Source of the DNA: Litoreibacter albidus
GTDB lineage: Bacteria > Pseudomonadota > Alphaproteobacteria > Rhodobacterales > Rhodobacteraceae
Direction of reading: 5' to 3'
Assembly (NCBI RefSeq): GCF_900107015.1
Contig: NZ_FNOI01000002.1
Location: forward strand, 558,001-622,000
Length of the DNA: 64,000 bases
The translations under genes and the position numbers were made by a program. Of this stretch, positions 1-64,000 are shown in pieces. Each line of letters opens with the position of its first letter. The stretch's first letter is position 1. The notes beneath the pieces were generated by a model that saw only the letters and a program-made list of their open reading frames with translations, had not been told where the DNA came from and made no database searches.

Positions 1-672
1 TCGGGCGCTGAAGGTGGCGCTGAACCGCAAACCTGCCCGACATGTTCCGGCATGGGCAAAGTTCGCGCGCAACAGGGTTTCTTCACCGTGGAGCGCACCT
101 GCCCGACCTGCTCTGGCGTCGGCCAGATTATTAAAAACCCATGCCGCACCTGCGGCGGTTCTGGTCGCGAGGAAAAAGAGCGCTCCCTGAGCGTTAACAT
201 TCCTGCTGGTGTCGAAACGGGCACTCGCATTCGCCTCTCCGGCGAGGGTGAGGCCGGTTTGCGTGGCGGACCATCCGGCGACCTCTACATCTTCATCGAA
301 GTTGCAGAGCACGAGTTGTTCCAACGCGACGGTATCGACCTGTTCTGCCGCGTGCCTGTTTCCATGGCGACGGCGGCCATCGGTGGCGACGTGGAAGTCC
401 CTACTATCGACGGCGGACGCTCTCGCGTGAAGGTTCCCGCTGGTAGCCAGTCGGGACGCCAGATGCGCCTGCGCGCAAAAGGCATGCCAGCGCTGCGCGG
501 CGGCGGCACCGGTGACATGTTCATCGAGCTTGCGGTAGAGACGCCGGTCAACCTGACCAGCAAGCAAAAGGAACTGCTACGGGAGTTTGAGAAGCTAAGC
601 GAGGAGAACAACCCCCTCCTCACCAGCTTCTTCTCGAAGGTCAAATCCTTCTGGGCCGACATGAAAAACTAA
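1..672 (+). CDS. dnaJ: Chaperone protein DnaJ, C-terminal part (cut by window start)
   Basis: DnaJ (Hsp40) stimulates the ATPase of DnaK and delivers unfolded clients to it in the cytoplasm. The frame is open from base 1, so the J domain, the Gly/Phe linker and the first zinc motif lie outside the window; 223 residues are visible. Three of the four CxxCxGxG zinc motifs can be read (CPTCSGMG at visible residues 12-19, CPTCSGVG at 34-41, CRTCGGSG at 48-55), followed by the two client-binding beta domains and the C-terminal dimerisation segment. dnaK is expected just upstream but is not seen. A strong intrinsic terminator follows the stop codon immediately. Confidence 0.97.
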
Positions 673-677
673 ATAAG

Positions 678-707
678 GAAGCGCCCAAATCGGGCGCTTC
701 TTTTTTT
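678..707 (+). terminator. Intrinsic terminator of dnaJ
   Basis: A 9-bp stem (gaagcgccc at 678-686 pairing with gggcgcttc at 692-700, 5-base loop) is followed by seven T (701-707). The stop codon of the convergent malic enzyme gene (706-708) lies in the T tract, so the hairpin separates the two genes and may also slow leftward transcription. Confidence 0.9.
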
Positions 708-2964
708 ATCCGACGTTACATGCCGCCATGACCGCCATGTTAAGAATGTCGTTCGTGGACGACGTTGTGGAACAGATCTGAACAGGATGATCGACGCCGC
801 TTAGAATCGGGCCAATAACCGTCGCGCCGCCCATTTCCTGCATCAATTTCACCGAAATCGACGAGGAATGCCGTGCTGGCACAACCAACACATTCGCCGG
901 TCCGGACAGTCTGCAAAATGGATACTGCGCCAGCACATCGGGGTTCATGGCCACGTCAACGGTCATTTCGCCGTCATACTCGAAGTCAACGCCGCGACTA
1001 TCCAGCACCTTAGGTGCAATATGCATTTTCTCGGCGCGCTCACTTACCGGATAGCCAAAGGTAGAGAAGCTAACGAAGGCAACGCGCGGCTCCAAACCAA
1101 GGGACCGTGCCGTCGCCGCGCCGCGCTCCGCAATATCCGCCAGTGTGTTCTCATCCGGCCATTCGTGAACCAAAGTATCCGCGATCAAAACGATCCGACC
1201 GTTGCGCAGCAGTGCGGTGACGCCCACGGCGCCGTCCTTTGGGGACACGTCCAGCACGTGGTTGAGCAACTCAAGCACATGCGCTGATTTTCGTGTAGCA
1301 CCCGTGATCAACCCGTCCCCGTGCCCGTGCGCCAACATAAGCGCGGAGAAAACATGCCGGTCTCGGGACGCTAGCCGATGCACGTCCTGCGCGTCATATC
1401 CCTTGCGCTGGAGCCGACTGTAGAGGAACGAGCGGTACGTCTCCAAATGCTCCGTGTTGCGGGCATTCACAATGGTGAGCTCGCGGTATGCGTCCGCTAA
1501 CCCAGCTGCCGTTAGCTTTTCCTTAACGTCATCTTCACGACCGACAACCAAGGCCTGACCCAGACCAGACCGCTGGTAGGACACAGCCGCACGCAGCACC
1601 CGAATATCATCACCCTCCGCAAAGATCATGCGGGCGTTCTTCGTTCTGGCGCGGTTGTGCAGGCCTTCCAGCATGGACGCCGTGGGGTCCATACGGGATC
1701 GCAAGGCCACGGTGTAGGCGTCAAAATCTACGATAGCCTTGCGAGACACGCCCGTCTCGATACCGGCCTGCGCCACCGCAGGCGGGATCGTGTAGATCAA
1801 CCGCGGGTCAAAGGGCGTAGGGATAATGTAGTCGCGGCCGAACGTCAGTTTTTGCCCGTAAGCCACCGCGACTTCGTCGGGCACGTCTTCTCGCGCCAGC
1901 TTCGCAAGCGCCTCTGCGCAGGCAATTTTCATCGCGTCGTTGATCGTGCGGGCGCGAATGTCTAGCGCGCCGCGAAACAGATACGGGAAGCACAGCACGT
2001 TGTTTACTTGGTTCGGGTAGTCGGATCGGCCAGTGGCCACAATCGCGTCCGGCCGCACCTCATGCGCGTCCTCTGGCGTGATTTCCGGATCAGGGTTCGC
2101 CATCGCAAAGATAACGGGGTTGTCCGCCATCGACTTCACCATGTCCTGCGTGACCGCGCCCTTTGCCGATACGCCAAGGAAAACGTCAGCGCCAGTCATC
2201 GCCTCTTCAAGCGTGCGCTCCTTCGTGTTCGCGGCGTGCGCGGACTTCCACTGGTTCATGCCCTCGGTGCGGCCTTGGAAGATCACGCCTTTCGTGTCGC
2301 ATACAATACAGTTGTCATGCTTGGCACCCATGGCCTTAATCAGCTCAATACACGCAATGCCCGCAGCGCCTGCCCCGTTCAAAACAATCTTGCAGTCCTC
2401 GATTTTCTTGCCAGTTAAGTGCAGCGCATTCAGCAGCCCGGCAGCGCAAATCACGGCAGTGCCATGCTGGTCATCGTGGAAGACGGGGATGTCCATTTCT
2501 TCACGCAGCCGTTGCTCAATTATGAAACATTCCGGCGCCTTGATGTCCTCCAGGTTGATGCCGCCAAAGCTGGGCCCCATCAATCGGACTGCGTTAATGA
2601 ATTCGTCCGGATCTTCGGTATCCAACTCCAGATCAATGGAATTCACGTCAGCGAACCGCTTAAACAGAACCGACTTACCTTCCATCACCGGCTTAGAGGC
2701 GAGCGCCCCCAGATTGCCAAGGCCAAGGATCGCGGTGCCGTTTGAAATCACCGCCACCATGTTGCCTTTGGTCGTATAGTCATACGCCAGTTCTGGGTTT
2801 TCGGCGATTGCCTCTACTGGAACGGCGACACCGGGTGAGTATGCCAAACTAAGGTCGCGCTGCGTCGCCATCGGGGTGGAAGCGTTGATCTCTAACTTCC
2901 CCGGCGTCGGCTCCAAATGGTAGGATAGTGCCTCTTCATCGGTGACGCGGTTTTTCTTTGACAT
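706..2964 (-). CDS. maeB: NADP-dependent malic enzyme with phosphotransacetylase-like C-terminal domain
   Basis: The enzyme decarboxylates malate oxidatively to pyruvate with NADP+, feeding NADPH and acetyl-CoA supply. At 752 residues it has the normal length of the MaeB type: malic enzyme N-terminal and NAD-binding domains over roughly residues 1-430 (HDDQHGTA at 163-170, nucleotide-binding NGAGAAG at 196-202), then a phosphotransacetylase-like domain that in this family is regulatory. The frame stays open 62 codons further upstream, but I chose the ATG at 2964 because GGGAG sits about 9 bases before it and the homologous N-terminus (MSKKNRVT) begins there. It is divergent from mutS. Confidence 0.95.
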
Positions 2965-3094
2965 GAACGGTTTCTCCCTTGAGCCAACGCCAAAGATAGC
3001 CAGCTTGCAGCCGCTCGACAACACGCCTTGGAATTCGGGGTTTCGCCCCCCCGCACGGACCTTTAGAATTCGCGCAAACACCAGGGGTGAAGTC

Positions 3095-5743
3095 TTGAAC
3101 GTCGCTAATGCATCCGTAACGCCAATGATGGCGCAATATCTGGACATCAAAGCCCAGTATCCTGACGCGCTACTCTTCTATCGGATGGGTGACTTTTATG
3201 AGTTGTTCTTCGACGATGCGGTCGCAGCGGCGGAAGCGCTTGATATTGCGTTAACCAAACGCGGCAAGCACTTGGGCAATGACATCCCGATGTGTGGCGT
3301 GCCCTTCCACGCGGCGGAGAATTACCTGTTAACCCTAATCCGCAAAGGGTTTCGGGTCGCCGTTGGGGAACAACTGGAAAGCCCCGCCGAGGCCAAAAAG
3401 CGCGGGTCAAAGTCCGTCGTCAAACGCGACGTTGTACGGTTGGTTACGCCAGGCACGTTAACCGAAGACAGCTTGCTGGAACCCCGCCGCCATAATTTTC
3501 TGGCGGCGTACTCCGAAATCCGTGGTGAGGGCGCGATCGCATGGGTTGATATCTCAACCGGTGACATGCGTGCAGGCCCCTGTTCCCGCATGCGCCTGTC
3601 GCCGGAGCTGGCACGGCTAGCCCCAAGCGAAATCTTGGTGTCTGATTCCGACTTCGACGAGCTGTCGCCGATTGTGGATGAAACAGGCTCTGCCATCACA
3701 CCGCTGAGTAAAGGCAGTTTCGACAGTACATCTGCCGAAAAACGCCTTATTAGTCTCTATTCGGTCGGATCTCTGGACGCATTCGGGACATTCTCGCGCT
3801 CTGAAATAGCTGCGCTTGGGGCGTTGGTCGATTACTTAGATATCACCCAGAAAGGTAAGCTGCCCTTATTGCGACCACCGGTACGCGAAGCCGCCAACCG
3901 AGTAATGCAGATCGACGGGGCTACCCGCCGAAATCTGGAGCTTTCACAAACGCTTAGCGGATCACGTAAAGGTTCTCTGCTCGACACAATTGACAGGACG
4001 CTAACGGCGGGCGGTGGGCGTCTTCTTGACAGAAAGCTCTCGAGCCCCTCCACTGACCTGAGCGAGCTTCAGGATCGACTTGATGCCGTTGAGGCATTCT
4101 CCACCGCTGCAAGCCTGCGCACCGACCTGCGCGATGCCTTGCGCAAAGTGCCGGACATGGATCGGGCTTTGTCACGGATCGCCGTGAATAGGGGCGGCCC
4201 TAGGGACTTGGTGTCGCTTCGGACAGGGCTAGAACAGTGTCTAACACTGCATAAAATGCTTTCCGACGCTCGTTTGGCCCCAGCGGTGGAGCGCGCTGTC
4301 ACTGACCTTGGCGGGCACGACGATATTCTTGGTTTACTGCAACAAACGTTGAACGCGGAAGTGCCCTTGCTTGCGCGGGATGGCGGGTTCGTAGCATCGG
4401 GCTACCACGCGGAGCTTGATGAGATGCGTCAACTCCGCGACGACGGCCGCAAGATCATCGCAGAACGTCAGGCACAGTACGCCGCCGAAACGGGCATTTC
4501 TGCATTGAAGATCAAGCATAACAACGTTTTGGGCTACTTTATTGAAACAACGGCGGCCCATGCCGAGAAGATGCTGGCCCCGCCCCTGTCGGATCACTTC
4601 ATGCACCGCCAGACCACCGCCAACGCAATCCGGTTCACAACCCTAGAGCTGTCGGAACTTGAAACGAAGATTCTGAACGCTGGCGGTCGCGCCACCGCTA
4701 TAGAATTGCAGGTGTTCACAGACCTATGCGCCCGCGTGCTGGACGTCAGCGCGAACCTCTTCGCTGCTGCCGGCGCGCTATCACAGATCGACGTATTCGC
4801 GGCACTCGCTGACTTGGCCGCGTCAGAGGATTGGGTCCGCCCCAAAATCGACGATTCACGTGCCTTTGCCATCACAGGCGGCCGCCACCCCGTGGTTGAG
4901 AAGGCGTTGAAAGATCAAGGTGCCGCACCGTTCATCGCGAACGGGTGCGATTTGTCTGCTGCAGCGAACGCGTCCAGTATTTGGCTGCTCACCGGTCCCA
5001 ACATGGCAGGTAAGTCGACGTTTTTGCGGCAGAACGCGATTATCGCTCTTTTGGCCCAAATAGGGTCTTATGTGCCTGCTGACTCTGCCCACATCGGATT
5101 GGTTTCACAGCTGTTCAGCCGCGTCGGCGCGTCCGATGATCTGGCGCGCGGGCGCTCTACCTTTATGGTGGAAATGGTCGAAACGGCCGCCATCCTGAAC
5201 CAAGCAGACGAACGGGCCTTGGTCATCCTTGATGAGATCGGCCGCGGCACCGCAACTTACGACGGCCTTTCGATCGCATGGGCCACGCTTGAACATTTGC
5301 ACGCCACGAACACCTGCCGTGCCCTGTTTGCGACGCACTATCACGAGTTAACCGCCCTTGCTGGCAAGCTTCCCGGCGTGGAGAACGCCACGGTTACCGT
5401 GAAAGAATGGGACGGTGACGTTATCTTCCTGCACGAAGTAAAGCGCGGCGCCGCCGACCGATCCTACGGGGTGCAGGTCGCAAAGCTGGCGGGCCTGCCA
5501 TCATCGGTGATTGATCGGGCGCGCGTGGTGCTAGAACAACTGGAAAAAGGGGAACGTGAAGGCGGGGCGCGCCAGAAAGCGTTGATCGACGACCTGCCGT
5601 TGTTCGCATCCGCGCCTGCACCGAAACCAGTCGCAAAAACGTCGCCCGCCGACGACCGACTAAAAGAAATCTCGCCCGACGAATTAACGCCGCGCGAGGC
5701 CTTGCAGTTACTTTACGAATTGAAAGACTTAAGCGGGGGTTGA
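3095..5743 (+). CDS. mutS: DNA mismatch repair protein MutS
   Basis: MutS recognises mismatches and small loops and recruits MutL in post-replicative repair. The 882-residue protein has the full family length: mismatch-recognition Phe-x-Glu (FYE, residues 34-36), connector, lever and clamp domains, Walker A GPNMAGKS near 634-641, and the Walker B/signature region after it. The start is inferred: TTG at 3095 has AGGGGTGA ending about 4 bases upstream and gives a short leader before the conserved TPMMAQYL; the frame is open further upstream and an ATG at 3125 is the alternative. The last 15 bases overlap the convergent grpE gene. Confidence 0.95.
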
Positions 5744-6280
5744 GGAAACCCCGACCTGTGCGGGCCGCAGCAAGCGGTCGTGCAACAGGAAGCCTTCGGC
5801 CATCACTTGGATGATGTCACCGGCTTTGGTGCCTGGTAGCGGTGCTTCAAACATCGCTTGGTGCAGTTGTGGGTCAAAGCGGTCGCCCACTTCGGGAACA
5901 ACTGGTTCGATCTTGTGTTTGCCGAAAACGTGGATCAATTCACGCAGCGTAAGCTCTACACCCTCGAAGACGGCTTTCGCCGCTTCGCGCTGTGCGTCGT
6001 CAGCGGCGTCCAGCGCACGGCGTAGGTTGTCATAGACCGGCAGCATATCTTTAGCCAACTTCGTGCCGCCATACTGCTCTGCTTCACGGCGGTCGCGCTC
6101 CCCACGTTTGCGTGTGTTTTCAACGTCAGCCATCGTGCGCAGGAGGCGGTCTTTCAGCATGTCGCGCTCTTCAATCAGCGCCTGCAGTTCATCATTTTCT
6201 TCCATGATATCTACAGTCTCTTCGGCCATGGCCTCCAAGTGATCTGTTTGGAAATCATCTTCTTTGTTCGCGTCAGACAT
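5729..6280 (-). CDS. grpE: Nucleotide exchange factor GrpE
   Basis: GrpE releases ADP from DnaK and so resets the DnaK/DnaJ chaperone cycle. The 183-residue protein has an acidic N-terminus, a long helical dimerisation region (residues about 30-110, with the family pattern [12 protein letters not shown]) and a C-terminal beta domain containing HQAMFEAP. It lies 8 bases downstream of hrcA on the same strand, an hrcA-grpE heat-shock operon as in other alphaproteobacteria. The 3' end overlaps mutS by 15 bases. Confidence 0.96.
5736..5752. terminator. Hairpin at the overlapping mutS/grpE ends
   Basis: A 6-bp stem (ggggtt / aacccc, 5-base loop) lies exactly where the convergent mutS and grpE stop codons overlap. 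There is no T tract on either side, so an intrinsic terminator is uncertain; a shared mRNA-end hairpin is possible. Confidence 0.3.
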
Positions 6281-6288
6281 TTGTACCT

Positions 6289-7350
6289 CTACCCGCCGTC
6301 CGAAATCAGTTTACCAACCATCTGCGCCGTATAATTCACGATGGGCACGATACGCCCGTAGTTCAGTCGTGTCGGGCCAATCACGCCCACTGCGCCGATG
6401 ATCTTACGATCAGAGTTCATATAGGGAGAGACCACCAAAGAGGAACCCGAAAGTGAAAAGAGTTTGTTCTCAGAGCCAATAAAAATGCGCACACCGTCGC
6501 CTGCGTCGGTCAACTCCAGAAATTCGGCAATGTCACGCTTACGCTCTAGGTCGTCAAACAGCGCACGCACCCGCTCCAGCGCGCTTGAATCCTCCGCGCT
6601 CTCGATCAGATTCGATCTACCGCGCACGATAAGTCGCTCGATCGGCTCGCCCTCATTTTCCCAAACGGCCAATCCCGTTTCGACAAGATCCTGCGCCAGA
6701 ACGTCCAACTCTTGTCGGCGCGATTTGATTTCGTTGGCGATGCGCCCGCGCAGTTCTGAGATGGTAGAGCCAACGGCGAGCGCATTAAGGAAGTTCGCCG
6801 CCTCCCGCATGGATGACGGTGTTTGCCCGATGGGCGGGGTGAACACGCGGTTTTCCACGTGGCCATCGGCGAAGACCAGCACGACCAGCGCCCGCTCCGC
6901 TGCCAGACTGACGAACTCAATATGTTTAATCGGTGCTTCATGCTTCGGTGTCAGCACGAGGCTGGCCCCGTGGGTCAACCCCGACAGCGCAGAACCGATC
7001 CTGTCGAGCATCACCCCCACATCGCGGTCGTTGCTGCCCAGCGTCGCATCCAGCTTTTCGCGGTCTTGATGCGTGACCTCGTCCATCTCTAGCAATCCGT
7101 CGACAAACATCCGCAAACCGGCTTGCGTTGGAATGCGCCCCGCAGAGACATGCGGGCTATCCAGAAGCCCCAACATCTCAAGGTCTTGCATCACGTTTCT
7201 AATAGTCGCAGCGCTCACACTTTCGGATAATGTGCGCGTCAACGTTCTGGAGCCAACTGGCTCCCCACTGGACAGGTACGATTCCACAATCCGTTGAAAA
7301 ACCTCACGGCTACGGGCATTCATTTGGGACAAAGAGGTATCCTGGGTCAT
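6289..7350 (-). CDS. hrcA: Heat-inducible transcription repressor HrcA
   Basis: HrcA represses chaperone genes by binding CIRCE operators and is itself folded with help from GroEL. The 353-residue protein starts with a winged helix-turn-helix (motif [13 protein letters not shown] near residues 46-58, then [10 protein letters not shown]), followed by the GAF-like dimerisation domain and the C-terminal region ending [10 protein letters not shown]. It is the first gene of the hrcA-grpE pair and is divergent from rph. I see no CIRCE inverted repeat in the 96-base gap, so its target genes (typically groESL) must lie elsewhere. Confidence 0.95.
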
Positions 7351-7446
7351 AGTCCTACTTCTCTCGCGGTGGTCTCATCCGTCAATGTGGCTTGCAACCT
7401 AGCGTATCACAAGGGTATCTGGACCCGTTCCAACAGGAGAATTGCC

Positions 7447-8160
7447 ATGCGCCCCTCTGGCCGCCAGCTTGACGAAATGCGTTCCATCACAATCGAAACC
7501 AATGTGACCCGCCACGCGGAGGGTTCTTGTTTGATTAAGTGCGGCGATACGCATGTTTTGTGCACCGCATCAGTTGATGAGCGCGTTCCATCCTTCTTGC
7601 GCAATTCGGGCCTGGGCTGGGTGACTGCCGAATACGGCATGCTGCCCCGTGCGACGCACACGCGGATGAATCGCGAAGCCAAACGCGGCCAATCAGGTCG
7701 CACGCAGGAAATTCAGCGCCTTATCGGTCGTTCTTTGCGTGCTGGCGTTGATCGCGTTGCCATGGGCGAGCGTCAGATCGTCGTTGATTGTGATGTCATC
7801 CAAGCCGACGGCGGAACACGCTGCGCGTCGATCACTGGCGGTTGGGTCGCCCTTCGCTTGGCCGTTAACGCCCTGATGAAGGCTGGCGACATCAAAACCG
7901 ACCCCCTTACCGATCACGTTGCAGCGGTCAGCTGTGGCATCTACGCGGGCCAGCCGGTTCTTGATCTGGACTACCCAGAGGACAGCGACGCCGGAACAGA
8001 CGCCAATTTTGTCATGACCGGCAGCATGGGCCTGATTGAGGTCCAAGGATCAGCCGAAGGCGCAACATTCAGCCGCGCCGAGCTGAACCAGTTGATGGAT
8101 CTTGCGGAAAAAGGCGTCGCGGAGCTGACCGCCGCACAAAAAGCAGCTGTTGAGGGCTAA
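7447..8160 (+). CDS. rph: Ribonuclease PH
   Basis: RNase PH is a phosphate-dependent 3'-5' exoribonuclease that trims tRNA 3' ends. The 237-residue protein has the standard family length and begins [12 protein letters not shown]. The frame is open upstream, but the ATG at 7447 is preceded by AGGAGA at 7435-7440, which decides the start. Visible family segments include [17 protein letters not shown] and [17 protein letters not shown]. It heads a tight rightward operon with rdgB and hemW. Confidence 0.96.
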
Positions 8161-8163
8161 GTC

Positions 8164-8772
8164 ATGCGGAAATTTACTGGCGATACGTTGCTGGTGGCGA
8201 CCCACAACGCGGGCAAACTGGAAGAAATTTCGGCGCTACTAGAACCTTACGGCATCAAAGTCACGTCAGCCGCAGATCACAGCCTGCCAGAACCCGATGA
8301 AACCGAAACGACCTTTGCTGGTAACGCGCGGATCAAAGCGCACGCTGCGGCAAAGGCCACAGGTTTACCGGCGTTGGCCGACGACAGTGGGATCGAGGTT
8401 GACTGCCTAAACGGCGCGCCCGGCGTCTATACAGCCGACTGGTCAGAAACACCGAACGGCCGCGACTTCGTGCTCGCTATGACGAGAACTCATGATGAGG
8501 TCATCAAAACCGGTGCGCCGGCCCCTTGGACCGCCCGTTTCTGCGCCACGCTCGTTTTGGCATGGCCCGATGGCCACGACGAGGTATTCGCGGGAACCAT
8601 GGCAGGCCAACTGGTTTGGCCAATGCGCGGCGATCAAGGGCACGGCTACGACCCGATCTTCAAGCCCAACGGCTACGACATCACATTTGGCGAGATGGAC
8701 CGTTGGGAGAAAAACAAGATCAGTCACCGCGCCAAGGCCTTTGCCAAACTGGTAAAAGCCTTTGAATCCTGA
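8164..8772 (+). CDS. rdgB: Non-canonical purine NTP pyrophosphatase, RdgB/HAM1 family
   Basis: The enzyme hydrolyses dITP, ITP and XTP to monophosphates and keeps deaminated purines out of DNA and RNA. The 202-residue protein carries the substrate-binding motif ATHNAGKLEE (residues 12-21), the acidic LADDSGIEVD region and the C-terminal SHRAKAF motif. It starts 3 bases after rph and its stop overlaps the proposed hemW start, indicating translational coupling. Confidence 0.96.
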   Translation: MRKFTGDTLLVATHNAGKLEEISALLEPYGIKVTSAADHSLPEPDETETTFAGNARIKAHAAAKATGLPALADDSGIEVDCLNGAPGVYTADWSETPNGRDFVLAMTRTHDEVIKTGAPAPWTARFCATLVLAWPDGHDEVFAGTMAGQLVWPMRGDQGHGYDPIFKPNGYDITFGEMDRWEKNKISHRAKAFAKLVKAFES

Positions 8773-9922
8773 GAACTGGCAACGCGCCGGCTTTGGCGTC
8801 TACGTCCATTGGCCGTTCTGTCAGGCAAAATGCCCCTATTGTGATTTTAACAGCCACGTCTCGAAGAATGTGGACCAAACCGCGTGGGTTAGAGCCTATT
8901 TGAGCGAATTAGACCGGCTGGCCGCGGTTACGCCTGACCGCATCGTCAGCACCATTTTCTTCGGTGGTGGCACGCCAAGCTTGATGCTGCCCGAAACGGT
9001 TGATGCAATTATTGGGCGTATACGGAAAAACTGGCGGTGTACCAATGACATAGAGGTCACGCTTGAAGCGAACCCTACCTCAGTAGAAGCCTCTCGGTTT
9101 CGAGGGTTTCAGCTCGCGGGCGTCAACCGTATATCTATGGGCATTCAGGCTCTAAACGACCCCGACCTCAGACGCTTAGGCAGGCTCCACACTGTTAAAG
9201 AGGCAGAGCAAGCCTTTGATGTAGCGAGGAATATTTTTGAACGCGTCAGTTTCGATCTAATCTATGCACGTCAGGATCAAACCGCCCGCGACTGGGAAGC
9301 GGAGCTTACCCGTGCGCTTGATATGGCAGCGGACCACCTGTCTCTCTATCAACTGACCATTGAGGATGGCACTGCCTTTGGCGACCGGTTTGCACGCGGG
9401 GGGCTTGCCGGGCTGCCAAGCGAAGATTTGTCCGCTGATCTCTTCGAGATCACTCAAGACCTGACCGAACAACACGGCTTTTCCGCATATGAAGTGTCTA
9501 ATCACGCCAAAGCGGGTCAAGAATCGCGCCATAACCTTGTATATTGGCGTGGCGGCGATTACGTCGGCGTCGGCCCAGGTGCGCACGGACGTTTTGATGC
9601 AAACGGTGCGCGCTACGCGACGGAGACCTATCTGGCGCCAACCAAATGGCTGGACGAAGTCAGTTCGCGTGGAAATGGTGAAAGTGTCAAAAACGCGCTC
9701 TCAAAAGAAGAGCAGGCCTTAGAGTATCTTCTAATGTCCCTCAGGCTAGCCGAAGGCTGTGACTTAGATCGGCTATATAGCTTAGATGTAAATGCTATTT
9801 CATCAAATAAAATCAACGAGTTGTCCGAATCTGGCCACCTAGTCGCGAATGCCGGACGCATAGCGGTACCCGCGAATTCGCGTATACTGCTGAACTCTAT
9901 ATTGGCAAGATTACTGGCGTAA
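8762..9922 (+). CDS. hemW: Radical SAM heme chaperone HemW
   Basis: HemW-type proteins bind heme and a 4Fe-4S cluster and are thought to deliver heme to apoproteins; older records call them HemN-like coproporphyrinogen oxidases. The 386-residue protein has the CxxxCxxC cluster motif (C20, C24, C27) and the iron-binding-region motif HWPFC. The best start is TTG at 8762, overlapping the rdgB stop by 11 bases and giving the expected short N-terminus before GFGVYVHWPFC. The last third is visibly AT-richer in codon choice than rph and rdgB, like the neighbouring par genes. Confidence 0.92.
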   Translation: MNPENWQRAGFGVYVHWPFCQAKCPYCDFNSHVSKNVDQTAWVRAYLSELDRLAAVTPDRIVSTIFFGGGTPSLMLPETVDAIIGRIRKNWRCTNDIEVTLEANPTSVEASRFRGFQLAGVNRISMGIQALNDPDLRRLGRLHTVKEAEQAFDVARNIFERVSFDLIYARQDQTARDWEAELTRALDMAADHLSLYQLTIEDGTAFGDRFARGGLAGLPSEDLSADLFEITQDLTEQHGFSAYEVSNHAKAGQESRHNLVYWRGGDYVGVGPGAHGRFDANGARYATETYLAPTKWLDEVSSRGNGESVKNALSKEEQALEYLLMSLRLAEGCDLDRLYSLDVNAISSNKINELSESGHLVANAGRIAVPANSRILLNSILARLLA

Positions 9923-9943
9923 CGCCGCTAGTTTCCTGCCAAT
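9901..9943. terminator. Nested inverted repeat at the hemW/parB convergent junction
   Basis: An outer 7-bp repeat (attggca at 9901-9907, tgccaat at 9937-9943) encloses an inner 11-bp palindrome (ggcgt-a-acgcc, 9916-9926). It spans the two stop codons, which are 5 bases apart. No T tract follows in either direction, so a termination role is only a guess. Confidence 0.3.
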
Positions 9944-10809
9944 ATGCGGCACAGCTCGTCTAGTTGCTCAAAGTCTTTGTAGCTGATGGTAATTCGCCCA
10001 CCTTCGGTGCCCGCTTTGTGATCGATGCTAACTGGCATCTTCAAAGTCGCCGACAGATCGCCCTCCAACGCCTTAGTATCAGCGTCTTTTTCTTTCTGGG
10101 CCTTTGGCTTTACGGCCTTTGGGCCAGCCAAGCCAACCTTCGCCAACCGCTCCGTTTCGCGAACAGATAACCCGTTTTTCACCACCTTACGGGCGAGCTC
10201 GCTCGCGTTGTCCGTCGTGATCAGCGCGCGCGCGTGCCCGATCGTCAGATCCCCCTGCCTTAAAAGCAAAACGACATCATCAGGCAAATTTAGCAGCCGC
10301 ATCAAATTCGCGATATGGCTCCGGCTTTTACCAAGGGCGCTGGCAAGCTGCTCTTGGGTGTGACCAAATTTATCTTGCAGTTGACGGTAGCCCATCGCCT
10401 CTTCGACAGGGTTCAGATCCGCCCGCTGGATGTTCTCGATAATCGCAATTTCAAGGACTTCCGTGTCGTTGAGTTCGCGCAAAACCACAGGCACTTCATG
10501 AAGTTGCGCCATTTGCGCTGCGCGCCACCGCCGCTCCCCTGCGACAATCTCAAACCTGTCCGCATGCTTAGGATGGACACGAACGATCAGGGGCTGAATG
10601 ATACCCTTCGTGCGGAGCGATTCTGCCAGCTCTTCCAGGTTCTCTTTTACAAAATCACGGCGCGGCTGGTCCGGGTTCGGCTCGATCCGTTCAATCGGAA
10701 CGATGCGTTCACCGACACCTGAACTGCTCTCTGACTTAGACGGCGTAGCCACATCAATATCCGCCATCAATGCGGATAAGCCGCGCCCCAAACCACGTTT
10801 TTCCACCAT
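9928..10809 (-). CDS. parB: Chromosome partitioning protein ParB
   Basis: ParB binds parS sites near the origin, loads and spreads as a CTP-dependent clamp, and works with ParA to segregate the origin region. The 293-residue protein has the chromosomal-type N-terminus (LGRGLSALM), the CTP-binding GERRWRAAQM motif (91-100), a helix-turn-helix around 150-172 (TQEQLASALGKSRSHIANL) and a C-terminal dimerisation domain. It follows parA with one base between and is last in the leftward mnmG-rsmG-parA-parB cluster. Two perfect parS sites lie 1.4 and 3.3 kb upstream. Confidence 0.97.
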   Translation of the reverse strand: MVEKRGLGRGLSALMADIDVATPSKSESSSGVGERIVPIERIEPNPDQPRRDFVKENLEELAESLRTKGIIQPLIVRVHPKHADRFEIVAGERRWRAAQMAQLHEVPVVLRELNDTEVLEIAIIENIQRADLNPVEEAMGYRQLQDKFGHTQEQLASALGKSRSHIANLMRLLNLPDDVVLLLRQGDLTIGHARALITTDNASELARKVVKNGLSVRETERLAKVGLAGPKAVKPKAQKEKDADTKALEGDLSATLKMPVSIDHKAGTEGGRITISYKDFEQLDELCRILAGN

Positions 10810-10810
10810 T

Positions 10811-11611
10811 TTAAGCTCCGTCCTGAAGTCTGTGCCGTTTAAGAATTTCTGTCGCTAGTGACTTGTAGGCGACCGCCCCAAGCGAGCTCGGGTCGTAGTT
10901 TATCACCGGCAAACCGTAAGACGGTGCCTCACTAAGCCGAACATTCCGCGGAATCATTGTTTTGAAAACCAACTCACGAAGGTTCTCGCGCACGTCCAAC
11001 TCGACTTGATGGCACAAGTTGTTGCGCCTATCATACATGGTGAGCACAACACCTTCCATGCGAAGCCGCTTGTTTGCGGTTTCCCTAATCTCACGAATTG
11101 AAAGCATCAGTTGGGACAACCCCTCTAACGCAAAAAATTCCGCCTGAAGGGGCACAAGAACTGAATCTGACGCAACCATGGCGTTTAACGTCAGAAGGTT
11201 CAATGAAGGTGGGCAATCAATCAGAATATAGTCCAAGCCAAGCGCGTCCACATCCGGCCCAGCTAAGGCATCGTTGATGAGGAATATTCGTCGCGCCGTC
11301 GACACCAGTTCAATATCGGCAGAGCTTAGGTCAGAGTTTGCTGGGGAAATCAGGAGGCCCGGTACAGCGGTTTCTCTGAGTATCTCGCTCAGCGGCGTTT
11401 CGTTCAGCAGTAAGTCATACGTCGTTTTCTGGCGGTCCGAGTGGTCCACGCCAAGCCCAGTCGACGCGTTTCCCTGAGGGTCCAAGTCAATAATAGCGAC
11501 TTTCATCCCTTTAGCCGCCAGTGAAGCGCCCAGGTTTATGGTCGTTGTCGTCTTGCCAACGCCGCCTTTTTGGTTTGCGACAGAGATGATTTTTGGTGGC
11601 TTAGTCGCCAT
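10811..11611 (-). CDS. parA: Chromosome partitioning ATPase ParA
   Basis: ParA is the ATPase whose DNA-bound gradient moves ParB-parS complexes during chromosome segregation. The 266-residue protein shows the deviant Walker A KGGVGKTT (15-22), the Walker A' region IDLDPQGNASTGL and Walker B-like YILIDCPPSL. It lacks the N-terminal helix-turn-helix of plasmid type Ia ParA, as expected for a chromosomal Soj-type protein. Its start codon directly abuts the rsmG stop. Confidence 0.97.
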   Translation of the reverse strand: MATKPPKIISVANQKGGVGKTTTTINLGASLAAKGMKVAIIDLDPQGNASTGLGVDHSDRQKTTYDLLLNETPLSEILRETAVPGLLISPANSDLSSADIELVSTARRIFLINDALAGPDVDALGLDYILIDCPPSLNLLTLNAMVASDSVLVPLQAEFFALEGLSQLMLSIREIRETANKRLRMEGVVLTMYDRRNNLCHQVELDVRENLRELVFKTMIPRNVRLSEAPSYGLPVINYDPSSLGAVAYKSLATEILKRHRLQDGA

Positions 11612-12238
11612 TTATGCCGCTCGCTTTAATTTCTTTATTGTTAGAAGCGCAGAGGATGGGTTTGTTTTGCTCTGCTGCGTCGTTACGTCAAATTCCCACA
11701 CCTTTGACGCCCTGTCTAGCTCCGTTAGATGCTGTTCGCCCTTTAAAAACAAGCCCGTCCCATCAGGCCTTAGGTGTCGCTCCGTCATGATAAACAGATC
11801 CGCGAGCGGCGCGAGCGCCCTTGCTGTGACCACATCAGATGACAACGGCGCTATGTCCTCTACCCGCTTCGCATGGATGTTTACTGTTAACCCCATTTCT
11901 CGTGCCGCCGTTGACAAAAAAGAAGCCTTTCGGACATCCGACTCAATCAATGATACGCTGAGGTTTGGAAGCTTTTCGGCCGCTATCGCGGCGATCACCA
12001 GTCCTGGAAATCCACCACCGGAGCCGAAATCGCTCAGGTTTTCGCTTCCCTGAGGTATTGCATCGAAAACCTGCGCGGAGTCCAAGAAATGCCGTGACCA
12101 GACCGAGTCAACTGTCGATCTCGCAACCAAGTTAATTTTAGAGGTCCATTTTCTCAGGACATTTTCATATGTTTGAAGCCGCTCTAGTGTTTCACGTGAA
12201 ACATTTTGTTGGTCAGCGAACAGTTCTTTATCAGTCAT
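11612..12238 (-). CDS. rsmG: 16S rRNA (guanine-527-N7)-methyltransferase RsmG
   Basis: RsmG (GidB) methylates G527 of 16S rRNA using SAM. The protein has the family segment NVSRETLERL near the N-terminus and the SAM-binding DFGSGGGFPGLV. The codons for NVSRET form a perfect 16-bp parS site on the DNA. I chose ATG at 12238 (208 residues); a TTG three codons upstream at 12247 has a better spaced GAAGG and would overlap the mnmG stop, so the start is open. It sits between mnmG and parA with no gaps. Confidence 0.93.
   Translation of the reverse strand: MTDKELFADQQNVSRETLERLQTYENVLRKWTSKINLVARSTVDSVWSRHFLDSAQVFDAIPQGSENLSDFGSGGGFPGLVIAAIAAEKLPNLSVSLIESDVRKASFLSTAAREMGLTVNIHAKRVEDIAPLSSDVVTARALAPLADLFIMTERHLRPDGTGLFLKGEQHLTELDRASKVWEFDVTTQQSKTNPSSALLTIKKLKRAA
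12188..12203. other. parS site 1, inside rsmG
   Basis: A perfect 16-bp palindrome, TGTTTCACGTGAAACA, identical to the bacterial chromosomal parS consensus. On the minus strand it encodes part of the NVSRET stretch of RsmG. It lies 5.1 kb left of the proposed origin and 1.4 kb upstream of parB. Confidence 0.93.
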
Positions 12239-12239
12239 A

Positions 12240-14114
12240 CTATCCAACGCGTGCCTTCAAAACCTTCAGGCGCCCTAAGATCAAAGTAAGTGCGGCTGGC
12301 GTTACGCCGTCCACCTTCGCTGCCTGCGCTAGCGTCTCAGGTCGCGCCTTAGATAGCTTCGCCTTAAGCTCGTTTGATAAACCCGTAAGCTCCGTAAAAT
12401 CAAAATCTATAGGAATTACAACGGCTTCATCCCGCTGCAAGGTCTCGGCATCCCTCGTCTGCCGCTCGATATAACTCGCGTAAAGCGCGTCTCTAGAGAT
12501 TTGAGTAACGATCTCGGGCTCAACTGTATCTTCAGGCGGAAGAAGTGGCCTGATGTCATCCACAGTAATGTCAGGAAAGGACAGTAGCTCGAAAGCCGTC
12601 CTACGTTTACCGTCTTTCTTAACAGAAAGCCCCGCGCGCTCCGCTTCTTGAGGGGAGAGGCAAACAGCCTCCATACTCGACCGCAGCTTCGTCAGTTTAG
12701 ATTTCTTCACCTCAAACTGGTTACGACGAACAGAACCGACACATCCGACTTGAATCCCCTTATCAGTCAACCTCTGGTCAGCATTATCCGCGCGGAGTGA
12801 CATACGGTACTCCGCTCGCGACGTGAACATCCGGTAGGGTTCCTGTACCCCTCGAGAAATCAGATCGTCGATCATGACGCCGATATACGCCTCTGAACGG
12901 CTGATGATGAAATCATCAAGTCCCTGAGATTTGCGAGCAGCGTTGATACCCGCAATCAAACCCTGCGCGCCGGCTTCTTCATAGCCGGTGGTCCCGTTAA
13001 TTTGCCCTGCAAGGAACAAACCCGGTGCAACCCGAAGCTCTAAGGTTCTGGTTAACGCCCTCGGGTCAACATAGTCGTACTCGATTGCATAGCCCGGCTG
13101 CAGGATCTTCGCACCCTCAAGTCCTTGAATCGACTGGACATAGCTCTCCTGAACATCAATCGGCAAAGACGTTGAGATACCATTCGGGTAAACCGAATTG
13201 CTGTCCAAGCCCTCTGGCTCAAGAAAAACTTGATGCGACGTCTTATCCGCAAACCGAACCACTTTATCTTCGATAGATGGGCAATACCGCGGACCAACGC
13301 CGTCGATATGGCCGCCATACATCGCAGAACGTTCCAGATTTTCGCGAATCAGGTCGTGCGTCCGCTCATTGGTGTGAGTGATCCCACAGGAGATTTGCCG
13401 AGCAGTGGCAGATTTCGACAGAAACGAGAACAACTCCGGCTCATCATCCCCGGGCTGCATCTCCAATATTGACCAATTAATACTGTCACTTGCTAACCTA
13501 GGGGGGGTTCCCGTCTTCAATCGACCCATATCGACGCCAAACCCGTCGATGCGCTCCGCCAACTTCACTACAGGCGAATCGCCAATACGACCACCAGGGC
13601 GGGATACGTCCCCGATGTGGATAACGCCCCGCAGGAATGTGCCCGCGGTCAGAACAACAGCGCCAGCCGTAATCTGCGACCCGTCCGCTAGGACAACGCC
13701 GCGAACAGTTTCATTATCCATAATGAGGTCGGCGACCTCGCCCTCCACAACCGAGAGGTTTTCCTGCTCTGAGATAAATGACTGAATCGCCTGTCGGTAC
13801 AGCGCTCGATCGGCTTGCGCCCGCGGGCCTTGAACTGCTGGGCCCTTCCGTCTGTTCAAAAGCCGGAATTGAATGCCCGCGGCGTCGGCCGCGCGGCCCA
13901 TAATACCGTCCAAGGCATCGATTTCACGCACTAAGTGCCCTTTTCCGAGCCCGCCGATAGCAGGATTACACGACATAACGCCAATGGTTTCGGCTTTTTG
14001 GGTAACCAACGCGGTACGCGCACCTGTTCGGGCCGCGGCATGTGCTGCCTCGGTTCCGGCATGCCCGCCGCCAATCACCACTACGTCAAACGACGAATGT
14101 TTCACGTGAAACAC
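12240..14114 (-). CDS. mnmG: tRNA uridine-5-carboxymethylaminomethyl(34) synthesis enzyme MnmG
   Basis: MnmG (GidA) with MnmE installs the cmnm5 group at U34 of certain tRNAs, using FAD, NADH and a methylene-THF-derived carbon. The 624-residue protein has the FAD-binding [10 protein letters not shown] motif (15-24), the conserved [23 protein letters not shown] region split over residues 48-70, and the GTFLRG segment. The first six residues, MFHVKH, are encoded by a perfect parS palindrome placed over the start codon. It starts 2 bases after mnmE ends. Confidence 0.97.
14098..14113. other. parS site 2, at the mnmG start codon
   Basis: A second perfect TGTTTCACGTGAAACA palindrome. On the minus strand it overlaps the ATG of mnmG and encodes FHVKH, so the same 16 bases are read in a different frame from the copy in rsmG. 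It lies 3.2 kb left of the proposed origin. Confidence 0.94.
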
Positions 14115-14116
14115 TC

Positions 14117-15397
14117 CTACTTACCTAAACAGAAACTTGCGAATATCTCATCCAAGACGGACTCAACATCGACACGGCCTATCATACTTTCAAGGGCTCG
14201 CACAGCGGTTCTAAGTTCTTCTGCCGCGATCTCCGCGCGATCCATCCCGAATCGCAGTTCTTCATCGCACGCACTAAGGGCGACAGAGGCTTTCACCAGC
14301 GCCACGCGATGGCGCTCTCGTATCGCCAAACCTGCTCCAGCCGCACGGGATTCCAATACCGCGTAAGCGCGGTCTAGCAGCTCCGGCACGCCTTCACCGG
14401 TTAGCCCTGAAACACCCGCCCCACTTTGATCCGACTTTCCCTGAACCACAATGTCGTCAGCTTGCTTAGCCAACGCAACATCACTACCCGATCCGTCTAG
14501 CAAGAATACCCTCAAGTCAGCGGTCTCCGCCCGTGCAACCGCACGGCTGATGCCAATTCCTTCGACCTCATCATCAGTGTCACGCAGCCCCGCTGTATCA
14601 AGGAACGTAACAGGCAACCCCCTAAGGTCCATACGGACCTCAATGATATCACGCGTTGTCCCTGCAACAGAGGAGGTGATCGCCGCCTCACGACCTGCTA
14701 ACATATTGAGAAGCGTGGACTTTCCGATATTGGGTGGTCCGACGATGGCGATCTCGAAACCGTCACGGATACGCTCTGCCGCTCCCACACCTTCAGCGGT
14801 CTTATCAAGCTCTTGCCGCACGCCGCCGGTGAGATCTTGAACCTCTGGCGATACATCGACCGGCACATCCTCGTCAGCAAAATCGATCGTGGCTTCTAGC
14901 AAGGCCGCAGCGCGGATTAAATCCTTCCGCCATGCTTCAGCTTTTTCGCCCAATGCACCGCTAAAGACCTTAACCGCTTGCCGCCTCTGCGCTTCGGTTT
15001 CCGCGTCGATTAGATCTGCCAAGCCTTCGACCTGCGCCAAATCCAAACATCCGTTTTGCATCGCCCTGCGTGTAAATTCGCCTGGCTCGGCCAAGCGCAA
15101 GCCGTCAATGTCCCCTAGCAGGCCAAGCACAGCGGCGATGATTGCTGGGCTGCCGTGAAGTTGGAATTCGATGACTGCCTCGCCAGTGAAGCTCCCGCCC
15201 TCCGCAAAGCCCAGCACAAGTGCTTGATCGACAAGCTCACCCGCCGCGTCGACGACTTCTGCCAACACAGGTTTTCGTACGGGAATTTCCCTTTTCGTCA
15301 GCTGATGCGCGGCCTCAAAGGCCATTGGGCCTGATAACCTGACAATAGAAACGCCTGATCTACCCCGCGCAGTTGCGAGGGCGAATATAGTGTCCAT
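14117..15397 (-). CDS. mnmE: tRNA modification GTPase MnmE
   Basis: MnmE (TrmE) is the GTPase partner of MnmG in wobble-uridine modification. The 426-residue protein has the N-terminal THF-binding domain ([20 protein letters not shown] pattern), a G domain inserted in the helical domain with P-loop GPPNIGKS (220-227) and DTAGLRDT, and the C-terminal catalytic cysteine motif FCLGK. It is somewhat shorter than the enterobacterial protein, mainly in the G domain. It lies between rho (31-base gap) and mnmG. Confidence 0.96.
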
Positions 15398-15428
15398 ATT
15401 CCATTACCTTTCTGTTTTTAAACAGAAA

Positions 15429-16700
15429 TTAGGTGTTCATTGAATCGAAGAAATCGTCGTTTGACTTGGTTTGCTTCAGCTTGCCAAGCAAGAACTCAAT
15501 CGCATCTGTCGTGCCCATTGGGTTCAAGATACGGCGCAGAACAAAGGTCTTTTGCAAGTCGTTCTTATCGACCAACAACTCTTCCTTACGCGTACCGGAC
15601 TTGAGAATATCCATCGCAGGGAAGACCCGTTTATCCGCCACTTTGCGATCAAGGACGATTTCAGAGTTACCGGTCCCTTTGAACTCTTCAAAGATGACTT
15701 CATCCATCCGCGACCCAGTATCGATCAGCGCCGTTGCGATGATCGTCAAAGAGCCACCTTCCTCGATGTTACGTGCAGCCCCGAAGAAGCGCTTCGGACG
15801 CTGTAGCGCGTTCGCATCCACACCACCGGTCAAAACTTTACCCGAGGACGGCACCACTGTGTTGAACGCACGGCCCAAGCGGGTGATGGAGTCGAGCAGG
15901 ATCACAACGTCGCGTTTATGTTCTACCAGACGTTTCGCCTTCTCGATCACCATTTCGGACACACCGACGTGGCGGGTTGCTGGCTCATCAAAAGTAGAGC
16001 TCACAACTTCACCCTTAACGGTGCGCTGCATGTCGGTAACTTCTTCCGGACGCTCGTCGATCAGCAGAACGATCAAATAGCATTCCGGATGGTTCTCTTC
16101 GATAGACTTGGCGATATTTTGCAGCAAAACGGTCTTACCCGTCCGCGGTGGCGCCACGATCAAGGACCGCTGCCCCTTACCGATCGGCGCAACCAAGTCG
16201 ATAATCCGTGCGGAGCGGTCTTTGATCGTTGGGTCTTTCAACTCCATCGTCAGTCGCTCATCAGGGTAGAGCGGCGTTAGGTTGTCAAAAGACACCTTGT
16301 GACGCGCTTTTTCAGGGTCTTCGAAGTTAATCTGCGTCACAGATGTAATCGCAAAATAACGCTCATTCTCTCCTGGGGCGCTCATCACGCCTTCAACTGT
16401 GTCACCCGTGCGCAAGGAATGCTTACGGATCATTTCCGGCGATACGTAGATATCATCTGGGCCTGGCAGGTAGTTCGCCTCAGGCGAGCGCAGGAAGCCG
16501 AAACCGTCCTGAAGCACTTCCAGAACACCGTCGCCACTGACTTCCCAACCATCCTCAGAGTGCTCCTTGAGGATCGAGAACATGATATCCCCTTTCCGCA
16601 TCGTGGAGGCGTTTTCAATCTCAAGCTCCTCAGCCATCGCAACCAGCTCGGCGGGGCTGATTTTTTTGAGGTCGGCGAGATTAATCTTATCTTCGGACAT
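15429..16700 (-). CDS. rho: Transcription termination factor Rho
   Basis: Rho is the hexameric RNA-dependent ATPase that terminates transcription at rut sites. The 423-residue protein has the N-terminal helical domain, the RNA-binding cold-shock-like domain ([14 protein letters not shown], 65-78), Walker A PPRTGKT (184-190) and the Q-loop region ending in the C-terminal ATPase core. It is preceded by a 124-base leader with no recognisable motif and lies downstream of hemJ on the same strand. Confidence 0.97.
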
Positions 16701-16824
16701 GAGGGATCACCCAATTCAGGTGGCAACGAGGCCAGTGCGGTAATGTATTTCTTAGGGATTCAGCGCAGCCGGACGGCCGCTAAGGGCGTTGGGTATCAAT
16801 CAGGACGTGTTGAGTCAATCCGCT

Positions 16825-17277
16825 TCAGAATGGCCGCGCGATAACCATGACGACAATCGCGATCATCAGCACCGTCGGAACCTCGTTCATCAGCCGGTAA
16901 GTCCTACCCGTGCGCGTGTTCTTTCCTGCGGCAAACTCACCAAGTCGCGCTTGCAACCAATGGTGGAAACCCGTCATTCCAAGCACCGCGCCCGCTTTTA
17001 CCCATGGCCAGACATCCGACCAATCGACAATCCCCGGTGTGAACACCAAAGCTAAACCAAAGACCCACGTGCTGATCATCGCGGGGTTCATGATCAACCG
17101 AAACAGCTTGCGCTCCATCATCTTGAAGAGCGCGTCGGTTTCCGAACCAATCTGAACCTTCTCTGTATGATGCACGAACAAGCGTGGAAGGTAGAACAGA
17201 CCTGCCATCCAAGAGATGACAGAGATGACATGCAGACTTTTGGTCCAAGGATAGATCTGTGCCAGAAAATCGCTCAT
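16825..17277 (-). CDS. hemJ: Protoporphyrinogen oxidase HemJ (CopD/UPF0093 family)
   Basis: HemJ is the membrane protoporphyrinogen IX oxidase used in heme synthesis by most alphaproteobacteria. The 150-residue protein has four predicted membrane segments and the conserved N-terminal LHVISVISWMAGLFYLPRLFVHH region with its histidines. It is the first leftward gene beside the proposed origin. In many relatives hemE or a pyruvate dikinase regulator gene stands next to it, but neither is seen here. Confidence 0.93.
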   Translation of the reverse strand: MSDFLAQIYPWTKSLHVISVISWMAGLFYLPRLFVHHTEKVQIGSETDALFKMMERKLFRLIMNPAMISTWVFGLALVFTPGIVDWSDVWPWVKAGAVLGMTGFHHWLQARLGEFAAGKNTRTGRTYRLMNEVPTVLMIAIVVMVIARPF

Positions 17278-17358
17278 ATGCGCCTCGCTCTCTTTTATCC
17301 TTCTTAAATAATTAAAGAAGAAAGAAAAGATGATGTTGTTAGTAGGTACAGTGGATAG

Positions 17359-17367
17359 TGTGGATCA
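17359..17367 (-). other. DnaA box, TGATCCACA type
   Basis: On the minus strand this reads TGATCCACA, one base from the E. coli consensus and, as I recall, the form called the G-box in the Caulobacter origin. Weaker box-like 9-mers flank it on both sides within a 35-bp cluster that includes the inverted repeat cagtgga/tccactg. Confidence 0.65.
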
Positions 17368-17442
17368 AATACTTGTCCACTGGTGATTGATCACGAGTTT
17401 GAACTTCTGCACAGATACTTTCACTTCACATATTATTGTTTA

Positions 17443-17457
17443 TTTACATATAGTTAA
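17443..17457. promoter_or_regulatory. CtrA-like half-site pair
   Basis: The sequence tttaCATATAGttaa matches the CtrA pattern TTAA-N7-TTAA with one mismatch. It lies in the AT-rich part of the proposed origin. In Caulobacter CtrA silences the origin, but in Rhodobacterales CtrA is not known to do so, so function is doubtful. Confidence 0.3.
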
Positions 17458-17482
17458 ATGAAATACCGTCTCGGTAAGAATC

Positions 17483-17491
17483 TGGGGATAA
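17483..17491 (-). other. DnaA box, one mismatch (TTATCCCCA)
   Basis: The minus strand reads TTATCCCCA, one mismatch from TTATCCACA. A GANTC methylation site (17478-17482) abuts it directly. Confidence 0.55.
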
Positions 17492-17612
17492 ATACGGGAT
17501 CAAATTGCCTTCAGCGAAACCACTCACATGCATGATTTGGCCAATCCCCAAGGGATAAACGTAGGGCCAGAATCCTAACAGTGTGGGTAATATGCCCGAG
17601 TTCAGCAAACGC

Positions 17613-17621
17613 GGTGGATAA
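17613..17621 (-). other. DnaA box, one mismatch (TTATCCACC)
   Basis: The minus strand reads TTATCCACC, differing from the consensus only in the last base. It lies 44 bases before the perfect box of opposite orientation. Confidence 0.6.
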
Positions 17622-17664
17622 GCTCAGGTTACCGCAATATATATCCCTTAGCTTTCCCTCAGAG

Positions 17665-17673
17665 TTATCCACA
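17665..17673 (+). other. Perfect DnaA box at the maf start
   Basis: TTATCCACA, an exact consensus DnaA box. Its last base is the A of the maf ATG, so DnaA binding here could also affect maf transcription. maf has no clear ribosome-binding site at this position. Confidence 0.75.
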
Positions 17674-18272
17674 TGACCCGCCCCATAATTCTAGCATCAG
17701 GCTCCGAAACACGGCAGGCGATGTTGCGCCAAGCAGGTGTAGACTTCACTTCCAAGCTGGCGCGGATAGATGAAGATAGCATTAAAGCGTCTCTGCTGGC
17801 AGAGGACGCGCCCCCACGTGATGTTGCAGATGCTTTGGCGGAATTCAAAGCGCGCCGTGTGGCGCAGCAGCATCCGGAAGCCTTGGTTATTGGCAGCGAT
17901 CAGGTCCTTGAGGTTGGGGGTGCTATCTTGTCAAAACCTGTCACGGCTGAGGATGCCATTGCGCAACTCAGCCAAATGTCGGGCAAGCAGCACAAGTTGT
18001 TGTCCGCTGTGGTGATATATGAAGACGCCAAGCCGGTGTGGCGCACCGTGGGCCAAGTCCGGTTAACCGTGCGTATATTGAGCCCCGACTATATAGAGAG
18101 CTATGTTGCCCGAAACTGGGAAGACATTCGCCATTGTGTCGGTGGATACCAGATAGAAGCCGAAGGCGCGCGGCTTTTCGCTCGGGTGGACGGGGACTAT
18201 TTCACGGTGCTCGGAATGCCATTACTAGATGTGTTAGGTTACCTTACTATGTCGGGAGCGATAGACGGATGA
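17673..18272 (+). CDS. maf: Maf-like nucleoside triphosphate pyrophosphatase
   Basis: Maf proteins hydrolyse non-canonical or modified pyrimidine nucleoside triphosphates. The 199-residue protein shows the N-terminal family motif ILASGSETRQAML, the IGSDQVLEVGG substrate region and the IEAEGARLF segment. It is the first rightward gene beside the proposed origin, and a perfect DnaA box overlaps its start. Its stop overlaps the aroE start (ATGA), so the run maf-aroE-coaE-dnaQ is translationally coupled. Confidence 0.94.
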   Translation: MTRPIILASGSETRQAMLRQAGVDFTSKLARIDEDSIKASLLAEDAPPRDVADALAEFKARRVAQQHPEALVIGSDQVLEVGGAILSKPVTAEDAIAQLSQMSGKQHKLLSAVVIYEDAKPVWRTVGQVRLTVRILSPDYIESYVARNWEDIRHCVGGYQIEAEGARLFARVDGDYFTVLGMPLLDVLGYLTMSGAIDG

Positions 18273-19102
18273 CCAGCGACACCATTCTTTTGGCAGGCGT
18301 AATTGGCCAGCCCATCGTGCAAAGCAAGTCGCCTGTCCTTCATGGACATTGGCTGCAACGCTACGGGATCAAGGGACATTACATCCCGATGGACGTTTCC
18401 AGCGCCAACCTGCCTCATGTTTTGAATAACCTGCCAAAGATGGGCTTTCGGGGGGTGAACATCACCCTGCCCCATAAGGAAAGCGTGCTGGATCTGGCAG
18501 ATGTCATTTCCGACAGGGCCGCGCTGATTGGCGCAGCCAACACGCTGACCTTTCAAAGCGACGGTAAACTGCATGCTGATAACACGGATGGGTTGGGGTT
18601 CATTGCCAACTTGAAGCAGGAAGCACCCGGTTGGGATCCGAAAGCCGGTCCGGCTCTTGTGCTTGGCGCAGGCGGTGCAGCGCGCGCAATCGTCGCGGCC
18701 TTGCTCCATGAGAAGGTGCCGGAGATTATCCTGACCAACCGCACCCGCGCCCGCGCCGATGCGTTGAAAGCGCATTTTGGTGGGAAGATTAAGGTTGTCG
18801 ATTGGACGCAGGCAGCAAGCCACCTTGATGAAGCGACAACCTTGGTGAACACAACAGCGCTTGGGATGACCGGCAAAGAGGAGTTGAAGTTCAAACTTGA
18901 TGAGCTGACGCCGAAAACTCTGGTCACGGATATCGTCTATAGCCCGCTAATTACCCCCCTTCTTGCACAAGCCAAGGAACGCGGCTGCTACACGGTCGAT
19001 GGTCTCGGGATGCTGCTTCACCAAGCCGTTCCGGGGTTTGAGCGGTGGTTTGGTCGTGCGCCGCAAGTCGACGCAGAACTGCGCCGTGCCGTGTTGGCAT
19101 GA
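18269..19102 (+). CDS. aroE: Shikimate dehydrogenase (NADP+)
   Basis: AroE reduces 3-dehydroshikimate to shikimate in aromatic amino acid synthesis. The 277-residue protein has substrate residues SKS (19-21), catalytic Lys70 in NITLPHK, NTDGLG (105-110) and the NADP-binding GAGGAA motif (133-138). The frame is open well upstream inside maf, but the ATG overlapping the maf stop gives the correct family N-terminus (MTSDTILLAGVIG). The 3' end overlaps coaE by 4 bases. Confidence 0.96.
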   Translation: MTSDTILLAGVIGQPIVQSKSPVLHGHWLQRYGIKGHYIPMDVSSANLPHVLNNLPKMGFRGVNITLPHKESVLDLADVISDRAALIGAANTLTFQSDGKLHADNTDGLGFIANLKQEAPGWDPKAGPALVLGAGGAARAIVAALLHEKVPEIILTNRTRARADALKAHFGGKIKVVDWTQAASHLDEATTLVNTTALGMTGKEELKFKLDELTPKTLVTDIVYSPLITPLLAQAKERGCYTVDGLGMLLHQAVPGFERWFGRAPQVDAELRRAVLA

Positions 19103-19698
19103 CGAACCGCTGCTTTGTGCTGGGGCTGACTGGCTCCATCGGGATGGGTAAATCGACGACGGCCCAGATGTTTCGTGACTTGGGTGTACCGGTCTGGGAC
19201 GCTGATCAGGCTGTAGCGGTGCTTTATGGCCCTGACGGGGGGGCATTGGCTGCCCTAGCCGCGATTGACCCCAGTTTCGTGAGGCAAGGCATCGCTGACC
19301 GCGATGCGATGAAACAGGCCATCTCAGGCGATTCCGTCGTGCTTGCAGCTATTGAGGAAGCCGTGCATCCACTTGTGCGTGCCAGCCGAGTGGGCTTTTT
19401 AAAGGAAAACCGGACAGCAGGTTTGGTAGTGCTGGACATCCCATTGCTGTTTGAGACGGGTGCAGAAGATCAGGTCGATGCAGTGCTTGTCGTTACTGCG
19501 CCCGAAGATGTTCAGTATGACCGCGTTATGGCGCGCGGGACCATGACGCCGGACATGTTCAAAGCGATACGAGCCAAGCAACTGCCCGACGATGAGAAGC
19601 GGCAACGGGCTGACTATGTAATCGAGACTTTGACCCTTGAAGGCACCAAAGCGGATGTGACATCTCTGGTCAAAGAATTGAGGGCAAAACATGCGTGA
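19099..19698 (+). CDS. coaE: Dephospho-CoA kinase
   Basis: CoaE phosphorylates dephospho-CoA in the last step of CoA synthesis. The 199-residue protein carries the P-loop GSIGMGKS (12-19), the DADQAV segment and DIPLLFETG. The start is the ATG overlapping the aroE stop; an upstream in-frame candidate inside aroE would add a non-homologous leader. It overlaps dnaQ by 8 bases. Confidence 0.96.
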   Translation: MTNRCFVLGLTGSIGMGKSTTAQMFRDLGVPVWDADQAVAVLYGPDGGALAALAAIDPSFVRQGIADRDAMKQAISGDSVVLAAIEEAVHPLVRASRVGFLKENRTAGLVVLDIPLLFETGAEDQVDAVLVVTAPEDVQYDRVMARGTMTPDMFKAIRAKQLPDDEKRQRADYVIETLTLEGTKADVTSLVKELRAKHA

Positions 19699-20377
19699 AA
19701 TCGTACTGGATACAGAAACCACCGGTTTTGAGCCGGGCGAAGGGGACCGCATCGTAGAAATCGGTGCGGTGGAACTGTACAACCATATGCCAACGGGCAA
19801 GGTTTACCATCAATACATCAATCCAGAGCGGGCCATGCCACAGGGCGCGTTCGAGGTGCACGGGTTAGGTGACGAATTCCTGCGCGACAAACCTGTGTTC
19901 AAAAAGGTGGGCCAAGACTTCTTGGACTTCGTCGGCGATGCCACAATGGTCATCCACAACGCCGCCTTTGATATGAAATTCCTCAATGCGGAACTGGGTT
20001 GGGCTGGCTTCCGGCTCCTTCCCAACTCTCAGGCGCTTGATACGCTCGCAATTGCCCGTAAGCGTTTCCCCGGATCGCCAGCTACGCTTGATGCGTTGTG
20101 CCGTCGTTTTGGGATCGACAACTCTGCGCGTGAGAAGCACGGCGCGTTGCTTGACAGTGAAATTCTGGCGGAGGTCTATCTGGAGCTGATCGGTGGTCGG
20201 CAGCCGGATCTGGTGTTGGCGCCAACAGGTCACAACGACGGGCAGGATCAGTCCGCACCTGCTTGGCGGGCCACGGCGCGGCCGACGCCCCTTCCTTCAC
20301 GGATTACCGAGGAAGAACGCGCCGCCCATGAGGCCTTTGTGGCAAAGCTGGGCGGCGCGGCTGTTTGGAACTCGTAG
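19691..20377 (+). CDS. dnaQ: DNA polymerase III epsilon subunit (3'-5' proofreading exonuclease)
   Basis: DnaQ is the proofreading subunit of the replicative polymerase. The 228-residue protein has all exonuclease motifs: ExoI DTETTG (D7, E9), ExoII HNAAFDMKFL and ExoIII KHGALLDSEILAEVY with the H-x4-D pair. It closes the rightward maf-aroE-coaE-dnaQ operon and ends one base from the convergent secB stop. Confidence 0.96.
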   Translation: MREIVLDTETTGFEPGEGDRIVEIGAVELYNHMPTGKVYHQYINPERAMPQGAFEVHGLGDEFLRDKPVFKKVGQDFLDFVGDATMVIHNAAFDMKFLNAELGWAGFRLLPNSQALDTLAIARKRFPGSPATLDALCRRFGIDNSAREKHGALLDSEILAEVYLELIGGRQPDLVLAPTGHNDGQDQSAPAWRATARPTPLPSRITEEERAAHEAFVAKLGGAAVWNS

Positions 20378-20378
20378 A

Positions 20379-20879
20379 CTACGCGTCTGCGGTTTTGGTT
20401 GCAGCCTCTGCCTGCGCGCGGCGGGCCAGCTCGTTGCGGTAAAGCGCAAGGAAATCAATGGTTTCCAAGTTCAGCGGCGGGAAGCCACCGTCACGGGTTA
20501 CGTCTGACACGATGCGGCGCAGGTATGGGAACAACATGCGTGGGCATTCGATCATCAGGTAGGGGTGAAGCTGCTCTTCCGGTACGTTCTCAACTTTGAA
20601 GATGCCGGTATATTCCAGCTCCATCAAAAAGATCGGTTTGCCTTCGCCAGTCGTTTTCGCAGTGACTTCCAGCTTGGTGGAAACCTCGAACTGGTTTTCT
20701 TCACCACGCTTTTTAGCGTCGAGGTTAACCTGAACCTGAATATCCGGCGTCTGGTCGCCTTCGCCTAGGCCCTTTTGGGCGGCGATGTTCTCGAAGGACA
20801 TGTCCTTGATGAACTGAGCCAAAACTTGCATGCGGGGTGGTGTAGGGGCGGTTGGTGCCGCGCCATTTTCTTCGGCCAT
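20379..20879 (-). CDS. secB: Protein-export chaperone SecB
   Basis: SecB is a tetrameric cytoplasmic chaperone that keeps precursors unfolded and hands them to SecA. The 166-residue protein has the family core QFIKDMSFENIAA and the C-terminal PPLNLETIDFLALYRNELARR segment, cut here to its recognisable parts. It is convergent with dnaQ. fxsA lies beyond its start on the same strand, 69 bases away. Confidence 0.96.
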   Translation of the reverse strand: MAEENGAAPTAPTPPRMQVLAQFIKDMSFENIAAQKGLGEGDQTPDIQVQVNLDAKKRGEENQFEVSTKLEVTAKTTGEGKPIFLMELEYTGIFKVENVPEEQLHPYLMIECPRMLFPYLRRIVSDVTRDGGFPPLNLETIDFLALYRNELARRAQAEAATKTADA

Positions 20880-20948
20880 CTTAGGCGTCTCCTTAAAGCG
20901 GTAAACTAACTTGGCATGTGCTTAACAGGTCGTCACGTTCGCCTCAAC

Positions 20949-21437
20949 TCAATGCCGTGTCCAGCCCGAAGGTGGCGTATGGGTCGGGCGAGGCGCGTCG
21001 TCGTCCAGCTCCGAAAACTCCCCGTCAATGACCCCGCCGTTGTCAGCTGGTCGTGGTTCGCGGCGGTAGTCGGTTTGGACGAAGCTTTGCACTTTAACCT
21101 TGCTCCGTAACCAGCGGAACAAGGCCAGCCGTACTGGCGGCACGAGCAGCGCGAACCCGACGGCATCAGTAAAAAACCCTGGGGTAAGTAGTAAAAGGCC
21201 GGAGGCGAGGATCATCGCACCGTGCGCCAAAGATTCTGTTGGGTCTTGGAATTCTTGAAGGTTCGATCGGATGTTAGTGATCGCCATAAGTCCTTGGGCG
21301 CGCACAAGAAAAGTCCCCATGATCGCTGTTAACACCACGATAGCCAGTGTGGGCCATAGTCCCAACCAGCCACCGACCTGAATGAACAGGGCGATCTCTA
21401 CGATTGGGATCGAGACGAATAGTAAGAATAACCACAT
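20949..21437 (-). CDS. fxsA: FxsA family membrane protein
   Basis: FxsA-type proteins are small inner-membrane proteins; the E. coli member affects phage T7 exclusion by F plasmids, and the general function is unknown. The 162-residue protein has the family start MWLFLLFVSIPIVEIALF, then GTFLVRAQGL and a second membrane region with GLLLLTPGFFTDAVGF. The polar C-terminal tail of about 45 residues is poorly conserved in the family. It is divergent from the Tim44-like gene. Confidence 0.9.
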   Translation of the reverse strand: MWLFLLFVSIPIVEIALFIQVGGWLGLWPTLAIVVLTAIMGTFLVRAQGLMAITNIRSNLQEFQDPTESLAHGAMILASGLLLLTPGFFTDAVGFALLVPPVRLALFRWLRSKVKVQSFVQTDYRREPRPADNGGVIDGEFSELDDDAPRPTHTPPSGWTRH

Positions 21438-21555
21438 AGCAAAAGCCTGTTCCTGTTAGCGCGTCTTGTGGACTTGTGTCCTTCTAGCACCTACATAAGA
21501 GCCTGAGTTCCAATTTGCCAACTTTCCGGCACACAGAGGCGTTGCAGAGCACAAT

Positions 21556-22212
21556 ATGATCGAACTTCTAGTTTTGGCGGGCATCGCCGTCTTTCTTATC
21601 CTGAAGCTGAAATCGGTGCTGGGCACGCGTGAAGGCTTCGAGAAGCCGCCGTTGCCAATGCCGACACCTACGGACGCGGCGCAGCAAGCGCGTCAAAAGT
21701 TCGAAGTCATCGACGGCGGCACTGACCGCGACATCACCGATCACGTGGACGAAAACAGCCCTGCGGCCAAGGCCTTGGCTGATATGAAGCGCGTTGATCC
21801 GTCCTTTGGTGTCAGTGACTTTCTTGGTGGCGCACGCGGCGCCTATGAGATGATCCTAATGGCGTTCGAACTGGGCGAGATCGACGACATAGCCCCGTTC
21901 TTGTCCGGTGACGTTCTGGAAGCGTTTGAACAAGTGATTGAGCAACGCGAGAAAGAAGGCCTGCTGGTACAGGCGAACTTTGTAGGCGTTCGGGAGATGA
22001 CGCTGCTCGATGCCGAGTTTGACAAGGACACGAATGAAGGTGAGCTGAAGGTCAAATTCGTGGGTGAGCTGACTTCTGTTGTGCGCGACTCCGCTGGCGA
22101 CATTGTTGAAGGCGATCCAAACGCAATCAAGCGCGTCAAAGACATCTGGACCTTTGCGCGCATCATGGGCAGCGACGATCCGAACTGGCAACTGGTCGCA
22201 ACTGGGGAATGA
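21556..22212 (+). CDS. Tim44-like domain membrane-anchored protein
   Basis: The 218-residue protein has one N-terminal membrane helix (residues about 2-20, IELLVLAGIAVFLILKL), a low-complexity linker and a C-terminal Tim44-like domain (about 75-215, starting FGVSDFLGGARGAYEMIL). Bacterial Tim44 homologues are thought to be tethered to the inner membrane and may take part in protein handling there; this is inferred from the mitochondrial import motor subunit. Its stop overlaps the mltA start (ATGA), a conserved pairing in Rhodobacteraceae as I remember it. Confidence 0.88.
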   Translation: MIELLVLAGIAVFLILKLKSVLGTREGFEKPPLPMPTPTDAAQQARQKFEVIDGGTDRDITDHVDENSPAAKALADMKRVDPSFGVSDFLGGARGAYEMILMAFELGEIDDIAPFLSGDVLEAFEQVIEQREKEGLLVQANFVGVREMTLLDAEFDKDTNEGELKVKFVGELTSVVRDSAGDIVEGDPNAIKRVKDIWTFARIMGSDDPNWQLVATGE

Positions 22213-23246
22213 GGCATGTCCGGTGGGCAGCAGTATTTCTCGCGTTGGGACTGGCAATGAGCCCCGACGCGGCCGATGCCGCGCCCACTTACGAAATCCT
22301 TAAGTTTGAGGATTTGGACGGCTGGCAGGACGACGACCACAGCGCCGCACTTTCCGTATTTCTGAACACTTGTGCCGATATCAAAGATCCCGAGTGGGCC
22401 ACGCTCTGCGCGTTGGCAACAAGCCAACCCTCCGCCCGCACGTTCTTTGAGCTGTTCTTTCGACCCGTCCTGATTAACGGCGATGAACCAGCGCTATTCA
22501 CGGGGTACTTCGAGCCGGAGCTGCGCGGCTCCCGCACTCGTGGTGGGCCTTATCAGTATCCATTGCACAGCAAACCACCCGAAGTCCGAAATGGCACCAC
22601 GTGGAGTTCCCGTCGTGAGATCGAGGAGCTTGGCCTACTAGAAGGGCGTGGGCTGGAACTCGTTTGGATTGATGATCCGGTAGAGAAGTTTTTCCTGCAG
22701 GTGCAAGGCTCCGGCCGCGTGAAGTTGGCTGAGGGTGGCGCGATGCGTGTGGGCTATGGTGGTAAGAACGGCCATGAATATAAGTCCATCGGCCGGGAGT
22801 TGATCAGGCGCGGCATCTATGAGCCGCACCAAGTCTCCGCGCAAGTCATCCGCAACTGGGTCAAGCGGAACCCAGTTGATGGGGCGGAGTTGCTGCGACA
22901 CAACCCGTCGTATGTGTTCTTCCGCGAAGTCTCTGAGGTGCCCGCCGACAAGGGCCCTTTGGGTGCGATGAACAGGTCCATTACGCCGATGCGGTCCATT
23001 GCGGTCGATCCAAAGTACAATCTTTTGGGCGGGCCTATCTGGATTGAAAAAGCCGGTGCGAAACCGCTGAAACGCCTGATGATCGCGCAGGACACGGGGT
23101 CTGCCATCAAGGGCGCGCAACGCGCGGACATCTATTACGGCACGGGCGATAAGGCTGGTCGGGCGGCTGGCCGCATCCGCGATAAGGGCCGCCTTGTGTC
23201 GCTGATGCCGATCCAAACCGCATACACCCTCGTCCCTGGGGGATGA
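22209..23246 (+). CDS. mltA: Membrane-bound lytic murein transglycosylase A
   Basis: MltA cleaves peptidoglycan glycan strands with formation of 1,6-anhydro ends. The 345-residue protein begins with a signal peptide (about 1-24, cleavage after DAADA) that has no lipobox, so it may be periplasmic rather than lipid-anchored. The MltA domain follows (LFTGYFEPELRGS near 97) and the C-terminal 3D domain contains the catalytic aspartate context AQDTGSAIKGAQRADIY. It is coupled to the Tim44-like gene upstream and precedes smr by 4 bases. Confidence 0.94.
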   Translation: MRHVRWAAVFLALGLAMSPDAADAAPTYEILKFEDLDGWQDDDHSAALSVFLNTCADIKDPEWATLCALATSQPSARTFFELFFRPVLINGDEPALFTGYFEPELRGSRTRGGPYQYPLHSKPPEVRNGTTWSSRREIEELGLLEGRGLELVWIDDPVEKFFLQVQGSGRVKLAEGGAMRVGYGGKNGHEYKSIGRELIRRGIYEPHQVSAQVIRNWVKRNPVDGAELLRHNPSYVFFREVSEVPADKGPLGAMNRSITPMRSIAVDPKYNLLGGPIWIEKAGAKPLKRLMIAQDTGSAIKGAQRADIYYGTGDKAGRAAGRIRDKGRLVSLMPIQTAYTLVPGG

Positions 23247-23250
23247 CCTG

Positions 23251-23844
23251 ATGAAACGCGGCAAGAGAAACCTAAGACCCGAGGAGCAAGAGCTTTGGGC
23301 GCGCGTTACGGAAACCGCAATCCCGATGACCGTGCGCGCGAAGGCTAAACTTGCCGATAAACCGATAAAAACGAAGGTGCCGGACCCAGTTTCCCCGCGC
23401 TCTATAAAGTCGTTCAAAATTGGTGAGCGGGCTGCGGCAAAAATCCCCAAAAACAATTTAGCGCCAAGCTTGGATCACCAGTTGTCCAAGGCGCATGTTG
23501 CGATGGATAAGAAAGCCTTCACCCGTTTGAAGCAGGGCAAGCTTAGCCCGGAGGCGCGTCTGGATTTGCACGGGATGACCTTGGAGCAAGCGCACCCTCG
23601 CCTCAACCGCTTCATTCTGGATGCACATGCGCAGGGAAAGCGCTTGGTTTTGGTGATCACGGGCAAGGGCAAAAGCCGCGATGACAACGGGCCGATACCT
23701 ACGAGACTAGGTGTGTTGCGCCATCAGGTCCCGCAATGGTTTCAACAACATCCGCTAAAGCCCCATATCTTGCAGATAGCGCAGGCCAGCCTGAAACATG
23801 GTGGATCAGGCGCTTACTACGTCTACCTGCGGCGCACGCGATAG
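23251..23844 (+). CDS. Smr domain-containing protein
   Basis: The 197-residue protein has a charged, disordered N-terminal half and a C-terminal Smr domain: LDLHGMT (104-110), VITGKGKS around 144-151 and the closing GGSGAYYVYLRR. Smr domains, related to the MutS2 C-terminus, bind or nick nucleic acids; some act as endonucleases in ribosome rescue. The role of this protein is not known. It is the last gene of the tim44-mltA-smr operon and overlaps the convergent MFS gene by 39 bases. Confidence 0.9.
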   Translation: MKRGKRNLRPEEQELWARVTETAIPMTVRAKAKLADKPIKTKVPDPVSPRSIKSFKIGERAAAKIPKNNLAPSLDHQLSKAHVAMDKKAFTRLKQGKLSPEARLDLHGMTLEQAHPRLNRFILDAHAQGKRLVLVITGKGKSRDDNGPIPTRLGVLRHQVPQWFQQHPLKPHILQIAQASLKHGGSGAYYVYLRRTR

Positions 23845-25050
23845 CGCGGCGCGCGCCGTGCGAAGACCAACGTATGCGATCAGCGTGGCAGCCACCATGT
23901 AGGCGGAGACCCAAACCATCTGGCGGCTGTAATCCACGCCCAAATCAATCACCAATCCCGTCAACCCCGGCCCCACTGCGGAGCCGAACACCATGATAGA
24001 TGTCGCCATCGCTTTAATGCTTCCTAGGTGACGGGTGCCAAAAAACTCTGCCCAGAAGGCGGAAGGAAGCGTAGCCTGCATCCCTGACGTCATCGCAAAG
24101 AAGGCGATCCCTATAGCGCCGCCGAGCAGTGTGGTGCTTTGCGAGAAAATCAGAAACCCGATGGCCAGCGGCAAGGTGTAAACGGCCATGATGCGACCAG
24201 TGCCAAACCGGTCGATGGCAAATCCCGATGCCAGCATCGCGCAGATAGACATGCCGGTGTAGACGGGGAACAGGCGGACAAGATCGAAGTGGCTCCAGCC
24301 TTTGACCTCCGCCAAATGCACCTGCAAGAAAAAGAATGCTGTGCCGAATGCAGGTGGACCTATCAGAACCGGCGCGACCATCCAGAACAATGGCGACTTC
24401 AGCACTTCCCACCGTGTCCAGTGGCGGTCATTCATCCCAGCGATCTGGTTGTCCGTTGCCGACGATTGCGGCGTGCGTTCTTGCTTAAGCAGCAAGAAGA
24501 TCACTGGCGCGATGACAACCAGCGCGCCAGCGGCGACCAGCCATGTGCTGCGCCATCCAACGAACGCCATAAGGCCAACAAACAGGATTGGCAGCGTCGC
24601 CTCTGCGATGGAGAACCCGAAGCTGGCGACGGCCAGCGCGCGACCACGCGCCGCCACGAACCAACGCGCCATAGCGGTGCTGGCGACATGGCTGGACATG
24701 CCCTGCCCCATCAGGCGTAGTACGAAAATAAGTGCAATCAGCATGGGCACGGAGGACACAAGCGCCATTGATATACAGGCCAGACTAAGAACCAGCAGAA
24801 CACTGGGCCCAAGAACACGCACCCTGAAATGATCCGTAAGCCCGCCAACCCAGACCATCGCCACCGCCGAACACAACGTGCCGAGCATATAAATTCCGCC
24901 CCATTGGGCGTGAGTCAGGCTGAACTCCGCACGGATTTCACCGGCAAAAATGGATAGAAAGAAAGTCTGTCCAAAGGACGACGAGAACGTCAAAACCAGC
25001 CCAGCACTGAGCCAGCTTAGGTTTTCCCGAATAAACCGAAGGGTGTTCAC
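23806..25050 (-). CDS. Major facilitator superfamily transporter
   Basis: A 414-residue inner-membrane protein with about 12 hydrophobic segments and the MFS loop signature between helices 2 and 3 (GGLTDHFRVRVLG). The substrate cannot be told from the sequence; overall it resembles the monocarboxylate/oxalate-type branch. It starts one base into the stop codon of the lipoprotein hydrolase upstream, so both are probably cotranscribed. The 3' end overlaps smr. Confidence 0.88.
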   Translation of the reverse strand: MNTLRFIRENLSWLSAGLVLTFSSSFGQTFFLSIFAGEIRAEFSLTHAQWGGIYMLGTLCSAVAMVWVGGLTDHFRVRVLGPSVLLVLSLACISMALVSSVPMLIALIFVLRLMGQGMSSHVASTAMARWFVAARGRALAVASFGFSIAEATLPILFVGLMAFVGWRSTWLVAAGALVVIAPVIFLLLKQERTPQSSATDNQIAGMNDRHWTRWEVLKSPLFWMVAPVLIGPPAFGTAFFFLQVHLAEVKGWSHFDLVRLFPVYTGMSICAMLASGFAIDRFGTGRIMAVYTLPLAIGFLIFSQSTTLLGGAIGIAFFAMTSGMQATLPSAFWAEFFGTRHLGSIKAMATSIMVFGSAVGPGLTGLVIDLGVDYSRQMVWVSAYMVAATLIAYVGLRTARAALSRAPQVDVVSA

Positions 25051-26141
25051 TAGCGGCTCGCCACCGGTGATAGGATCAGGGCTGTCGCATTCTGGACGGT
25101 CAACACTGTGCCGGGCAGCAGTCCGCGCCGCCCGCCGTCACCAGATAGCGCGGTGTCCAGATCAGGTATGCCACCTAGCAGCTGTAAAAGCGCGGGCGAT
25201 TGCGCATTCGGGAAATGATTCAACCCGCCCTCGCTATAGGCCGTGACGTCGATATATGTGATGTCGTAATCCGCGATTTCACTGACATCCTCTAGACGAC
25301 CTAGGCGGTTCTTCTGGCCTGTTAGCTGCTCGATCAAGCGCAGCGCGCGGTCTTTCTTGGACGAAAAGATGATGAAGGGCTCAGGCAAGTCGCCGATCGC
25401 ATCAGCCTGCGTTTTGAAAAGGTCTAGATCCAAATCCGGCGCCATTAGGACGACGCCGTCAATCTGGTTCAGAACTCCCGTTTTACCCGACACGCTGAGT
25501 TCGCGAAGGGTTTCCATCGTGACCATAGAGCCAAGGGAGTGAGCGACTAGGATGACCTTGTCAGCGTTGGATTTGGTGACTTCCTCGATCAAGCGGCGCA
25601 ATCCGTCTCTGGCGAACAAGGCGCTGTCACGGTCGTAGGCGTAGTTCAGCGGGTTTCCAGCGGATGGCCATGAATAGGACGCCACGACGCCGGGCAGCCC
25701 AAGATCGTGGCTCATCTGCGCAATGCGGTAGATGCCGTCACTGAAGCGGTTGTTGAACCCATGCACAAAGATAACGACGTCGCGGTTCTTCGGCTTCTGC
25801 GCCGCCAGCGCTTTGTTCAGGTTCGCCCGCATTTCGCCTGCGTCGCGGTAGGCGTCGGTGGCCGCGACCAAGAAGTGCTTCTGGGGGTCAGGTTCCCTGT
25901 TGGGAAACTCTATCTGGCCCGCCTCATGTGACGGGGGGATGGAGACATCAATCAGCCCGTATTGCGACACCCGAGAACGCAAGGTTCCAAACGGTAACTC
26001 GTCTGTCTGCCGTGTTGTGGAAAAGAAAACGGGCCGGATCGTGGCGGCCTGCTCCCCCGCCGGTATCCGCGCCAGCCCCCCCTTGTGGGCGCAAGCCGAA
26101 AGCAGGACTGCCGCGACAACAAGGAGGAGCTTTACATTCAT
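25050..26141 (-). CDS. Alpha/beta hydrolase lipoprotein (DUF900 type)
   Basis: The 363-residue protein has a lipoprotein signal peptide with lipobox LSAC (Cys17), then an alpha/beta hydrolase fold of the DUF900 family: FVHGFNN around residue 127, nucleophile elbow AHSLGS with serine as likely catalytic residue, and a C-terminal histidine region. It is probably an esterase or lipase anchored to the envelope; the substrate is unknown. It follows hslU by 4 bases and is coupled to the MFS gene. Confidence 0.86.
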   Translation of the reverse strand: MNVKLLLVVAAVLLSACAHKGGLARIPAGEQAATIRPVFFSTTRQTDELPFGTLRSRVSQYGLIDVSIPPSHEAGQIEFPNREPDPQKHFLVAATDAYRDAGEMRANLNKALAAQKPKNRDVVIFVHGFNNRFSDGIYRIAQMSHDLGLPGVVASYSWPSAGNPLNYAYDRDSALFARDGLRRLIEEVTKSNADKVILVAHSLGSMVTMETLRELSVSGKTGVLNQIDGVVLMAPDLDLDLFKTQADAIGDLPEPFIIFSSKKDRALRLIEQLTGQKNRLGRLEDVSEIADYDITYIDVTAYSEGGLNHFPNAQSPALLQLLGGIPDLDTALSGDGGRRGLLPGTVLTVQNATALILSPVASR

Positions 26142-26145
26142 TTGT

Positions 26146-27465
26146 CTACAACATGTACCTACTGAGATCCGCTGACTTGCTCAGCTCCCCTAGATGTTTA
26201 CCGACAAAATCTGCATCTACAACAACTTCATCGCCCGCGCGGTCAGGGGCAGAGAAGCTAAGCTCCTCAAATACACGCTCCATAACCGTGTAAAGCCTGC
26301 GTGCGCCGATGTTCTCAACGGATTGGTTCACCTCCGCCGCAATCCGCGCCAAGGCGGCGATGCCGTCGTCTGTGAAGGTCACGGTGACCTCCTCGGTGCC
26401 CATCAATGCGGTGTATTGGCGGGTCAGCGCGTTGTCGGTTTCGGTCAGGATACGCACGAAGTCTTCTTCTGTCAGTGCGCGCAGCTCTACCCGAATTGGA
26501 AGGCGGCCCTGAAGCTCTGGCAGCAAATCCGAAGGCTTGGCGATGTGGAACGCACCTGACGCAATAAACAACACGTGGTCGGTCTTAACCGGCCCGTATT
26601 TGGTTGAAACCGTGGTGCCTTCGATTAGCGGCAGCAGGTCGCGCTGAACACCTTCGCGGCTGACGTCGGCACCACGCGCGTCGGCGCGCGCGCAGACTTT
26701 GTCGATCTCGTCCAGAAAAACGATACCGTTTTGCTCCACGGCCTCGATCGCATTTTCAGTTACTGTTTCTTGGTCCAACAGCTTGTCCGCCTCTTCCGCG
26801 ACAAGGACGTCGTAGGAGTCCGCGACCTTCAGCTTACGCTTGGTGGTTTTACCGCCCATGGCCTTACCAAACAGGTCGCCAAGGTTCATCATGCCGGGGC
26901 CGCCACCCATTCCGGGCTGGCCAGGAACCTCGAACATCTGGAACGGGTTGCCGCCGCTGGCGTCTGCGATATCCAGTTCAATTTCTTTGTCGTCCAGCAC
27001 GCCGTCGCGCAATTTCTTGCGGAACATCTCTCGCGTACCCTCGCGGGCGTCGGGGCCGGCCAAGGCGTCCAACACGCGTTCCTCTGCGGCCAGCTTTGCG
27101 GCGGCGGTAACGTCTTCGCGCATGTGTTCGCGGGTGGTGATGATCGCGGCGTCGACCAAATCGCGCACGATTTGCTCAACATCGCGCCCCACATAGCCAA
27201 CTTCGGTGAACTTGGTGGCCTCTACCTTCAGGAACGGCGCGCGCGCCAGTTTGGCCAAACGGCGAGAGATTTCGGTTTTGCCGACGCCCGTTGGTCCGAT
27301 CATCAAAATGTTCTTCGGATAAACTTCGTCACGCAGGTCATCGGCCAACTGCTTGCGCCGCCAACGGTTGCGTAAGGCCACGGCTACCGCGCGTTTGGCA
27401 TCGTTCTGGCCAATGATAAAACGGTCCAGTTCAGAGACGATCTCGCGGGGGGTCAGGTCGGTCAC
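26146..27465 (-). CDS. hslU: HslU, ATPase subunit of the HslUV protease
   Basis: HslU unfolds substrates and feeds them to the HslV peptidase in heat-shock proteolysis. The 439-residue protein has Walker A GPTGVGKT (57-64), the pore motif GYVGRD (90-95), the inserted I domain, Walker B FLDEIDK and the C-terminal YML end that docks into HslV. The start is GTG at 27465 with AAGGAT before it; a longer open frame upstream has no homology. Unusually, hslV is 1.6 kb away, separated by two other genes. Confidence 0.95.
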
Positions 27466-27623
27466 GGTGCATCCTTTTAGCTTTGGGAACGTTGTAGACC
27501 TATGATCGAAGGCTCGCAACTTTAAGGGGGCTGTCACGACGGTTGACGTTTGCGTGTGAGGGCTTCCCGAATTGAAATTTTCGCCGAATACTCCTCCTAT
27601 CACTTTAACCAAAGGAGCATCCC

Positions 27624-28007
27624 ATGATTTCTCGAAGAGCTATCTTACGTGGCGCCGTCGCCGTATCCACTGTAGCCGCGCTTCCTGCGTTCGCGGGCGG
27701 TCACGGGAGAATTGGAAAATTCAAAGGCGCCAGCAACCACAAAACGACCGGACGTGCGGAGTTGGTGAAGTCCGGCTCTGGCGGCACTGTGGAGTTGATG
27801 GGCGATTTTACCTTCGATGGTGCCCCTGATCCGAAAGTGGCGCTGGGCAAAAATGGCTATGATCCAAAAACCTTGATGGGGCCGTTGAAGTCACTGAACG
27901 GCGCATCGTCTTACAAAATCCCTGCTGGCATTAACCCGGACGACTACAACGAAGTCTGGATTTGGTGCGAGAAGTTCAACGTGCCGCTGGGTGTCGCCAA
28001 GCTGTAA
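27624..28007 (+). CDS. Tat-exported DM13 domain protein
   Basis: A 127-residue protein with a twin-arginine signal (SRRAILRG at 3-10, likely cleavage after PAFA at 24) and a mature part that fits the DM13 domain: [19 protein letters not shown], the [15 protein letters not shown] segment and [12 protein letters not shown] with the single conserved cysteine. DM13 has been predicted to be a redox domain; Tat export suggests folding or cofactor insertion before secretion. It has an upstream AAAGGAG, stands alone on the plus strand between hslU and a membrane protein gene, and its stop abuts the stop of that convergent gene. Confidence 0.82.
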
Positions 28008-29093
28008 CTATTCTGACACCGCCAGCCCGTCCTCGAAAGGCGGCAGGCGGTGTTTTCCAGGGAAGTCCGGTAATGCGCCCAGAAGCCATGCGCGTGTCTG
28101 GGTCCAGAACGCGCCGAGCGACGTCACAAACAGGCCAAGCACTAGCATTGTCAAAATAGGTGCCCACTGCGTGCCCGCCTCGTCGATGGCGCTGCCAAGA
28201 AGCAGTCCCATATAGATCAGGCCCGCTGTTAGAAAGCTGCGCCGGTCGATGATGATCGCAAGCAGTGTGAATAACGCAAGGACTAGGATTGCTAAGGCTG
28301 TGCCGACAGATCCCCCCATCTGATAGTTCGACATAACCAACGTATTAACCAACGCGGGTGCCGCGAGGATGTGGAGCCAGAAGGCCGATGCTGACTTTCG
28401 GCTAACGCGGTGAGGGTCCTGCAGGTCGAACCAAAGTGCGCCGAAAAAGGCGCAGACACCAAACACCAAAGTGCCAAGCGCCAAATGCGGCTGGCGGCGG
28501 AGGTCAAAGTAATCAGTTAAGTTTGCGTTGGCAGGCGCATTGCCCGGAAACAGGAATTCAACACCGCCGATGATGGTTATGATCCCGAACACACCCAGCG
28601 TGAACATGGCAAACGGCAATCTGAACACGCGGTAATAGGCCAACATGCCTACCATGCCGACAAGCCCGAGGATCACTGTCTTGAGTGGAGAGAATTGGCC
28701 GTAATCACCTATGATCGCCGCGACCACTGCCAGCCCAAGCGTTGATGCAAACGCAATGCAAAGCGCGATGGATGGCAGCGACATCCGCCTCTTTTTGGTA
28801 AAGTAAAACGCCAGCGCGACGGAGATCAGCATGGCAATAGCGGGGATCAAAGTCACCTGCCCGAAGATGGCGGTGAGCCCGATAAGGCCCGACATCAGCA
28901 AGCCTAGCCCCACGGTCACGAATATTTCGGCAAACCCTTTGAACAGCTCGAACGGCTCGTCGTCGCCAATCATGTTGGCGCGGTAGCCCTGGCGCTGATC
29001 CGACAGGATCATCAGCTTGCTGGCTTGGGCCTCATCCAAGACGCCTGAGGCGACAGCAGCGCGAAGGTCATCGCGGGATACGCCATCACTCAT
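28008..29093 (-). CDS. Multi-spanning membrane protein (DUF2157-like)
   Basis: A 361-residue protein with a soluble N-terminal segment of about 50 residues ([14 protein letters not shown]...) followed by roughly ten hydrophobic helices. The short N-terminal helical domain followed by many helices resembles DUF2157 proteins, of unknown function. It begins inside the 3' end of hslV (8-base overlap), so it is probably cotranscribed with hslV. Confidence 0.65.
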
Positions 29094-29643
29094 TTACGCT
29101 CTCCACAGTCAGATTGCCGTTGGTGTAGACGCAGATATCGGATGCGATTTTCATGGCGTCCCGTGCGATGGCTTCTGCATCCTTGTCCGTGTCCATCATG
29201 GCGCGCCCAGCGGCCAACGCAAAGTTCCCGCCGGAGCCGATTGCGGCGATGTCGTGTTCTGGCTCCAGTACGTCGCCAGCACCGGTGATAACGAACAGAT
29301 CCTTGCCATCGGTGACGATTAGCATTGCTTCAAGGTTTTTCAGGTACTTGTCCGTGCGCCAATCCTTCGCCAGTTCCACCGCAGCGCGGGCCAACTGGCC
29401 GGGGACGGCTTCCAGCTTGCTTTCCAAGCGTTCCAACAGCGTAAAGGCGTCAGCGGTTGATCCAGCGAAGCCAGCGACGACATCCATACCACCGGGGGAC
29501 AGGCGGCGAACTTTGCGCGCGGTGCCCTTCATGACGGTTTGGCCTACGGACACCTGCCCGTCACCTGCGATAACGACTTTGCCACCTTTGCGAACGCCGA
29601 TGATCGTTGTGCCGTGCCAGCCGGGGAATTTGTCGTCGGACAT
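29086..29643 (-). CDS. hslV: HslV, peptidase subunit of the HslUV protease
   Basis: HslV is the proteasome-like threonine peptidase that partners HslU. The 185-residue protein carries a short propeptide ([11 protein letters not shown]) before the catalytic TTIIGV, so Thr12 is the expected mature N-terminus; GDGQVSVG follows. The ATG at 29643 has AGGAGAGC before it; the longer open frame is not supported. Its 3' end overlaps the DUF2157-like gene instead of leading directly to hslU. Confidence 0.95.
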
Positions 29644-29710
29644 GCTGCTCTCCTGTGTTTCTTGGAAACATATAGTCACGGAAGCGGATCGGCGCAAAGC
29701 ATCTGACATG

Positions 29711-29744
29711 AAAAAGGCCCCGGCATTTCTGCGCGGGGCCTTTT
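29711..29744 (-). terminator. Intrinsic terminator of the rimP-nusA-ylxR-infB operon
   Basis: An 11-bp stem (29712-29722 with 29734-29744, core ggcccc/ggggcc) gives TTTTT on the minus strand just after infB. The plus strand also ends in TTTT, so it may work both ways. Confidence 0.82.
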
Positions 29745-29763
29745 CGAATTTATGTTGGCGAAA

Positions 29764-32262
29764 TTATTCGAGGTTACGCTCGACTTCTTCACGCGTGAAG
29801 ATTTCGATCACGTCATCCGCGCGGATGTCGTCATATGCCTCAAAGGCCATGCCGCATTCTTGACCGGACTGAACCTCTGCAACTTCGTCCTTGAAGCGCT
29901 TCAGTGTTTTCAGCGTGCCTTCGTGGATAACCACGTTGTCGCGGAGCAGACGCACACCAGCAGAGCGACGCGCCACGCCTTCGGTCACGATACAACCAGC
30001 AACTTTGCCGACGCCGGTAACCTTGAAGACCTCTTTGATCGCGGCGTAACCGATGAAGGTTTCCTTGATCTCTGCGGAAAGCAGGCCGGAGGCCGCTTTC
30101 TTCACGTCATCCACAAGGTCATAGATGACCGAGTAGTACCGGATTTCCACGCCCTTCTGGTTAGCCGTGTTACGTGCAGAGGCATTGGCCCGAACATTAA
30201 AGCCGAAGACAGGTGCGCCGGAGGCTTCCGCAAGGCCGATGTCGCTTTCTGTGATCGCGCCAACACCGGAGTGCAACACGCGAACGCGAACTTCGTCGTT
30301 GCCGATTTTCTCCATCGCTTGAACGATCGCTTCAGCGGAACCCTGAACGTCGGTCTTAACCAAGATTGGCATCTCGGTCAGGCTTTCGTCGTCCTTGGCT
30401 TTGGCCATCAGCTGCTCAAGGGTGGTCGCGGCGCCAGCGGCAGCGCGTTTGTCCTTAGCGGCTTTCTCGCGGTATTCAGCGATTTCACGCGCCTGAGCCT
30501 CTGTTTCGACCACGTTCAGAACGTCGCCGGCTTCTGGTGTACCGTTGAGGCCAAGAACCTCGACAGGGACAGATGGGCCAGCTTCGTCGATGCGGTTGCC
30601 TTGATCGTCGATCAGGGCGCGAACCTTACCGTATTGCTCACCAACAACGAAGATGTCGCCTTTGCGCAGGGTGCCGTTCTGAACCAGAACAGTCGCTACA
30701 GGACCACGGCCCACGTCAAGCTGCGCCTCGATCACAGCGCCAGAGGCGGCGCGATCTGGGTTGGCTTTCAGTTCCAGAATTTCCGACTGAAGCGCGATGG
30801 CTTCCAGCAGAGTGTCCAGGCCTTGGCCAGTCGTCGCGGAGACTTCAACGTCTTGTACGTCACCAGACATTTTCTCAACGATCACTTCATGTTGAAGCAG
30901 GTCGGTGCGGACTTTGTCGGGGTTGGCGTCGTGTTTGTCGACTTTGTTGATCGCAACAATCATCGGCACACCGGCTGCCTTGGCATGGTGAATTGCTTCG
31001 ATTGTTTGCGGCATGACGGCGTCGTCAGCAGCTACAACCAGAACCACGATGTCGGTAACCTGAGCACCGCGGGCACGCATGGACGTAAACGCCGCGTGAC
31101 CTGGTGTGTCGAGGAATGTCAGCAAGCTGCCGTCTTGGTCGACTTGATAGGCACCAATGTGCTGCGTGATGCCGCCAGCTTCGCCTGCAGTAACGCGGGC
31201 GTTGCGGATGGCGTCGAGCAACGAGGTTTTACCGTGGTCAACGTGGCCCATGATGGTGATCACTGGCGCGCGAGGCTGCAGGTCTTTTTCGTCGTCCAAG
31301 ACTTCCGTGATGATGTCTTCAACATCGGAGTCAGATACGCGAACAACTTTGTGGCCGAACTCTTCGATGATCAGCTCTGCGGTGTCGGCGTCGATGGACT
31401 GCGTTTGTGTTGCCATGATGCCGTTGGTCATCAGCGCTTTCACAACGTCGGATACGCGTTCCGCCATGCGGTTGGCCAATTCGGACACAACGATGACTTC
31501 TGGCAACTTAACGTCACGCACGATTTTTTCGCGCTCAACAGAGCCGCCCATCGCCTTTTGACGGGCACGCTCTTGCTTACGCTTCATTGCGGCCATGGAT
31601 TTGTGGCGACCGTCGCCGCCGCGAAGCGCTTGGTTCAACGTCAGCTTGCCAGAGCGGCGCGCGTCGTCGTTGCGGTTCTTGGCGTTCTTGTTGTCGCGGT
31701 CGTCACGATCGCGGCGTGCAGGTGTTGGCGCAGCTTTGCCGCCGCCACGTGGGCCGGATGGTGCCACGGCTGGTTCACCGGGGGCTGCTGCCGCAGGTGG
31801 CGCTGCCGCAGGTGCTGCGGCGCGGGCTTTGGCTTCTTCTGCTTCGCGAATTTTGCGTGCTTCTTCTTCAGCCTTGGCCTTCAGAGCGTTTTCGCGCTCT
31901 CTCTCCTCGTCGGCTTTCGCTTCTGCTTCGGCGCGGCGGCGTTCGCGACGGGCTTGTTGCTCCGCCTCTTCGCGTGCGCGGCGCTCAATGTCGGCTGCCT
32001 CTTGCTCTTTAGCAGCCTGAAGCGCCTTCATGCGGCGTTCCATTTCTGCGTCGGAGATGCCGGCAGGACGTTTGGAAGGATCACCCACCGAAGGGGATCC
32101 CGTAATGGATGGCTTCGCGCCACCGGGTTTAGGCACCACTACGCGCTTGCGTTTGGTTTCCACCACCACGTTCTTGGTGCGCCCGTGGCTGAAGCTTTGC
32201 TTCACGTTGCCGGGACGTGCGCCTTTAAGGCCAAGGGGTTTTTTACCGTCACTATCGCTCAT
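29764..32262 (-). CDS. infB: Translation initiation factor IF-2
   Basis: IF-2 is the GTPase that places initiator tRNA on the 30S subunit. The 832-residue protein has a long charged N-terminal region (about 1-250) rich in Arg, Glu and Ala with heptad-like stretches, the IF-2 N2 domain, the GTP-binding domain with GHVDHGKT (about 338-345), DTPGHAAF and NKVDK, and the beta-barrel C-terminal domains. Its start overlaps the ylxR stop. It closes the rimP-nusA-ylxR-infB operon before a strong terminator. Confidence 0.97.
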
Positions 32263-32894
32263 GCGTCGTCTTTTCCTTTCGGGCGGGATTTTTTTCCGCC
32301 GCTATGTCCGCGGACACCTTTCAGCCTGATTCCCTCAGCTTTGATCTGTCTGCTGAGGCCACCTGCCGTTAAGGCGCCATGTATCACACTTTCCCGACCG
32401 AAAGCCAAACCCAATTCCTGAGAGGTCAAACAGCCAATAAATACGTCTTTTCCGGGGGGCGAATGAAGCTTCGATTTGCCTCGCTCGGACCCGTCACTTG
32501 CCTGCACCAAGAGCGTTGCGCGCTCATTCTCTAACAGGCTCTTTACCTTCTCGTAGCCAGTGACCGCCTGCCCCGCCTTACGCGCGAGCGAGATTAGATC
32601 AACCAACCGACGTGCCAGCAACTTTTCCGTTTGCTCAAACAGTCCGTCTGGCACGCTCACTTGCTCTTTGGCAGAGCGCGAGAACGCTTTTGTTTTGATC
32701 GCCTTTTGCAAGGCGTCCTTGTCGGCGCTCACCCAAATGCCACGGCCTGGCAATTTGTTGCGAACGTCTGGTACGGCCTGACCTTCCGGCCCAACCACAA
32801 AACGGATCATCAAAGCTGGGTCGTGCAGCTCTCCCGTAGCGATACAACGTCGCTCCGGGCCGTTTTGCTCTTTTTCCTGACCGCCGCGGCTCAT
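32259..32894 (-). CDS. YlxR-type RNA-binding protein (DUF448) fused to an L7Ae-like domain
   Basis: The 211-residue protein begins with a DUF448/YlxR domain (ERRCIATGE, then LPGRGIWVS), followed by a ribosomal L7Ae-like region (about 90-180, [15 protein letters not shown]) and a basic tail. YlxR proteins bind RNA and have been linked to nusA operon function and RNase P; the two-domain form is common in alphaproteobacteria. It lies between nusA (23-base gap) and infB (4-base overlap). Confidence 0.92.
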
Positions 32895-32917
32895 GCCGGG
32901 ATCCCTGAGGCCTGAGA

Positions 32918-34540
32918 TCAGGCCTCAGCCTCCGCAGCTTCTTCCGCAACATCGTCAGACTCTTCGTCTTCGGACGCCAGTTCGGCGGGGTCTACCCAAC
33001 CAAGCTGGATACGGGCGGTCATAACCATTTTCTGCGCTTCCTCAAGCGACACGTCGAAGGGCTCCAGAACGCCGTCATCCTTTGAACGCTCGCCATTTAC
33101 TGTGGTCCAGCCACCGGCCAGCTCCCAGTCAGCGCAGGTTGCAAAGTCTTCCAGCGTTTTCACGTCGTCCTTCGCCAGTGCTTCCACCATTTGTGGTGTC
33201 AGGCCGTCGAATTCAATGAGGCTGTCTTCTGCACCCAGTTCACGCGCTGTTTCCAACGCCTTCTTCGCAGCAGCTTCCAGATAGTCACGGGCACGGGCCT
33301 GCAACTCGGATGCGGTGTCGTTGTCAACACCATCGATGACCAGCAGTTCGTCAACTTCGACGTAGGCCACTTCTTCCAAAGAGGTGAAGCCTTCGGACAC
33401 AAGCAATTGCGCGAAGAATTCATCAAGGTCCAGCGTGTCCATGAACAGCTTGGTGCGGACTTCGAATTCAGCCTGACGGCGCGCAGATTCTTCTGCTTCT
33501 GTCATGATGTCGATGTCGAGGCCGGTCAGCTGCGACGCAAGGCGCACGTTTTGGCCACGACGACCAATTGCCAAGGACAACTGCTCTTCCGGAACGACAA
33601 CCTCGATACGTTCTGCTTCTTCGTCCAGAACCACTTTGGTGACTTCAGCAGGCTGAAGCGCGTTCACCAAGAATGTCGGCTGGTCTTCGTTCCATGGGAT
33701 GATGTCGATCTTCTCGCCTTGCAGCTCGTTCACAACGGCCTGAACACGCGAACCACGCATACCAACGCAGGCGCCGACAGGGTCGATGGAGCTGTCGTTA
33801 GAGATAACAGCGATCTTCGCGCGCGAACCCGGATCACGGGCCACGGCTTTGATCTGGATGATGCCATCATAGATTTCCGGCACTTCCATTTTGAACAGCT
33901 CTGCCATGAATTGCGGATCGGTGCGCGACAGGAAGACCTGCGGGCCACGCACTTCGCGGCGCACGTCTTTGATGTAGACGCGGATGCGGTCGTTCGGGCG
34001 GTAGCTTTCGCGGCCGATTTTCTCGTTACGGCGCAAAATCGCTTCGCCACGACCGATGTCGACGATGACGTTGCCGTACTCTTCGCGTTTGACCTGACCG
34101 TTGATGATCGTGCCGGCGCGGTCTTTGAATTCTTCGTACTGGCTGTCACGTTCCGCTTCGCGGACTTTCTGCAAGATGACCTGCTTTGCGGATTGAGCGG
34201 CGATGCGGCCCATTTCCACTGGCGGTACTTCGTCAACGATCGTGTCGCCGACTTTCGGGTCATCAAGGTAGTCCTTGGCGTCTTCGACGTTCAATTCGGC
34301 GCGGTCGTTTTCGATCATGTCGTCTTCGACAACAGTGCGCACGCGGGTGAATGTCGCCTTACCGGTTTTGCGGTCGATGGAAACGCGGATGTCCAGCTCA
34401 GCGCCGTAGCGTGATTTGGCAGCGCGAGCGAGGGATTCTTCCATCGCTTCGACGACCAGTTCTGGGTCGATCATCTTCTCGCGGGCCACGGCCTCTGCTG
34501 TTTGCAACAGCTCGAGTTGGTTGGCTGAAGTAATTGCCAT
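32918..34540 (-). CDS. nusA: Transcription termination/antitermination protein NusA
   Basis: NusA binds RNA polymerase and modulates pausing, intrinsic termination and antitermination. The 540-residue protein has the N-terminal polymerase-binding domain, an S1 domain, two KH domains (GACVGMRGSRVQ and LAIGRRGQNVRLA) and C-terminal acidic repeats ending in a very acidic tail. Its ATG shares one base with the rimP stop (TAATG). Confidence 0.97.
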   Translation of the reverse strand: MAITSANQLELLQTAEAVAREKMIDPELVVEAMEESLARAAKSRYGAELDIRVSIDRKTGKATFTRVRTVVEDDMIENDRAELNVEDAKDYLDDPKVGDTIVDEVPPVEMGRIAAQSAKQVILQKVREAERDSQYEEFKDRAGTIINGQVKREEYGNVIVDIGRGEAILRRNEKIGRESYRPNDRIRVYIKDVRREVRGPQVFLSRTDPQFMAELFKMEVPEIYDGIIQIKAVARDPGSRAKIAVISNDSSIDPVGACVGMRGSRVQAVVNELQGEKIDIIPWNEDQPTFLVNALQPAEVTKVVLDEEAERIEVVVPEEQLSLAIGRRGQNVRLASQLTGLDIDIMTEAEESARRQAEFEVRTKLFMDTLDLDEFFAQLLVSEGFTSLEEVAYVEVDELLVIDGVDNDTASELQARARDYLEAAAKKALETARELGAEDSLIEFDGLTPQMVEALAKDDVKTLEDFATCADWELAGGWTTVNGERSKDDGVLEPFDVSLEEAQKMVMTARIQLGWVDPAELASEDEESDDVAEEAAEAEA

Positions 34541-35115
34541 TAGTCGTCTCCTTCACCATCGACGATTTGTTGAACTTCGTCGAATTGGGTTTCGTCAATT
34601 TCGCCCGCGTCTTTGCGGTTTTTAAGTACGTCGCGGATCAGCTCGTCAGTCAGGACAAGTTTCGCGTCAGTGAGCCATTCAAATTTCAGCCCGATCGTGC
34701 CTTCTTCGATGGTGATCAGAACTTCGTCACCTTCAGTGCCCGCCAGTTGCCCCTTGAAGCGGCGGCGGCCGTCGATCAATTCTTCGGTTTCGATCTTTGC
34801 TTCGTAGCCGTTCCACATGTCAAAATCTTTAAGACGCGTTAACGGGCGATCAATCCCAGGGCTGGACACTTCTAGGGTGTATTCGCCCGACACCGGGTCT
34901 TCGACGTCGAAGATGGCTGACAAGGCGGTCGAAATCTTGGCGCAGTCATCAACTTCGATGCCGCCCTCAGGCTTTTCGGCCATCACTTGCACGATGTCGG
35001 TCTTGCCGGTGAGCAAACGCATCCGCACGAGTTCATAACCCAGATCCTCGATAACGGGTTGGGCGATCTCGGCCAGACGGCGGTCGATGGCGGCTTTGGC
35101 GATTAGGTCAGACAT
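34540..35115 (-). CDS. rimP: Ribosome maturation factor RimP
   Basis: RimP is needed for 30S subunit maturation. The 191-residue protein has the N-terminal alpha/beta domain ([16 protein letters not shown]) and the SH3-like C-terminal domain after [14 protein letters not shown]. The start is ATG at 35115 with AAGGAT upstream; the open frame further upstream runs through a terminator-like leader and is not coding. It heads the rimP-nusA-ylxR-infB operon. Confidence 0.95.
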
Positions 35116-35132
35116 AGTATCCTTTGAGGCAC

Positions 35133-35156
35133 AAAAAAACGGGCGCGCGGCCCGTT
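35133..35156 (-). terminator. Intrinsic terminator in the rimP leader (candidate attenuator)
   Basis: On the minus strand a 7-bp stem aacgggc/gcccgtt (35138-35144 with 35150-35156, 5-base loop) is followed by seven T (35133-35139), ending 17 bases before the rimP ATG. No minus-strand gene lies upstream for it to terminate, so it probably acts on the operon's own leader RNA. An upstream GGCGCGC could pair with GCGCGCC inside the hairpin and block it. Confidence 0.75.
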
Positions 35157-35209
35157 GATGTTTCCCGGTGGGCGCTGGGGGTGGAAACCAGCGCGCCGCT
35201 GTTGAGGGG

Positions 35210-35238
35210 GATATAGGGTAAGACGACTGAGTCTGCAA
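35210..35238 (-). promoter_or_regulatory. Candidate sigma-70 promoter of the rimP operon
   Basis: The minus strand reads TTGCAG (35238-35233), 17 bases, TATATC (35215-35210). Transcription would begin near 35203, giving a leader of about 88 bases that contains both hairpins upstream of rimP. Confidence 0.5.
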
Positions 35239-35328
35239 GTTTTGTTTCCGTGGGGGCCGCAAACCGGTCTAAAAACCGCCCCAATCCGAAATTAACCCTT
35301 TCTTCAGGTAGTTTAACTGGAGAAGAAA

Positions 35329-35463
35329 ATGGATATTAGCAATTTGGGTGTTTTGGCCTCTGTCAGCGGCGGCGCGTTCTTATGTGGTGTGGCTGTAATG
35401 TACGTCGTCATGAACCGCACTTGGAAGAAGCGTGACGCCGAGCGCGCAGCACCAACAGCCTAA
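35329..35463 (+). CDS. Small single-pass membrane protein, 44 residues
   Basis: An open frame from ATG 35329 to TAA 35463 encodes 44 residues: MDISNLGVLASVSGG, a hydrophobic segment (about residues 7-28, AFLCGVAVMYVVM) and a basic tail NRTWKKRDAERA. TGGAG lies 7-10 bases before the start, and an intrinsic terminator follows 6 bases after the stop. The layout (ribosome site, one membrane helix, positive C-terminal side, terminator) supports a real gene. I do not recognise its family and give no function. Confidence 0.68.
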   Translation: MDISNLGVLASVSGGAFLCGVAVMYVVMNRTWKKRDAERAAPTA

Positions 35464-35469
35464 TCAACG

Positions 35470-35503
35470 AAAAACGCCCCGCCAATTGGACGGGGCGTTT
35501 CTC
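35470..35503. terminator. Intrinsic terminator, repeat copy 1
   Basis: A 10-bp stem (aaacgccccg at 35472-35481, cggggcgttt at 35491-35500) with a loop containing the palindrome CCAATTGG. It sits between the plus-strand 44-residue gene and the minus-strand DUF1508 gene and can serve both. The same 34 bases recur exactly at 35927-35960. Confidence 0.85.
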
Positions 35504-35516
35504 ACTAAATAAGCAA

Positions 35517-35684
35517 CTATTCGTAAACAGGCGCTGATGACGAGCCTTTTACAAGTGATATGCCATTTAAGCAGTCGGATTTATTCCGATAGCCTTCAGC
35601 AGAATCTGCAACAATGCGGCCGTTAGAAGCTTTGAGATTCCAACGCCAGTCACCAATCGTATCTTTATAGATATAGTAGTTCAT
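35517..35684 (-). CDS. DUF1508 (YegP-like) domain protein, 55 residues
   Basis: The 55-residue protein fits one DUF1508 repeat: YYIYKDTIGDWRWNLKASNG, RIVADSAEGYRNKSDCLNGI. The function of this family is unknown. The start is ATG 35684, with AAGGA about 9 bases before it; a longer upstream frame lacks homology. Codon choice is AT-rich compared with its neighbours and the gene lies between two identical terminator repeats, which hints at acquisition. Confidence 0.85.
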   Translation of the reverse strand: MNYYIYKDTIGDWRWNLKASNGRIVADSAEGYRNKSDCLNGISLVKGSSSAPVYE

Positions 35685-35926
35685 TATGCTGTCCTTGAAC
35701 AAGATTGTCTTCAGAATGTCGAATGACACTTGACGGAGTCCAACATGCGTGAAAATCTCACGTTGTCTGATAAAGACTTCCGTCGGTCACCGACGGTTTA
35801 GGCGCTCTGGACCACGAATCCATGAGCGCCTTATTGATTCCATACCTAACTAACTGAGTCGACTCATTTTTGTATGGGCTGCCACAATTTGTTGTAAGTT
35901 GCATGCTGAAATGAACAATATAATGT
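35685..35926. other. Non-coding pocket with two hairpins and an 18-codon frame
   Basis: No ordinary gene is visible here. On the plus strand a ribosome-site-like GGAG precedes an 18-codon frame (ATG 35745, stop 35799-35801) whose end is covered by a perfect 7-bp hairpin ccgtcgg/ccgacgg (35780-35796). A second stem ggcgctc/gagcgcc (35801-35807 with 35824-35830) follows. A small RNA or leader peptide is possible; no proof. Confidence 0.3.
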
Positions 35927-35960
35927 AAAAACGCCCCGCCAATTGGACGGGGCGTTTCTC
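35927..35960 (-). terminator. Intrinsic terminator of the peptide ABC operon, repeat copy 2
   Basis: Exact 34-base copy of the hairpin at 35470-35503. On the minus strand the 10-bp GC-rich stem is followed by TTTTT, 20 bases after the substrate-binding protein stop codon. Confidence 0.85.
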
Positions 35961-35979
35961 TATCTTTAATTGGCGGGGC

Positions 35980-37524
35980 TTACGCGAACCACCAACGCTC
36001 CATAAAGCGGGAGCTGTCCATCTGGAACACGTTACCTGTGGTGCCAGAGTTCGTCAGTTTGGACGAATGCGCGTCAACGTAGTTGGCGTACATCGGAACC
36101 ACTGTGCCGCCCTCTTGGGACATGATCATCTGCATCTCGTGGTACTGCTCACGACGCTTGGCGGAGTCGAGTTCCGCACGGGCAGCCAGCAGCAATTCTT
36201 GGAAGCGGGCGTTTTCCCAGCCAGTATCGTTCCAAGGAACGCCGGTTTCATAGGCGCTGGAGAACATCCAATCCTCAGTCGCACGGCCAGACCAGTAGCA
36301 CGCACACCACGACTTTTTCAGCCATACGTTGGACCAGTAGCCATCATCCGGCTCTTGAACCACGTTGATGTTGATGCCAGCAGATTTGGCAGATGCTTGG
36401 TATAGCTGAGCCGCATCAACCGCGCCCGAGAACGCAGCGTTCGCAGCGGAGAGGTCAACGTCCAAGCTGTCTAGGCCAGCCTCTTTCAGGTAGAACTTGG
36501 CCTTGTCCGGATCGTAGGAGTTTTGCTCCAGATCGTCCGCGTAGTACTGGTTTGCAGGCCCGATCGGGTGGTCGTTTGCAACCTTACCGTGGCCTTGCAG
36601 GATCTTATCGACCAGCTCTTCACGGTTTACACCGTGCTTCAACGCTTTGCGCACGTTCAGGTCGTCGAACGGGCCAGTGCCTGTTTGCATCGGGAAGGTG
36701 AAGTGCTGGTTGCCCGTCACTTCCATGATCGTGACCATCGGGTTGGCCTTCAACAGCGCTTCTGTTTTCACATCAACACGGTTAACGGCATCAACTTGGC
36801 CAGTCATCAACGCGTTCATCCGCGCAGAGGAGTCGTTGATCGCGATGACTTCAACTTCGTCGAAGTGGCCCGCAGCGTCACCTTTGTAGTGGTCCGCATA
36901 GCGCTTACCGACAAAACGAACACCTGGGTCGAAGGATTCGACTTGGTACAATCCTGTGCCGATGCCCTTGGCGATGGCTTCATCGACTTGGCCAGCTGGG
37001 AACATCAGGATGTGGTAATCCGACAGCAGGAACGGGAAGTCGGCGTTGCCAGCAGCCAGCGTCATTTCGATTTCGTGGTCGTTGATCTTCTTCATCTCGG
37101 AGATCGCGGAAACGATTGGTTTGGCGGCGGACTTGGCCCCTTCGGCAGTGTGCATGCCCAGCGACTCGATCACGTCGTCGGCGCCGAACGCTTTGCCGTT
37201 GTGGAACGTCACGCCCTGACGCAGTTTGAAAGTCCAAACTTTGGCGTCGGCAGAGGCTTCCCAGCTTTCCGCGAGCTCACCCTTGAGCTGACCGTCAGCG
37301 CCAATTTCCGTCAGGCAATCAAACACGGCGCCGTGGGCGCACATGATCATGAAGCTGTCAGAGTGCGTGCGGCCATCCCAGCTGTCGGATGTGTTGGCCC
37401 CAGCGATACCAAGGCGAAGGCGGCCGCCTTTCTTGGCCTGTGCGCGGAGGGGCAGGCCGGTCGCGGATAGAACGCCAGCGGCTACGCCCGTCTTTAGTAG
37501 GCTGCGTCTTGAAATTTGTGACAT
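35980..37524 (-). CDS. Peptide ABC transporter, periplasmic substrate-binding protein
   Basis: A 514-residue solute-binding protein of the DppA/OppA family (family 5). It has a twin-arginine signal (SRRSLLKTG at 5-13, cleavage near RAQA) and the family pattern WTFKLRQGVTFHNG followed by the two-lobe fold. It is the last gene of the operon, behind two permeases and a fused ATPase, and is followed by an intrinsic terminator. Peptide or a related oligomer is the likely ligand; the exact one is unknown. Confidence 0.92.
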   Translation of the reverse strand: MSQISRRSLLKTGVAAGVLSATGLPLRAQAKKGGRLRLGIAGANTSDSWDGRTHSDSFMIMCAHGAVFDCLTEIGADGQLKGELAESWEASADAKVWTFKLRQGVTFHNGKAFGADDVIESLGMHTAEGAKSAAKPIVSAISEMKKINDHEIEMTLAAGNADFPFLLSDYHILMFPAGQVDEAIAKGIGTGLYQVESFDPGVRFVGKRYADHYKGDAAGHFDEVEVIAINDSSARMNALMTGQVDAVNRVDVKTEALLKANPMVTIMEVTGNQHFTFPMQTGTGPFDDLNVRKALKHGVNREELVDKILQGHGKVANDHPIGPANQYYADDLEQNSYDPDKAKFYLKEAGLDSLDVDLSAANAAFSGAVDAAQLYQASAKSAGININVVQEPDDGYWSNVWLKKSWCACYWSGRATEDWMFSSAYETGVPWNDTGWENARFQELLLAARAELDSAKRREQYHEMQMIMSQEGGTVVPMYANYVDAHSSKLTNSGTTGNVFQMDSSRFMERWWFA

Positions 37525-37576
37525 GAGTGTCTCCCAGTTGATTATTTATAGAAGCGGTTGTTCCGCATTTTTATCG

Positions 37577-37593
37577 GCCCCTTTCGGTGGGGC
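37577..37593 (-). other. Intercistronic hairpin before the binding-protein gene
   Basis: A 5-bp GC stem (gcccc/ggggc, 7-base loop) in the 77-base gap between the ATPase and the binding protein. Such hairpins often stabilise or separate the highly expressed binding-protein mRNA; no T tract follows. Confidence 0.35.
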
Positions 37594-37601
37594 GATTCGT
37601 G

Positions 37602-39248
37602 TTACATCTTATCAGCAGCTGCGTCGCCGATGTTATCAACTCCGCGTTCCTGCAGAAGATTGGTAAGCCAGTCCGGATCCATTTCAGGCACGGAGCTAAG
37701 CAAAAGATCGGTGTAGGGGTGGTGCGGGGGTTTGAACATTTCCTTCTTCGGACCCTGCTCAACGACCTTGCCTTCTTTCATCACAACCACCTCATCCGCG
37801 ATGGAGCGCACGGTGGCCAGATCGTGGGTGATGAACATATAGCTCAGCCCCAATTCGTCCTGCAGTTTGGCGAGCAGGCGCAAGATCCCTTCCGCCACAA
37901 GCTGGTCTAGGGCTGATGTCACCTCGTCGCAGATAATGAACTTCGGCTCTGCTGCAAGCGCGCGGGCAATACCGATGCGTTGCTTCTGGCCGCCGGATAA
38001 CTCCGATGGCAGGCGGTTGAAGTACTCGGTCGGTTCCAGCTCAATCTCAGCCAGCAATTCCTCAACCCGTTTGCGCTTCTCGCGGCCGGTCAGCCCCATG
38101 TAGAATTCAACGGGCCGCCCGATCGTTTCCCCGATGCTTTTGCGCGGGTTAAGGGCGGTGTCGGCCATCTGATAGATCATTTGCGCTTGGCGAAGCTGGC
38201 TCTTGTCGCGTTGCTTGTAACTTAACGGCAGTTGCTGGCCGTCAAACTCCACGTGCCCGATCCGTGGCGGCAAAAGCCCCGTGATGCAGCGCGCAGCCGT
38301 TGACTTACCTGAACCGGATTCTCCAACCACGGCAACCGTGCGACCCGCATGAATGTCAAAGCTGACGTCGTGCAGCACATCGACGGTGCCATAGGCTGCT
38401 GTGACATTGCGCACGCTGACAACGGGCGTTGCGCTGGTGTTGATCGCGGGTTTCGCGGGGCGCTCGAAGCTGCGTACCGCCCACAGCGACTTGGTGTACT
38501 CTTCCTGTGGCGCCGACAGCATCGTGTGCGTGTCGGCCTCCTCGACTTCGTCGCCTTTGAGCAGCACTTTGATCTTATCAGCCATCTGGGCCACGACGGC
38601 CAAATCATGGGTGATGTAGATCGCGGCGGTGTCGAACTGCTCCACGATATCGCGGATGGAGGCGAGCACCTCAATCTGTGTCGTCACGTCGAGCGCCGTC
38701 GTCGGCTCGTCAAAGATGATCAGGTCCGGACGGCAAGCCATGGCCATGGCTGTCATGGCACGTTGAAGCTGCCCGCCGGACACTTGGTGCGGGTAGCGGA
38801 AGCCGATTTCTTCAGGATCTGGCAGACGAAGACGGCGATATAGCTCTATGCCGTCGAGTTCACTTTCTGCGCGGCTAGAGACACCGTGCTGAACGGGGCC
38901 TTCGGTGTGCTGGTCGATAAGCTTATGCGCTGGGTTGAAGCTGGCGGCGGCGGACTGCGCGACGTAAGCGATGCGCTTACCAAGCAACGCGCGCTTGGTT
39001 GAGGCGGAGGCCGTGACAAGATCGACGCCATCGAATTCTACAGAGCCATTGCTTATTCGTACACCATCGCGGGTATACCCCATGGAGGCGAGGCCAACCG
39101 TGGATTTGCCTGCGCCAGACTCCCCGATCATACCAAGGACTTCGCCGCGTTTCAGGTCGACATCAATGCCGTTGATAATCGGGTTCCATGTCTCATCCGA
39201 CCGGCCTTCGATCTTCAGGTCACGGATTTTTAGCAGCAGATCGCTCAT
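37602..39248 (-). CDS. Peptide ABC transporter, fused dual ATPase
   Basis: A 548-residue protein containing two complete ABC ATPase domains (DppD-DppF fusion, like GsiA or YejF). Walker A motifs GESGAGKST (near 42) and GESGSGKST (near 315), signatures VSGGQLQR and LSGGQKQR, and Walker B ends IFDEPTTALD and ICDEVTSALD are visible. It energises the two permeases encoded upstream, whose last gene it overlaps by 4 bases. Confidence 0.94.
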   Translation of the reverse strand: MSDLLLKIRDLKIEGRSDETWNPIINGIDVDLKRGEVLGMIGESGAGKSTVGLASMGYTRDGVRISNGSVEFDGVDLVTASASTKRALLGKRIAYVAQSAAASFNPAHKLIDQHTEGPVQHGVSSRAESELDGIELYRRLRLPDPEEIGFRYPHQVSGGQLQRAMTAMAMACRPDLIIFDEPTTALDVTTQIEVLASIRDIVEQFDTAAIYITHDLAVVAQMADKIKVLLKGDEVEEADTHTMLSAPQEEYTKSLWAVRSFERPAKPAINTSATPVVSVRNVTAAYGTVDVLHDVSFDIHAGRTVAVVGESGSGKSTAARCITGLLPPRIGHVEFDGQQLPLSYKQRDKSQLRQAQMIYQMADTALNPRKSIGETIGRPVEFYMGLTGREKRKRVEELLAEIELEPTEYFNRLPSELSGGQKQRIGIARALAAEPKFIICDEVTSALDQLVAEGILRLLAKLQDELGLSYMFITHDLATVRSIADEVVVMKEGKVVEQGPKKEMFKPPHHPYTDLLLSSVPEMDPDWLTNLLQERGVDNIGDAAADKM

Positions 39249-40444
39249 TCTTTTAGCCCCGACGATTTATGAAGCATCCAGTCGACGACGAAGTTCACGG
39301 CCACAGTGAGTAGCGCGATGGCGCCGGCGGCCAAGAGCGGTGTGACGGCAACGTTCGGTGCGAAAGCCGCGAAGTTGATAAATTGCGATAGATCCCGAAC
39401 CATAGTGCCCCAGTCAGCCTTGGGCGGCTGAATACCCACACCAAGGAAGCTGAGGGACGCAATCGTCAGGAAGACAAAGCAAAAGCGAAGGCCGAATTCG
39501 GCTAACAGTGGTGCAAGCGCGTTTGGCAGGATTTCACGGAAAATCAGGTATCCCATGCCTTCGCCGCGCAGTTTCGCAGCCTCGATATAATCCATCACCA
39601 CGATGCTTTGCCCCACTGCGCGTGATAGGCGGAAGACCCGCGTGCTGTCGATCACGGCGATGATGAAGATCATGTACACGGTAACCAGCCACGCCTCACT
39701 TCCGGCCCATGCCGTGGCGATTGTCATTAACAGCAGCGAGAAAATCAAAGAAGGGATGGCCATCAGCGCGTCGACCATGCGCGACAGCAACTGGTCCAGC
39801 CAGCCGCCCAACACCGCAGCCAGAAATCCGAGCGTGCCGCCTAACAGGAATGCGAGGCAAGTGGTGACAAACGCGATGCCGACTGTGTTCTGCGCCCCGT
39901 AAATCAGGCGGCTTAAAATGTCTCGCCCGATTTGGTCAGTACCTAGCGGGAATTCGGGGTTACCACCCAAGGCAGGGTTGCCGCCCGCAACGACATTGGC
40001 AGAGCCTAGAATTTCTTCCTGACCATAGGGGGCGATGAAGCCCGCGAAGATTGACACGAACGCGTAGGCGATAATGATCATAATGCCGAAGGCCGCAGTC
40101 AACGGCATCGAGCGGAACAACTTCTTGCTGCCCTCCGACCCGACATTGCGAAACACCGTGCGAAACAGCCAAGACGCTGCCGCGAAGCCGAGCAGGCCGA
40201 TCACCGCCCAACGGAAGAAGATCACCCCAGGTTGCGGGATGTCGTTCACTGCCTGCGGTTGGAAGAAGTACCAAACGCTGAACAGCAGCGCGGCGGCAGC
40301 AAACACATAGCCGAACGCCACGCCAAGAGGCATATCGCGAAAGTAGGGCTTGTTGCCCGTCAGCTTTTGCGCGGCGAAGCGAAATGCCCACCCAAGGGCG
40401 AGCAGCAGTAGTACCCCACCTACAATCCAAATTAATGCGTTCAT
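39245..40444 (-). CDS. Peptide ABC transporter permease, DppC type with N-terminal membrane extension
   Basis: A 399-residue inner-membrane permease. The C-terminal 280 residues match DppC/OppC, with the loop EAAKLRGEGMGYLIFREILP contacting the ATPase. The first roughly 120 residues add three hydrophobic segments not usual in DppC (about 300 residues), before the normal first helix at PLTAAFGIMIIIAYAFVSIFAGFIAPYG, shown here only by position. It overlaps both neighbours by 4 bases. Confidence 0.91.
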   Translation of the reverse strand: MNALIWIVGGVLLLLALGWAFRFAAQKLTGNKPYFRDMPLGVAFGYVFAAAALLFSVWYFFQPQAVNDIPQPGVIFFRWAVIGLLGFAAASWLFRTVFRNVGSEGSKKLFRSMPLTAAFGIMIIIAYAFVSIFAGFIAPYGQEEILGSANVVAGGNPALGGNPEFPLGTDQIGRDILSRLIYGAQNTVGIAFVTTCLAFLLGGTLGFLAAVLGGWLDQLLSRMVDALMAIPSLIFSLLLMTIATAWAGSEAWLVTVYMIFIIAVIDSTRVFRLSRAVGQSIVVMDYIEAAKLRGEGMGYLIFREILPNALAPLLAEFGLRFCFVFLTIASLSFLGVGIQPPKADWGTMVRDLSQFINFAAFAPNVAVTPLLAAGAIALLTVAVNFVVDWMLHKSSGLKE

Positions 40445-41439
40445 TTGGGATGCCTCAGGCGTGGGTTGGAAATAATGGACAAGATATCCGCCGTCAGGTT
40501 GAGGAGGATGTAGACCGCAGCAAAGATCAGGCAGCAGGCCTGCACCACGGGGATGTCGCGAATTTTAACACTATCCACGAACAGTTGGCCGATGCCCGGA
40601 TAGACGAAAACGACCTCCACCACGACAACACCGGTGACCAGATACGCAAGGTTCAGCGCAACAACGGTGATGATCGGCGCAAGCGCGTTCGGTAGTGCGT
40701 GCTTCACGATCACACGCATTGGCGACAGACCTTTTAGCCGTGCCATCTCGATATAGGGCGACGCCAGAAGGTTGATAATCGCGGCCCGTGTCATGCGCAT
40801 CATCTGCGCGGTGACGGCCAAGGTGAGCGTGAGCGCGGGGAGCATGGTTTTGTTCAACCGGTCGCTGAACTCCATTCCGGGGAAGATGTTCGACAGCGAC
40901 GGGAACACTGGGTTCAGCACGGCAAGGAACAGGATCAGGATGTAGGCTAGGAAGAACTCGGGGCTGGAAATTGCTGACAGGGTCGTGACGTTCATCGCCT
41001 TGTCAAACGCAGTGTTGCGGTAAAGCGCAGTCAAAATGCCAAGCGTAACCGCTAGCGGCACCGAAATGGCGGCACTCACGCCCGCAAGAAACAACGTGTT
41101 TTTCAGGCGCGGGACGATCTGCTCAAAAACGGTGATAACGTCGCCACCAGTGCTTGATCCGGTGAAGGATTGGAACAATGCCTGTGACATAGGAACACCA
41201 AGATCGCCTTGGATCGCGGCAACCAGCCATTTCAGGTATCTGGTGACAGGGCCTTCATTCAGGCCGAGCTGTTCCCTGATTGCGGCCACGGATTCAGGCG
41301 TTGCCCCTTGTCCAAGGATGGATTGGGCAAAATCTCCAGGAAGCGCATTGACGGCGACAAAGATGATTATGGAAACGGCGAAAAGCGTTGCGATCCCGAG
41401 CAACAGTCTTTGAAGGATGATCTTTGCGAGTCCGGCCAC
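40441..41439 (-). CDS. Peptide ABC transporter permease, DppB type
   Basis: A 332-residue permease with six hydrophobic segments and the ATPase-contact loop EMARLKGLSPMRVIVKHALPNA. It starts with GTG at 41439 and is the first gene of the importer operon. The proline iminopeptidase gene lies 112 bases upstream on the same strand. Confidence 0.93.
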   Translation of the reverse strand: MAGLAKIILQRLLLGIATLFAVSIIIFVAVNALPGDFAQSILGQGATPESVAAIREQLGLNEGPVTRYLKWLVAAIQGDLGVPMSQALFQSFTGSSTGGDVITVFEQIVPRLKNTLFLAGVSAAISVPLAVTLGILTALYRNTAFDKAMNVTTLSAISSPEFFLAYILILFLAVLNPVFPSLSNIFPGMEFSDRLNKTMLPALTLTLAVTAQMMRMTRAAIINLLASPYIEMARLKGLSPMRVIVKHALPNALAPIITVVALNLAYLVTGVVVVEVVFVYPGIGQLFVDSVKIRDIPVVQACCLIFAAVYILLNLTADILSIISNPRLRHPK

Positions 41440-41551
41440 TGGCGTTTTTTACATCCCAATCATTACTAAGAGTTCCTGAGATTAACGCCTGAGCGCGGCC
41501 TGTAAACCCGTAGCGCCGAAATTGCCCCATTTTTACGGCGCTGGGTCTCAA

Positions 41552-42529
41552 TTATGCGTATTGGCCGCGTAAGTTGTTCATTATTCGCACAAGTTCGGCG
41601 GTGATGGCGGGTTCAGACAGCGCATGACCAGACGCCGCAATCATCCGCAGATTGGCATTTCGCCACCCATTTGCCAGCCTGTACGCAGACACGGGCGGGC
41701 AGATCATATCGTAGCGACCCTGCACAATATCGGCTGGGATATGCTCAATGGTTTTGCGGTTGGCGATGATTTGGTCGTCGCTGTCCAGAAAACCGCGATG
41801 GGTGAAATAGTGGTTCTCTAGCCGTGCGAATGCGCGGGCATAATCAGCTGGCGCATGTCCAACGGGGTGATTGACCCGAAGCGCCGCCAGTGCATTTTCC
41901 CATCCCGCCCAAGCACGCGCATAGCGCGTTTCTTGCGGGGTATCGCCGGAAAACAACCGGCGGTGATACGCGCCGATCATGTCGTCTTGCTCCGCCAGCG
42001 GAATCAGATCGGAAAACAGCGCCCATTGCTCGGGGAAGAACTGCCCAGCGCCGCCGCCGTAGAACCAGTCCAGCTCCGCTTGGGTCATCAGGAAAACGCC
42101 GCGTAGCACCAGATGCTCCGCACGGGTGGGGTGGCTTTGCGCATACAGCAACGACAGTGTGGCCCCCCAGCTGCCACCGAAGATGATCCACTTTTCGATG
42201 CCCAAATCTACGCGGATCAGTTCGATGTCGTTGATCAGGTGCTGGGTGGTGTTGTTCTCCACGCTGGCATGCGGGCGGGACCGGCCACAGCCGCGCTGAT
42301 CAAATAAGACAATCCGGTAAACGCTTGGGTCAAAATATCGCCGCATCGCAGGGGAGCAACCGCCCCCAGGTCCGCCGTGAAGTACCACAACGGGGATGCC
42401 GTTCGGGTTTCCGCATTGCTCCACATACACTCTGTGACCGTCGCCCACGTCCAGTATTCTTTGGTCGAAGGCGTCAATCGGGGGGTAGAGATGCGCAACC
42501 GCGCGGTTTTGTCCTGACGATCTGTCCAT
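41552..42529 (-). CDS. pip: Proline iminopeptidase
   Basis: Pip releases N-terminal proline from peptides in the cytoplasm. The 325-residue alpha/beta hydrolase shows the oxyanion-region HGGPGGG (51-57), DQRGCGRS, and the nucleophile elbow GGSWGA with Ser120; the C-terminal catalytic His is in ASGHALSEP. It lies just upstream of the peptide importer on the same strand, which fits a peptide uptake and cleavage unit. It is divergent from ubiG. Confidence 0.95.
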   Translation of the reverse strand: MDRSSGQNRAVAHLYPPIDAFDQRILDVGDGHRVYVEQCGNPNGIPVVVLHGGPGGGCSPAMRRYFDPSVYRIVLFDQRGCGRSRPHASVENNTTQHLINDIELIRVDLGIEKWIIFGGSWGATLSLLYAQSHPTRAEHLVLRGVFLMTQAELDWFYGGGAGQFFPEQWALFSDLIPLAEQDDMIGAYHRRLFSGDTPQETRYARAWAGWENALAALRVNHPVGHAPADYARAFARLENHYFTHRGFLDSDDQIIANRKTIEHIPADIVQGRYDMICPPVSAYRLANGWRNANLRMIAASGHALSEPAITAELVRIMNNLRGQYA

Positions 42530-42600
42530 AGAGCCCTATATAGTCTGCAAAGCGCTGGGCGCCATGCCCGAATGTGTCCAAGTTATAGGCGAGTCTGCAC

Positions 42601-43341
42601 ATGAATACTTCTACAGTCGACCCCTCCGAAATCGCAAAGTTCGAGGCCATGGCCGCAGAATGGTGGGACCTCAACGGTAAATTCAAGCCGCTGCATATGC
42701 TTAACCCGTGCCGTCTGGACTATATCACAAGTCAGATAGCGGCGGAGTATGATCGTGATCTGGACGCTTCGCTACCGTTCGAGGGGCTTCGCATCCTTGA
42801 TATCGGGTGCGGGGGCGGGCTGTTGTCAGAGCCTATGGCGCGGCTGGGTGCCGACGTAGTCGGCGCAGATGCGGCCGGTGGAAATATTCCTGTGGCCCAA
42901 GTCCACGCGGTGCAATCGGGGTTAACCATTGATTACCGCCACACCACCGCAGAGGCGATGGCCGAAGCGGGGGAGCAGTTCGACGTCGTTCTGAATATGG
43001 AAGTCGTAGAGCATGTGGCCGACCCGCTTGCGTATCTGACGGCATGCCAAACACTCCTAAAACCCGGGGGCCTGATGGTGTGCTCTACCATCAACCGAAA
43101 CCCGAAAAGCTTTATGATGGCGATCATCGGGGCGGAACACATCATGCGCTGGCTGCCAAAGGGCACACATGAATGGAACAAGTTTATCACGCCGGATGAG
43201 CTGTTTGAGTTGATATCAAACGCCGGTCTCAACCCTGTTGACCGCAAAGGCTTCGTGTTCAACCCGATAGCTTGGAGCTGGTCCCTGTCGGATCGCGACT
43301 TGTCCGTGAACTATGTGACGGCCAGCACTAAACCCAGCTAG
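42601..43341 (+). CDS. ubiG: Ubiquinone biosynthesis O-methyltransferase UbiG
   Basis: UbiG catalyses both O-methylation steps in ubiquinone synthesis, using SAM. The 246-residue protein has the family N-terminus ([19 protein letters not shown]), SAM motif I DIGCGGG (67-73) and the C-terminal [12 protein letters not shown] end. It is divergent from pip and its last 4 bases overlap a convergent MarR gene. Confidence 0.95.
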
Positions 43342-43778
43342 TCTTCGGCAAGGCAGCGGCGCAATTCTCGAAGGACGGGAATTGCGTCCCGCACCTTGTC
43401 GCTTCCGACGCGGTCAATGATTGCAAGGATCATGGGGGCGACCGAGTCCAGCGCCGTGTCACGCGCACGGCGACCTGCGGGGCTGATCACAACTTGTTTG
43501 CGACGTGCATCGTCCCAGTCCGGTGAAATGTGGATGTGCCCAGCCCACTCCAGCTTTGCCAGCGTGTTGGTAAGGGCGCCGCGCGTCAGGGCAAAGCTTT
43601 TCGCCAGTTGTGCGGGCGTGCGTGGCTCCGTCAGCTGGTAGAGGTGGTTCAGCATGGTGAAGTGGGACAGCTCCATTCCTTTGGGCAGCGCTTTGCTCAA
43701 CCGGTTCCGCGCAAGTTGGTCGGCCATGAACAACTCTCCAAAGAGTGTTACAGCGATTTGATTTTTGTTCTCTGCCAT
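43338..43778 (-). CDS. MarR family transcriptional regulator
   Basis: A 146-residue winged helix-turn-helix protein. The recognition region is [20 protein letters not shown] and the wing contains [16 protein letters not shown]. MarR proteins usually respond to small aromatic ligands or oxidants; no target is obvious, since the nearest divergent gene is 200 bases away on the same strand (grxC). ATG 43778 is preferred over a TTG three codons earlier; neither has a strong ribosome site. Confidence 0.88.
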
Positions 43779-43982
43779 AAGTCGCAAGTGCTTGGGGACG
43801 GTGAAAAAAGATCGTCGGACACGCTGTCGCGTCCTCGCAACGTCTCGGGTTTAGTCTTGCGCAGACCATAGCCAGATCGGCCCGTGGGTCCAGAAATACT
43901 TGCCCGCTGTGAGCCAGTCTTGCGGTATAGCGGTGGTGCCCTCGGTAAACTCTGACTTGGATTGTCTACCGAGGGCGGGGAG

Positions 43983-44237
43983 TTATTTCAGCAATGCATC
44001 AAGCTTGCCCGCGCGGTCTAGCGCGTTGAGGTCGTCGTAGCCGCCGACATGCTTGTCGTTGATGAAAATCTGCGGAACGGTCCGGCCACCATTTGCCCGC
44101 TGGATCATCGCGGCTTTCTTGCCGGAGTCGCGGCTAACATCGGTCTCGTCGTAGGAGACACCTTTTTGGGCCAACAGGCGTTTCGCGGCGTGGCAGTATC
44201 CGCAAGTCGCAGATGTGTAGATTTCGACAGTTGCCAT
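43983..44237 (-). CDS. grxC: Glutaredoxin 3
   Basis: An 84-residue dithiol glutaredoxin that reduces disulfides with glutathione. Active site CGYC (C12, C15), the cis-proline TVPQIFIN and the GGYDDL glutathione-binding segment are all present. It lies 36 bases downstream of comF on the same strand. An open frame of 43 codons continues in phase right after its stop (see findings). Confidence 0.95.
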   Translation of the reverse strand: MATVEIYTSATCGYCHAAKRLLAQKGVSYDETDVSRDSGKKAAMIQRANGGRTVPQIFINDKHVGGYDDLNALDRAGKLDALLK

Positions 44238-44273
44238 GAGAATGTCCTTCTGACTGGTGTGTTGACGCCTTAA

Positions 44274-44993
44274 CTAGTCATCTTTCGTCACGCGCGCTAG
44301 GACCAGCACGTCAACTTGCCGTGCGCCAGCTGTAACGCAGGCTTCGGCGCAGGCGGCCAAGGTGGCGCCGGATGTCATGACGTCATCAACCAGTAGCACC
44401 GACCGCCCTGTTAGCTGCGTTCCTCTTTTGGGGTGGGGGATGATGGCGCCGTCCAATGCCGCAAACCGGCTGTCGCGCGACTTTCCGTCCAGCGTATCCG
44501 TCATCCGTTGCCGTAAAAGCGGATCGGGCAGGTAGGTCACCCCCAGTGTCTCCGCCACAACTTTCGCCAGTAACGCAGACTGGTTGTAGCGCCTTTTTAC
44601 ACGCCGGAGCCAGTGAAGGGGAACGGGCACCACTACTGTATCAGCGTCCAACGGCGGTGCCACGCGGACCATCCAATGCGCAGCAGGTCTTGCCAGATCG
44701 GTGCGGTCCCCATGTTTTAACCGCAACACGATGTCGCGCCCCTTCCCGCGGTAGAGCATGGCTGCCGCCCCGCGGTGCCACGGGCGGGCGATGGTCATGC
44801 AGTCATCGCACTGAATGTCCGTGCCCCGATCAGTCCCTGGCAACGGTAGGCCGCAGGTTTTACACGTGAGACCCTGAATGAAGTGGGTTTCGCGCCAACA
44901 CGCGCCGCATAGCGACAGATCGTCCTCTACCGCTGCGCCGCAGGTCAGGCACTGTGGCGGGTAGATCAGCCGAAGCGCGGATTGCAATTTCAT
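44274..44993 (-). CDS. comF: ComF family protein (phosphoribosyltransferase fold)
   Basis: A 239-residue protein with an N-terminal zinc-binding region of paired cysteines (CLTC, CGAC, CKTC, CDDC within the first 65 residues) and a C-terminal type I phosphoribosyltransferase fold with the PRPP-binding motif VLLVDDVMTSGAT. ComF proteins are needed for DNA uptake in several bacteria; the biochemical role is not settled. It is divergent from the methyltransferase gene with a 44-base gap. Confidence 0.92.
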   Translation of the reverse strand: MKLQSALRLIYPPQCLTCGAAVEDDLSLCGACWRETHFIQGLTCKTCGLPLPGTDRGTDIQCDDCMTIARPWHRGAAAMLYRGKGRDIVLRLKHGDRTDLARPAAHWMVRVAPPLDADTVVVPVPLHWLRRVKRRYNQSALLAKVVAETLGVTYLPDPLLRQRMTDTLDGKSRDSRFAALDGAIIPHPKRGTQLTGRSVLLVDDVMTSGATLAACAEACVTAGARQVDVLVLARVTKDD

Positions 44994-45037
44994 GCGTTTC
45001 CTCTAAGTAGCGGCGTCTGAGCCGTAGGAGTTCTATC

Positions 45038-45886
45038 GTGTCCCAACCCCGCCCCCTAACAGACCGTGAAGCCTTGCAGCGACAACGTGCGCGGGCCAGA
45101 GCACAAGGGCCCGCCATGTTCTTGCATGACGAGGCACTGTTCGAGGTTCAAGAAAGACTGATCGACGTTAACAGGTCGTTTACGTCACCTGCGATTGTGA
45201 CGGGCCACCCCGAGTATTGGGCGCAGGCCTTCCCCAATGCGGTGGTGGTTCCCGATGATGATGTTGTGGCGCTAGAGGTTGGCGCGCACGATCTGGTGAT
45301 CCATGCGATGGGGCTTCATTGGGCGAATGATCCTGTTGGCCAATTGGTGCAGTGCCGCCGCGCGTTGAAGCCCGATGGCCTGTTCATCGGAGCCTTTCTG
45401 GGTGGGCAAACCCTTGTGGAGCTCCGCGCCGCGTTGTCGGAGGCCGAAGCAGCGCTTTCCGGTGGGCTGGCACCGCGCGTTGCGCCAATGGGCGAAATCC
45501 GCGATCTGGGCGGCTTACTGCAACGCGCAGGGCTTGCTTTGCCAGTGGCTGACAGCTCCAAAAGGAGTGTGAGCTACGGCTCTCCTATGGCCTTGCTGCG
45601 GGACTTGCGGGCGATGGGCGAGGGCAATGCGTTGATGGATCGGCAAAAAACACCGCCACCACGTGATCTATTTACGCAAATGGCCCGTATATATTCAGAA
45701 CACTACGCTTTGGACGCGGATCGGGTCACGGCAACGTTTGAGATGATCTTCCTGACCGGATGGGCCCCGTCTGAATCGCAGCAGAAACCTCTGCAACCTG
45801 GGTCGGCCTCGACCCGACTGGCGGATTTTTTAAACACGACCGAGTTGGGGCAAGACGCGAAACCGGTTAATGGTGACGACAAATAA
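45038..45886 (+). CDS. SAM-dependent methyltransferase-like protein (BioC/NDUFAF5 type)
   Basis: A 282-residue protein of the class I methyltransferase fold. The central LVIHAMGLHWANDPVGQLVQ and CRRALKPDGLFIGAFLGG segments match the motif IV and post-IV regions of BioC/NDUFAF5-like proteins. The usual glycine-rich motif I is not visible in the N-terminal part, where YWAQAFPNAVVV stands instead. Mitochondrial NDUFAF5 hydroxylates an arginine in complex I, so a non-methyl role is possible. It precedes hemH by 5 bases. Confidence 0.82.
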   Translation: MSQPRPLTDREALQRQRARARAQGPAMFLHDEALFEVQERLIDVNRSFTSPAIVTGHPEYWAQAFPNAVVVPDDDVVALEVGAHDLVIHAMGLHWANDPVGQLVQCRRALKPDGLFIGAFLGGQTLVELRAALSEAEAALSGGLAPRVAPMGEIRDLGGLLQRAGLALPVADSSKRSVSYGSPMALLRDLRAMGEGNALMDRQKTPPPRDLFTQMARIYSEHYALDADRVTATFEMIFLTGWAPSESQQKPLQPGSASTRLADFLNTTELGQDAKPVNGDDK

Positions 45887-45891
45887 GGAAT

Positions 45892-46941
45892 ATGCAGATG
45901 ATGAACCCAACACCGTTGCCACATGCTGACGCAGACCACCCCAAGGTGAAATTCGGCAAGGTGGGCGTGCTGGTTGCCAACCTTGGCACGCCGGACGACT
46001 ACACCTACTGGCCGATGCGCCGGTATCTGAATGAATTCCTGTCGGACAAACGGGTTGTCGATATCGCATCGTGGAAGTGGCAGCCCCTGCTGCAACTCAT
46101 CATTTTGACGAAACGCCCCTTCGCGTCCGGTGAGGCGTACAAAAGCATCTGGAACCACGACAAGGGCGAGAGCCCGCTTCTGACGATCACCAAGGAGCAA
46201 ACTGCAGCCTTGAAGAAGGTCATGCGTGACAAATACGGCGACAATGTCGAGGTTGATTTCTGCATGCGCTATGGCAACCCGTCGACCAAATCCAAGGTCA
46301 AAGAATTGATCGCAAAAGGATGCGACAAGATCGTGTTCTTCCCGCTTTATCCGCATTACGCGGGCGCAACCTCCGCGACGGCAAACGACGAATTCTTCCG
46401 CGCCCTTATGGATGAAAAGTGGCAACCTTCCTCGCGCACTGTTCCGGCGTACTTCGAGAATGAGGCCTATATTGAAGCCTTAGCCCAATCGGTGGAGAAG
46501 GCTTACGCGGGGATTGAGCGGCCTGATGTGCTGGTGTGCTCTTACCACGGAATGCCGATCCGGTATTTGATGGAGGGCGACCCGTATCACTGCCAATGCC
46601 AGAAAACCACGCGCCTGCTGAAGGAACGGCTGGGCTGGGCGGACACGGACATCATCACGACTTTCCAGTCGGTTTTTGGTCGTGAGGAATGGCTAAAGCC
46701 CTACACTGTAGAAGAAGTGGCCCGACTGGCCGAGAGCGGTAAGAAAAAAATCGCCGTAATTGCGCCTGCGTTCTCTGCGGATTGCATCGAGACGCTTGAG
46801 GAGATCAACGAAGAGATCAAGGAAAGTTTCGAGGAAGCAGGCGGCGAGCAGTTTACCTACATCCCGTGCCTGAACGATGACCCAGCGCATATCGCGGCGC
46901 TGGCCCAAGTCATTGATGATAACCTGAAAGGGTGGGTCTAG
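45892..46941 (+). CDS. hemH: Ferrochelatase
   Basis: HemH inserts Fe2+ into protoporphyrin IX, the last step of heme synthesis; together with hemJ this shows the protoporphyrin route. The 349-residue protein has LVANLGTPD, the catalytic His219 in SYHGMP and the HCQCQKTTRLL segment. AAGGA lies just before the ATG. It is cotranscribed with the methyltransferase-like gene and converges on a 45-residue gene. Confidence 0.95.
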   Translation: MQMMNPTPLPHADADHPKVKFGKVGVLVANLGTPDDYTYWPMRRYLNEFLSDKRVVDIASWKWQPLLQLIILTKRPFASGEAYKSIWNHDKGESPLLTITKEQTAALKKVMRDKYGDNVEVDFCMRYGNPSTKSKVKELIAKGCDKIVFFPLYPHYAGATSATANDEFFRALMDEKWQPSSRTVPAYFENEAYIEALAQSVEKAYAGIERPDVLVCSYHGMPIRYLMEGDPYHCQCQKTTRLLKERLGWADTDIITTFQSVFGREEWLKPYTVEEVARLAESGKKKIAVIAPAFSADCIETLEEINEEIKESFEEAGGEQFTYIPCLNDDPAHIAALAQVIDDNLKGWV

Positions 46942-47075
46942 CCCGTGCGCTGGACGATAGGGCGACCGTCATAAGTGTTGTTGTCGACCTTGATGCGGAT
47001 AAATCCGTTTTCAAGCGCCTTCACGAAGATGCCCTGAATAGAAACGCAGCTGCCGATTGTCACGGTACGTAGCAT
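46938..47075 (-). CDS. Small conserved-looking protein, 45 residues
   Basis: A minus-strand frame from ATG 47075 to TAG 46938 encodes 45 residues beginning MLRTVTIGSCVSIQG and ending DGRPIVQRTG, with a beta-rich pattern that resembles a small barrel. A very strong GGGGGAAG lies 5 bases before the ATG, inside a short hairpin. It overlaps the end of hemH by 4 bases. I do not recognise the family with certainty. Confidence 0.7.
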   Translation of the reverse strand: MLRTVTIGSCVSIQGIFVKALENGFIRIKVDNNTYDGRPIVQRTG

Positions 47076-47080
47076 AGTAA

Positions 47081-47105
47081 CTTCCCCCAAAGTTAATTGA
47101 GGGGG
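47081..47105 (-). promoter_or_regulatory. Hairpin covering the ribosome-binding site of the 45-residue gene
   Basis: On the minus strand CCCCC (47105-47101) can pair with GGGGG (47088-47084), which is the core of the Shine-Dalgarno sequence GGGGGAAG. The loop is 12 bases and AT-rich. Pairing would hide the ribosome site. Confidence 0.45.
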
Positions 47106-47134
47106 ATTCTACCTAGGTTTTCCCCGTGCGCCAC

Positions 47135-47157
47135 AAAAAAACCAAATCAATTTTTGG
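47135..47157 (-). terminator. Weak intrinsic terminator after argJ-mutT
   Basis: A 5-bp stem ccaaa/tttgg (47142-47157) with T7 on the minus strand (47135-47141), 12 bases after the mutT stop codon. Confidence 0.45.
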
Positions 47158-47169
47158 AATTCTGTAACC

Positions 47170-47568
47170 CTATAGCCAGTCTCGTAAAATCGGGATCAGC
47201 GGAATGTCGGCAGGGGGCATCGGGTAGTTTTTCAGCGCGTTCGGGCGTGCCCATTCCAATGTTTGGCCCTCTTGCGGGGTCGGGATGCCCTCCCATTTCC
47301 GGCACGCGAACAATGGCATCAACAGGTGAAAGTCATCGTAGCTGTGGCTGGCGAAAGTCAGCGGGGCCAAGCAGCTTTGCCACGTGTTAATTCCCAGTTC
47401 TTCCTGTAGCTCACGGATCAATGCCTGCTCTGGCGTCTCCCCCTGTTCCACTTTGCCGCCAGGAAACTCCCAAAGGCCAGCCATCGACTTGCCGGCGGGG
47501 CGCTGCGCCAGCAGCACCCGACCGTCTGCGTCGATCAAGGCGACGGCAGAAACAAGGACGGTCTTCAC
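47170..47568 (-). CDS. mutT: MutT-type Nudix hydrolase
   Basis: A 132-residue Nudix protein, probably hydrolysing 8-oxo-dGTP to keep oxidised guanine out of DNA. The full Nudix box G-x5-E-x7-RE-x2-EE-x-G is present around residues 37-60 (GGKVEQGETPEQALIRELQE). Its start overlaps the argJ stop by 4 bases, a pairing frequent in alphaproteobacteria. Confidence 0.93.
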   Translation of the reverse strand: MKTVLVSAVALIDADGRVLLAQRPAGKSMAGLWEFPGGKVEQGETPEQALIRELQEELGINTWQSCLAPLTFASHSYDDFHLLMPLFACRKWEGIPTPQEGQTLEWARPNALKNYPMPPADIPLIPILRDWL

Positions 47569-48800
47569 GACCGGTAGTCCGCGTTGATTTCGATGTAGCC
47601 ATGCGTCAGGTCACAGGTCCAAACCGTGCTATGACCTGCGCCAAGCCCCAGATCGACGCGGATGCGTAGATCTTCGCCCTTCATATGGGCGGCAGCGTCG
47701 GCTTCGACGTAGTCGGGCGACACCCAACCATCCTTGGCCACAAGAACATCGCCGAACCAGATCGACAGCGTGTCGCGATCTGCATGTGCGCCCGATTTAC
47801 CGACGGCCATAACGACGCGACCCCAGTTCGGATCCTCTCCAGCGATAGCTGTTTTAACCAAGGGGGAGTTGGCAATGGACATGGCGACCTTGCGGGCATC
47901 AACGTTGTCTGTTGCGCCTTCGACGTGGATTTCGACAAATTTGGTTGCCCCCTCTCCGTCGCGCACCACTTGGTGGGCAAGGTCTTTCATCACAACGCCC
48001 AAAGTGCGTTCAAAGGTTTCGTTGTCGTCGGCAATTGCGCCGGATGTGCCCGTTGCGGCAACCAGCAGGCTGTCGGAGGTGGAGGTGTCGCTGTCCACGG
48101 TGATGGCGTTGAACGTGTCCTCATTCAGGCGCGACACCATCTCTTGAAGGCCAAGCTGGCTTATTTTGGCGTCCGTGAAAATGTAGACCAGCATCGTTGC
48201 CATATCCGGCGCGATCATGCCGGAGCCTTTAGCGATGCCCGCCACGGTGACCTCTACGCCACCGATTTCGCAGGTGGCTGTTGCCCCCTTGGCGAAAGTA
48301 TCGGTGGTCATGATGGCGCGCGCCGCGTCTTCGATGGCGTCCGCGCTTAGAGTGGCGGCGAGATCATCCAAGGCCGCCGTGATCTTGGCGTGGGGCAATG
48401 GCTCCCCGATGACGCCAGTGGATGATGTATAGATGTGAGACACAGGAAGGCCCAAGGTTTTGGCCGTGGCGCTGGTGATCGCCTCCACAGCTTCAACGCC
48501 TACGCGACCGGTAAAGGCGTTGGAGTTTCCGGAGTTCACCAGAAAAGCGAAACCTTTGTTGTCATCCTCGACGCGGCCCAGCTTCGCTTGGCAGTCAAGG
48601 ACAGGTGCAGACCGTGTGGAGGATCGTGTGAACGCGCCCGCGATTGTGCTGCCCGCGTCGACATGGGCCAGCATCACGTCGGTGCGTCCGGCGTATTTGA
48701 CGCCCGCAGCGACGGTCGAAAAGCGCACGCCGTCGATATTGGGTAGCTGGGGGAAGCCCCCCTTGGGTGCAAGGGGGGATACTTTGGTAATCTTGGCCAT
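47565..48800 (-). CDS. argJ: Bifunctional glutamate N-acetyltransferase / amino-acid acetyltransferase
   Basis: ArgJ transfers the acetyl group from N-acetylornithine to glutamate in arginine synthesis and can also use acetyl-CoA. The 411-residue proenzyme has the self-cleavage site in GMIAPDMA-TML, where Thr202 becomes the N-terminal nucleophile of the beta chain. The C-terminus ends in the expected INADYRS. It lies between a parvulin gene (20-base gap) and mutT. Confidence 0.96.
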   Translation of the reverse strand: MAKITKVSPLAPKGGFPQLPNIDGVRFSTVAAGVKYAGRTDVMLAHVDAGSTIAGAFTRSSTRSAPVLDCQAKLGRVEDDNKGFAFLVNSGNSNAFTGRVGVEAVEAITSATAKTLGLPVSHIYTSSTGVIGEPLPHAKITAALDDLAATLSADAIEDAARAIMTTDTFAKGATATCEIGGVEVTVAGIAKGSGMIAPDMATMLVYIFTDAKISQLGLQEMVSRLNEDTFNAITVDSDTSTSDSLLVAATGTSGAIADDNETFERTLGVVMKDLAHQVVRDGEGATKFVEIHVEGATDNVDARKVAMSIANSPLVKTAIAGEDPNWGRVVMAVGKSGAHADRDTLSIWFGDVLVAKDGWVSPDYVEADAAAHMKGEDLRIRVDLGLGAGHSTVWTCDLTHGYIEINADYRS

Positions 48801-48820
48801 GATGGCAGACCTTGTGTCGG

Positions 48821-49669
48821 TTACTTCGACAACAGGCCTACATTGCGGATGGCTGTCGGATCAACAGCTACCTCTACACGGGTGACGTCTGCCGCGTCCG
48901 TAAGGCGGTTTATTTCGTCATCGATGGCTTTTGCGCGCAGCTCACGCTCAATCTCGTCGCGGACATCGTCCAGCGCGGGGGCTTCTTTGATGCGGCTCTC
49001 ATTGCGCTTGATAACATGCCAGCCGAATTGGGTTTGGACAGGCTCGGACACGGCACCATCTTCAAGCGCCACAACGGCTTGTTCAAACTCTGGGACCATC
49101 GCGCCTTTGCCAAACCAACCCAAAGAACCGCCGCTCGGGCCGCTTGGGCCAGTCGATTTTTCTTTCGCAAGCTCTGCAAAGTCGACGTCGCCTTCCAGAA
49201 GGGTCACCAGCTCTTTGGCTTCCTCTTCGGTCTCGACAAGAATGTGGGACGCGCTGAATTCGGTTTCTGGCTCACCTTCGGCGTAACGGGCCTTGTAGGC
49301 GTCTTGGATCGCGGACTCGTCAAGGTCGGCGGTGCCAATCTTGGCCAGCAGTTCGCCCGCAAGGAACGCGCGAATTTCGTTCTCTTTGCTAAGCTCGATC
49401 GCGCCCGACAGATCTTTCTCCATCTCTTGGCTCAGAGCGGTTTGCTGGATCAATTGATCCAAAATGCCCTCAAAAAGAACTGCATCTTCCAATTGTTTGT
49501 ACTGTTCTGGCAGGCGCTCTTGCAGCGCGATCATGTGACCAAGCGTGATGTCAGTGCCATTCACGGTTGCCATGACGGTCTTTGCGTCCTGCGCAAGTGC
49601 AGGCATCGCTGGCATTGCGACGGTGACGGCAAGGCCGGTTGCACGCAGAAGTGTTGAAAATTTGCCCAT
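48821..49669 (-). CDS. Exported peptidylprolyl isomerase (parvulin, PpiC/PrsA type)
   Basis: A 282-residue periplasmic foldase: signal peptide (about 1-26, cleavage after PALA), an N-terminal chaperone region and a parvulin domain (about 130-230, SASHILVETEEEA to FGWHVIKRNE). It assists folding of exported and outer-membrane proteins. ATG 49669 with GAGGAG before it is chosen over a longer frame. It is divergent from secA and upstream of argJ. Confidence 0.93.
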   Translation of the reverse strand: MGKFSTLLRATGLAVTVAMPAMPALAQDAKTVMATVNGTDITLGHMIALQERLPEQYKQLEDAVLFEGILDQLIQQTALSQEMEKDLSGAIELSKENEIRAFLAGELLAKIGTADLDESAIQDAYKARYAEGEPETEFSASHILVETEEEAKELVTLLEGDVDFAELAKEKSTGPSGPSGGSLGWFGKGAMVPEFEQAVVALEDGAVSEPVQTQFGWHVIKRNESRIKEAPALDDVRDEIERELRAKAIDDEINRLTDAADVTRVEVAVDPTAIRNVGLLSK

Positions 49670-49707
49670 ATTATCTGTCTCCTCAGGGGCTGCACGGGGG
49701 CGCAGCG

Positions 49708-49736
49708 TTGACACTAATAGACACGGCCCTTACATC
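49708..49736 (+). promoter_or_regulatory. Candidate promoter of secA
   Basis: TTGACA (49708-49713), 17 bases, TACATC (49731-49736). The -35 box is perfect, the -10 box weak. It would give a leader of about 107 bases before secA. Confidence 0.35.
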
Positions 49737-49849
49737 GCCAAGAGGTCTGAGGCGCGTCTTGTCTTAGCTGTCGAGATATGATGCGGCGGCGTAAGGGGCA
49801 AGGTGGAGCCAGACACTAAATTGTTAGCCATCACAAAAGGCGCGGAAAT

Positions 49850-52540
49850 ATGCTGGGTTTGGGTACCATTACGAAAAAGGTCTTCGGAACGCCGAACGAC
49901 CGCAAAGTAAAGGCTGTCCGGCCGTTGGTGGCAAAGGTCAACGCGCTGGAGGCGGAGTTCGAAGCCCTCAGCGATGACGAGATCAAACAGCGCACAGAGC
50001 AGCTTTCCATGCGCGCGCAATCCGGCGAAAGCCTTGATGATCTGTTGCCCGAAGCCTTCGCGAACGTGCGTGAAGCGGCGCGGCGCGCGCTGGGCCTTCG
50101 TGCCTTCGATACCCAAGTGATGGGTGGTATCTTCCTTCACCAAGGCAACATCGCCGAGATGAAAACCGGTGAGGGTAAGACCCTTGTGGCTACCTTCCCC
50201 GCGTATCTGAACGCCTTGTCTGGTAAGGGCGTCCACATCGTAACCGTGAACGACTATCTTGCGAAGCGCGACTCCGAATGGATGGGCAAGGTCTATGCGG
50301 CCTTGGGTTTGACCACGGGCGTCGTGTATCCGCAGCAGCCTGACGAAGAAAAGCGGGCCGCCTACGCGGCTGACATCACCTATGCGACCAATAATGAGCT
50401 GGGTTTTGACTATCTGCGCGACAACATGCGCTCCAACTTGGACGAAATGGCGCAGCGCGGCCATAACTTTGCGGTTGTGGATGAGGTAGACTCGATCCTG
50501 ATCGACGAAGCACGCACGCCGCTGATCATTTCCGGCCCCTCGGAAGATCGCTCAGAGCTTTACATCACCATCGACAAGCTGATCCCGGAACTGACCGAGG
50601 AACACTACAAGCTTGATGAGAAAACCCGCGTTGTCACGATCACTGACGAAGGCAACGATTTTCTGGAAACCCGCCTGCGCGAAATGGAGCTTCTGCCGGA
50701 AGAACAGTCGCTCTACGATCCGGAAAGCACATCGCTTGTCCACCACGTCACCGAGGCGTTGAAGGCCCACAAAGCGTTCCACAAAGACAAAGACTACATG
50801 GTGCGCAACGACGAGGTTGTGCTGGTTGATGAGTTCACGGGCCGCATGATGGCGGGTCGCCGCTTGTCTGGCGGTTTGCATCAGGCCATTGAGGCAAAAG
50901 AAGGCTGCGCGATCCAGCCTGAGAACATCACGTTGGCTTCGGTCACGTTCCAAAACTACTTCCGTCTGTATGATCGCCTGTCCGGCATGACTGGTACCGC
51001 CGCGACCGAGGCCGAAGAATTTTCGGAAATCTACGGCTTGGGCGTGGTTGAGATGCCAACCAACAAGCCAATCGCCCGTATTGATGAGCATGATGCGATC
51101 TACCGCACGGCCAAAGAGAAATACGAAGCGATCGTCGAGGAAATCAAAACCGCGCACGCTACGGGGCAGCCGGTTCTGGTCGGCACGACCTCTATTGAGA
51201 AGTCCGAATTTCTGTCGCAACTGCTGGAACAAGCCGGCGTACCGCACAACGTGCTGAACGCGCGCTTGCACGAACGCGAAGCCGAAATCGTGGGCAACGC
51301 AGGCATGTTGGGTGCGGTGACCATTGCCACCAACATGGCGGGTCGCGGTACCGACATCAAGCTTGGCGGCAACGTCGAGATGAAGATCATGGACGCGTTG
51401 GAAGCAGACCCTGAGGGCGATCCAGAGGCCATTCGCGCACGCATCGAGGCGGAGCAATCCAAAGCCGAAGAAGAAGTTAAAGCCGCCGGTGGCCTTTACG
51501 TTCTGGCAACAGAGCGCCACGAAAGCCGCCGCATCGATAACCAGCTGCGTGGTCGTTCCGGCCGTCAAGGCGATCCGGGCCGCTCCAGCTTCTTCCTGTC
51601 ATTGGAAGATGACCTGATGCGCATTTTCGGGTCTGAACGTCTGGATAAGATGCTGTCCACTCTGGGCATGAAAGAAGGCGAAGCAATTGCGCACCCATGG
51701 GTGAACAAGTCGTTGGAGAAGGCCCAAGCCAAGGTGGAAGGCCGCAACTTCGACATTCGCAAACAACTTTTGAAGTTTGATGACGTGATGAACGACCAGC
51801 GCAAAGCCATCTTCGGCCAGCGTATGGAAATCATGGAAGCCGAAGACGTCGGCGAGATTACCCAAGATATGCGTCATCAGGTGATTGACGATCTGGTCGA
51901 CCAATACATCCCCGCGAAATCCTATGCAGACCAGTGGGATACCCAAGGCCTGTATGTCGCGGTGATGGAGACCCTCGGGCTCGACGTTCCGGTCATCGCT
52001 TGGGCGGAGGAAGAAGGCGTCGATGACGGCGATATCCGTGAGCGTCTGTATGACGAGTCCGACAAGTTTATGGCTAAGAAGGCCGCAGACTTCGGCCCAG
52101 AGCAGATGCGCAACATCGAAAAGCAATTCCTGCTGCAAACCATCGACGGCAAGTGGCGCGACCACTTGCTGAAGCTGGAGCACCTGCGTTCGGTTGTCGG
52201 GTTCCGTGGCTATGCGCAACGCGATCCGCTGAATGAATACAAAACCGAAAGCTTCCAGTTGTTTGAAGGCATGCTCGATAGCCTGCGCGTCGATGTGACG
52301 GAGAAACTGTCGAAGGTACGTCCGCTGTCCGAGGAAGAACAAGAGCAGTTGATGCAGCAGTTCCTAGCCCAGCAAAACGGCGGTGCCGCCGTTGAGGAGT
52401 TGGAGGCGGAACACGAGGGCGTCGCAGCACCTGGCTTTGATGAGAATGACCAGACCACTTGGGGAAATCCGGGACGCAACTCCCCCTGCCCGTGCGGCTC
52501 TGGTAAAAAGTTCAAACACTGCCACGGTGAGATTGGCTAA
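49850..52540 (+). CDS. secA: Preprotein translocase ATPase SecA
   Basis: SecA drives precursor proteins through SecYEG. The 896-residue protein has Walker A MKTGEGKT (104-111), [17 protein letters not shown], the second nucleotide-binding fold with [11 protein letters not shown], and a C-terminal zinc site [13 protein letters not shown] that binds SecB. secB is also in this window, so the SecB-dependent route is complete. AAAGGCG precedes the ATG. A hairpin without T tract follows the stop. Confidence 0.98.
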
Positions 52541-52556
52541 GGGGTAAAATACCCCT
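52540..52556 (+). terminator. Hairpin after secA
   Basis: A perfect 7-bp stem aggggta/tacccct with a 3-base loop begins at the last base of the secA stop. There is no T tract, so it may stabilise the mRNA end rather than terminate. Confidence 0.35.
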
Positions 52557-52626
52557 GTTCCGCTAAGGCCGTTATTCTGCTACGCTGACTGCACATTGTA
52601 ACGAGAATACTCGGCAAGGCAGGCAG

Positions 52627-53490
52627 ATGAGCAGAATAATAAGAAACGTGGTGTTGGCCGCGTGGTGTGGTGTCGCATCCCCCGCGGTGGCCGAGAGTGT
52701 TGTTGCGGCGATCACCCCGCCGCTACCAAAAATGGCCCTTCCTTCTCCCGATATACCGCAAGGTGCCGCGCTGGATGCCGAGGCGTTCACGCCAGTCTCC
52801 ATGCCCGTGCATGATGCTATGGCACCGGTTGCGGATATGGTGATGCGGCAGGCGAATATCTCTAACTTCGGGAGCGCATGCGGCCCGTCGCTGTCGATGG
52901 CGGTTGCTATTGATGCGATGCTGGCCGTCAGGGTCTCCGCCCCGTGCATCCCATACGATATGGTCCGGCTGGAACACGAAGGTCTCTCGTTTACCGTACC
53001 CATGCCCATGACCGGAGAGCTTGATCTGCTCCTGCCCGCACTCACCGCAGATGCGGTGGTCAAGGTATATTTGTCTGACGGCACGGTCCTGTCGGCTGAT
53101 GCCGAAGTGCCGGACGCGCGCAACTATGCGCGTGTGGCCTTGCAGTGGGATGGCGTCGATCCGGGCGCGTTGGTGGCCAAGGCACCGAAGGCGCTGGACG
53201 GCACGCTGATGCATCTTGGCCAGTCGGTTGACGCGAAGGGCTCTGTGCTGCACGTCTTCTCCAGCCGCATGGATACCCAGACGGCATCTGGCGTTGTTCG
53301 ACTGTCCGTACTGGCGCCTGTCACGGCATCCAACTGTAGATCCGGCCACGAAGCCCGTGTGCGCAGGGGCGTTCCGGGGGAACCTGCGGCCACTTACGAT
53401 CTGAGGCTGAAAGGGCTAGGATGTGACGCAATTGGTGAAAGTCTTGAACTGAAGAACGTTCTTCAGGACCTGCAGCTTTCGCAGTATTAA
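52627..53490 (+). CDS. Secreted protein of unknown function
   Basis: A 287-residue protein with a signal peptide (1-22, cleavage after SPAVA). The mature part has four spaced cysteines (in SACGPS, APCIPY, ASNCRS and GLGCDA) and beta-rich segments (LEHEGLSFTVPMPMTGELDLLLP, given by position about 120-140). Two disulfides are plausible in the periplasm. I do not recognise a domain; similar roseobacter proteins have been labelled translocase only because of the secA neighbour. It ends 13 bases before the PBP-OmpA gene. Confidence 0.82.
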   Translation: MSRIIRNVVLAAWCGVASPAVAESVVAAITPPLPKMALPSPDIPQGAALDAEAFTPVSMPVHDAMAPVADMVMRQANISNFGSACGPSLSMAVAIDAMLAVRVSAPCIPYDMVRLEHEGLSFTVPMPMTGELDLLLPALTADAVVKVYLSDGTVLSADAEVPDARNYARVALQWDGVDPGALVAKAPKALDGTLMHLGQSVDAKGSVLHVFSSRMDTQTASGVVRLSVLAPVTASNCRSGHEARVRRGVPGEPAATYDLRLKGLGCDAIGESLELKNVLQDLQLSQY

Positions 53491-53503
53491 GGCGGGCACT
53501 CTC

Positions 53504-55054
53504 TTGCGATTTTTCTGGCGTGGTATCTGGGCGGCAACCTTGCTTTGTGCGTCCGCAGCGATGGCGGTTGCGAATGATGTGCAGCTAACGTCACGCGATG
53601 GCGCGATCCAGATCGAAGGCACATTGCTGACCTATGATGGTGAGTTTTACCGCGTTGAGACGATTTACGGGCCGTTAACCCTTGATGGTGGGGGTGTGAC
53701 TTGCGACGGACCGGGATGCCCTGATCTGAACGCGTTTGTCGCCGATGTGCGCTTCTCTGGCGCGAACCGCATGGCGGAGGTTTTGATCCCCGCGCTTATC
53801 CAAGCTTTCGCCATCCGCAACGAGCTATCTGTTGTGCGTGAAGTCACGGATGAGCGGCAATCAACCTTTGTGTTGAGCGACCAAGAACGCATTCAAGCGC
53901 GTTTCGAGTTGTCATCGGGGACCACGGCGGAAGGATATGCCGACCTGATCGCCGAAGAGGCGGACATCGCGATGGTCTTGCGTGAGCCGCGGAAATCCGA
54001 GGTTTCGATGGCTAGAACAGCGGCGTCCGGTGACTTGTTGAAAGGGCGGCGTGCGCGCGTAGTTGCCTTGGACGGGATCGTCGCGGTCACAGCGCCGGGC
54101 CAGCCGTTGCGGAGCCTTTCACTGGATCAAATGGCGGCGGCCTTGTCGGGACAAGCGACGCGGTGGTCCGATATTGGTGGGCCCGATGTCCCGATCGTCC
54201 GTCATCTGCCGATGCCGGAATCGGGATTACTAGAGACTTTTGAAGACCGTGTGTTGGCACAAAGCGATAGCACTATCGGAGCGGGTGCAACGCATCATAC
54301 GTTGCTCCAAGATGTGGCCGACAGTGTTGCGGATGACACGTTCGCCATTGGTTTGACGACCCTCAGTGAGACAGGCAATGCAGTTCCGATGCGTGTAGCG
54401 GGGGCTTGCGGGTTTGAAACGAGTGCGACCCTTGCCGCATTGCGGGCGGAAGATTACCCGCTGACGCTACCACTGATGCTATACACGCCAGCCCGCCGGT
54501 TGCCCCTTATCGCGCGGGAGTTTCTGGATTTCACCCAAGACCCCGCTGCCGATTTAGTAATTCGCAGGGCGGGGTTTGTGGACCAGGCCATCACCAAAAC
54601 AAGTTTTGATGATCAAGGTGACAGGTTGGCCCATGCAATTTCGCAGGCTGGGCCGGAGGTGTCACTAGAAGACCTGCAACGGATGGTGGAAGCCCTGCGT
54701 GAGCGCGACCGACTGTCCACGACGTTCCGGTTTACCGGCGGCACGCGGCTGGACGTCCAGTCGGAAGAAAACATCATCCGCCTTGCCCGCGCGCTGGAGA
54801 CGGGTGCATTTAACAATCGCGACCTGTTGCTTGTCGGGTTTAGCGACGGCGAAGGCCCCGCTGGGCCGAACCTGTCTTTGTCCAAGAAACGCGCCCGATC
54901 CGTACTTCGTCTACTGAAGGAGGCGGCGCCGGACGCCGATTTCAAGCGCGTGACGGTGCGGCCTGATGCCTTTGGGGAGGCGCTTCCAATGGCGTGTGAC
55001 GACACGGAGTGGGGCCGCGCGATTAACAGGCGTGTAGAGGTTTGGGTTAAATAA
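53504..55054 (+). CDS. Secreted fusion of a phosphate-binding-protein-like domain and an OmpA domain
   Basis: A 516-residue protein: signal peptide (1-23), a short N-terminal region with CDGPGC, a PstS-like substrate-binding region (about 75-370, DLIAEEADIAMVLREPRKSE, AVTAPGQPLRSLSLDQM) and a C-terminal OmpA peptidoglycan-binding domain (about 410-516, VGFSDGEGPAGPNLSLSKKR, ending NRRVEVWVK). The binding-protein part may be a periplasmic sensor anchored to the cell wall; no transporter gene is nearby. TTG 53504 is the only good start, with AAGGCGG before it. Confidence 0.87.
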   Translation: MRFFWRGIWAATLLCASAAMAVANDVQLTSRDGAIQIEGTLLTYDGEFYRVETIYGPLTLDGGGVTCDGPGCPDLNAFVADVRFSGANRMAEVLIPALIQAFAIRNELSVVREVTDERQSTFVLSDQERIQARFELSSGTTAEGYADLIAEEADIAMVLREPRKSEVSMARTAASGDLLKGRRARVVALDGIVAVTAPGQPLRSLSLDQMAAALSGQATRWSDIGGPDVPIVRHLPMPESGLLETFEDRVLAQSDSTIGAGATHHTLLQDVADSVADDTFAIGLTTLSETGNAVPMRVAGACGFETSATLAALRAEDYPLTLPLMLYTPARRLPLIAREFLDFTQDPAADLVIRRAGFVDQAITKTSFDDQGDRLAHAISQAGPEVSLEDLQRMVEALRERDRLSTTFRFTGGTRLDVQSEENIIRLARALETGAFNNRDLLLVGFSDGEGPAGPNLSLSKKRARSVLRLLKEAAPDADFKRVTVRPDAFGEALPMACDDTEWGRAINRRVEVWVK

Positions 55055-55056
55055 CC

Positions 55057-55806
55057 TCAGATCAACCCGTGAGAGCGGAACGAGTAGTTCCCCGCGGCCC
55101 CGATGATCAGGTGGTCATGCAAGCTCAACCCCAGTGTTTCGGCGCCGGTCGCGATCTGGCGTGTCATGGCGATGTCCTCATCCGATGGTGTGGCGTCGCC
55201 AGACGGGTGGTTATGGACGAGGATGAGCGCGCTTGCGTTAAGCTCTAACGCACGTTTCACCACTTCCCGTGGGTAGACGGGGACATGATCCACCGTTCCC
55301 GTTTGAAGTGCTTCATCGGCGACCAACCTGTTGCGGCGGTCTAAGAACAACACTCGAAACTGTTCACGTTCCATGCGCGCCATCTTGGTGCGGCAGTATT
55401 CTAAAAGCGCATCCCATGACGACAGCACGTCGCGGTGCATCACCTTGCTGCGGGCCATTTTCTGCGCGGCTGCCTCGACGATTTTCAGCTCCTGTATGAC
55501 GCTGGTGCCCACGCCTTGTACCGCTGCCAGTCTATTGGCTGAGGCCGCGATAACGCCGTTAAAGTCCCCGAATGTCGCCAGTAGACGCCGCGCCAAACTA
55601 TGAACCTCCCGCCTTGGGATAGCGCGAAACAGAACCAGTTCCAGCAGGTCGGAATCCAGCGTTGCATCGCAACCAGCTTTCAAAAATCGATCCCTAACCC
55701 GTTGCCTGTGGCCATGTTGTTCTGCGCGCACTGCGCGCGGGATGGAAATGCGGTGCGGTTGGAGTCCCGGCAAGGCGTCATTCATATGAGTCTGGTGCAA
55801 TGTCAT
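55057..55806 (-). CDS. radC: RadC family JAB1/MPN metalloprotein
   Basis: A 249-residue protein with an N-terminal helix-hairpin-helix region (LAAVQGVGTSVIQELK) and a C-terminal JAB1/MPN domain with the metal motif HNHPSGDATPSDED. The family was once thought to repair DNA, but its function is unproven. The stop codon lies 2 bases from the convergent PBP-OmpA gene. Confidence 0.92.
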   Translation of the reverse strand: MTLHQTHMNDALPGLQPHRISIPRAVRAEQHGHRQRVRDRFLKAGCDATLDSDLLELVLFRAIPRREVHSLARRLLATFGDFNGVIAASANRLAAVQGVGTSVIQELKIVEAAAQKMARSKVMHRDVLSSWDALLEYCRTKMARMEREQFRVLFLDRRNRLVADEALQTGTVDHVPVYPREVVKRALELNASALILVHNHPSGDATPSDEDIAMTRQIATGAETLGLSLHDHLIIGAAGNYSFRSHGLI

Positions 55807-55849
55807 AGCGCCAGTTCATTCGATTCGACTTAATTGTGGGTTAAGCGCC

Positions 55850-56662
55850 CTAATATGTAGGGTGAAACTTCCCGTTGGGGGACAGCGTGAAGATCTGGCA
55901 CCCGTCCGCCGTAACCCCGATTGAATGCTCAAACTGGGCTGACAGGGATTTGTCTCTGGTCACGGCTGTCCAGTCATCGGCAAGCACCTTTGTCTCTGGA
56001 CGACCAAGGTTAACCATCGGCTCAATGGTGAAGAACATGCCCTCCTCCAGAATAGAGCCGGTGCCGGGGCGACCGTAGTGCAACACGTTCGGTGGGGCGT
56101 GGAAGACGCGGCCCAGACCGTGGCCGCAAAAGTCGCGCACGACGGACATGCGGTGGCCCTCTACGTACTTCTGGATCGCATGCCCGATGTCACCAAAGGT
56201 GTTTCCGGGCTTCACCGCCATGATGCCTTCAAACAACGCGTCATGTGTCACCTGAATAAGGCGCTCCGCTTTGCGGTTCGGCTTTCCGGCGACATACATG
56301 CGGCTGGTGTCACCGAACCACCCATCTACGATGACCGTGACGTCGATGTTCAGGATGTCGCCATCTTTGAGCAGCTTAGGACCGGGAATGCCGTGGCAGA
56401 CCACATGGTTCACGCTGATGCAGCTGGCGTGCTGGTAGCCCTTGTAGCCAATCGTGGCCGAGGTGGAGCCCGCGTCATTCACCATCTTCGTGATAGCGGC
56501 ATCGAGCGCTTCTGTCGTGGTACCCGGTTTCACAAGGTCGACCATGCTGTCGAGGATTTGCGCAGCCAACTCGCCTGCTTTTGCCATGCCTGCAAAGTCC
56601 GCTTCGTCATAGATGCGGATGCCTTGCTTGGTGATGCGGCCTTTGTGCGTTTTGTCGTCCAC
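55850..56662 (-). CDS. map: Methionine aminopeptidase, type I
   Basis: Map removes the initiator methionine from new proteins. The 270-residue enzyme has all five metal ligands in their contexts: NIDVTVIVDGWFGDTSRMY (two Asp), GHGLGRVFHAPP (His), TIEPMV (Glu) and FEHSIGV (Glu). The N-terminus includes the family region GELAAQILDSM. It lies between sfsA and radC on the same strand. Confidence 0.96.
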   Translation of the reverse strand: MDDKTHKGRITKQGIRIYDEADFAGMAKAGELAAQILDSMVDLVKPGTTTEALDAAITKMVNDAGSTSATIGYKGYQHASCISVNHVVCHGIPGPKLLKDGDILNIDVTVIVDGWFGDTSRMYVAGKPNRKAERLIQVTHDALFEGIMAVKPGNTFGDIGHAIQKYVEGHRMSVVRDFCGHGLGRVFHAPPNVLHYGRPGTGSILEEGMFFTIEPMVNLGRPETKVLADDWTAVTRDKSLSAQFEHSIGVTADGCQIFTLSPNGKFHPTY

Positions 56663-56710
56663 GGGTCACTCCGATGTTTTCTTTTCGCACATATAAGGCG
56701 CGATTTAGCG

Positions 56711-57445
56711 TTAGACCACCCTTGGGCCAGCTTGCGGGGATGGATCAACCGGAAGCGCGCTCGTTAGTGTCATGCCCTCCGGCGAAATATCGCAGGCATA
56801 ACATAGCATCTCCACGCCACGGGCACGGGCGATATCGAAGGCTTGGGCGTAGTTAGGATCTAAGTCTGCGGCAATCTTCAGTTCGGAACAATCGGTGCGG
56901 CTAAGTAGGTACAGCATCACGGCACGCGCGCCGTTCTCAGCGATTTGACTGAGTTCCCGCAAATGTTTGGCGCCGCGGATGGTGACGCAATCCGGAAACT
57001 CCGCCAATGTTTCATCACGGCGCAGTGTTACGCTTTTCACTTCGACATAAGCGTTTGGAAGCCCGTCTTGCGACAGCAGGAAGTCCACGCGACTGCCCGT
57101 GCCATAAGCTACTTCGGGCTTTACGCTATGGTAGGCTGACAGTTCTGGGACATGTCGCGCCAACAGCGCTTCCTTCACCACGTGATTGGGAATTCCAGTG
57201 TCTATACAGGCAAAATCACCCCCCGAAAGCTCCGCGACCCGCCAACCGTACTTCAGCTTTTTCTTGGGATCGTCGTTGGGTTCCAGCCAGATGCGCAGCC
57301 CCTCGTCTTTCAGCCCCAGCATGGCACCGGGGTTGGGGCAGTGCGCGGTAACCTCCTGCCCGGTATCTTCCAGCACGACATCGGCAAGGAAGCGTTTGTA
57401 GCGGCGGATGAGCCGCGCGGGGACAAGTGGGGTTTGAAAGCGCAT
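56711..57445 (-). CDS. sfsA: Sugar fermentation stimulation protein SfsA homologue
   Basis: A 244-residue DNA-binding or nuclease-like protein of the SfsA family. The conserved CPNPGAMLGL, the SRVDFLL segment and the VEVKSVTL region are visible. The family carries a nuclease-like fold; its role in E. coli maltose metabolism is indirect. It lies upstream of map on the same strand (48-base gap) and is divergent from the MoCF-domain gene. Confidence 0.93.
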   Translation of the reverse strand: MRFQTPLVPARLIRRYKRFLADVVLEDTGQEVTAHCPNPGAMLGLKDEGLRIWLEPNDDPKKKLKYGWRVAELSGGDFACIDTGIPNHVVKEALLARHVPELSAYHSVKPEVAYGTGSRVDFLLSQDGLPNAYVEVKSVTLRRDETLAEFPDCVTIRGAKHLRELSQIAENGARAVMLYLLSRTDCSELKIAADLDPNYAQAFDIARARGVEMLCYACDISPEGMTLTSALPVDPSPQAGPRVV

Positions 57446-57491
57446 AAGCGGGGCCTATACCGAAAGGGAGTAGCCAATCAAGGATAACACC

Positions 57492-58223
57492 ATGCCCAAC
57501 CCCACCGCCGCCATGCTTGTTATCGGGGACGAAATATTGTCGGGCCGCACAAAGGACACCAATACCAACCATCTGGCCTGTGCGCTGACTGCCGCTGGTA
57601 TCGATCTGAAGGAGGCGCGCGTAGTCTCAGACGAACATGATCACATCGTCGACGCGGTAAGGGCGCTTAGTGCACGCTATGATCATGTATTCACGTCTGG
57701 TGGCATTGGGCCCACCCACGACGATATCACCGCCGATGCCGTCGGGGCCGCGTTTGGCGCAGATGTTGGTGTGCGCGATGATGCCCGCGACCTGCTGGCG
57801 GCGCATTACGCGGAGCAAGGCAAGGAGTTCAACGACGCGCGTAAGCGGATGGCGCGTATTCCAGATGGCGCAACGTTGATCGACAATCCGGTGTCCATCG
57901 CGCCAGGTTTCAGTATCGGGAATGTGCATGTCATGGCCGGCGTCCCAAAAGTGTTTCACGCTATGGTCGCGACAGTCATCGCCACGTTGTCAGGCGGAAA
58001 ACCGCTGCTATCGGAAACGTTGCGGGTGTTTATTGGCGAAGGCGACATCGCGGGGCCGCTCGGCGCTTTGGCGGATGGGAACCCTGATATCTCGTTGGGC
58101 TCATACCCGTTCCAGATCGACGGGGTGTTTGGCAGCAACATTGTTGCGCGCGGGACTGACCCTGTGCGGCTGAAATCAGTCATTGAACAACTCGCAAAGG
58201 CTCTTGGCGTTGAACATAAGTGA
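57492..58223 (+). CDS. Molybdopterin-binding (MoCF) domain protein, CinA-like N-terminal type
   Basis: A 243-residue protein with the MoCF domain: IGDEILSGRTKDTNTNHLA (11-29) and FTSGGIGPTHDDITADAV. It lacks the C-terminal amidase domain of full CinA, so it corresponds to the pyrophosphatase/COG1058 part only. Its precise substrate (ADP-ribose or an NAD derivative in related proteins) is not known here. It heads a four-gene rightward operon. Confidence 0.9.
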   Translation: MPNPTAAMLVIGDEILSGRTKDTNTNHLACALTAAGIDLKEARVVSDEHDHIVDAVRALSARYDHVFTSGGIGPTHDDITADAVGAAFGADVGVRDDARDLLAAHYAEQGKEFNDARKRMARIPDGATLIDNPVSIAPGFSIGNVHVMAGVPKVFHAMVATVIATLSGGKPLLSETLRVFIGEGDIAGPLGALADGNPDISLGSYPFQIDGVFGSNIVARGTDPVRLKSVIEQLAKALGVEHK

Positions 58224-58914
58224 TCTCTTTGACGTCGTGGATGCGACGTGGCCCGCAGCCCTAGAAACCCGCGTTGGCCCATGGTTGATCCGCGACGGGC
58301 AAGGCGGCGGCAAGCGCGTCTCTGCCGCGCGTCCGGTGGGGGCTGTTGAGCAAAGTGATGTGGCGGATGCCGTATCTGCGATGAGGGCGCTCGAACAATC
58401 GGCGCTGTTCTCATTAAGGGAGGAAGACGGCGGATTAGACTCCATTTTGGACGGACTGGGCTACCAAGTCATTGACCCGTCCATCCTCTTTTTCGGGCCC
58501 ATTTTTGAGGAGGAAGTGCCACCCGTCACCGCGTTTGATATCTGGCCGCCTTTGCAAATTATGAAGGACGTTTGGGCCGAAGGCGGCATAGGCGCAGGAC
58601 GGATCGCGGTTATGGAGCGCGTTACGGGACCCAAAACATCAATCCTTGGCCGCATATCGGACCGTGCGGCGGGCTGCGCCTTTGTCGCGATGCACGGCAC
58701 AACAGCAATGGTTCACGCGGTGGAGGTGCTGCCAGACTACCGCCGCCACGGGTTGGCGCGGAGCATGATGCATGCGGCGGCGCATTGGGCGAAAGCGCAG
58801 GGCGCGACCCACTTTTCATTGGTGACGACCGGATCAAACGTCGCGGCGCAATCGCTCTATAGCTCTCTGGGCATGTCGGTCGTTGGTCGGTATCATTACC
58901 GCATCAAACCCTGA
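58210..58914 (+). CDS. GNAT family N-acetyltransferase
   Basis: A 234-residue protein whose C-terminal half is a GNAT fold: acetyl-CoA-binding VLPDYRRHGLARSMMHAAA and the closing QSLYSSLGMSVVGRYHYR. The substrate is unknown. I place the start at TTG 58210, with AAAGG about 9 bases upstream and an overlap of 14 bases with the gene before; TTG codons at 58204 and 58183 are alternatives. Confidence 0.86.
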   Translation: MNISDLFDVVDATWPAALETRVGPWLIRDGQGGGKRVSAARPVGAVEQSDVADAVSAMRALEQSALFSLREEDGGLDSILDGLGYQVIDPSILFFGPIFEEEVPPVTAFDIWPPLQIMKDVWAEGGIGAGRIAVMERVTGPKTSILGRISDRAAGCAFVAMHGTTAMVHAVEVLPDYRRHGLARSMMHAAAHWAKAQGATHFSLVTTGSNVAAQSLYSSLGMSVVGRYHYRIKP

Positions 58915-58927
58915 AAGGCCCTGCCCC

Positions 58928-59497
58928 GTGACAAACACACCCGTGACCGCGCTTGATCTTCCGATGGCTGACCCGCTGCCCGAGGCGACGCAGAAGTATT
59001 TTGACATTTGCACCGAAAAGCTGGGAATGGTCCCCAACGTCTTGCAGTCTTACGCTTTTGATCCTGTAAAGCTGGATGCCTTCACCGGCATGTATAATGA
59101 TCTGATGCTTGGCGACAGCAACCTGTCCAAGCTGGAACGCGAGATGATCGCCGTCGCGGTGTCTTCTGTGAATAAATGCTTTTATTGCCTTGTGGCTCAC
59201 GGCGCAGCAGTGCGCCAGTTGTCGGGAGACCCCGCGCTGGGCGAGGCGCTGGTGATGAACTACCGCGTGGCCCCGTTAGACGCGCGCCAACGCGCCATGC
59301 TTGATTTCGCCGTTCAGATGACAGAAGCCAGTTACCGGATCGAAGAATCGGACCGTGACGCGCTGCGCCAGGTTGGGTTCAGCGACCGCGATATTTGGGA
59401 CATCGCGTCAGTGGCCAGCTTCTTTAACATGACAAACCGAATGGCCTCTGCCGTGGATATGCGGCCGAACGCGGAATACCACGCGGCTCATAGATGA
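58928..59497 (+). CDS. AhpD-like peroxidase-related enzyme (carboxymuconolactone decarboxylase family)
   Basis: A 189-residue protein of the AhpD/CMD superfamily. The active-site pattern CFYCLVAHGAAVR holds the expected CxxC cysteines and His. Such proteins reduce peroxides or relay electrons in peroxide defence. The start is GTG 58928 with AAAGG nine bases before it; an upstream frame overlapping the GNAT gene is less likely. It overlaps the following OmpA gene by 4 bases. Confidence 0.89.
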   Translation: MTNTPVTALDLPMADPLPEATQKYFDICTEKLGMVPNVLQSYAFDPVKLDAFTGMYNDLMLGDSNLSKLEREMIAVAVSSVNKCFYCLVAHGAAVRQLSGDPALGEALVMNYRVAPLDARQRAMLDFAVQMTEASYRIEESDRDALRQVGFSDRDIWDIASVASFFNMTNRMASAVDMRPNAEYHAAHR

Positions 59498-60447
59498 CCC
59501 GCTACCTTTATCTTTGTGTGCTAGGCGTTTTGTTGGCGACGCCAGCCGCAGCCGAGTTGACGTTGAGCTTCCCCGGCCCTGCCACGGAAACCTTTTCGCA
59601 AACCGAGGAATTCGAAAGCTACAAGCTGCCAGTCGGCCCCTACGCGGACGGCTTTGTGCAAACGCTTGTTGCCGAAGGGCGCCAAATCACCCGTGCATGG
59701 CGGGTGGATGTGGGTGTTGGGACGTCCCTTTTGGTCATGGACAGTCTGCGCCAACAGTTGGAGGCGTCGGGGTTCGAGCTGTTGTACGAATGCACAACTG
59801 ATATTTGCGGCGGCTTCGATTTCCGCTTTACCACTGAGGTTCTGCCAGAACCTTTGATGCATGTCGACTTGGGCGACTTCCGGTTCCTGTCCGCACAGCG
59901 TCTGGGCGGCGCGGTACCGGAATATGTGAGTTTGTTTGTGAGCCGCGGCGCGGATAGCGCCTTTGTTCAAATGGTGTTGATGGGCAGTCCTGATGCCACA
60001 TCCCTGACTGCAAAGTCCGGCGGTAAAGTCGCCCAGATCGCCCCTTCCGTGCCCAGCGTTAAGTTCGGCTCCGTGGTGGAGGTCCTTTTACGCGACGGGC
60101 ATGCGGTTCTTGACGATTTGGAGTTCAACACTGGCTCTTCGGCATTGGGCGAGGGCAAGTTTTTGTCGCTGGTCGACTTGGCCGGATACCTGAAAGAGAA
60201 CCCAACTATTCGCGTAGCCTTGGTTGGCCACACCGACGCGGAAGGGTCGTTGGACGGCAATGTCAGCCTGTCGCGCAAACGGGCGCAATCCGTGGCGGCA
60301 CGTCTGCGGTCTGAGTTCGACATCCCGAGCAGACAGATCGAAGCTGAGGGGGTTGGCTACCTATCCCCCCGCGCCAGCAACCTGACGGAAGAAGGGCGGA
60401 CCTTAAACAGAAGGGTCGAGGTGATTATCACCTCGACCCAACAGTGA
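59494..60447 (+). CDS. OmpA family cell-wall-binding protein
   Basis: A 317-residue exported protein: signal peptide (1-20, cleavage after PAAA), an N-terminal region of unknown fold with two cysteines (ECTTDICGG), and a C-terminal OmpA domain (about 205-315, GHTDAEGSLDGNVSLSRKR, ending NRRVEVIIT) that should bind peptidoglycan. There is no beta-barrel, so it is likely periplasmic. It overlaps the AhpD-like gene and its last codons contain a perfect 27-bp palindrome. Confidence 0.9.
   Translation: MTRYLYLCVLGVLLATPAAAELTLSFPGPATETFSQTEEFESYKLPVGPYADGFVQTLVAEGRQITRAWRVDVGVGTSLLVMDSLRQQLEASGFELLYECTTDICGGFDFRFTTEVLPEPLMHVDLGDFRFLSAQRLGGAVPEYVSLFVSRGADSAFVQMVLMGSPDATSLTAKSGGKVAQIAPSVPSVKFGSVVEVLLRDGHAVLDDLEFNTGSSALGEGKFLSLVDLAGYLKENPTIRVALVGHTDAEGSLDGNVSLSRKRAQSVAARLRSEFDIPSRQIEAEGVGYLSPRASNLTEEGRTLNRRVEVIITSTQQ
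60413..60439. repeat. 27-bp perfect palindrome in the end of the OmpA gene
   Basis: Two 13-base arms (gggtcgaggtgat and atcacctcgaccc) around one central T. It covers the codons for the conserved C-terminal RVEVIIT segment, six bases before the stop codon. As RNA it forms a 12-bp stem with a 3-base loop. No T tract follows. Confidence 0.8.
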
Positions 60448-60477
60448 TGCTGCCAAACATCGGGGAAAATTCGTCGC

Positions 60478-61389
60478 TTAGTTGGTCCAGACCTCTGGGC
60501 CTTTTTCTTTGAACGCTTCGACAAGGAAGTCGATGAACGTTCGCACCTTGGGCTGCGTGTAGCGGCCCGGCGGGTAGACGGCGTAGATGCCTTGTGTCTC
60601 TTTCGGAAGCTCTGGCATGGCTTCTTCCACCAAACCTTGGCGCAGGGCGTCGGCGTAAAGGAAGCTTGGCAGATACGCGATACCAAGTCCTGAAACACAT
60701 GCGTTCAAAAGCGATTGGCCGTCATTCACCGTCAGCCAGCCCTGCGTGCGCACTTGGCGTTTCTCGCCAGATGGGGCAGTGATCTTCCACACGTTCCCAG
60801 CCGACTGGTTGGAATAATGCAGTAATTTGTGGTTGTTCAGATCGTCGATCTTTTCGGGGCGACCGAACTGTTCGAAGTAGGCAGGCGAAGCGATCAGACG
60901 CTTCGTTGTTTCTGTCAATTTGCGCGCACGGAGCGAGCTGTCTTCCATTTCGCCGATGCGAATTGCAAGATCGAAACCCTCCGAAATCAGCTCCACAAAG
61001 CGGTTGTTGAGAACCATATTCACGGTGATATCGGGGTAATCCACAAGGAAATCGCCCAAAATCGGGGACATGTGATTGACCCCGAAGTCTGTCGCAACCG
61101 AGATACGTAGCAGCCCAGACGGCGCGCTTTGCATTGATGATACCAGCGCGTCTGCCTCGCCAGCATCATTCAGGACGCGGCGTGCGCGGTCGTAGTAGGC
61201 AAGTCCGATCTCGGTAGGGCTGACGCGCCGTGTCGTACGGTTCAGAAGCCGCGCACCAAGGCGTGTTTCAAGGGAGGAGACGTGCTTCGAGACGGCGGAT
61301 TTGGAAATCCCCATCTTGCGGGCAGCGTCGGTAAACCCCCCTTGGTCCACCACAGTGGCAAATGCTTCCATTTCGGTCAGTCGGTCCAT
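60478..61389 (-). CDS. LysR family transcriptional regulator
   Basis: A 303-residue regulator with the LysR N-terminal helix-turn-helix (FTDAARKMGISKSAVSKHVS, about 18-37) and a substrate-binding C-terminal half. The sequence belongs to the large group of AaeR/DmlR-like regulators that control nearby or distant genes in response to small acids; the target cannot be told. It converges on the OmpA gene with 30 bases between. Confidence 0.92.
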   Translation of the reverse strand: MDRLTEMEAFATVVDQGGFTDAARKMGISKSAVSKHVSSLETRLGARLLNRTTRRVSPTEIGLAYYDRARRVLNDAGEADALVSSMQSAPSGLLRISVATDFGVNHMSPILGDFLVDYPDITVNMVLNNRFVELISEGFDLAIRIGEMEDSSLRARKLTETTKRLIASPAYFEQFGRPEKIDDLNNHKLLHYSNQSAGNVWKITAPSGEKRQVRTQGWLTVNDGQSLLNACVSGLGIAYLPSFLYADALRQGLVEEAMPELPKETQGIYAVYPPGRYTQPKVRTFIDFLVEAFKEKGPEVWTN

Positions 61390-61533
61390 TCGGATACCTC
61401 AATAACTCATGACGTTTGAGCCGTTATCGGGACCAATTGGGGCAGGAATGCGATGTCTGTTGGACGATTCAGGGGAATATGTAGGGATCGTTGAGGGCAT
61501 GGAAACAGGTAAACAGGCGTTTCCGAACAGGTT

Positions 61534-62400
61534 TTATATCCAGTCGAGCCACTTAAACACGGCAATCAGCGCCACAGTAACTGCGACCATCGCACCACAT
61601 AATGCGGCAAACGCCAAGGGCCAATCCGTGCCCGGTAGGCCCGCGACATTCATACCGAACAGACCCGTCAGGAAGCCCAGTGGCAGGAATATTCCGGCAA
61701 TGACGGACAGAACGTAGCCGTTGCGCCCTTGGCTGAGTGACACCTGCGTATCCAAATGATCCTGCAAGCCCACCAACCTGTCGCGCACGGCATCAAGTGT
61801 TTCCACAGCCAATGCCATGCGGTTCGCCGGTTCGCGAAGATGCTGGCGGTCCGAGTCCGTCAGGGCTGGCGTGTCGAGTGTCGCCAGTTTCGCCAATGCA
61901 TCGCGCTGCGGCCCGATGTATCGGCGCAGCTTGATTGTGGAGTGGCGCAGCGGGCTGAGCTTTGGTGCATGTGCGGACTTACCGTCCAATATGTCATCTT
62001 CAATGTCGTCGGTTGCAGACGACAGACGGAGCGCGGTGGCTTCAATGCGGTCAGTCAGACCGGTGACCAGCGCGGTTAGAAATTCTCCCACGGTGTCCGG
62101 CCCGGCGCCGTCGGCAATTTTCCGGCGAATATCGTCGAGCGCAAAAATGCGGCGAACGCGAACAGTGACAACCATGCCCGAAGTGACCCACAGGCGAAGT
62201 GACACCATATCGTCGACCTCCTGACCCTCGTTCATATTGACGCCGCGCAGGTTCAATATCACGCCGTCCCCCAAGCGATCGCAGCGCGGTCGTGTTTCAG
62301 GCTGCGTTAATGCAGCTGCCGCGATATGCGGCACGTTGGCATCAAGGAAGGCCCCCAATTTGGGGTCTCCCAGCTCAAAATGATGCCACTCGTAGGTCAT
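61534..62400 (-). CDS. CorA/ZntB family divalent metal transporter
   Basis: A 288-residue inner-membrane transporter. It has the soluble N-terminal domain, the long helix and two C-terminal membrane segments; the selectivity motif is FGMNVAGLPG (GMN). The sequence resembles ZntB more than classic CorA, so zinc or a related ion is likely. It overlaps the fadH-like gene start region by 4 bases at its 5' end. Confidence 0.9.
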   Translation of the reverse strand: MTYEWHHFELGDPKLGAFLDANVPHIAAAALTQPETRPRCDRLGDGVILNLRGVNMNEGQEVDDMVSLRLWVTSGMVVTVRVRRIFALDDIRRKIADGAGPDTVGEFLTALVTGLTDRIEATALRLSSATDDIEDDILDGKSAHAPKLSPLRHSTIKLRRYIGPQRDALAKLATLDTPALTDSDRQHLREPANRMALAVETLDAVRDRLVGLQDHLDTQVSLSQGRNGYVLSVIAGIFLPLGFLTGLFGMNVAGLPGTDWPLAFAALCGAMVAVTVALIAVFKWLDWI

Positions 62401-64000
62401 AGTGATGCAGCCAATCGGGTGCCTTGGTTAATCGCACGTTTGGCGTCCAGTTCTGCGGCTACATCAGCGCCGCCGATCACATGGGGGACGCGGCCTGCGG
62501 CCTCCAGTTCGTCGGCCAACGCGCGCATCGGCACCTGACCGGCGCACATCACGATGGTGTCCACTTCGATCACGCGCGGGTTCTCCCGCGCCTCACCGTC
62601 GGACACATGCAGCCCCTGCGCGTCGATCCGTTCGTAGTTCACGCCGCCAATCATCTCGACGTTTTTCATCTGTAAAGCGGCGCGGTGAATCCAGCCGGTG
62701 GTTTTACCCAACCGTTTGCCTAGCTTCTCGGACTTGCGTTGGAGCAGGGTGACGTGACGCACCGCCGGTTCGGGCTTCGGGCCGCCGTCGGCCAAGCCGC
62801 CGCGCTTGGCTTCTGGGTCGGTGACGCCCCATTCTGCCATCCATGCGTCGAGATCGACGGTCGGGCTGTCATCCGTTGTTAGAAACTCGGCCACGTCAAA
62901 GCCGATACCGCCTGCGCCTATGATCGCCACGCGCTTACCAACCTTTGCGCCGCCGCGCAGCACGTCGATATAAGACAGCACGTTTGGGCCATCCTGCCCA
63001 GCGATTTGGGTGTCACGCGGGGCAACGCCAGTGGCGATGACAACCTCGTCAAAACCGGCGAGTAAGTCGGCGGTGGCTTCGGTACCAAGCTGCACATCAA
63101 TCGCGCTTTTGGAAACCATCGTGCGGTACCAGTCTACCAGCCCAAAGAACTCCTCTTTGCCCGGAATTTTCTTGGCCATGTTCAGCTGGCCACCTAGCTC
63201 CGCAGCTTTGTCGAACAGGGTAACGGCATGCCCGCGGTCCGCTGCGGTCAAGGCTGTCGACAAGCCTGCTGGTCCTGCACCGACGACGGCCACGGTTTTC
63301 ACATTGGTGGCGGGTTCGACCAGAAGCTCCGTCTCGAAGCAGGCCTTGGGGTTCACAAGGCAGGTGCTCATCTTGCCGCTAAAGGTGTGGTCAAGGCAGG
63401 CTTGGTTGCACGCGATACAAGGCGCGATTTCGGCGCTGCGGCCCGCCGCTGCTTTCGCAACGAAATGGGGGTCCGCAAGGAATGGGCGGGCCATGGACAC
63501 CATATCCGCGCAACCATCGGCCAAGACGTCTTCGCCGACTTCCGGCGTGTTGATGCGGTTTGAGGTGATGATCGGGATCGACACTTCACCCATCAGCTTC
63601 TTTGTCACCCACGTGAATGCACGGCGCGGGACGGAGGTCGCGATCGTGGGAATGCGCGCTTCGTGCCAGCCTATGCCCGTGTTGATAATTGTGGCGCCCG
63701 CTTTCTCGATCTCCTTGGCCAGCAGCACAACCTCTTCCCAGCTGGATCCGTTCGGGATCAAGTCAATCATGCTGAGGCGGTAGATAACGATGAATTCAGC
63801 GCCAACGGCTGCGCGCACGCGCTTCACGACCTCAACCGGCAACCGCATGCGGTTTTCATAAGAGCCGCCCCAACGGTCTTCGCGTTTGTTGGTGTGCGTC
63901 ACGAGGAACTGGTTCAGGAAGTATCCTTCAGAACCCATAATTTCGACGCCGTCATAGCCAGCGTCTTTGGCGCGGCTGGCAGCGGTCGCGATGTCGGCGA
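62397..64000 (-). CDS. fadH: 2,4-dienoyl-CoA reductase (NADPH), FadH type, cut by window end
   Basis: FadH reduces 2,4-dienoyl-CoA in the beta-oxidation of unsaturated fatty acids. About 534 C-terminal residues are visible and the frame is open to base 64000, so the N-terminal part of the FMN barrel lies outside. Visible are the barrel end (MGSEGYFLNQF), the 4Fe-4S cysteine set CIACNQAC followed by C in KMSTCLVNP, FAD-binding GAGPAG and a second nucleotide-binding GAGGIG. The CorA/ZntB gene follows with a 4-base overlap. Confidence 0.93.
   Translation of the reverse strand, partial: ADIATAASRAKDAGYDGVEIMGSEGYFLNQFLVTHTNKREDRWGGSYENRMRLPVEVVKRVRAAVGAEFIVIYRLSMIDLIPNGSSWEEVVLLAKEIEKAGATIINTGIGWHEARIPTIATSVPRRAFTWVTKKLMGEVSIPIITSNRINTPEVGEDVLADGCADMVSMARPFLADPHFVAKAAAGRSAEIAPCIACNQACLDHTFSGKMSTCLVNPKACFETELLVEPATNVKTVAVVGAGPAGLSTALTAADRGHAVTLFDKAAELGGQLNMAKKIPGKEEFFGLVDWYRTMVSKSAIDVQLGTEATADLLAGFDEVVIATGVAPRDTQIAGQDGPNVLSYIDVLRGGAKVGKRVAIIGAGGIGFDVAEFLTTDDSPTVDLDAWMAEWGVTDPEAKRGGLADGGPKPEPAVRHVTLLQRKSEKLGKRLGKTTGWIHRAALQMKNVEMIGGVNYERIDAQGLHVSDGEARENPRVIEVDTIVMCAGQVPMRALADELEAAGRVPHVIGGADVAAELDAKRAINQGTRLAASL

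Follow-up and report, generated by a model that had tools for sequence, protein, structure and literature searches.

The chromosomal origin of Caulobacter crescentus, Cori, is located between hemE and COG1806/DUF299 and was described in 2007 as the only experimentally identified alphaproteobacterial origin (PMC1914354). Within the Rhodobacteraceae, oriCs have been predicted in 101 strains by Ori-Finder on the basis of skew, boxes and parAB (PMC6699656); in R. sphaeroides, cumulative skew served to locate the origins and OriFinder to check them (PMC6315104). In a set of 179 alphaproteobacterial genomes, almost all were reported to have parAB close to ori (PMC8116508). A scheme for the opening of the strands has been described for Bacillus subtilis, where DnaA bound at a pair of boxes is directed to the 3'-GAT-5' trios next to them; the accompanying search program accepts a site only if three or more 3'-NAN-5' units lie no more than 16 bases from a box, and the commonest spacer is 13 (PMC8287927). 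B. subtilis needs both the proximal fixed-orientation boxes and a distal set, the latter perhaps acting via looping (PMC6669920). Among the literature titles and abstract openings that we searched, none dealt with an origin between hemJ and maf or with the way it unwinds; databases such as DoriC, or the 2070-species survey of PMC8287927, may well include it. Origins of this kind are well known; what is new here is mainly the clarity with which the working parts can be read.

The window analysed here is a stretch of 64,000 nucleotides which corresponds to positions 558001-622000 of contig C4 (699 kb) in a 3.58-Mb assembly of 12 contigs (G000). The Maf protein encoded on it is 82-84% identical to that of the nearest named relatives, which belong to Litoreibacter. 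The intergenic region at 17278-17672, comprising 395 bases, is very probably the chromosomal origin oriC of this Litoreibacter-like Rhodobacterales chromosome, as predicted from its sequence, the gap length kept in relatives and the switch of the GC skew. The first-pass annotation had inferred the same, and the proposal found support in a unique cluster of DnaA boxes, a skew switch on C4 and the conservation of gap and boxes in 79 relatives. The region is bordered on the left by a UPF0093 gene, which we take to be hemJ (16825-17277, minus strand; PF03653, E 2.6e-59), and on the right by maf (17673-18272, plus strand; PF02545, E 6e-46). Both genes diverge from the gap, as had been noted before, and the genes for ParB (9928-10809) and ParA (10811-11611), both on the minus strand, were confirmed within 8 kb of it together with two parS sites. 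These sites, at 12188-12203 and 14098-14113, are identical to what we take to be the parS consensus. Both are situated inside coding sequence close to gene starts, the former within the 5' end of rsmG and the latter at the first codons of mnmG. The gap also proved to be the sole gene-free stretch of more than 300 bases in the window: a crude gene caller additionally left 35464-35979 and 44799-45115 open, and both candidate openings were found to hold ORFs. The first contains a DUF1508 ORF at 35517-35729, which leaves approximately 250-295 bases free, and the second is overlapped by a zinc-ribbon/phosphoribosyltransferase ORF at 44274-44993. Neither tRNA genes nor Rfam families were found in the window.

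All four DnaA boxes that had been itemised in the gap were recovered at their positions. The perfect box TTATCCACA occupies 17665-17673 on the plus strand, its final base being the A of the maf start codon. Three further motif matches are on the minus strand: TGATCCACA at 17359-17367, which has the spelling of the Caulobacter G-box, TTATCCCCA at 17483-17491, which holds the W-box hexamer TCCCCA, and TTATCCACC at 17613-17621 with one mismatch (G-box and W-box spellings as given in PMC4285127). Absent from the earlier itemised list were a fifth box with one mismatch, TTACCCACA at 17582-17590 on the minus strand, and two matches to TTATNCACA with one mismatch at 17405-17413 and 17440-17448. In tandem with the left box, a weaker one can be read on the minus strand at 17350-17358 (CTATCCACT, two mismatches to TTATCCACA). 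Counting boxes with at most one mismatch to TTATCCACA or TGATCCACA, five are present in 396 bases; 2000 dinucleotide shuffles of this sequence averaged 0.25 and never reached five. This enrichment is local, because the whole window is at chance in a looser search with TTATNCACA (28 matches vs. 27.3 expected, seven of the 28 in the gap). A perfect TTATCCACA also occurs at 13616-13624 inside mnmG, 3.7 kb from the gap.

Exact boxes were compared with the whole assembly and mismatched boxes with a 698-kb sample of other DNA from the same genome. The assembly contains 73 exact sites (29 of TTATCCMCA and 44 of TGATCCACA), and the only three that stand less than 1 kb from each other are all in the hemJ-maf gap. 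With random placement of 73 sites the probability of three within 306 bases is p = 0.0013, whereas two exact sites within 306 bases are unremarkable by themselves (p = 0.364). With TGATCCCCA included, the first 100 of the 128 listed places contain three additional pairs spaced by no more than 150 bases (on C2, C5 and C6) and no additional triple. In the 698-kb sample, composed of 40 pieces, no 396-base window with at least four boxes was found, the maximum being three. The gap holds a cluster of DnaA boxes that stands out from its genome, as is expected of an oriC.

A GC-skew minimum elsewhere in the chromosome had been named in the first-pass annotation as an observation that would speak against an origin at this place. 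On C4, which was covered by 24 pieces including the window in four (two adjacent pieces share 1.8 kb), the skew changes from minus to plus at approximately 575 kb, at the gap: left of 574 kb 15 of 18 pieces are negative and three weakly positive, and to the right all six are positive. The weakly positive pieces, beginning at 245, 380 and 450 kb (L120, L124 and L126), all have a GC content above 0.61 and are possibly islands or inversions. Across the window, cumulative skew reaches its minimum at 16-18 kb and dips again at 33-35 kb; the largest skew step lies at 17250 with 5-kb arms and at 17750 with 17-kb arms, and with 10-kb arms the top step is at 16000 with 17750 close behind. Twenty samples from five other contigs (C2, C5, C6, C7 and C12) revealed one clear switch, on C2, which runs from positive over about zero to negative, i.e., in the sense of a terminus. 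C6 is negative in three of three samples and C5 in three of four, C7 has two negative samples followed by a weakly positive end (+0.011), and C12 is represented by a single sample. The 3.85-Mb contig of a genome from the same genus (G006) agrees with the switch on C4: seven of eight samples from 1.4-2.69 Mb are negative and 11 of the remaining 12 positive, and maf, at 2.723 Mb, falls where the last negative sample gives way to the following positive one. For a single-contig genome of the same family (G020), all 11 samples from 1.62-3.42 Mb are negative and six of nine from 0-1.44 Mb positive, with maf at 3.478 Mb; the right side is weak, and the skew agrees only weakly with an origin at the hemJ-maf gap. 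The minus-to-plus change expected of an oriC is present in the genome itself at contig level, the assembly having 12 contigs. Skew minimum, DnaA boxes and nearby parAB are the same criteria as those behind the Rhodobacteraceae predictions by Ori-Finder (PMC6699656).

In 79 of 80 loci from named relatives, hemJ precedes maf and 377-433 bases (median 407) separate the two; the exception, L037, starts 96 bases before maf at a contig end. Beside hemJ, the genes parB, parA, rsmG, mnmG, mnmE and rho follow in constant order wherever the loci are long enough. The 79 loci carry 3.65 boxes on average, counted over 432 bases reaching just beyond the maf start, vs. an expectation of 0.24 derived from the remainder of each locus, with at least three boxes in 66 and at least two in 75 of them. 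Four of the 80 loci have no box at one mismatch, namely the cut L037, L041 and L071 from Nioella, and L081 from Rhodophyticola. The loci from Nioella and Rhodophyticola have kept the hemJ-maf gap and a GATGATG element that is described below, and GGGGATAA or a similar sequence occupies the positions expected for the boxes. The positions of single boxes are kept within the genus as well. Of 18 same-genus genomes (the focal one included), 15 have a box at -311 to -316 from maf (focal 17359-17367), seven at -190 with three more at -191 to -193 (focal 17483-17491), ten at -60 (focal 17613-17621) and 13 at -8 (focal 17665-17673). For a broader comparison we used 93 distinct gap sequences, which remained of 101 after removal of duplicates (22 of the 101 are outside the named set, some close to it) and which are not independent because they are related. 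A plus-strand box with at most two mismatches is present in the last 45 gap bases of 90 of these 93, a count that stands without a control.

The AT-rich segments pointed out earlier correspond to the two 50-mers with the lowest stability in the window, which begin at 17416 and 17292, and the easily melted region that belongs to an oriC is present. The middle segment (17416-17465), a possible second DNA unwinding element (DUE 2), is the least stable 50-mer of all; its AT-richness is kept in relatives and its sequence is scarcely conserved. The left segment (17292-17341; predicted DUE 1) is the second least stable one, and its sequence is conserved. It adjoins a DnaA-trio-like element, GAAAGAAAAGATGATGTTGTTAGTAG, on the plus strand at 17320-17345, in which GATGATG (17329-17335) is followed by TAG TAG (17340-17345). 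The highest information in the alignment of the 93 gaps was found here, at 17320-17337 (GAAAGAAAAGATGATGTT): averaged over 15 bases, the information peaks at 1.5 bits (17322-17336), compared with 0.52 for the whole gap, 1.1 for the left box and 1.2 for the maf end. GATGATG occurs in 74 of the 93 gaps, its reverse complement CATCATC in none and the reversed spelling GTAGTAG in one. Across the order, the pattern AARGATGATGN{3,7}GTWGG has a match in 50 of 149 genomes and the reversed pattern in three, several of the matches being seemingly off the origin.

Four base pairs (17346-17349) separate the first trio from the weaker tandem box, and 4 bp on average are given for the gap between box and trio in the B. 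subtilis system (PMC8287927). Together with the weaker box CTATCCACT these four bases make up the 13-base spacer at 17346-17358 between the TAG at 17343-17345 and the box at 17359-17367, which falls within the approximately 10-13 bases of the basal unwinding system. Among the 85 loci with a GTWG motif, a spacer of 13 bases to the box is the commonest (41 loci). In 50 of the 93 sequences, three or more 3'-NAN-5' trios stand no further than 16 bases from a box, vs. 7 of 93 after shuffling each once; in one of the 50, L108, the trios belong to a different stretch than the conserved element. The locus shares with the basal unwinding system, as described in PMC8287927 and PMC6669920, the fixed-orientation tandem boxes, the 13-base spacer and the distal boxes, as well as box-proximal 3'-GAT-5' trios on the 5'-tail strand followed by AT-rich DNA. 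It differs in having just two exact 3'-GAT-5' trios in register, three (TAGTAGAAA) being obtained only in a shifted reading with a spacer of 15 from the weaker box, and in that the repeat continues as 5'-GATGATG-3', i.e., as 3'-TAG-5' in another register. The element is similar to the basal unwinding system and, by analogy, is likely to work alike; we claim likeness rather than membership, because the trios agree only in part with the three-trio rule.

The published Bacillus work served as the analogy for the following scheme. DnaA-ATP would assemble on the fixed-orientation tandem boxes at the left (17350-17367) and also on the distal boxes to the right (17483, 17582, 17613 and 17665), to which we ascribe a putative helper role. 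From the left pair DnaA would extend onto the single-stranded trinucleotides of the trio-like element at 17320-17345, the adjacent AT-rich DNA at 17292-17341 would melt, and helicase loading would send forks in both directions. The newly copied parS sites, 3-5 kb off, would then be handled by ParAB. The choice of the left AT-rich segment as the predicted opening site is made because it adjoins the conserved element, the middle segment being slightly less stable in the focal window.

An origin located at dnaA, as in Bacillus, would leave the hemJ-maf gap as merely a divergent promoter regulated by DnaA. Gene regulation by DnaA boxes is possible, the last box overlaps the start codon of maf, and dnaA resides on the same contig (C4:318989), 256 kb away. 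Around dnaA, however, there are only four scattered boxes in a piece of 19.9 kb, and the skew is negative on both sides of the gene and remains unchanged there. We have rejected dnaA as the place of the origin, and the regulatory reading of the gap is very improbable. It is equally hard to credit that the main origin lies on an unsampled contig and that the hemJ-maf region is an inactive or secondary one. Contigs C1, C3 and C8-C11 were outside the skew sampling, which gives such an origin room, but the skew switch of the 3.85-Mb contig from the same genus is at the orthologous gap, and nowhere else in the whole assembly do exact TTATCCMCA/TGATCCACA sites lie less than 1 kb apart.

Where the strands open within the predicted oriC can be argued with less certainty. 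The conserved left block might be the promoter or leader of hemJ, with the gap still being oriC and opening elsewhere, e.g., in the middle AT-rich segment. The block averages 57 bases from the hemJ start, and the middle segment, the least stable of the window, is the stability minimum of the gap in 28 of the 93 sequences; the left segment is the minimum in the other 65, and both dips are kept on average. The distances speak against this reading: the element is 32 or 33 bases from a box in 72 of the 79 sequences (of 93) in which a box was found 24-36 bases away (sd 0.90, a spread limited by this search range), whereas its distance to hemJ, measurable in 93 of 93, varies with an sd of 6.61, to which the annotated start codons add noise. 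The expression that anchors the element was written after inspection of the alignment and allows several variants, and both spreads are descriptive. The concentration on two values nevertheless argues against the conservation being due to a hemJ promoter, and we regard this explanation as unlikely, though not negligible. Somewhat more doubtful still is the idea of a clade-specific unwinding element of the Rhodobacterales, in which canonical 3'-GAT-5' trios beside the boxes are followed by the opposite-reading GATGATG and a second AT-rich opening site is added. If it were true, DnaA or another protein would read GATGATG, which is conserved above the boxes, in an undescribed register. The favoured reading is still that a Bacillus-like element leads to opening of the left segment.

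The comparison with Cori was made via class-level relatives with hemE and DUF299 flanks. Judged in this way, the focal gap has the same syntenic place before maf and the same kinds of parts, i.e., the G-box TGATCCACA, the W-box hexamer TCCCCA and AT-rich DNA. It differs in that it is no longer flanked by hemE and DUF299, and in that neither a full CtrA site (TTAA-N7-TTAA) nor an IHF consensus was found in the gap. Two relaxed CtrA-like TTAA/TTWW sites at 17293 and 17443 exceed the 0.05 expected from the whole-window rate, and local AT-richness may explain this excess. The GANTC sites mentioned in the first-pass annotation are indeed present, two in number, but with 0.5 expected this is near chance, and an enrichment of GANTC was rejected. 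Its general statement that alphaproteobacterial origins lie near parAB and hem genes applies here with regard to parAB and needs correction with regard to the hem gene: the mapped flank in Caulobacter is hemE, and here it is hemJ.

Borders formed by hemE and COG1806 (DUF299), as in the Caulobacter type, were found in none of the focal genus. DUF299 (PF03618) is present in 13 of 41 genomes and in none of the 18 of the focal genus. The hemE gene is present in 40 of the 41; in the focal assembly it is on another contig (C11), and in the 3.85-Mb contig it lies approximately 110 kb from maf. In nine of the 13 genomes with DUF299, hemE stands beside it at a distance of 345-750 bases (in G039 as a fragment), and in the other four the two are on different contigs. 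All six of these nine that could be inspected carry boxes between hemE and DUF299: six in G037, four in G030, three each in G021 and G034, two in G036 and one in G038. Within the same family the order is hemE-gap-DUF299-maf in G021, hemJ-gap-DUF299-maf in G018, with three boxes in the gap, and hemJ-gap-maf in the focal genus. This series suggests that the hemJ-maf origin is a Caulobacter-type hemE-oriC-DUF299-maf arrangement that has lost DUF299 and from which hemE has moved away. It further suggests that the flanking genes left stepwise and the origin stayed, the order of the steps being a putative one read from these gene arrangements. An origin may, it suggests, stay put while its classical marker genes (hemE, DUF299) depart. 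The present analysis maps a predicted origin from a large marine order base by base, and this map is a ready test case for the question whether the Bacillus unwinding scheme operates in alphaproteobacteria.

Apart from the origin, the DUF1508 ORF at 35517-35729 stands between two copies of one G+C-rich inverted repeat, each with T after it (35470-35503 and 35929-35963), and these repeats resemble intrinsic terminators.
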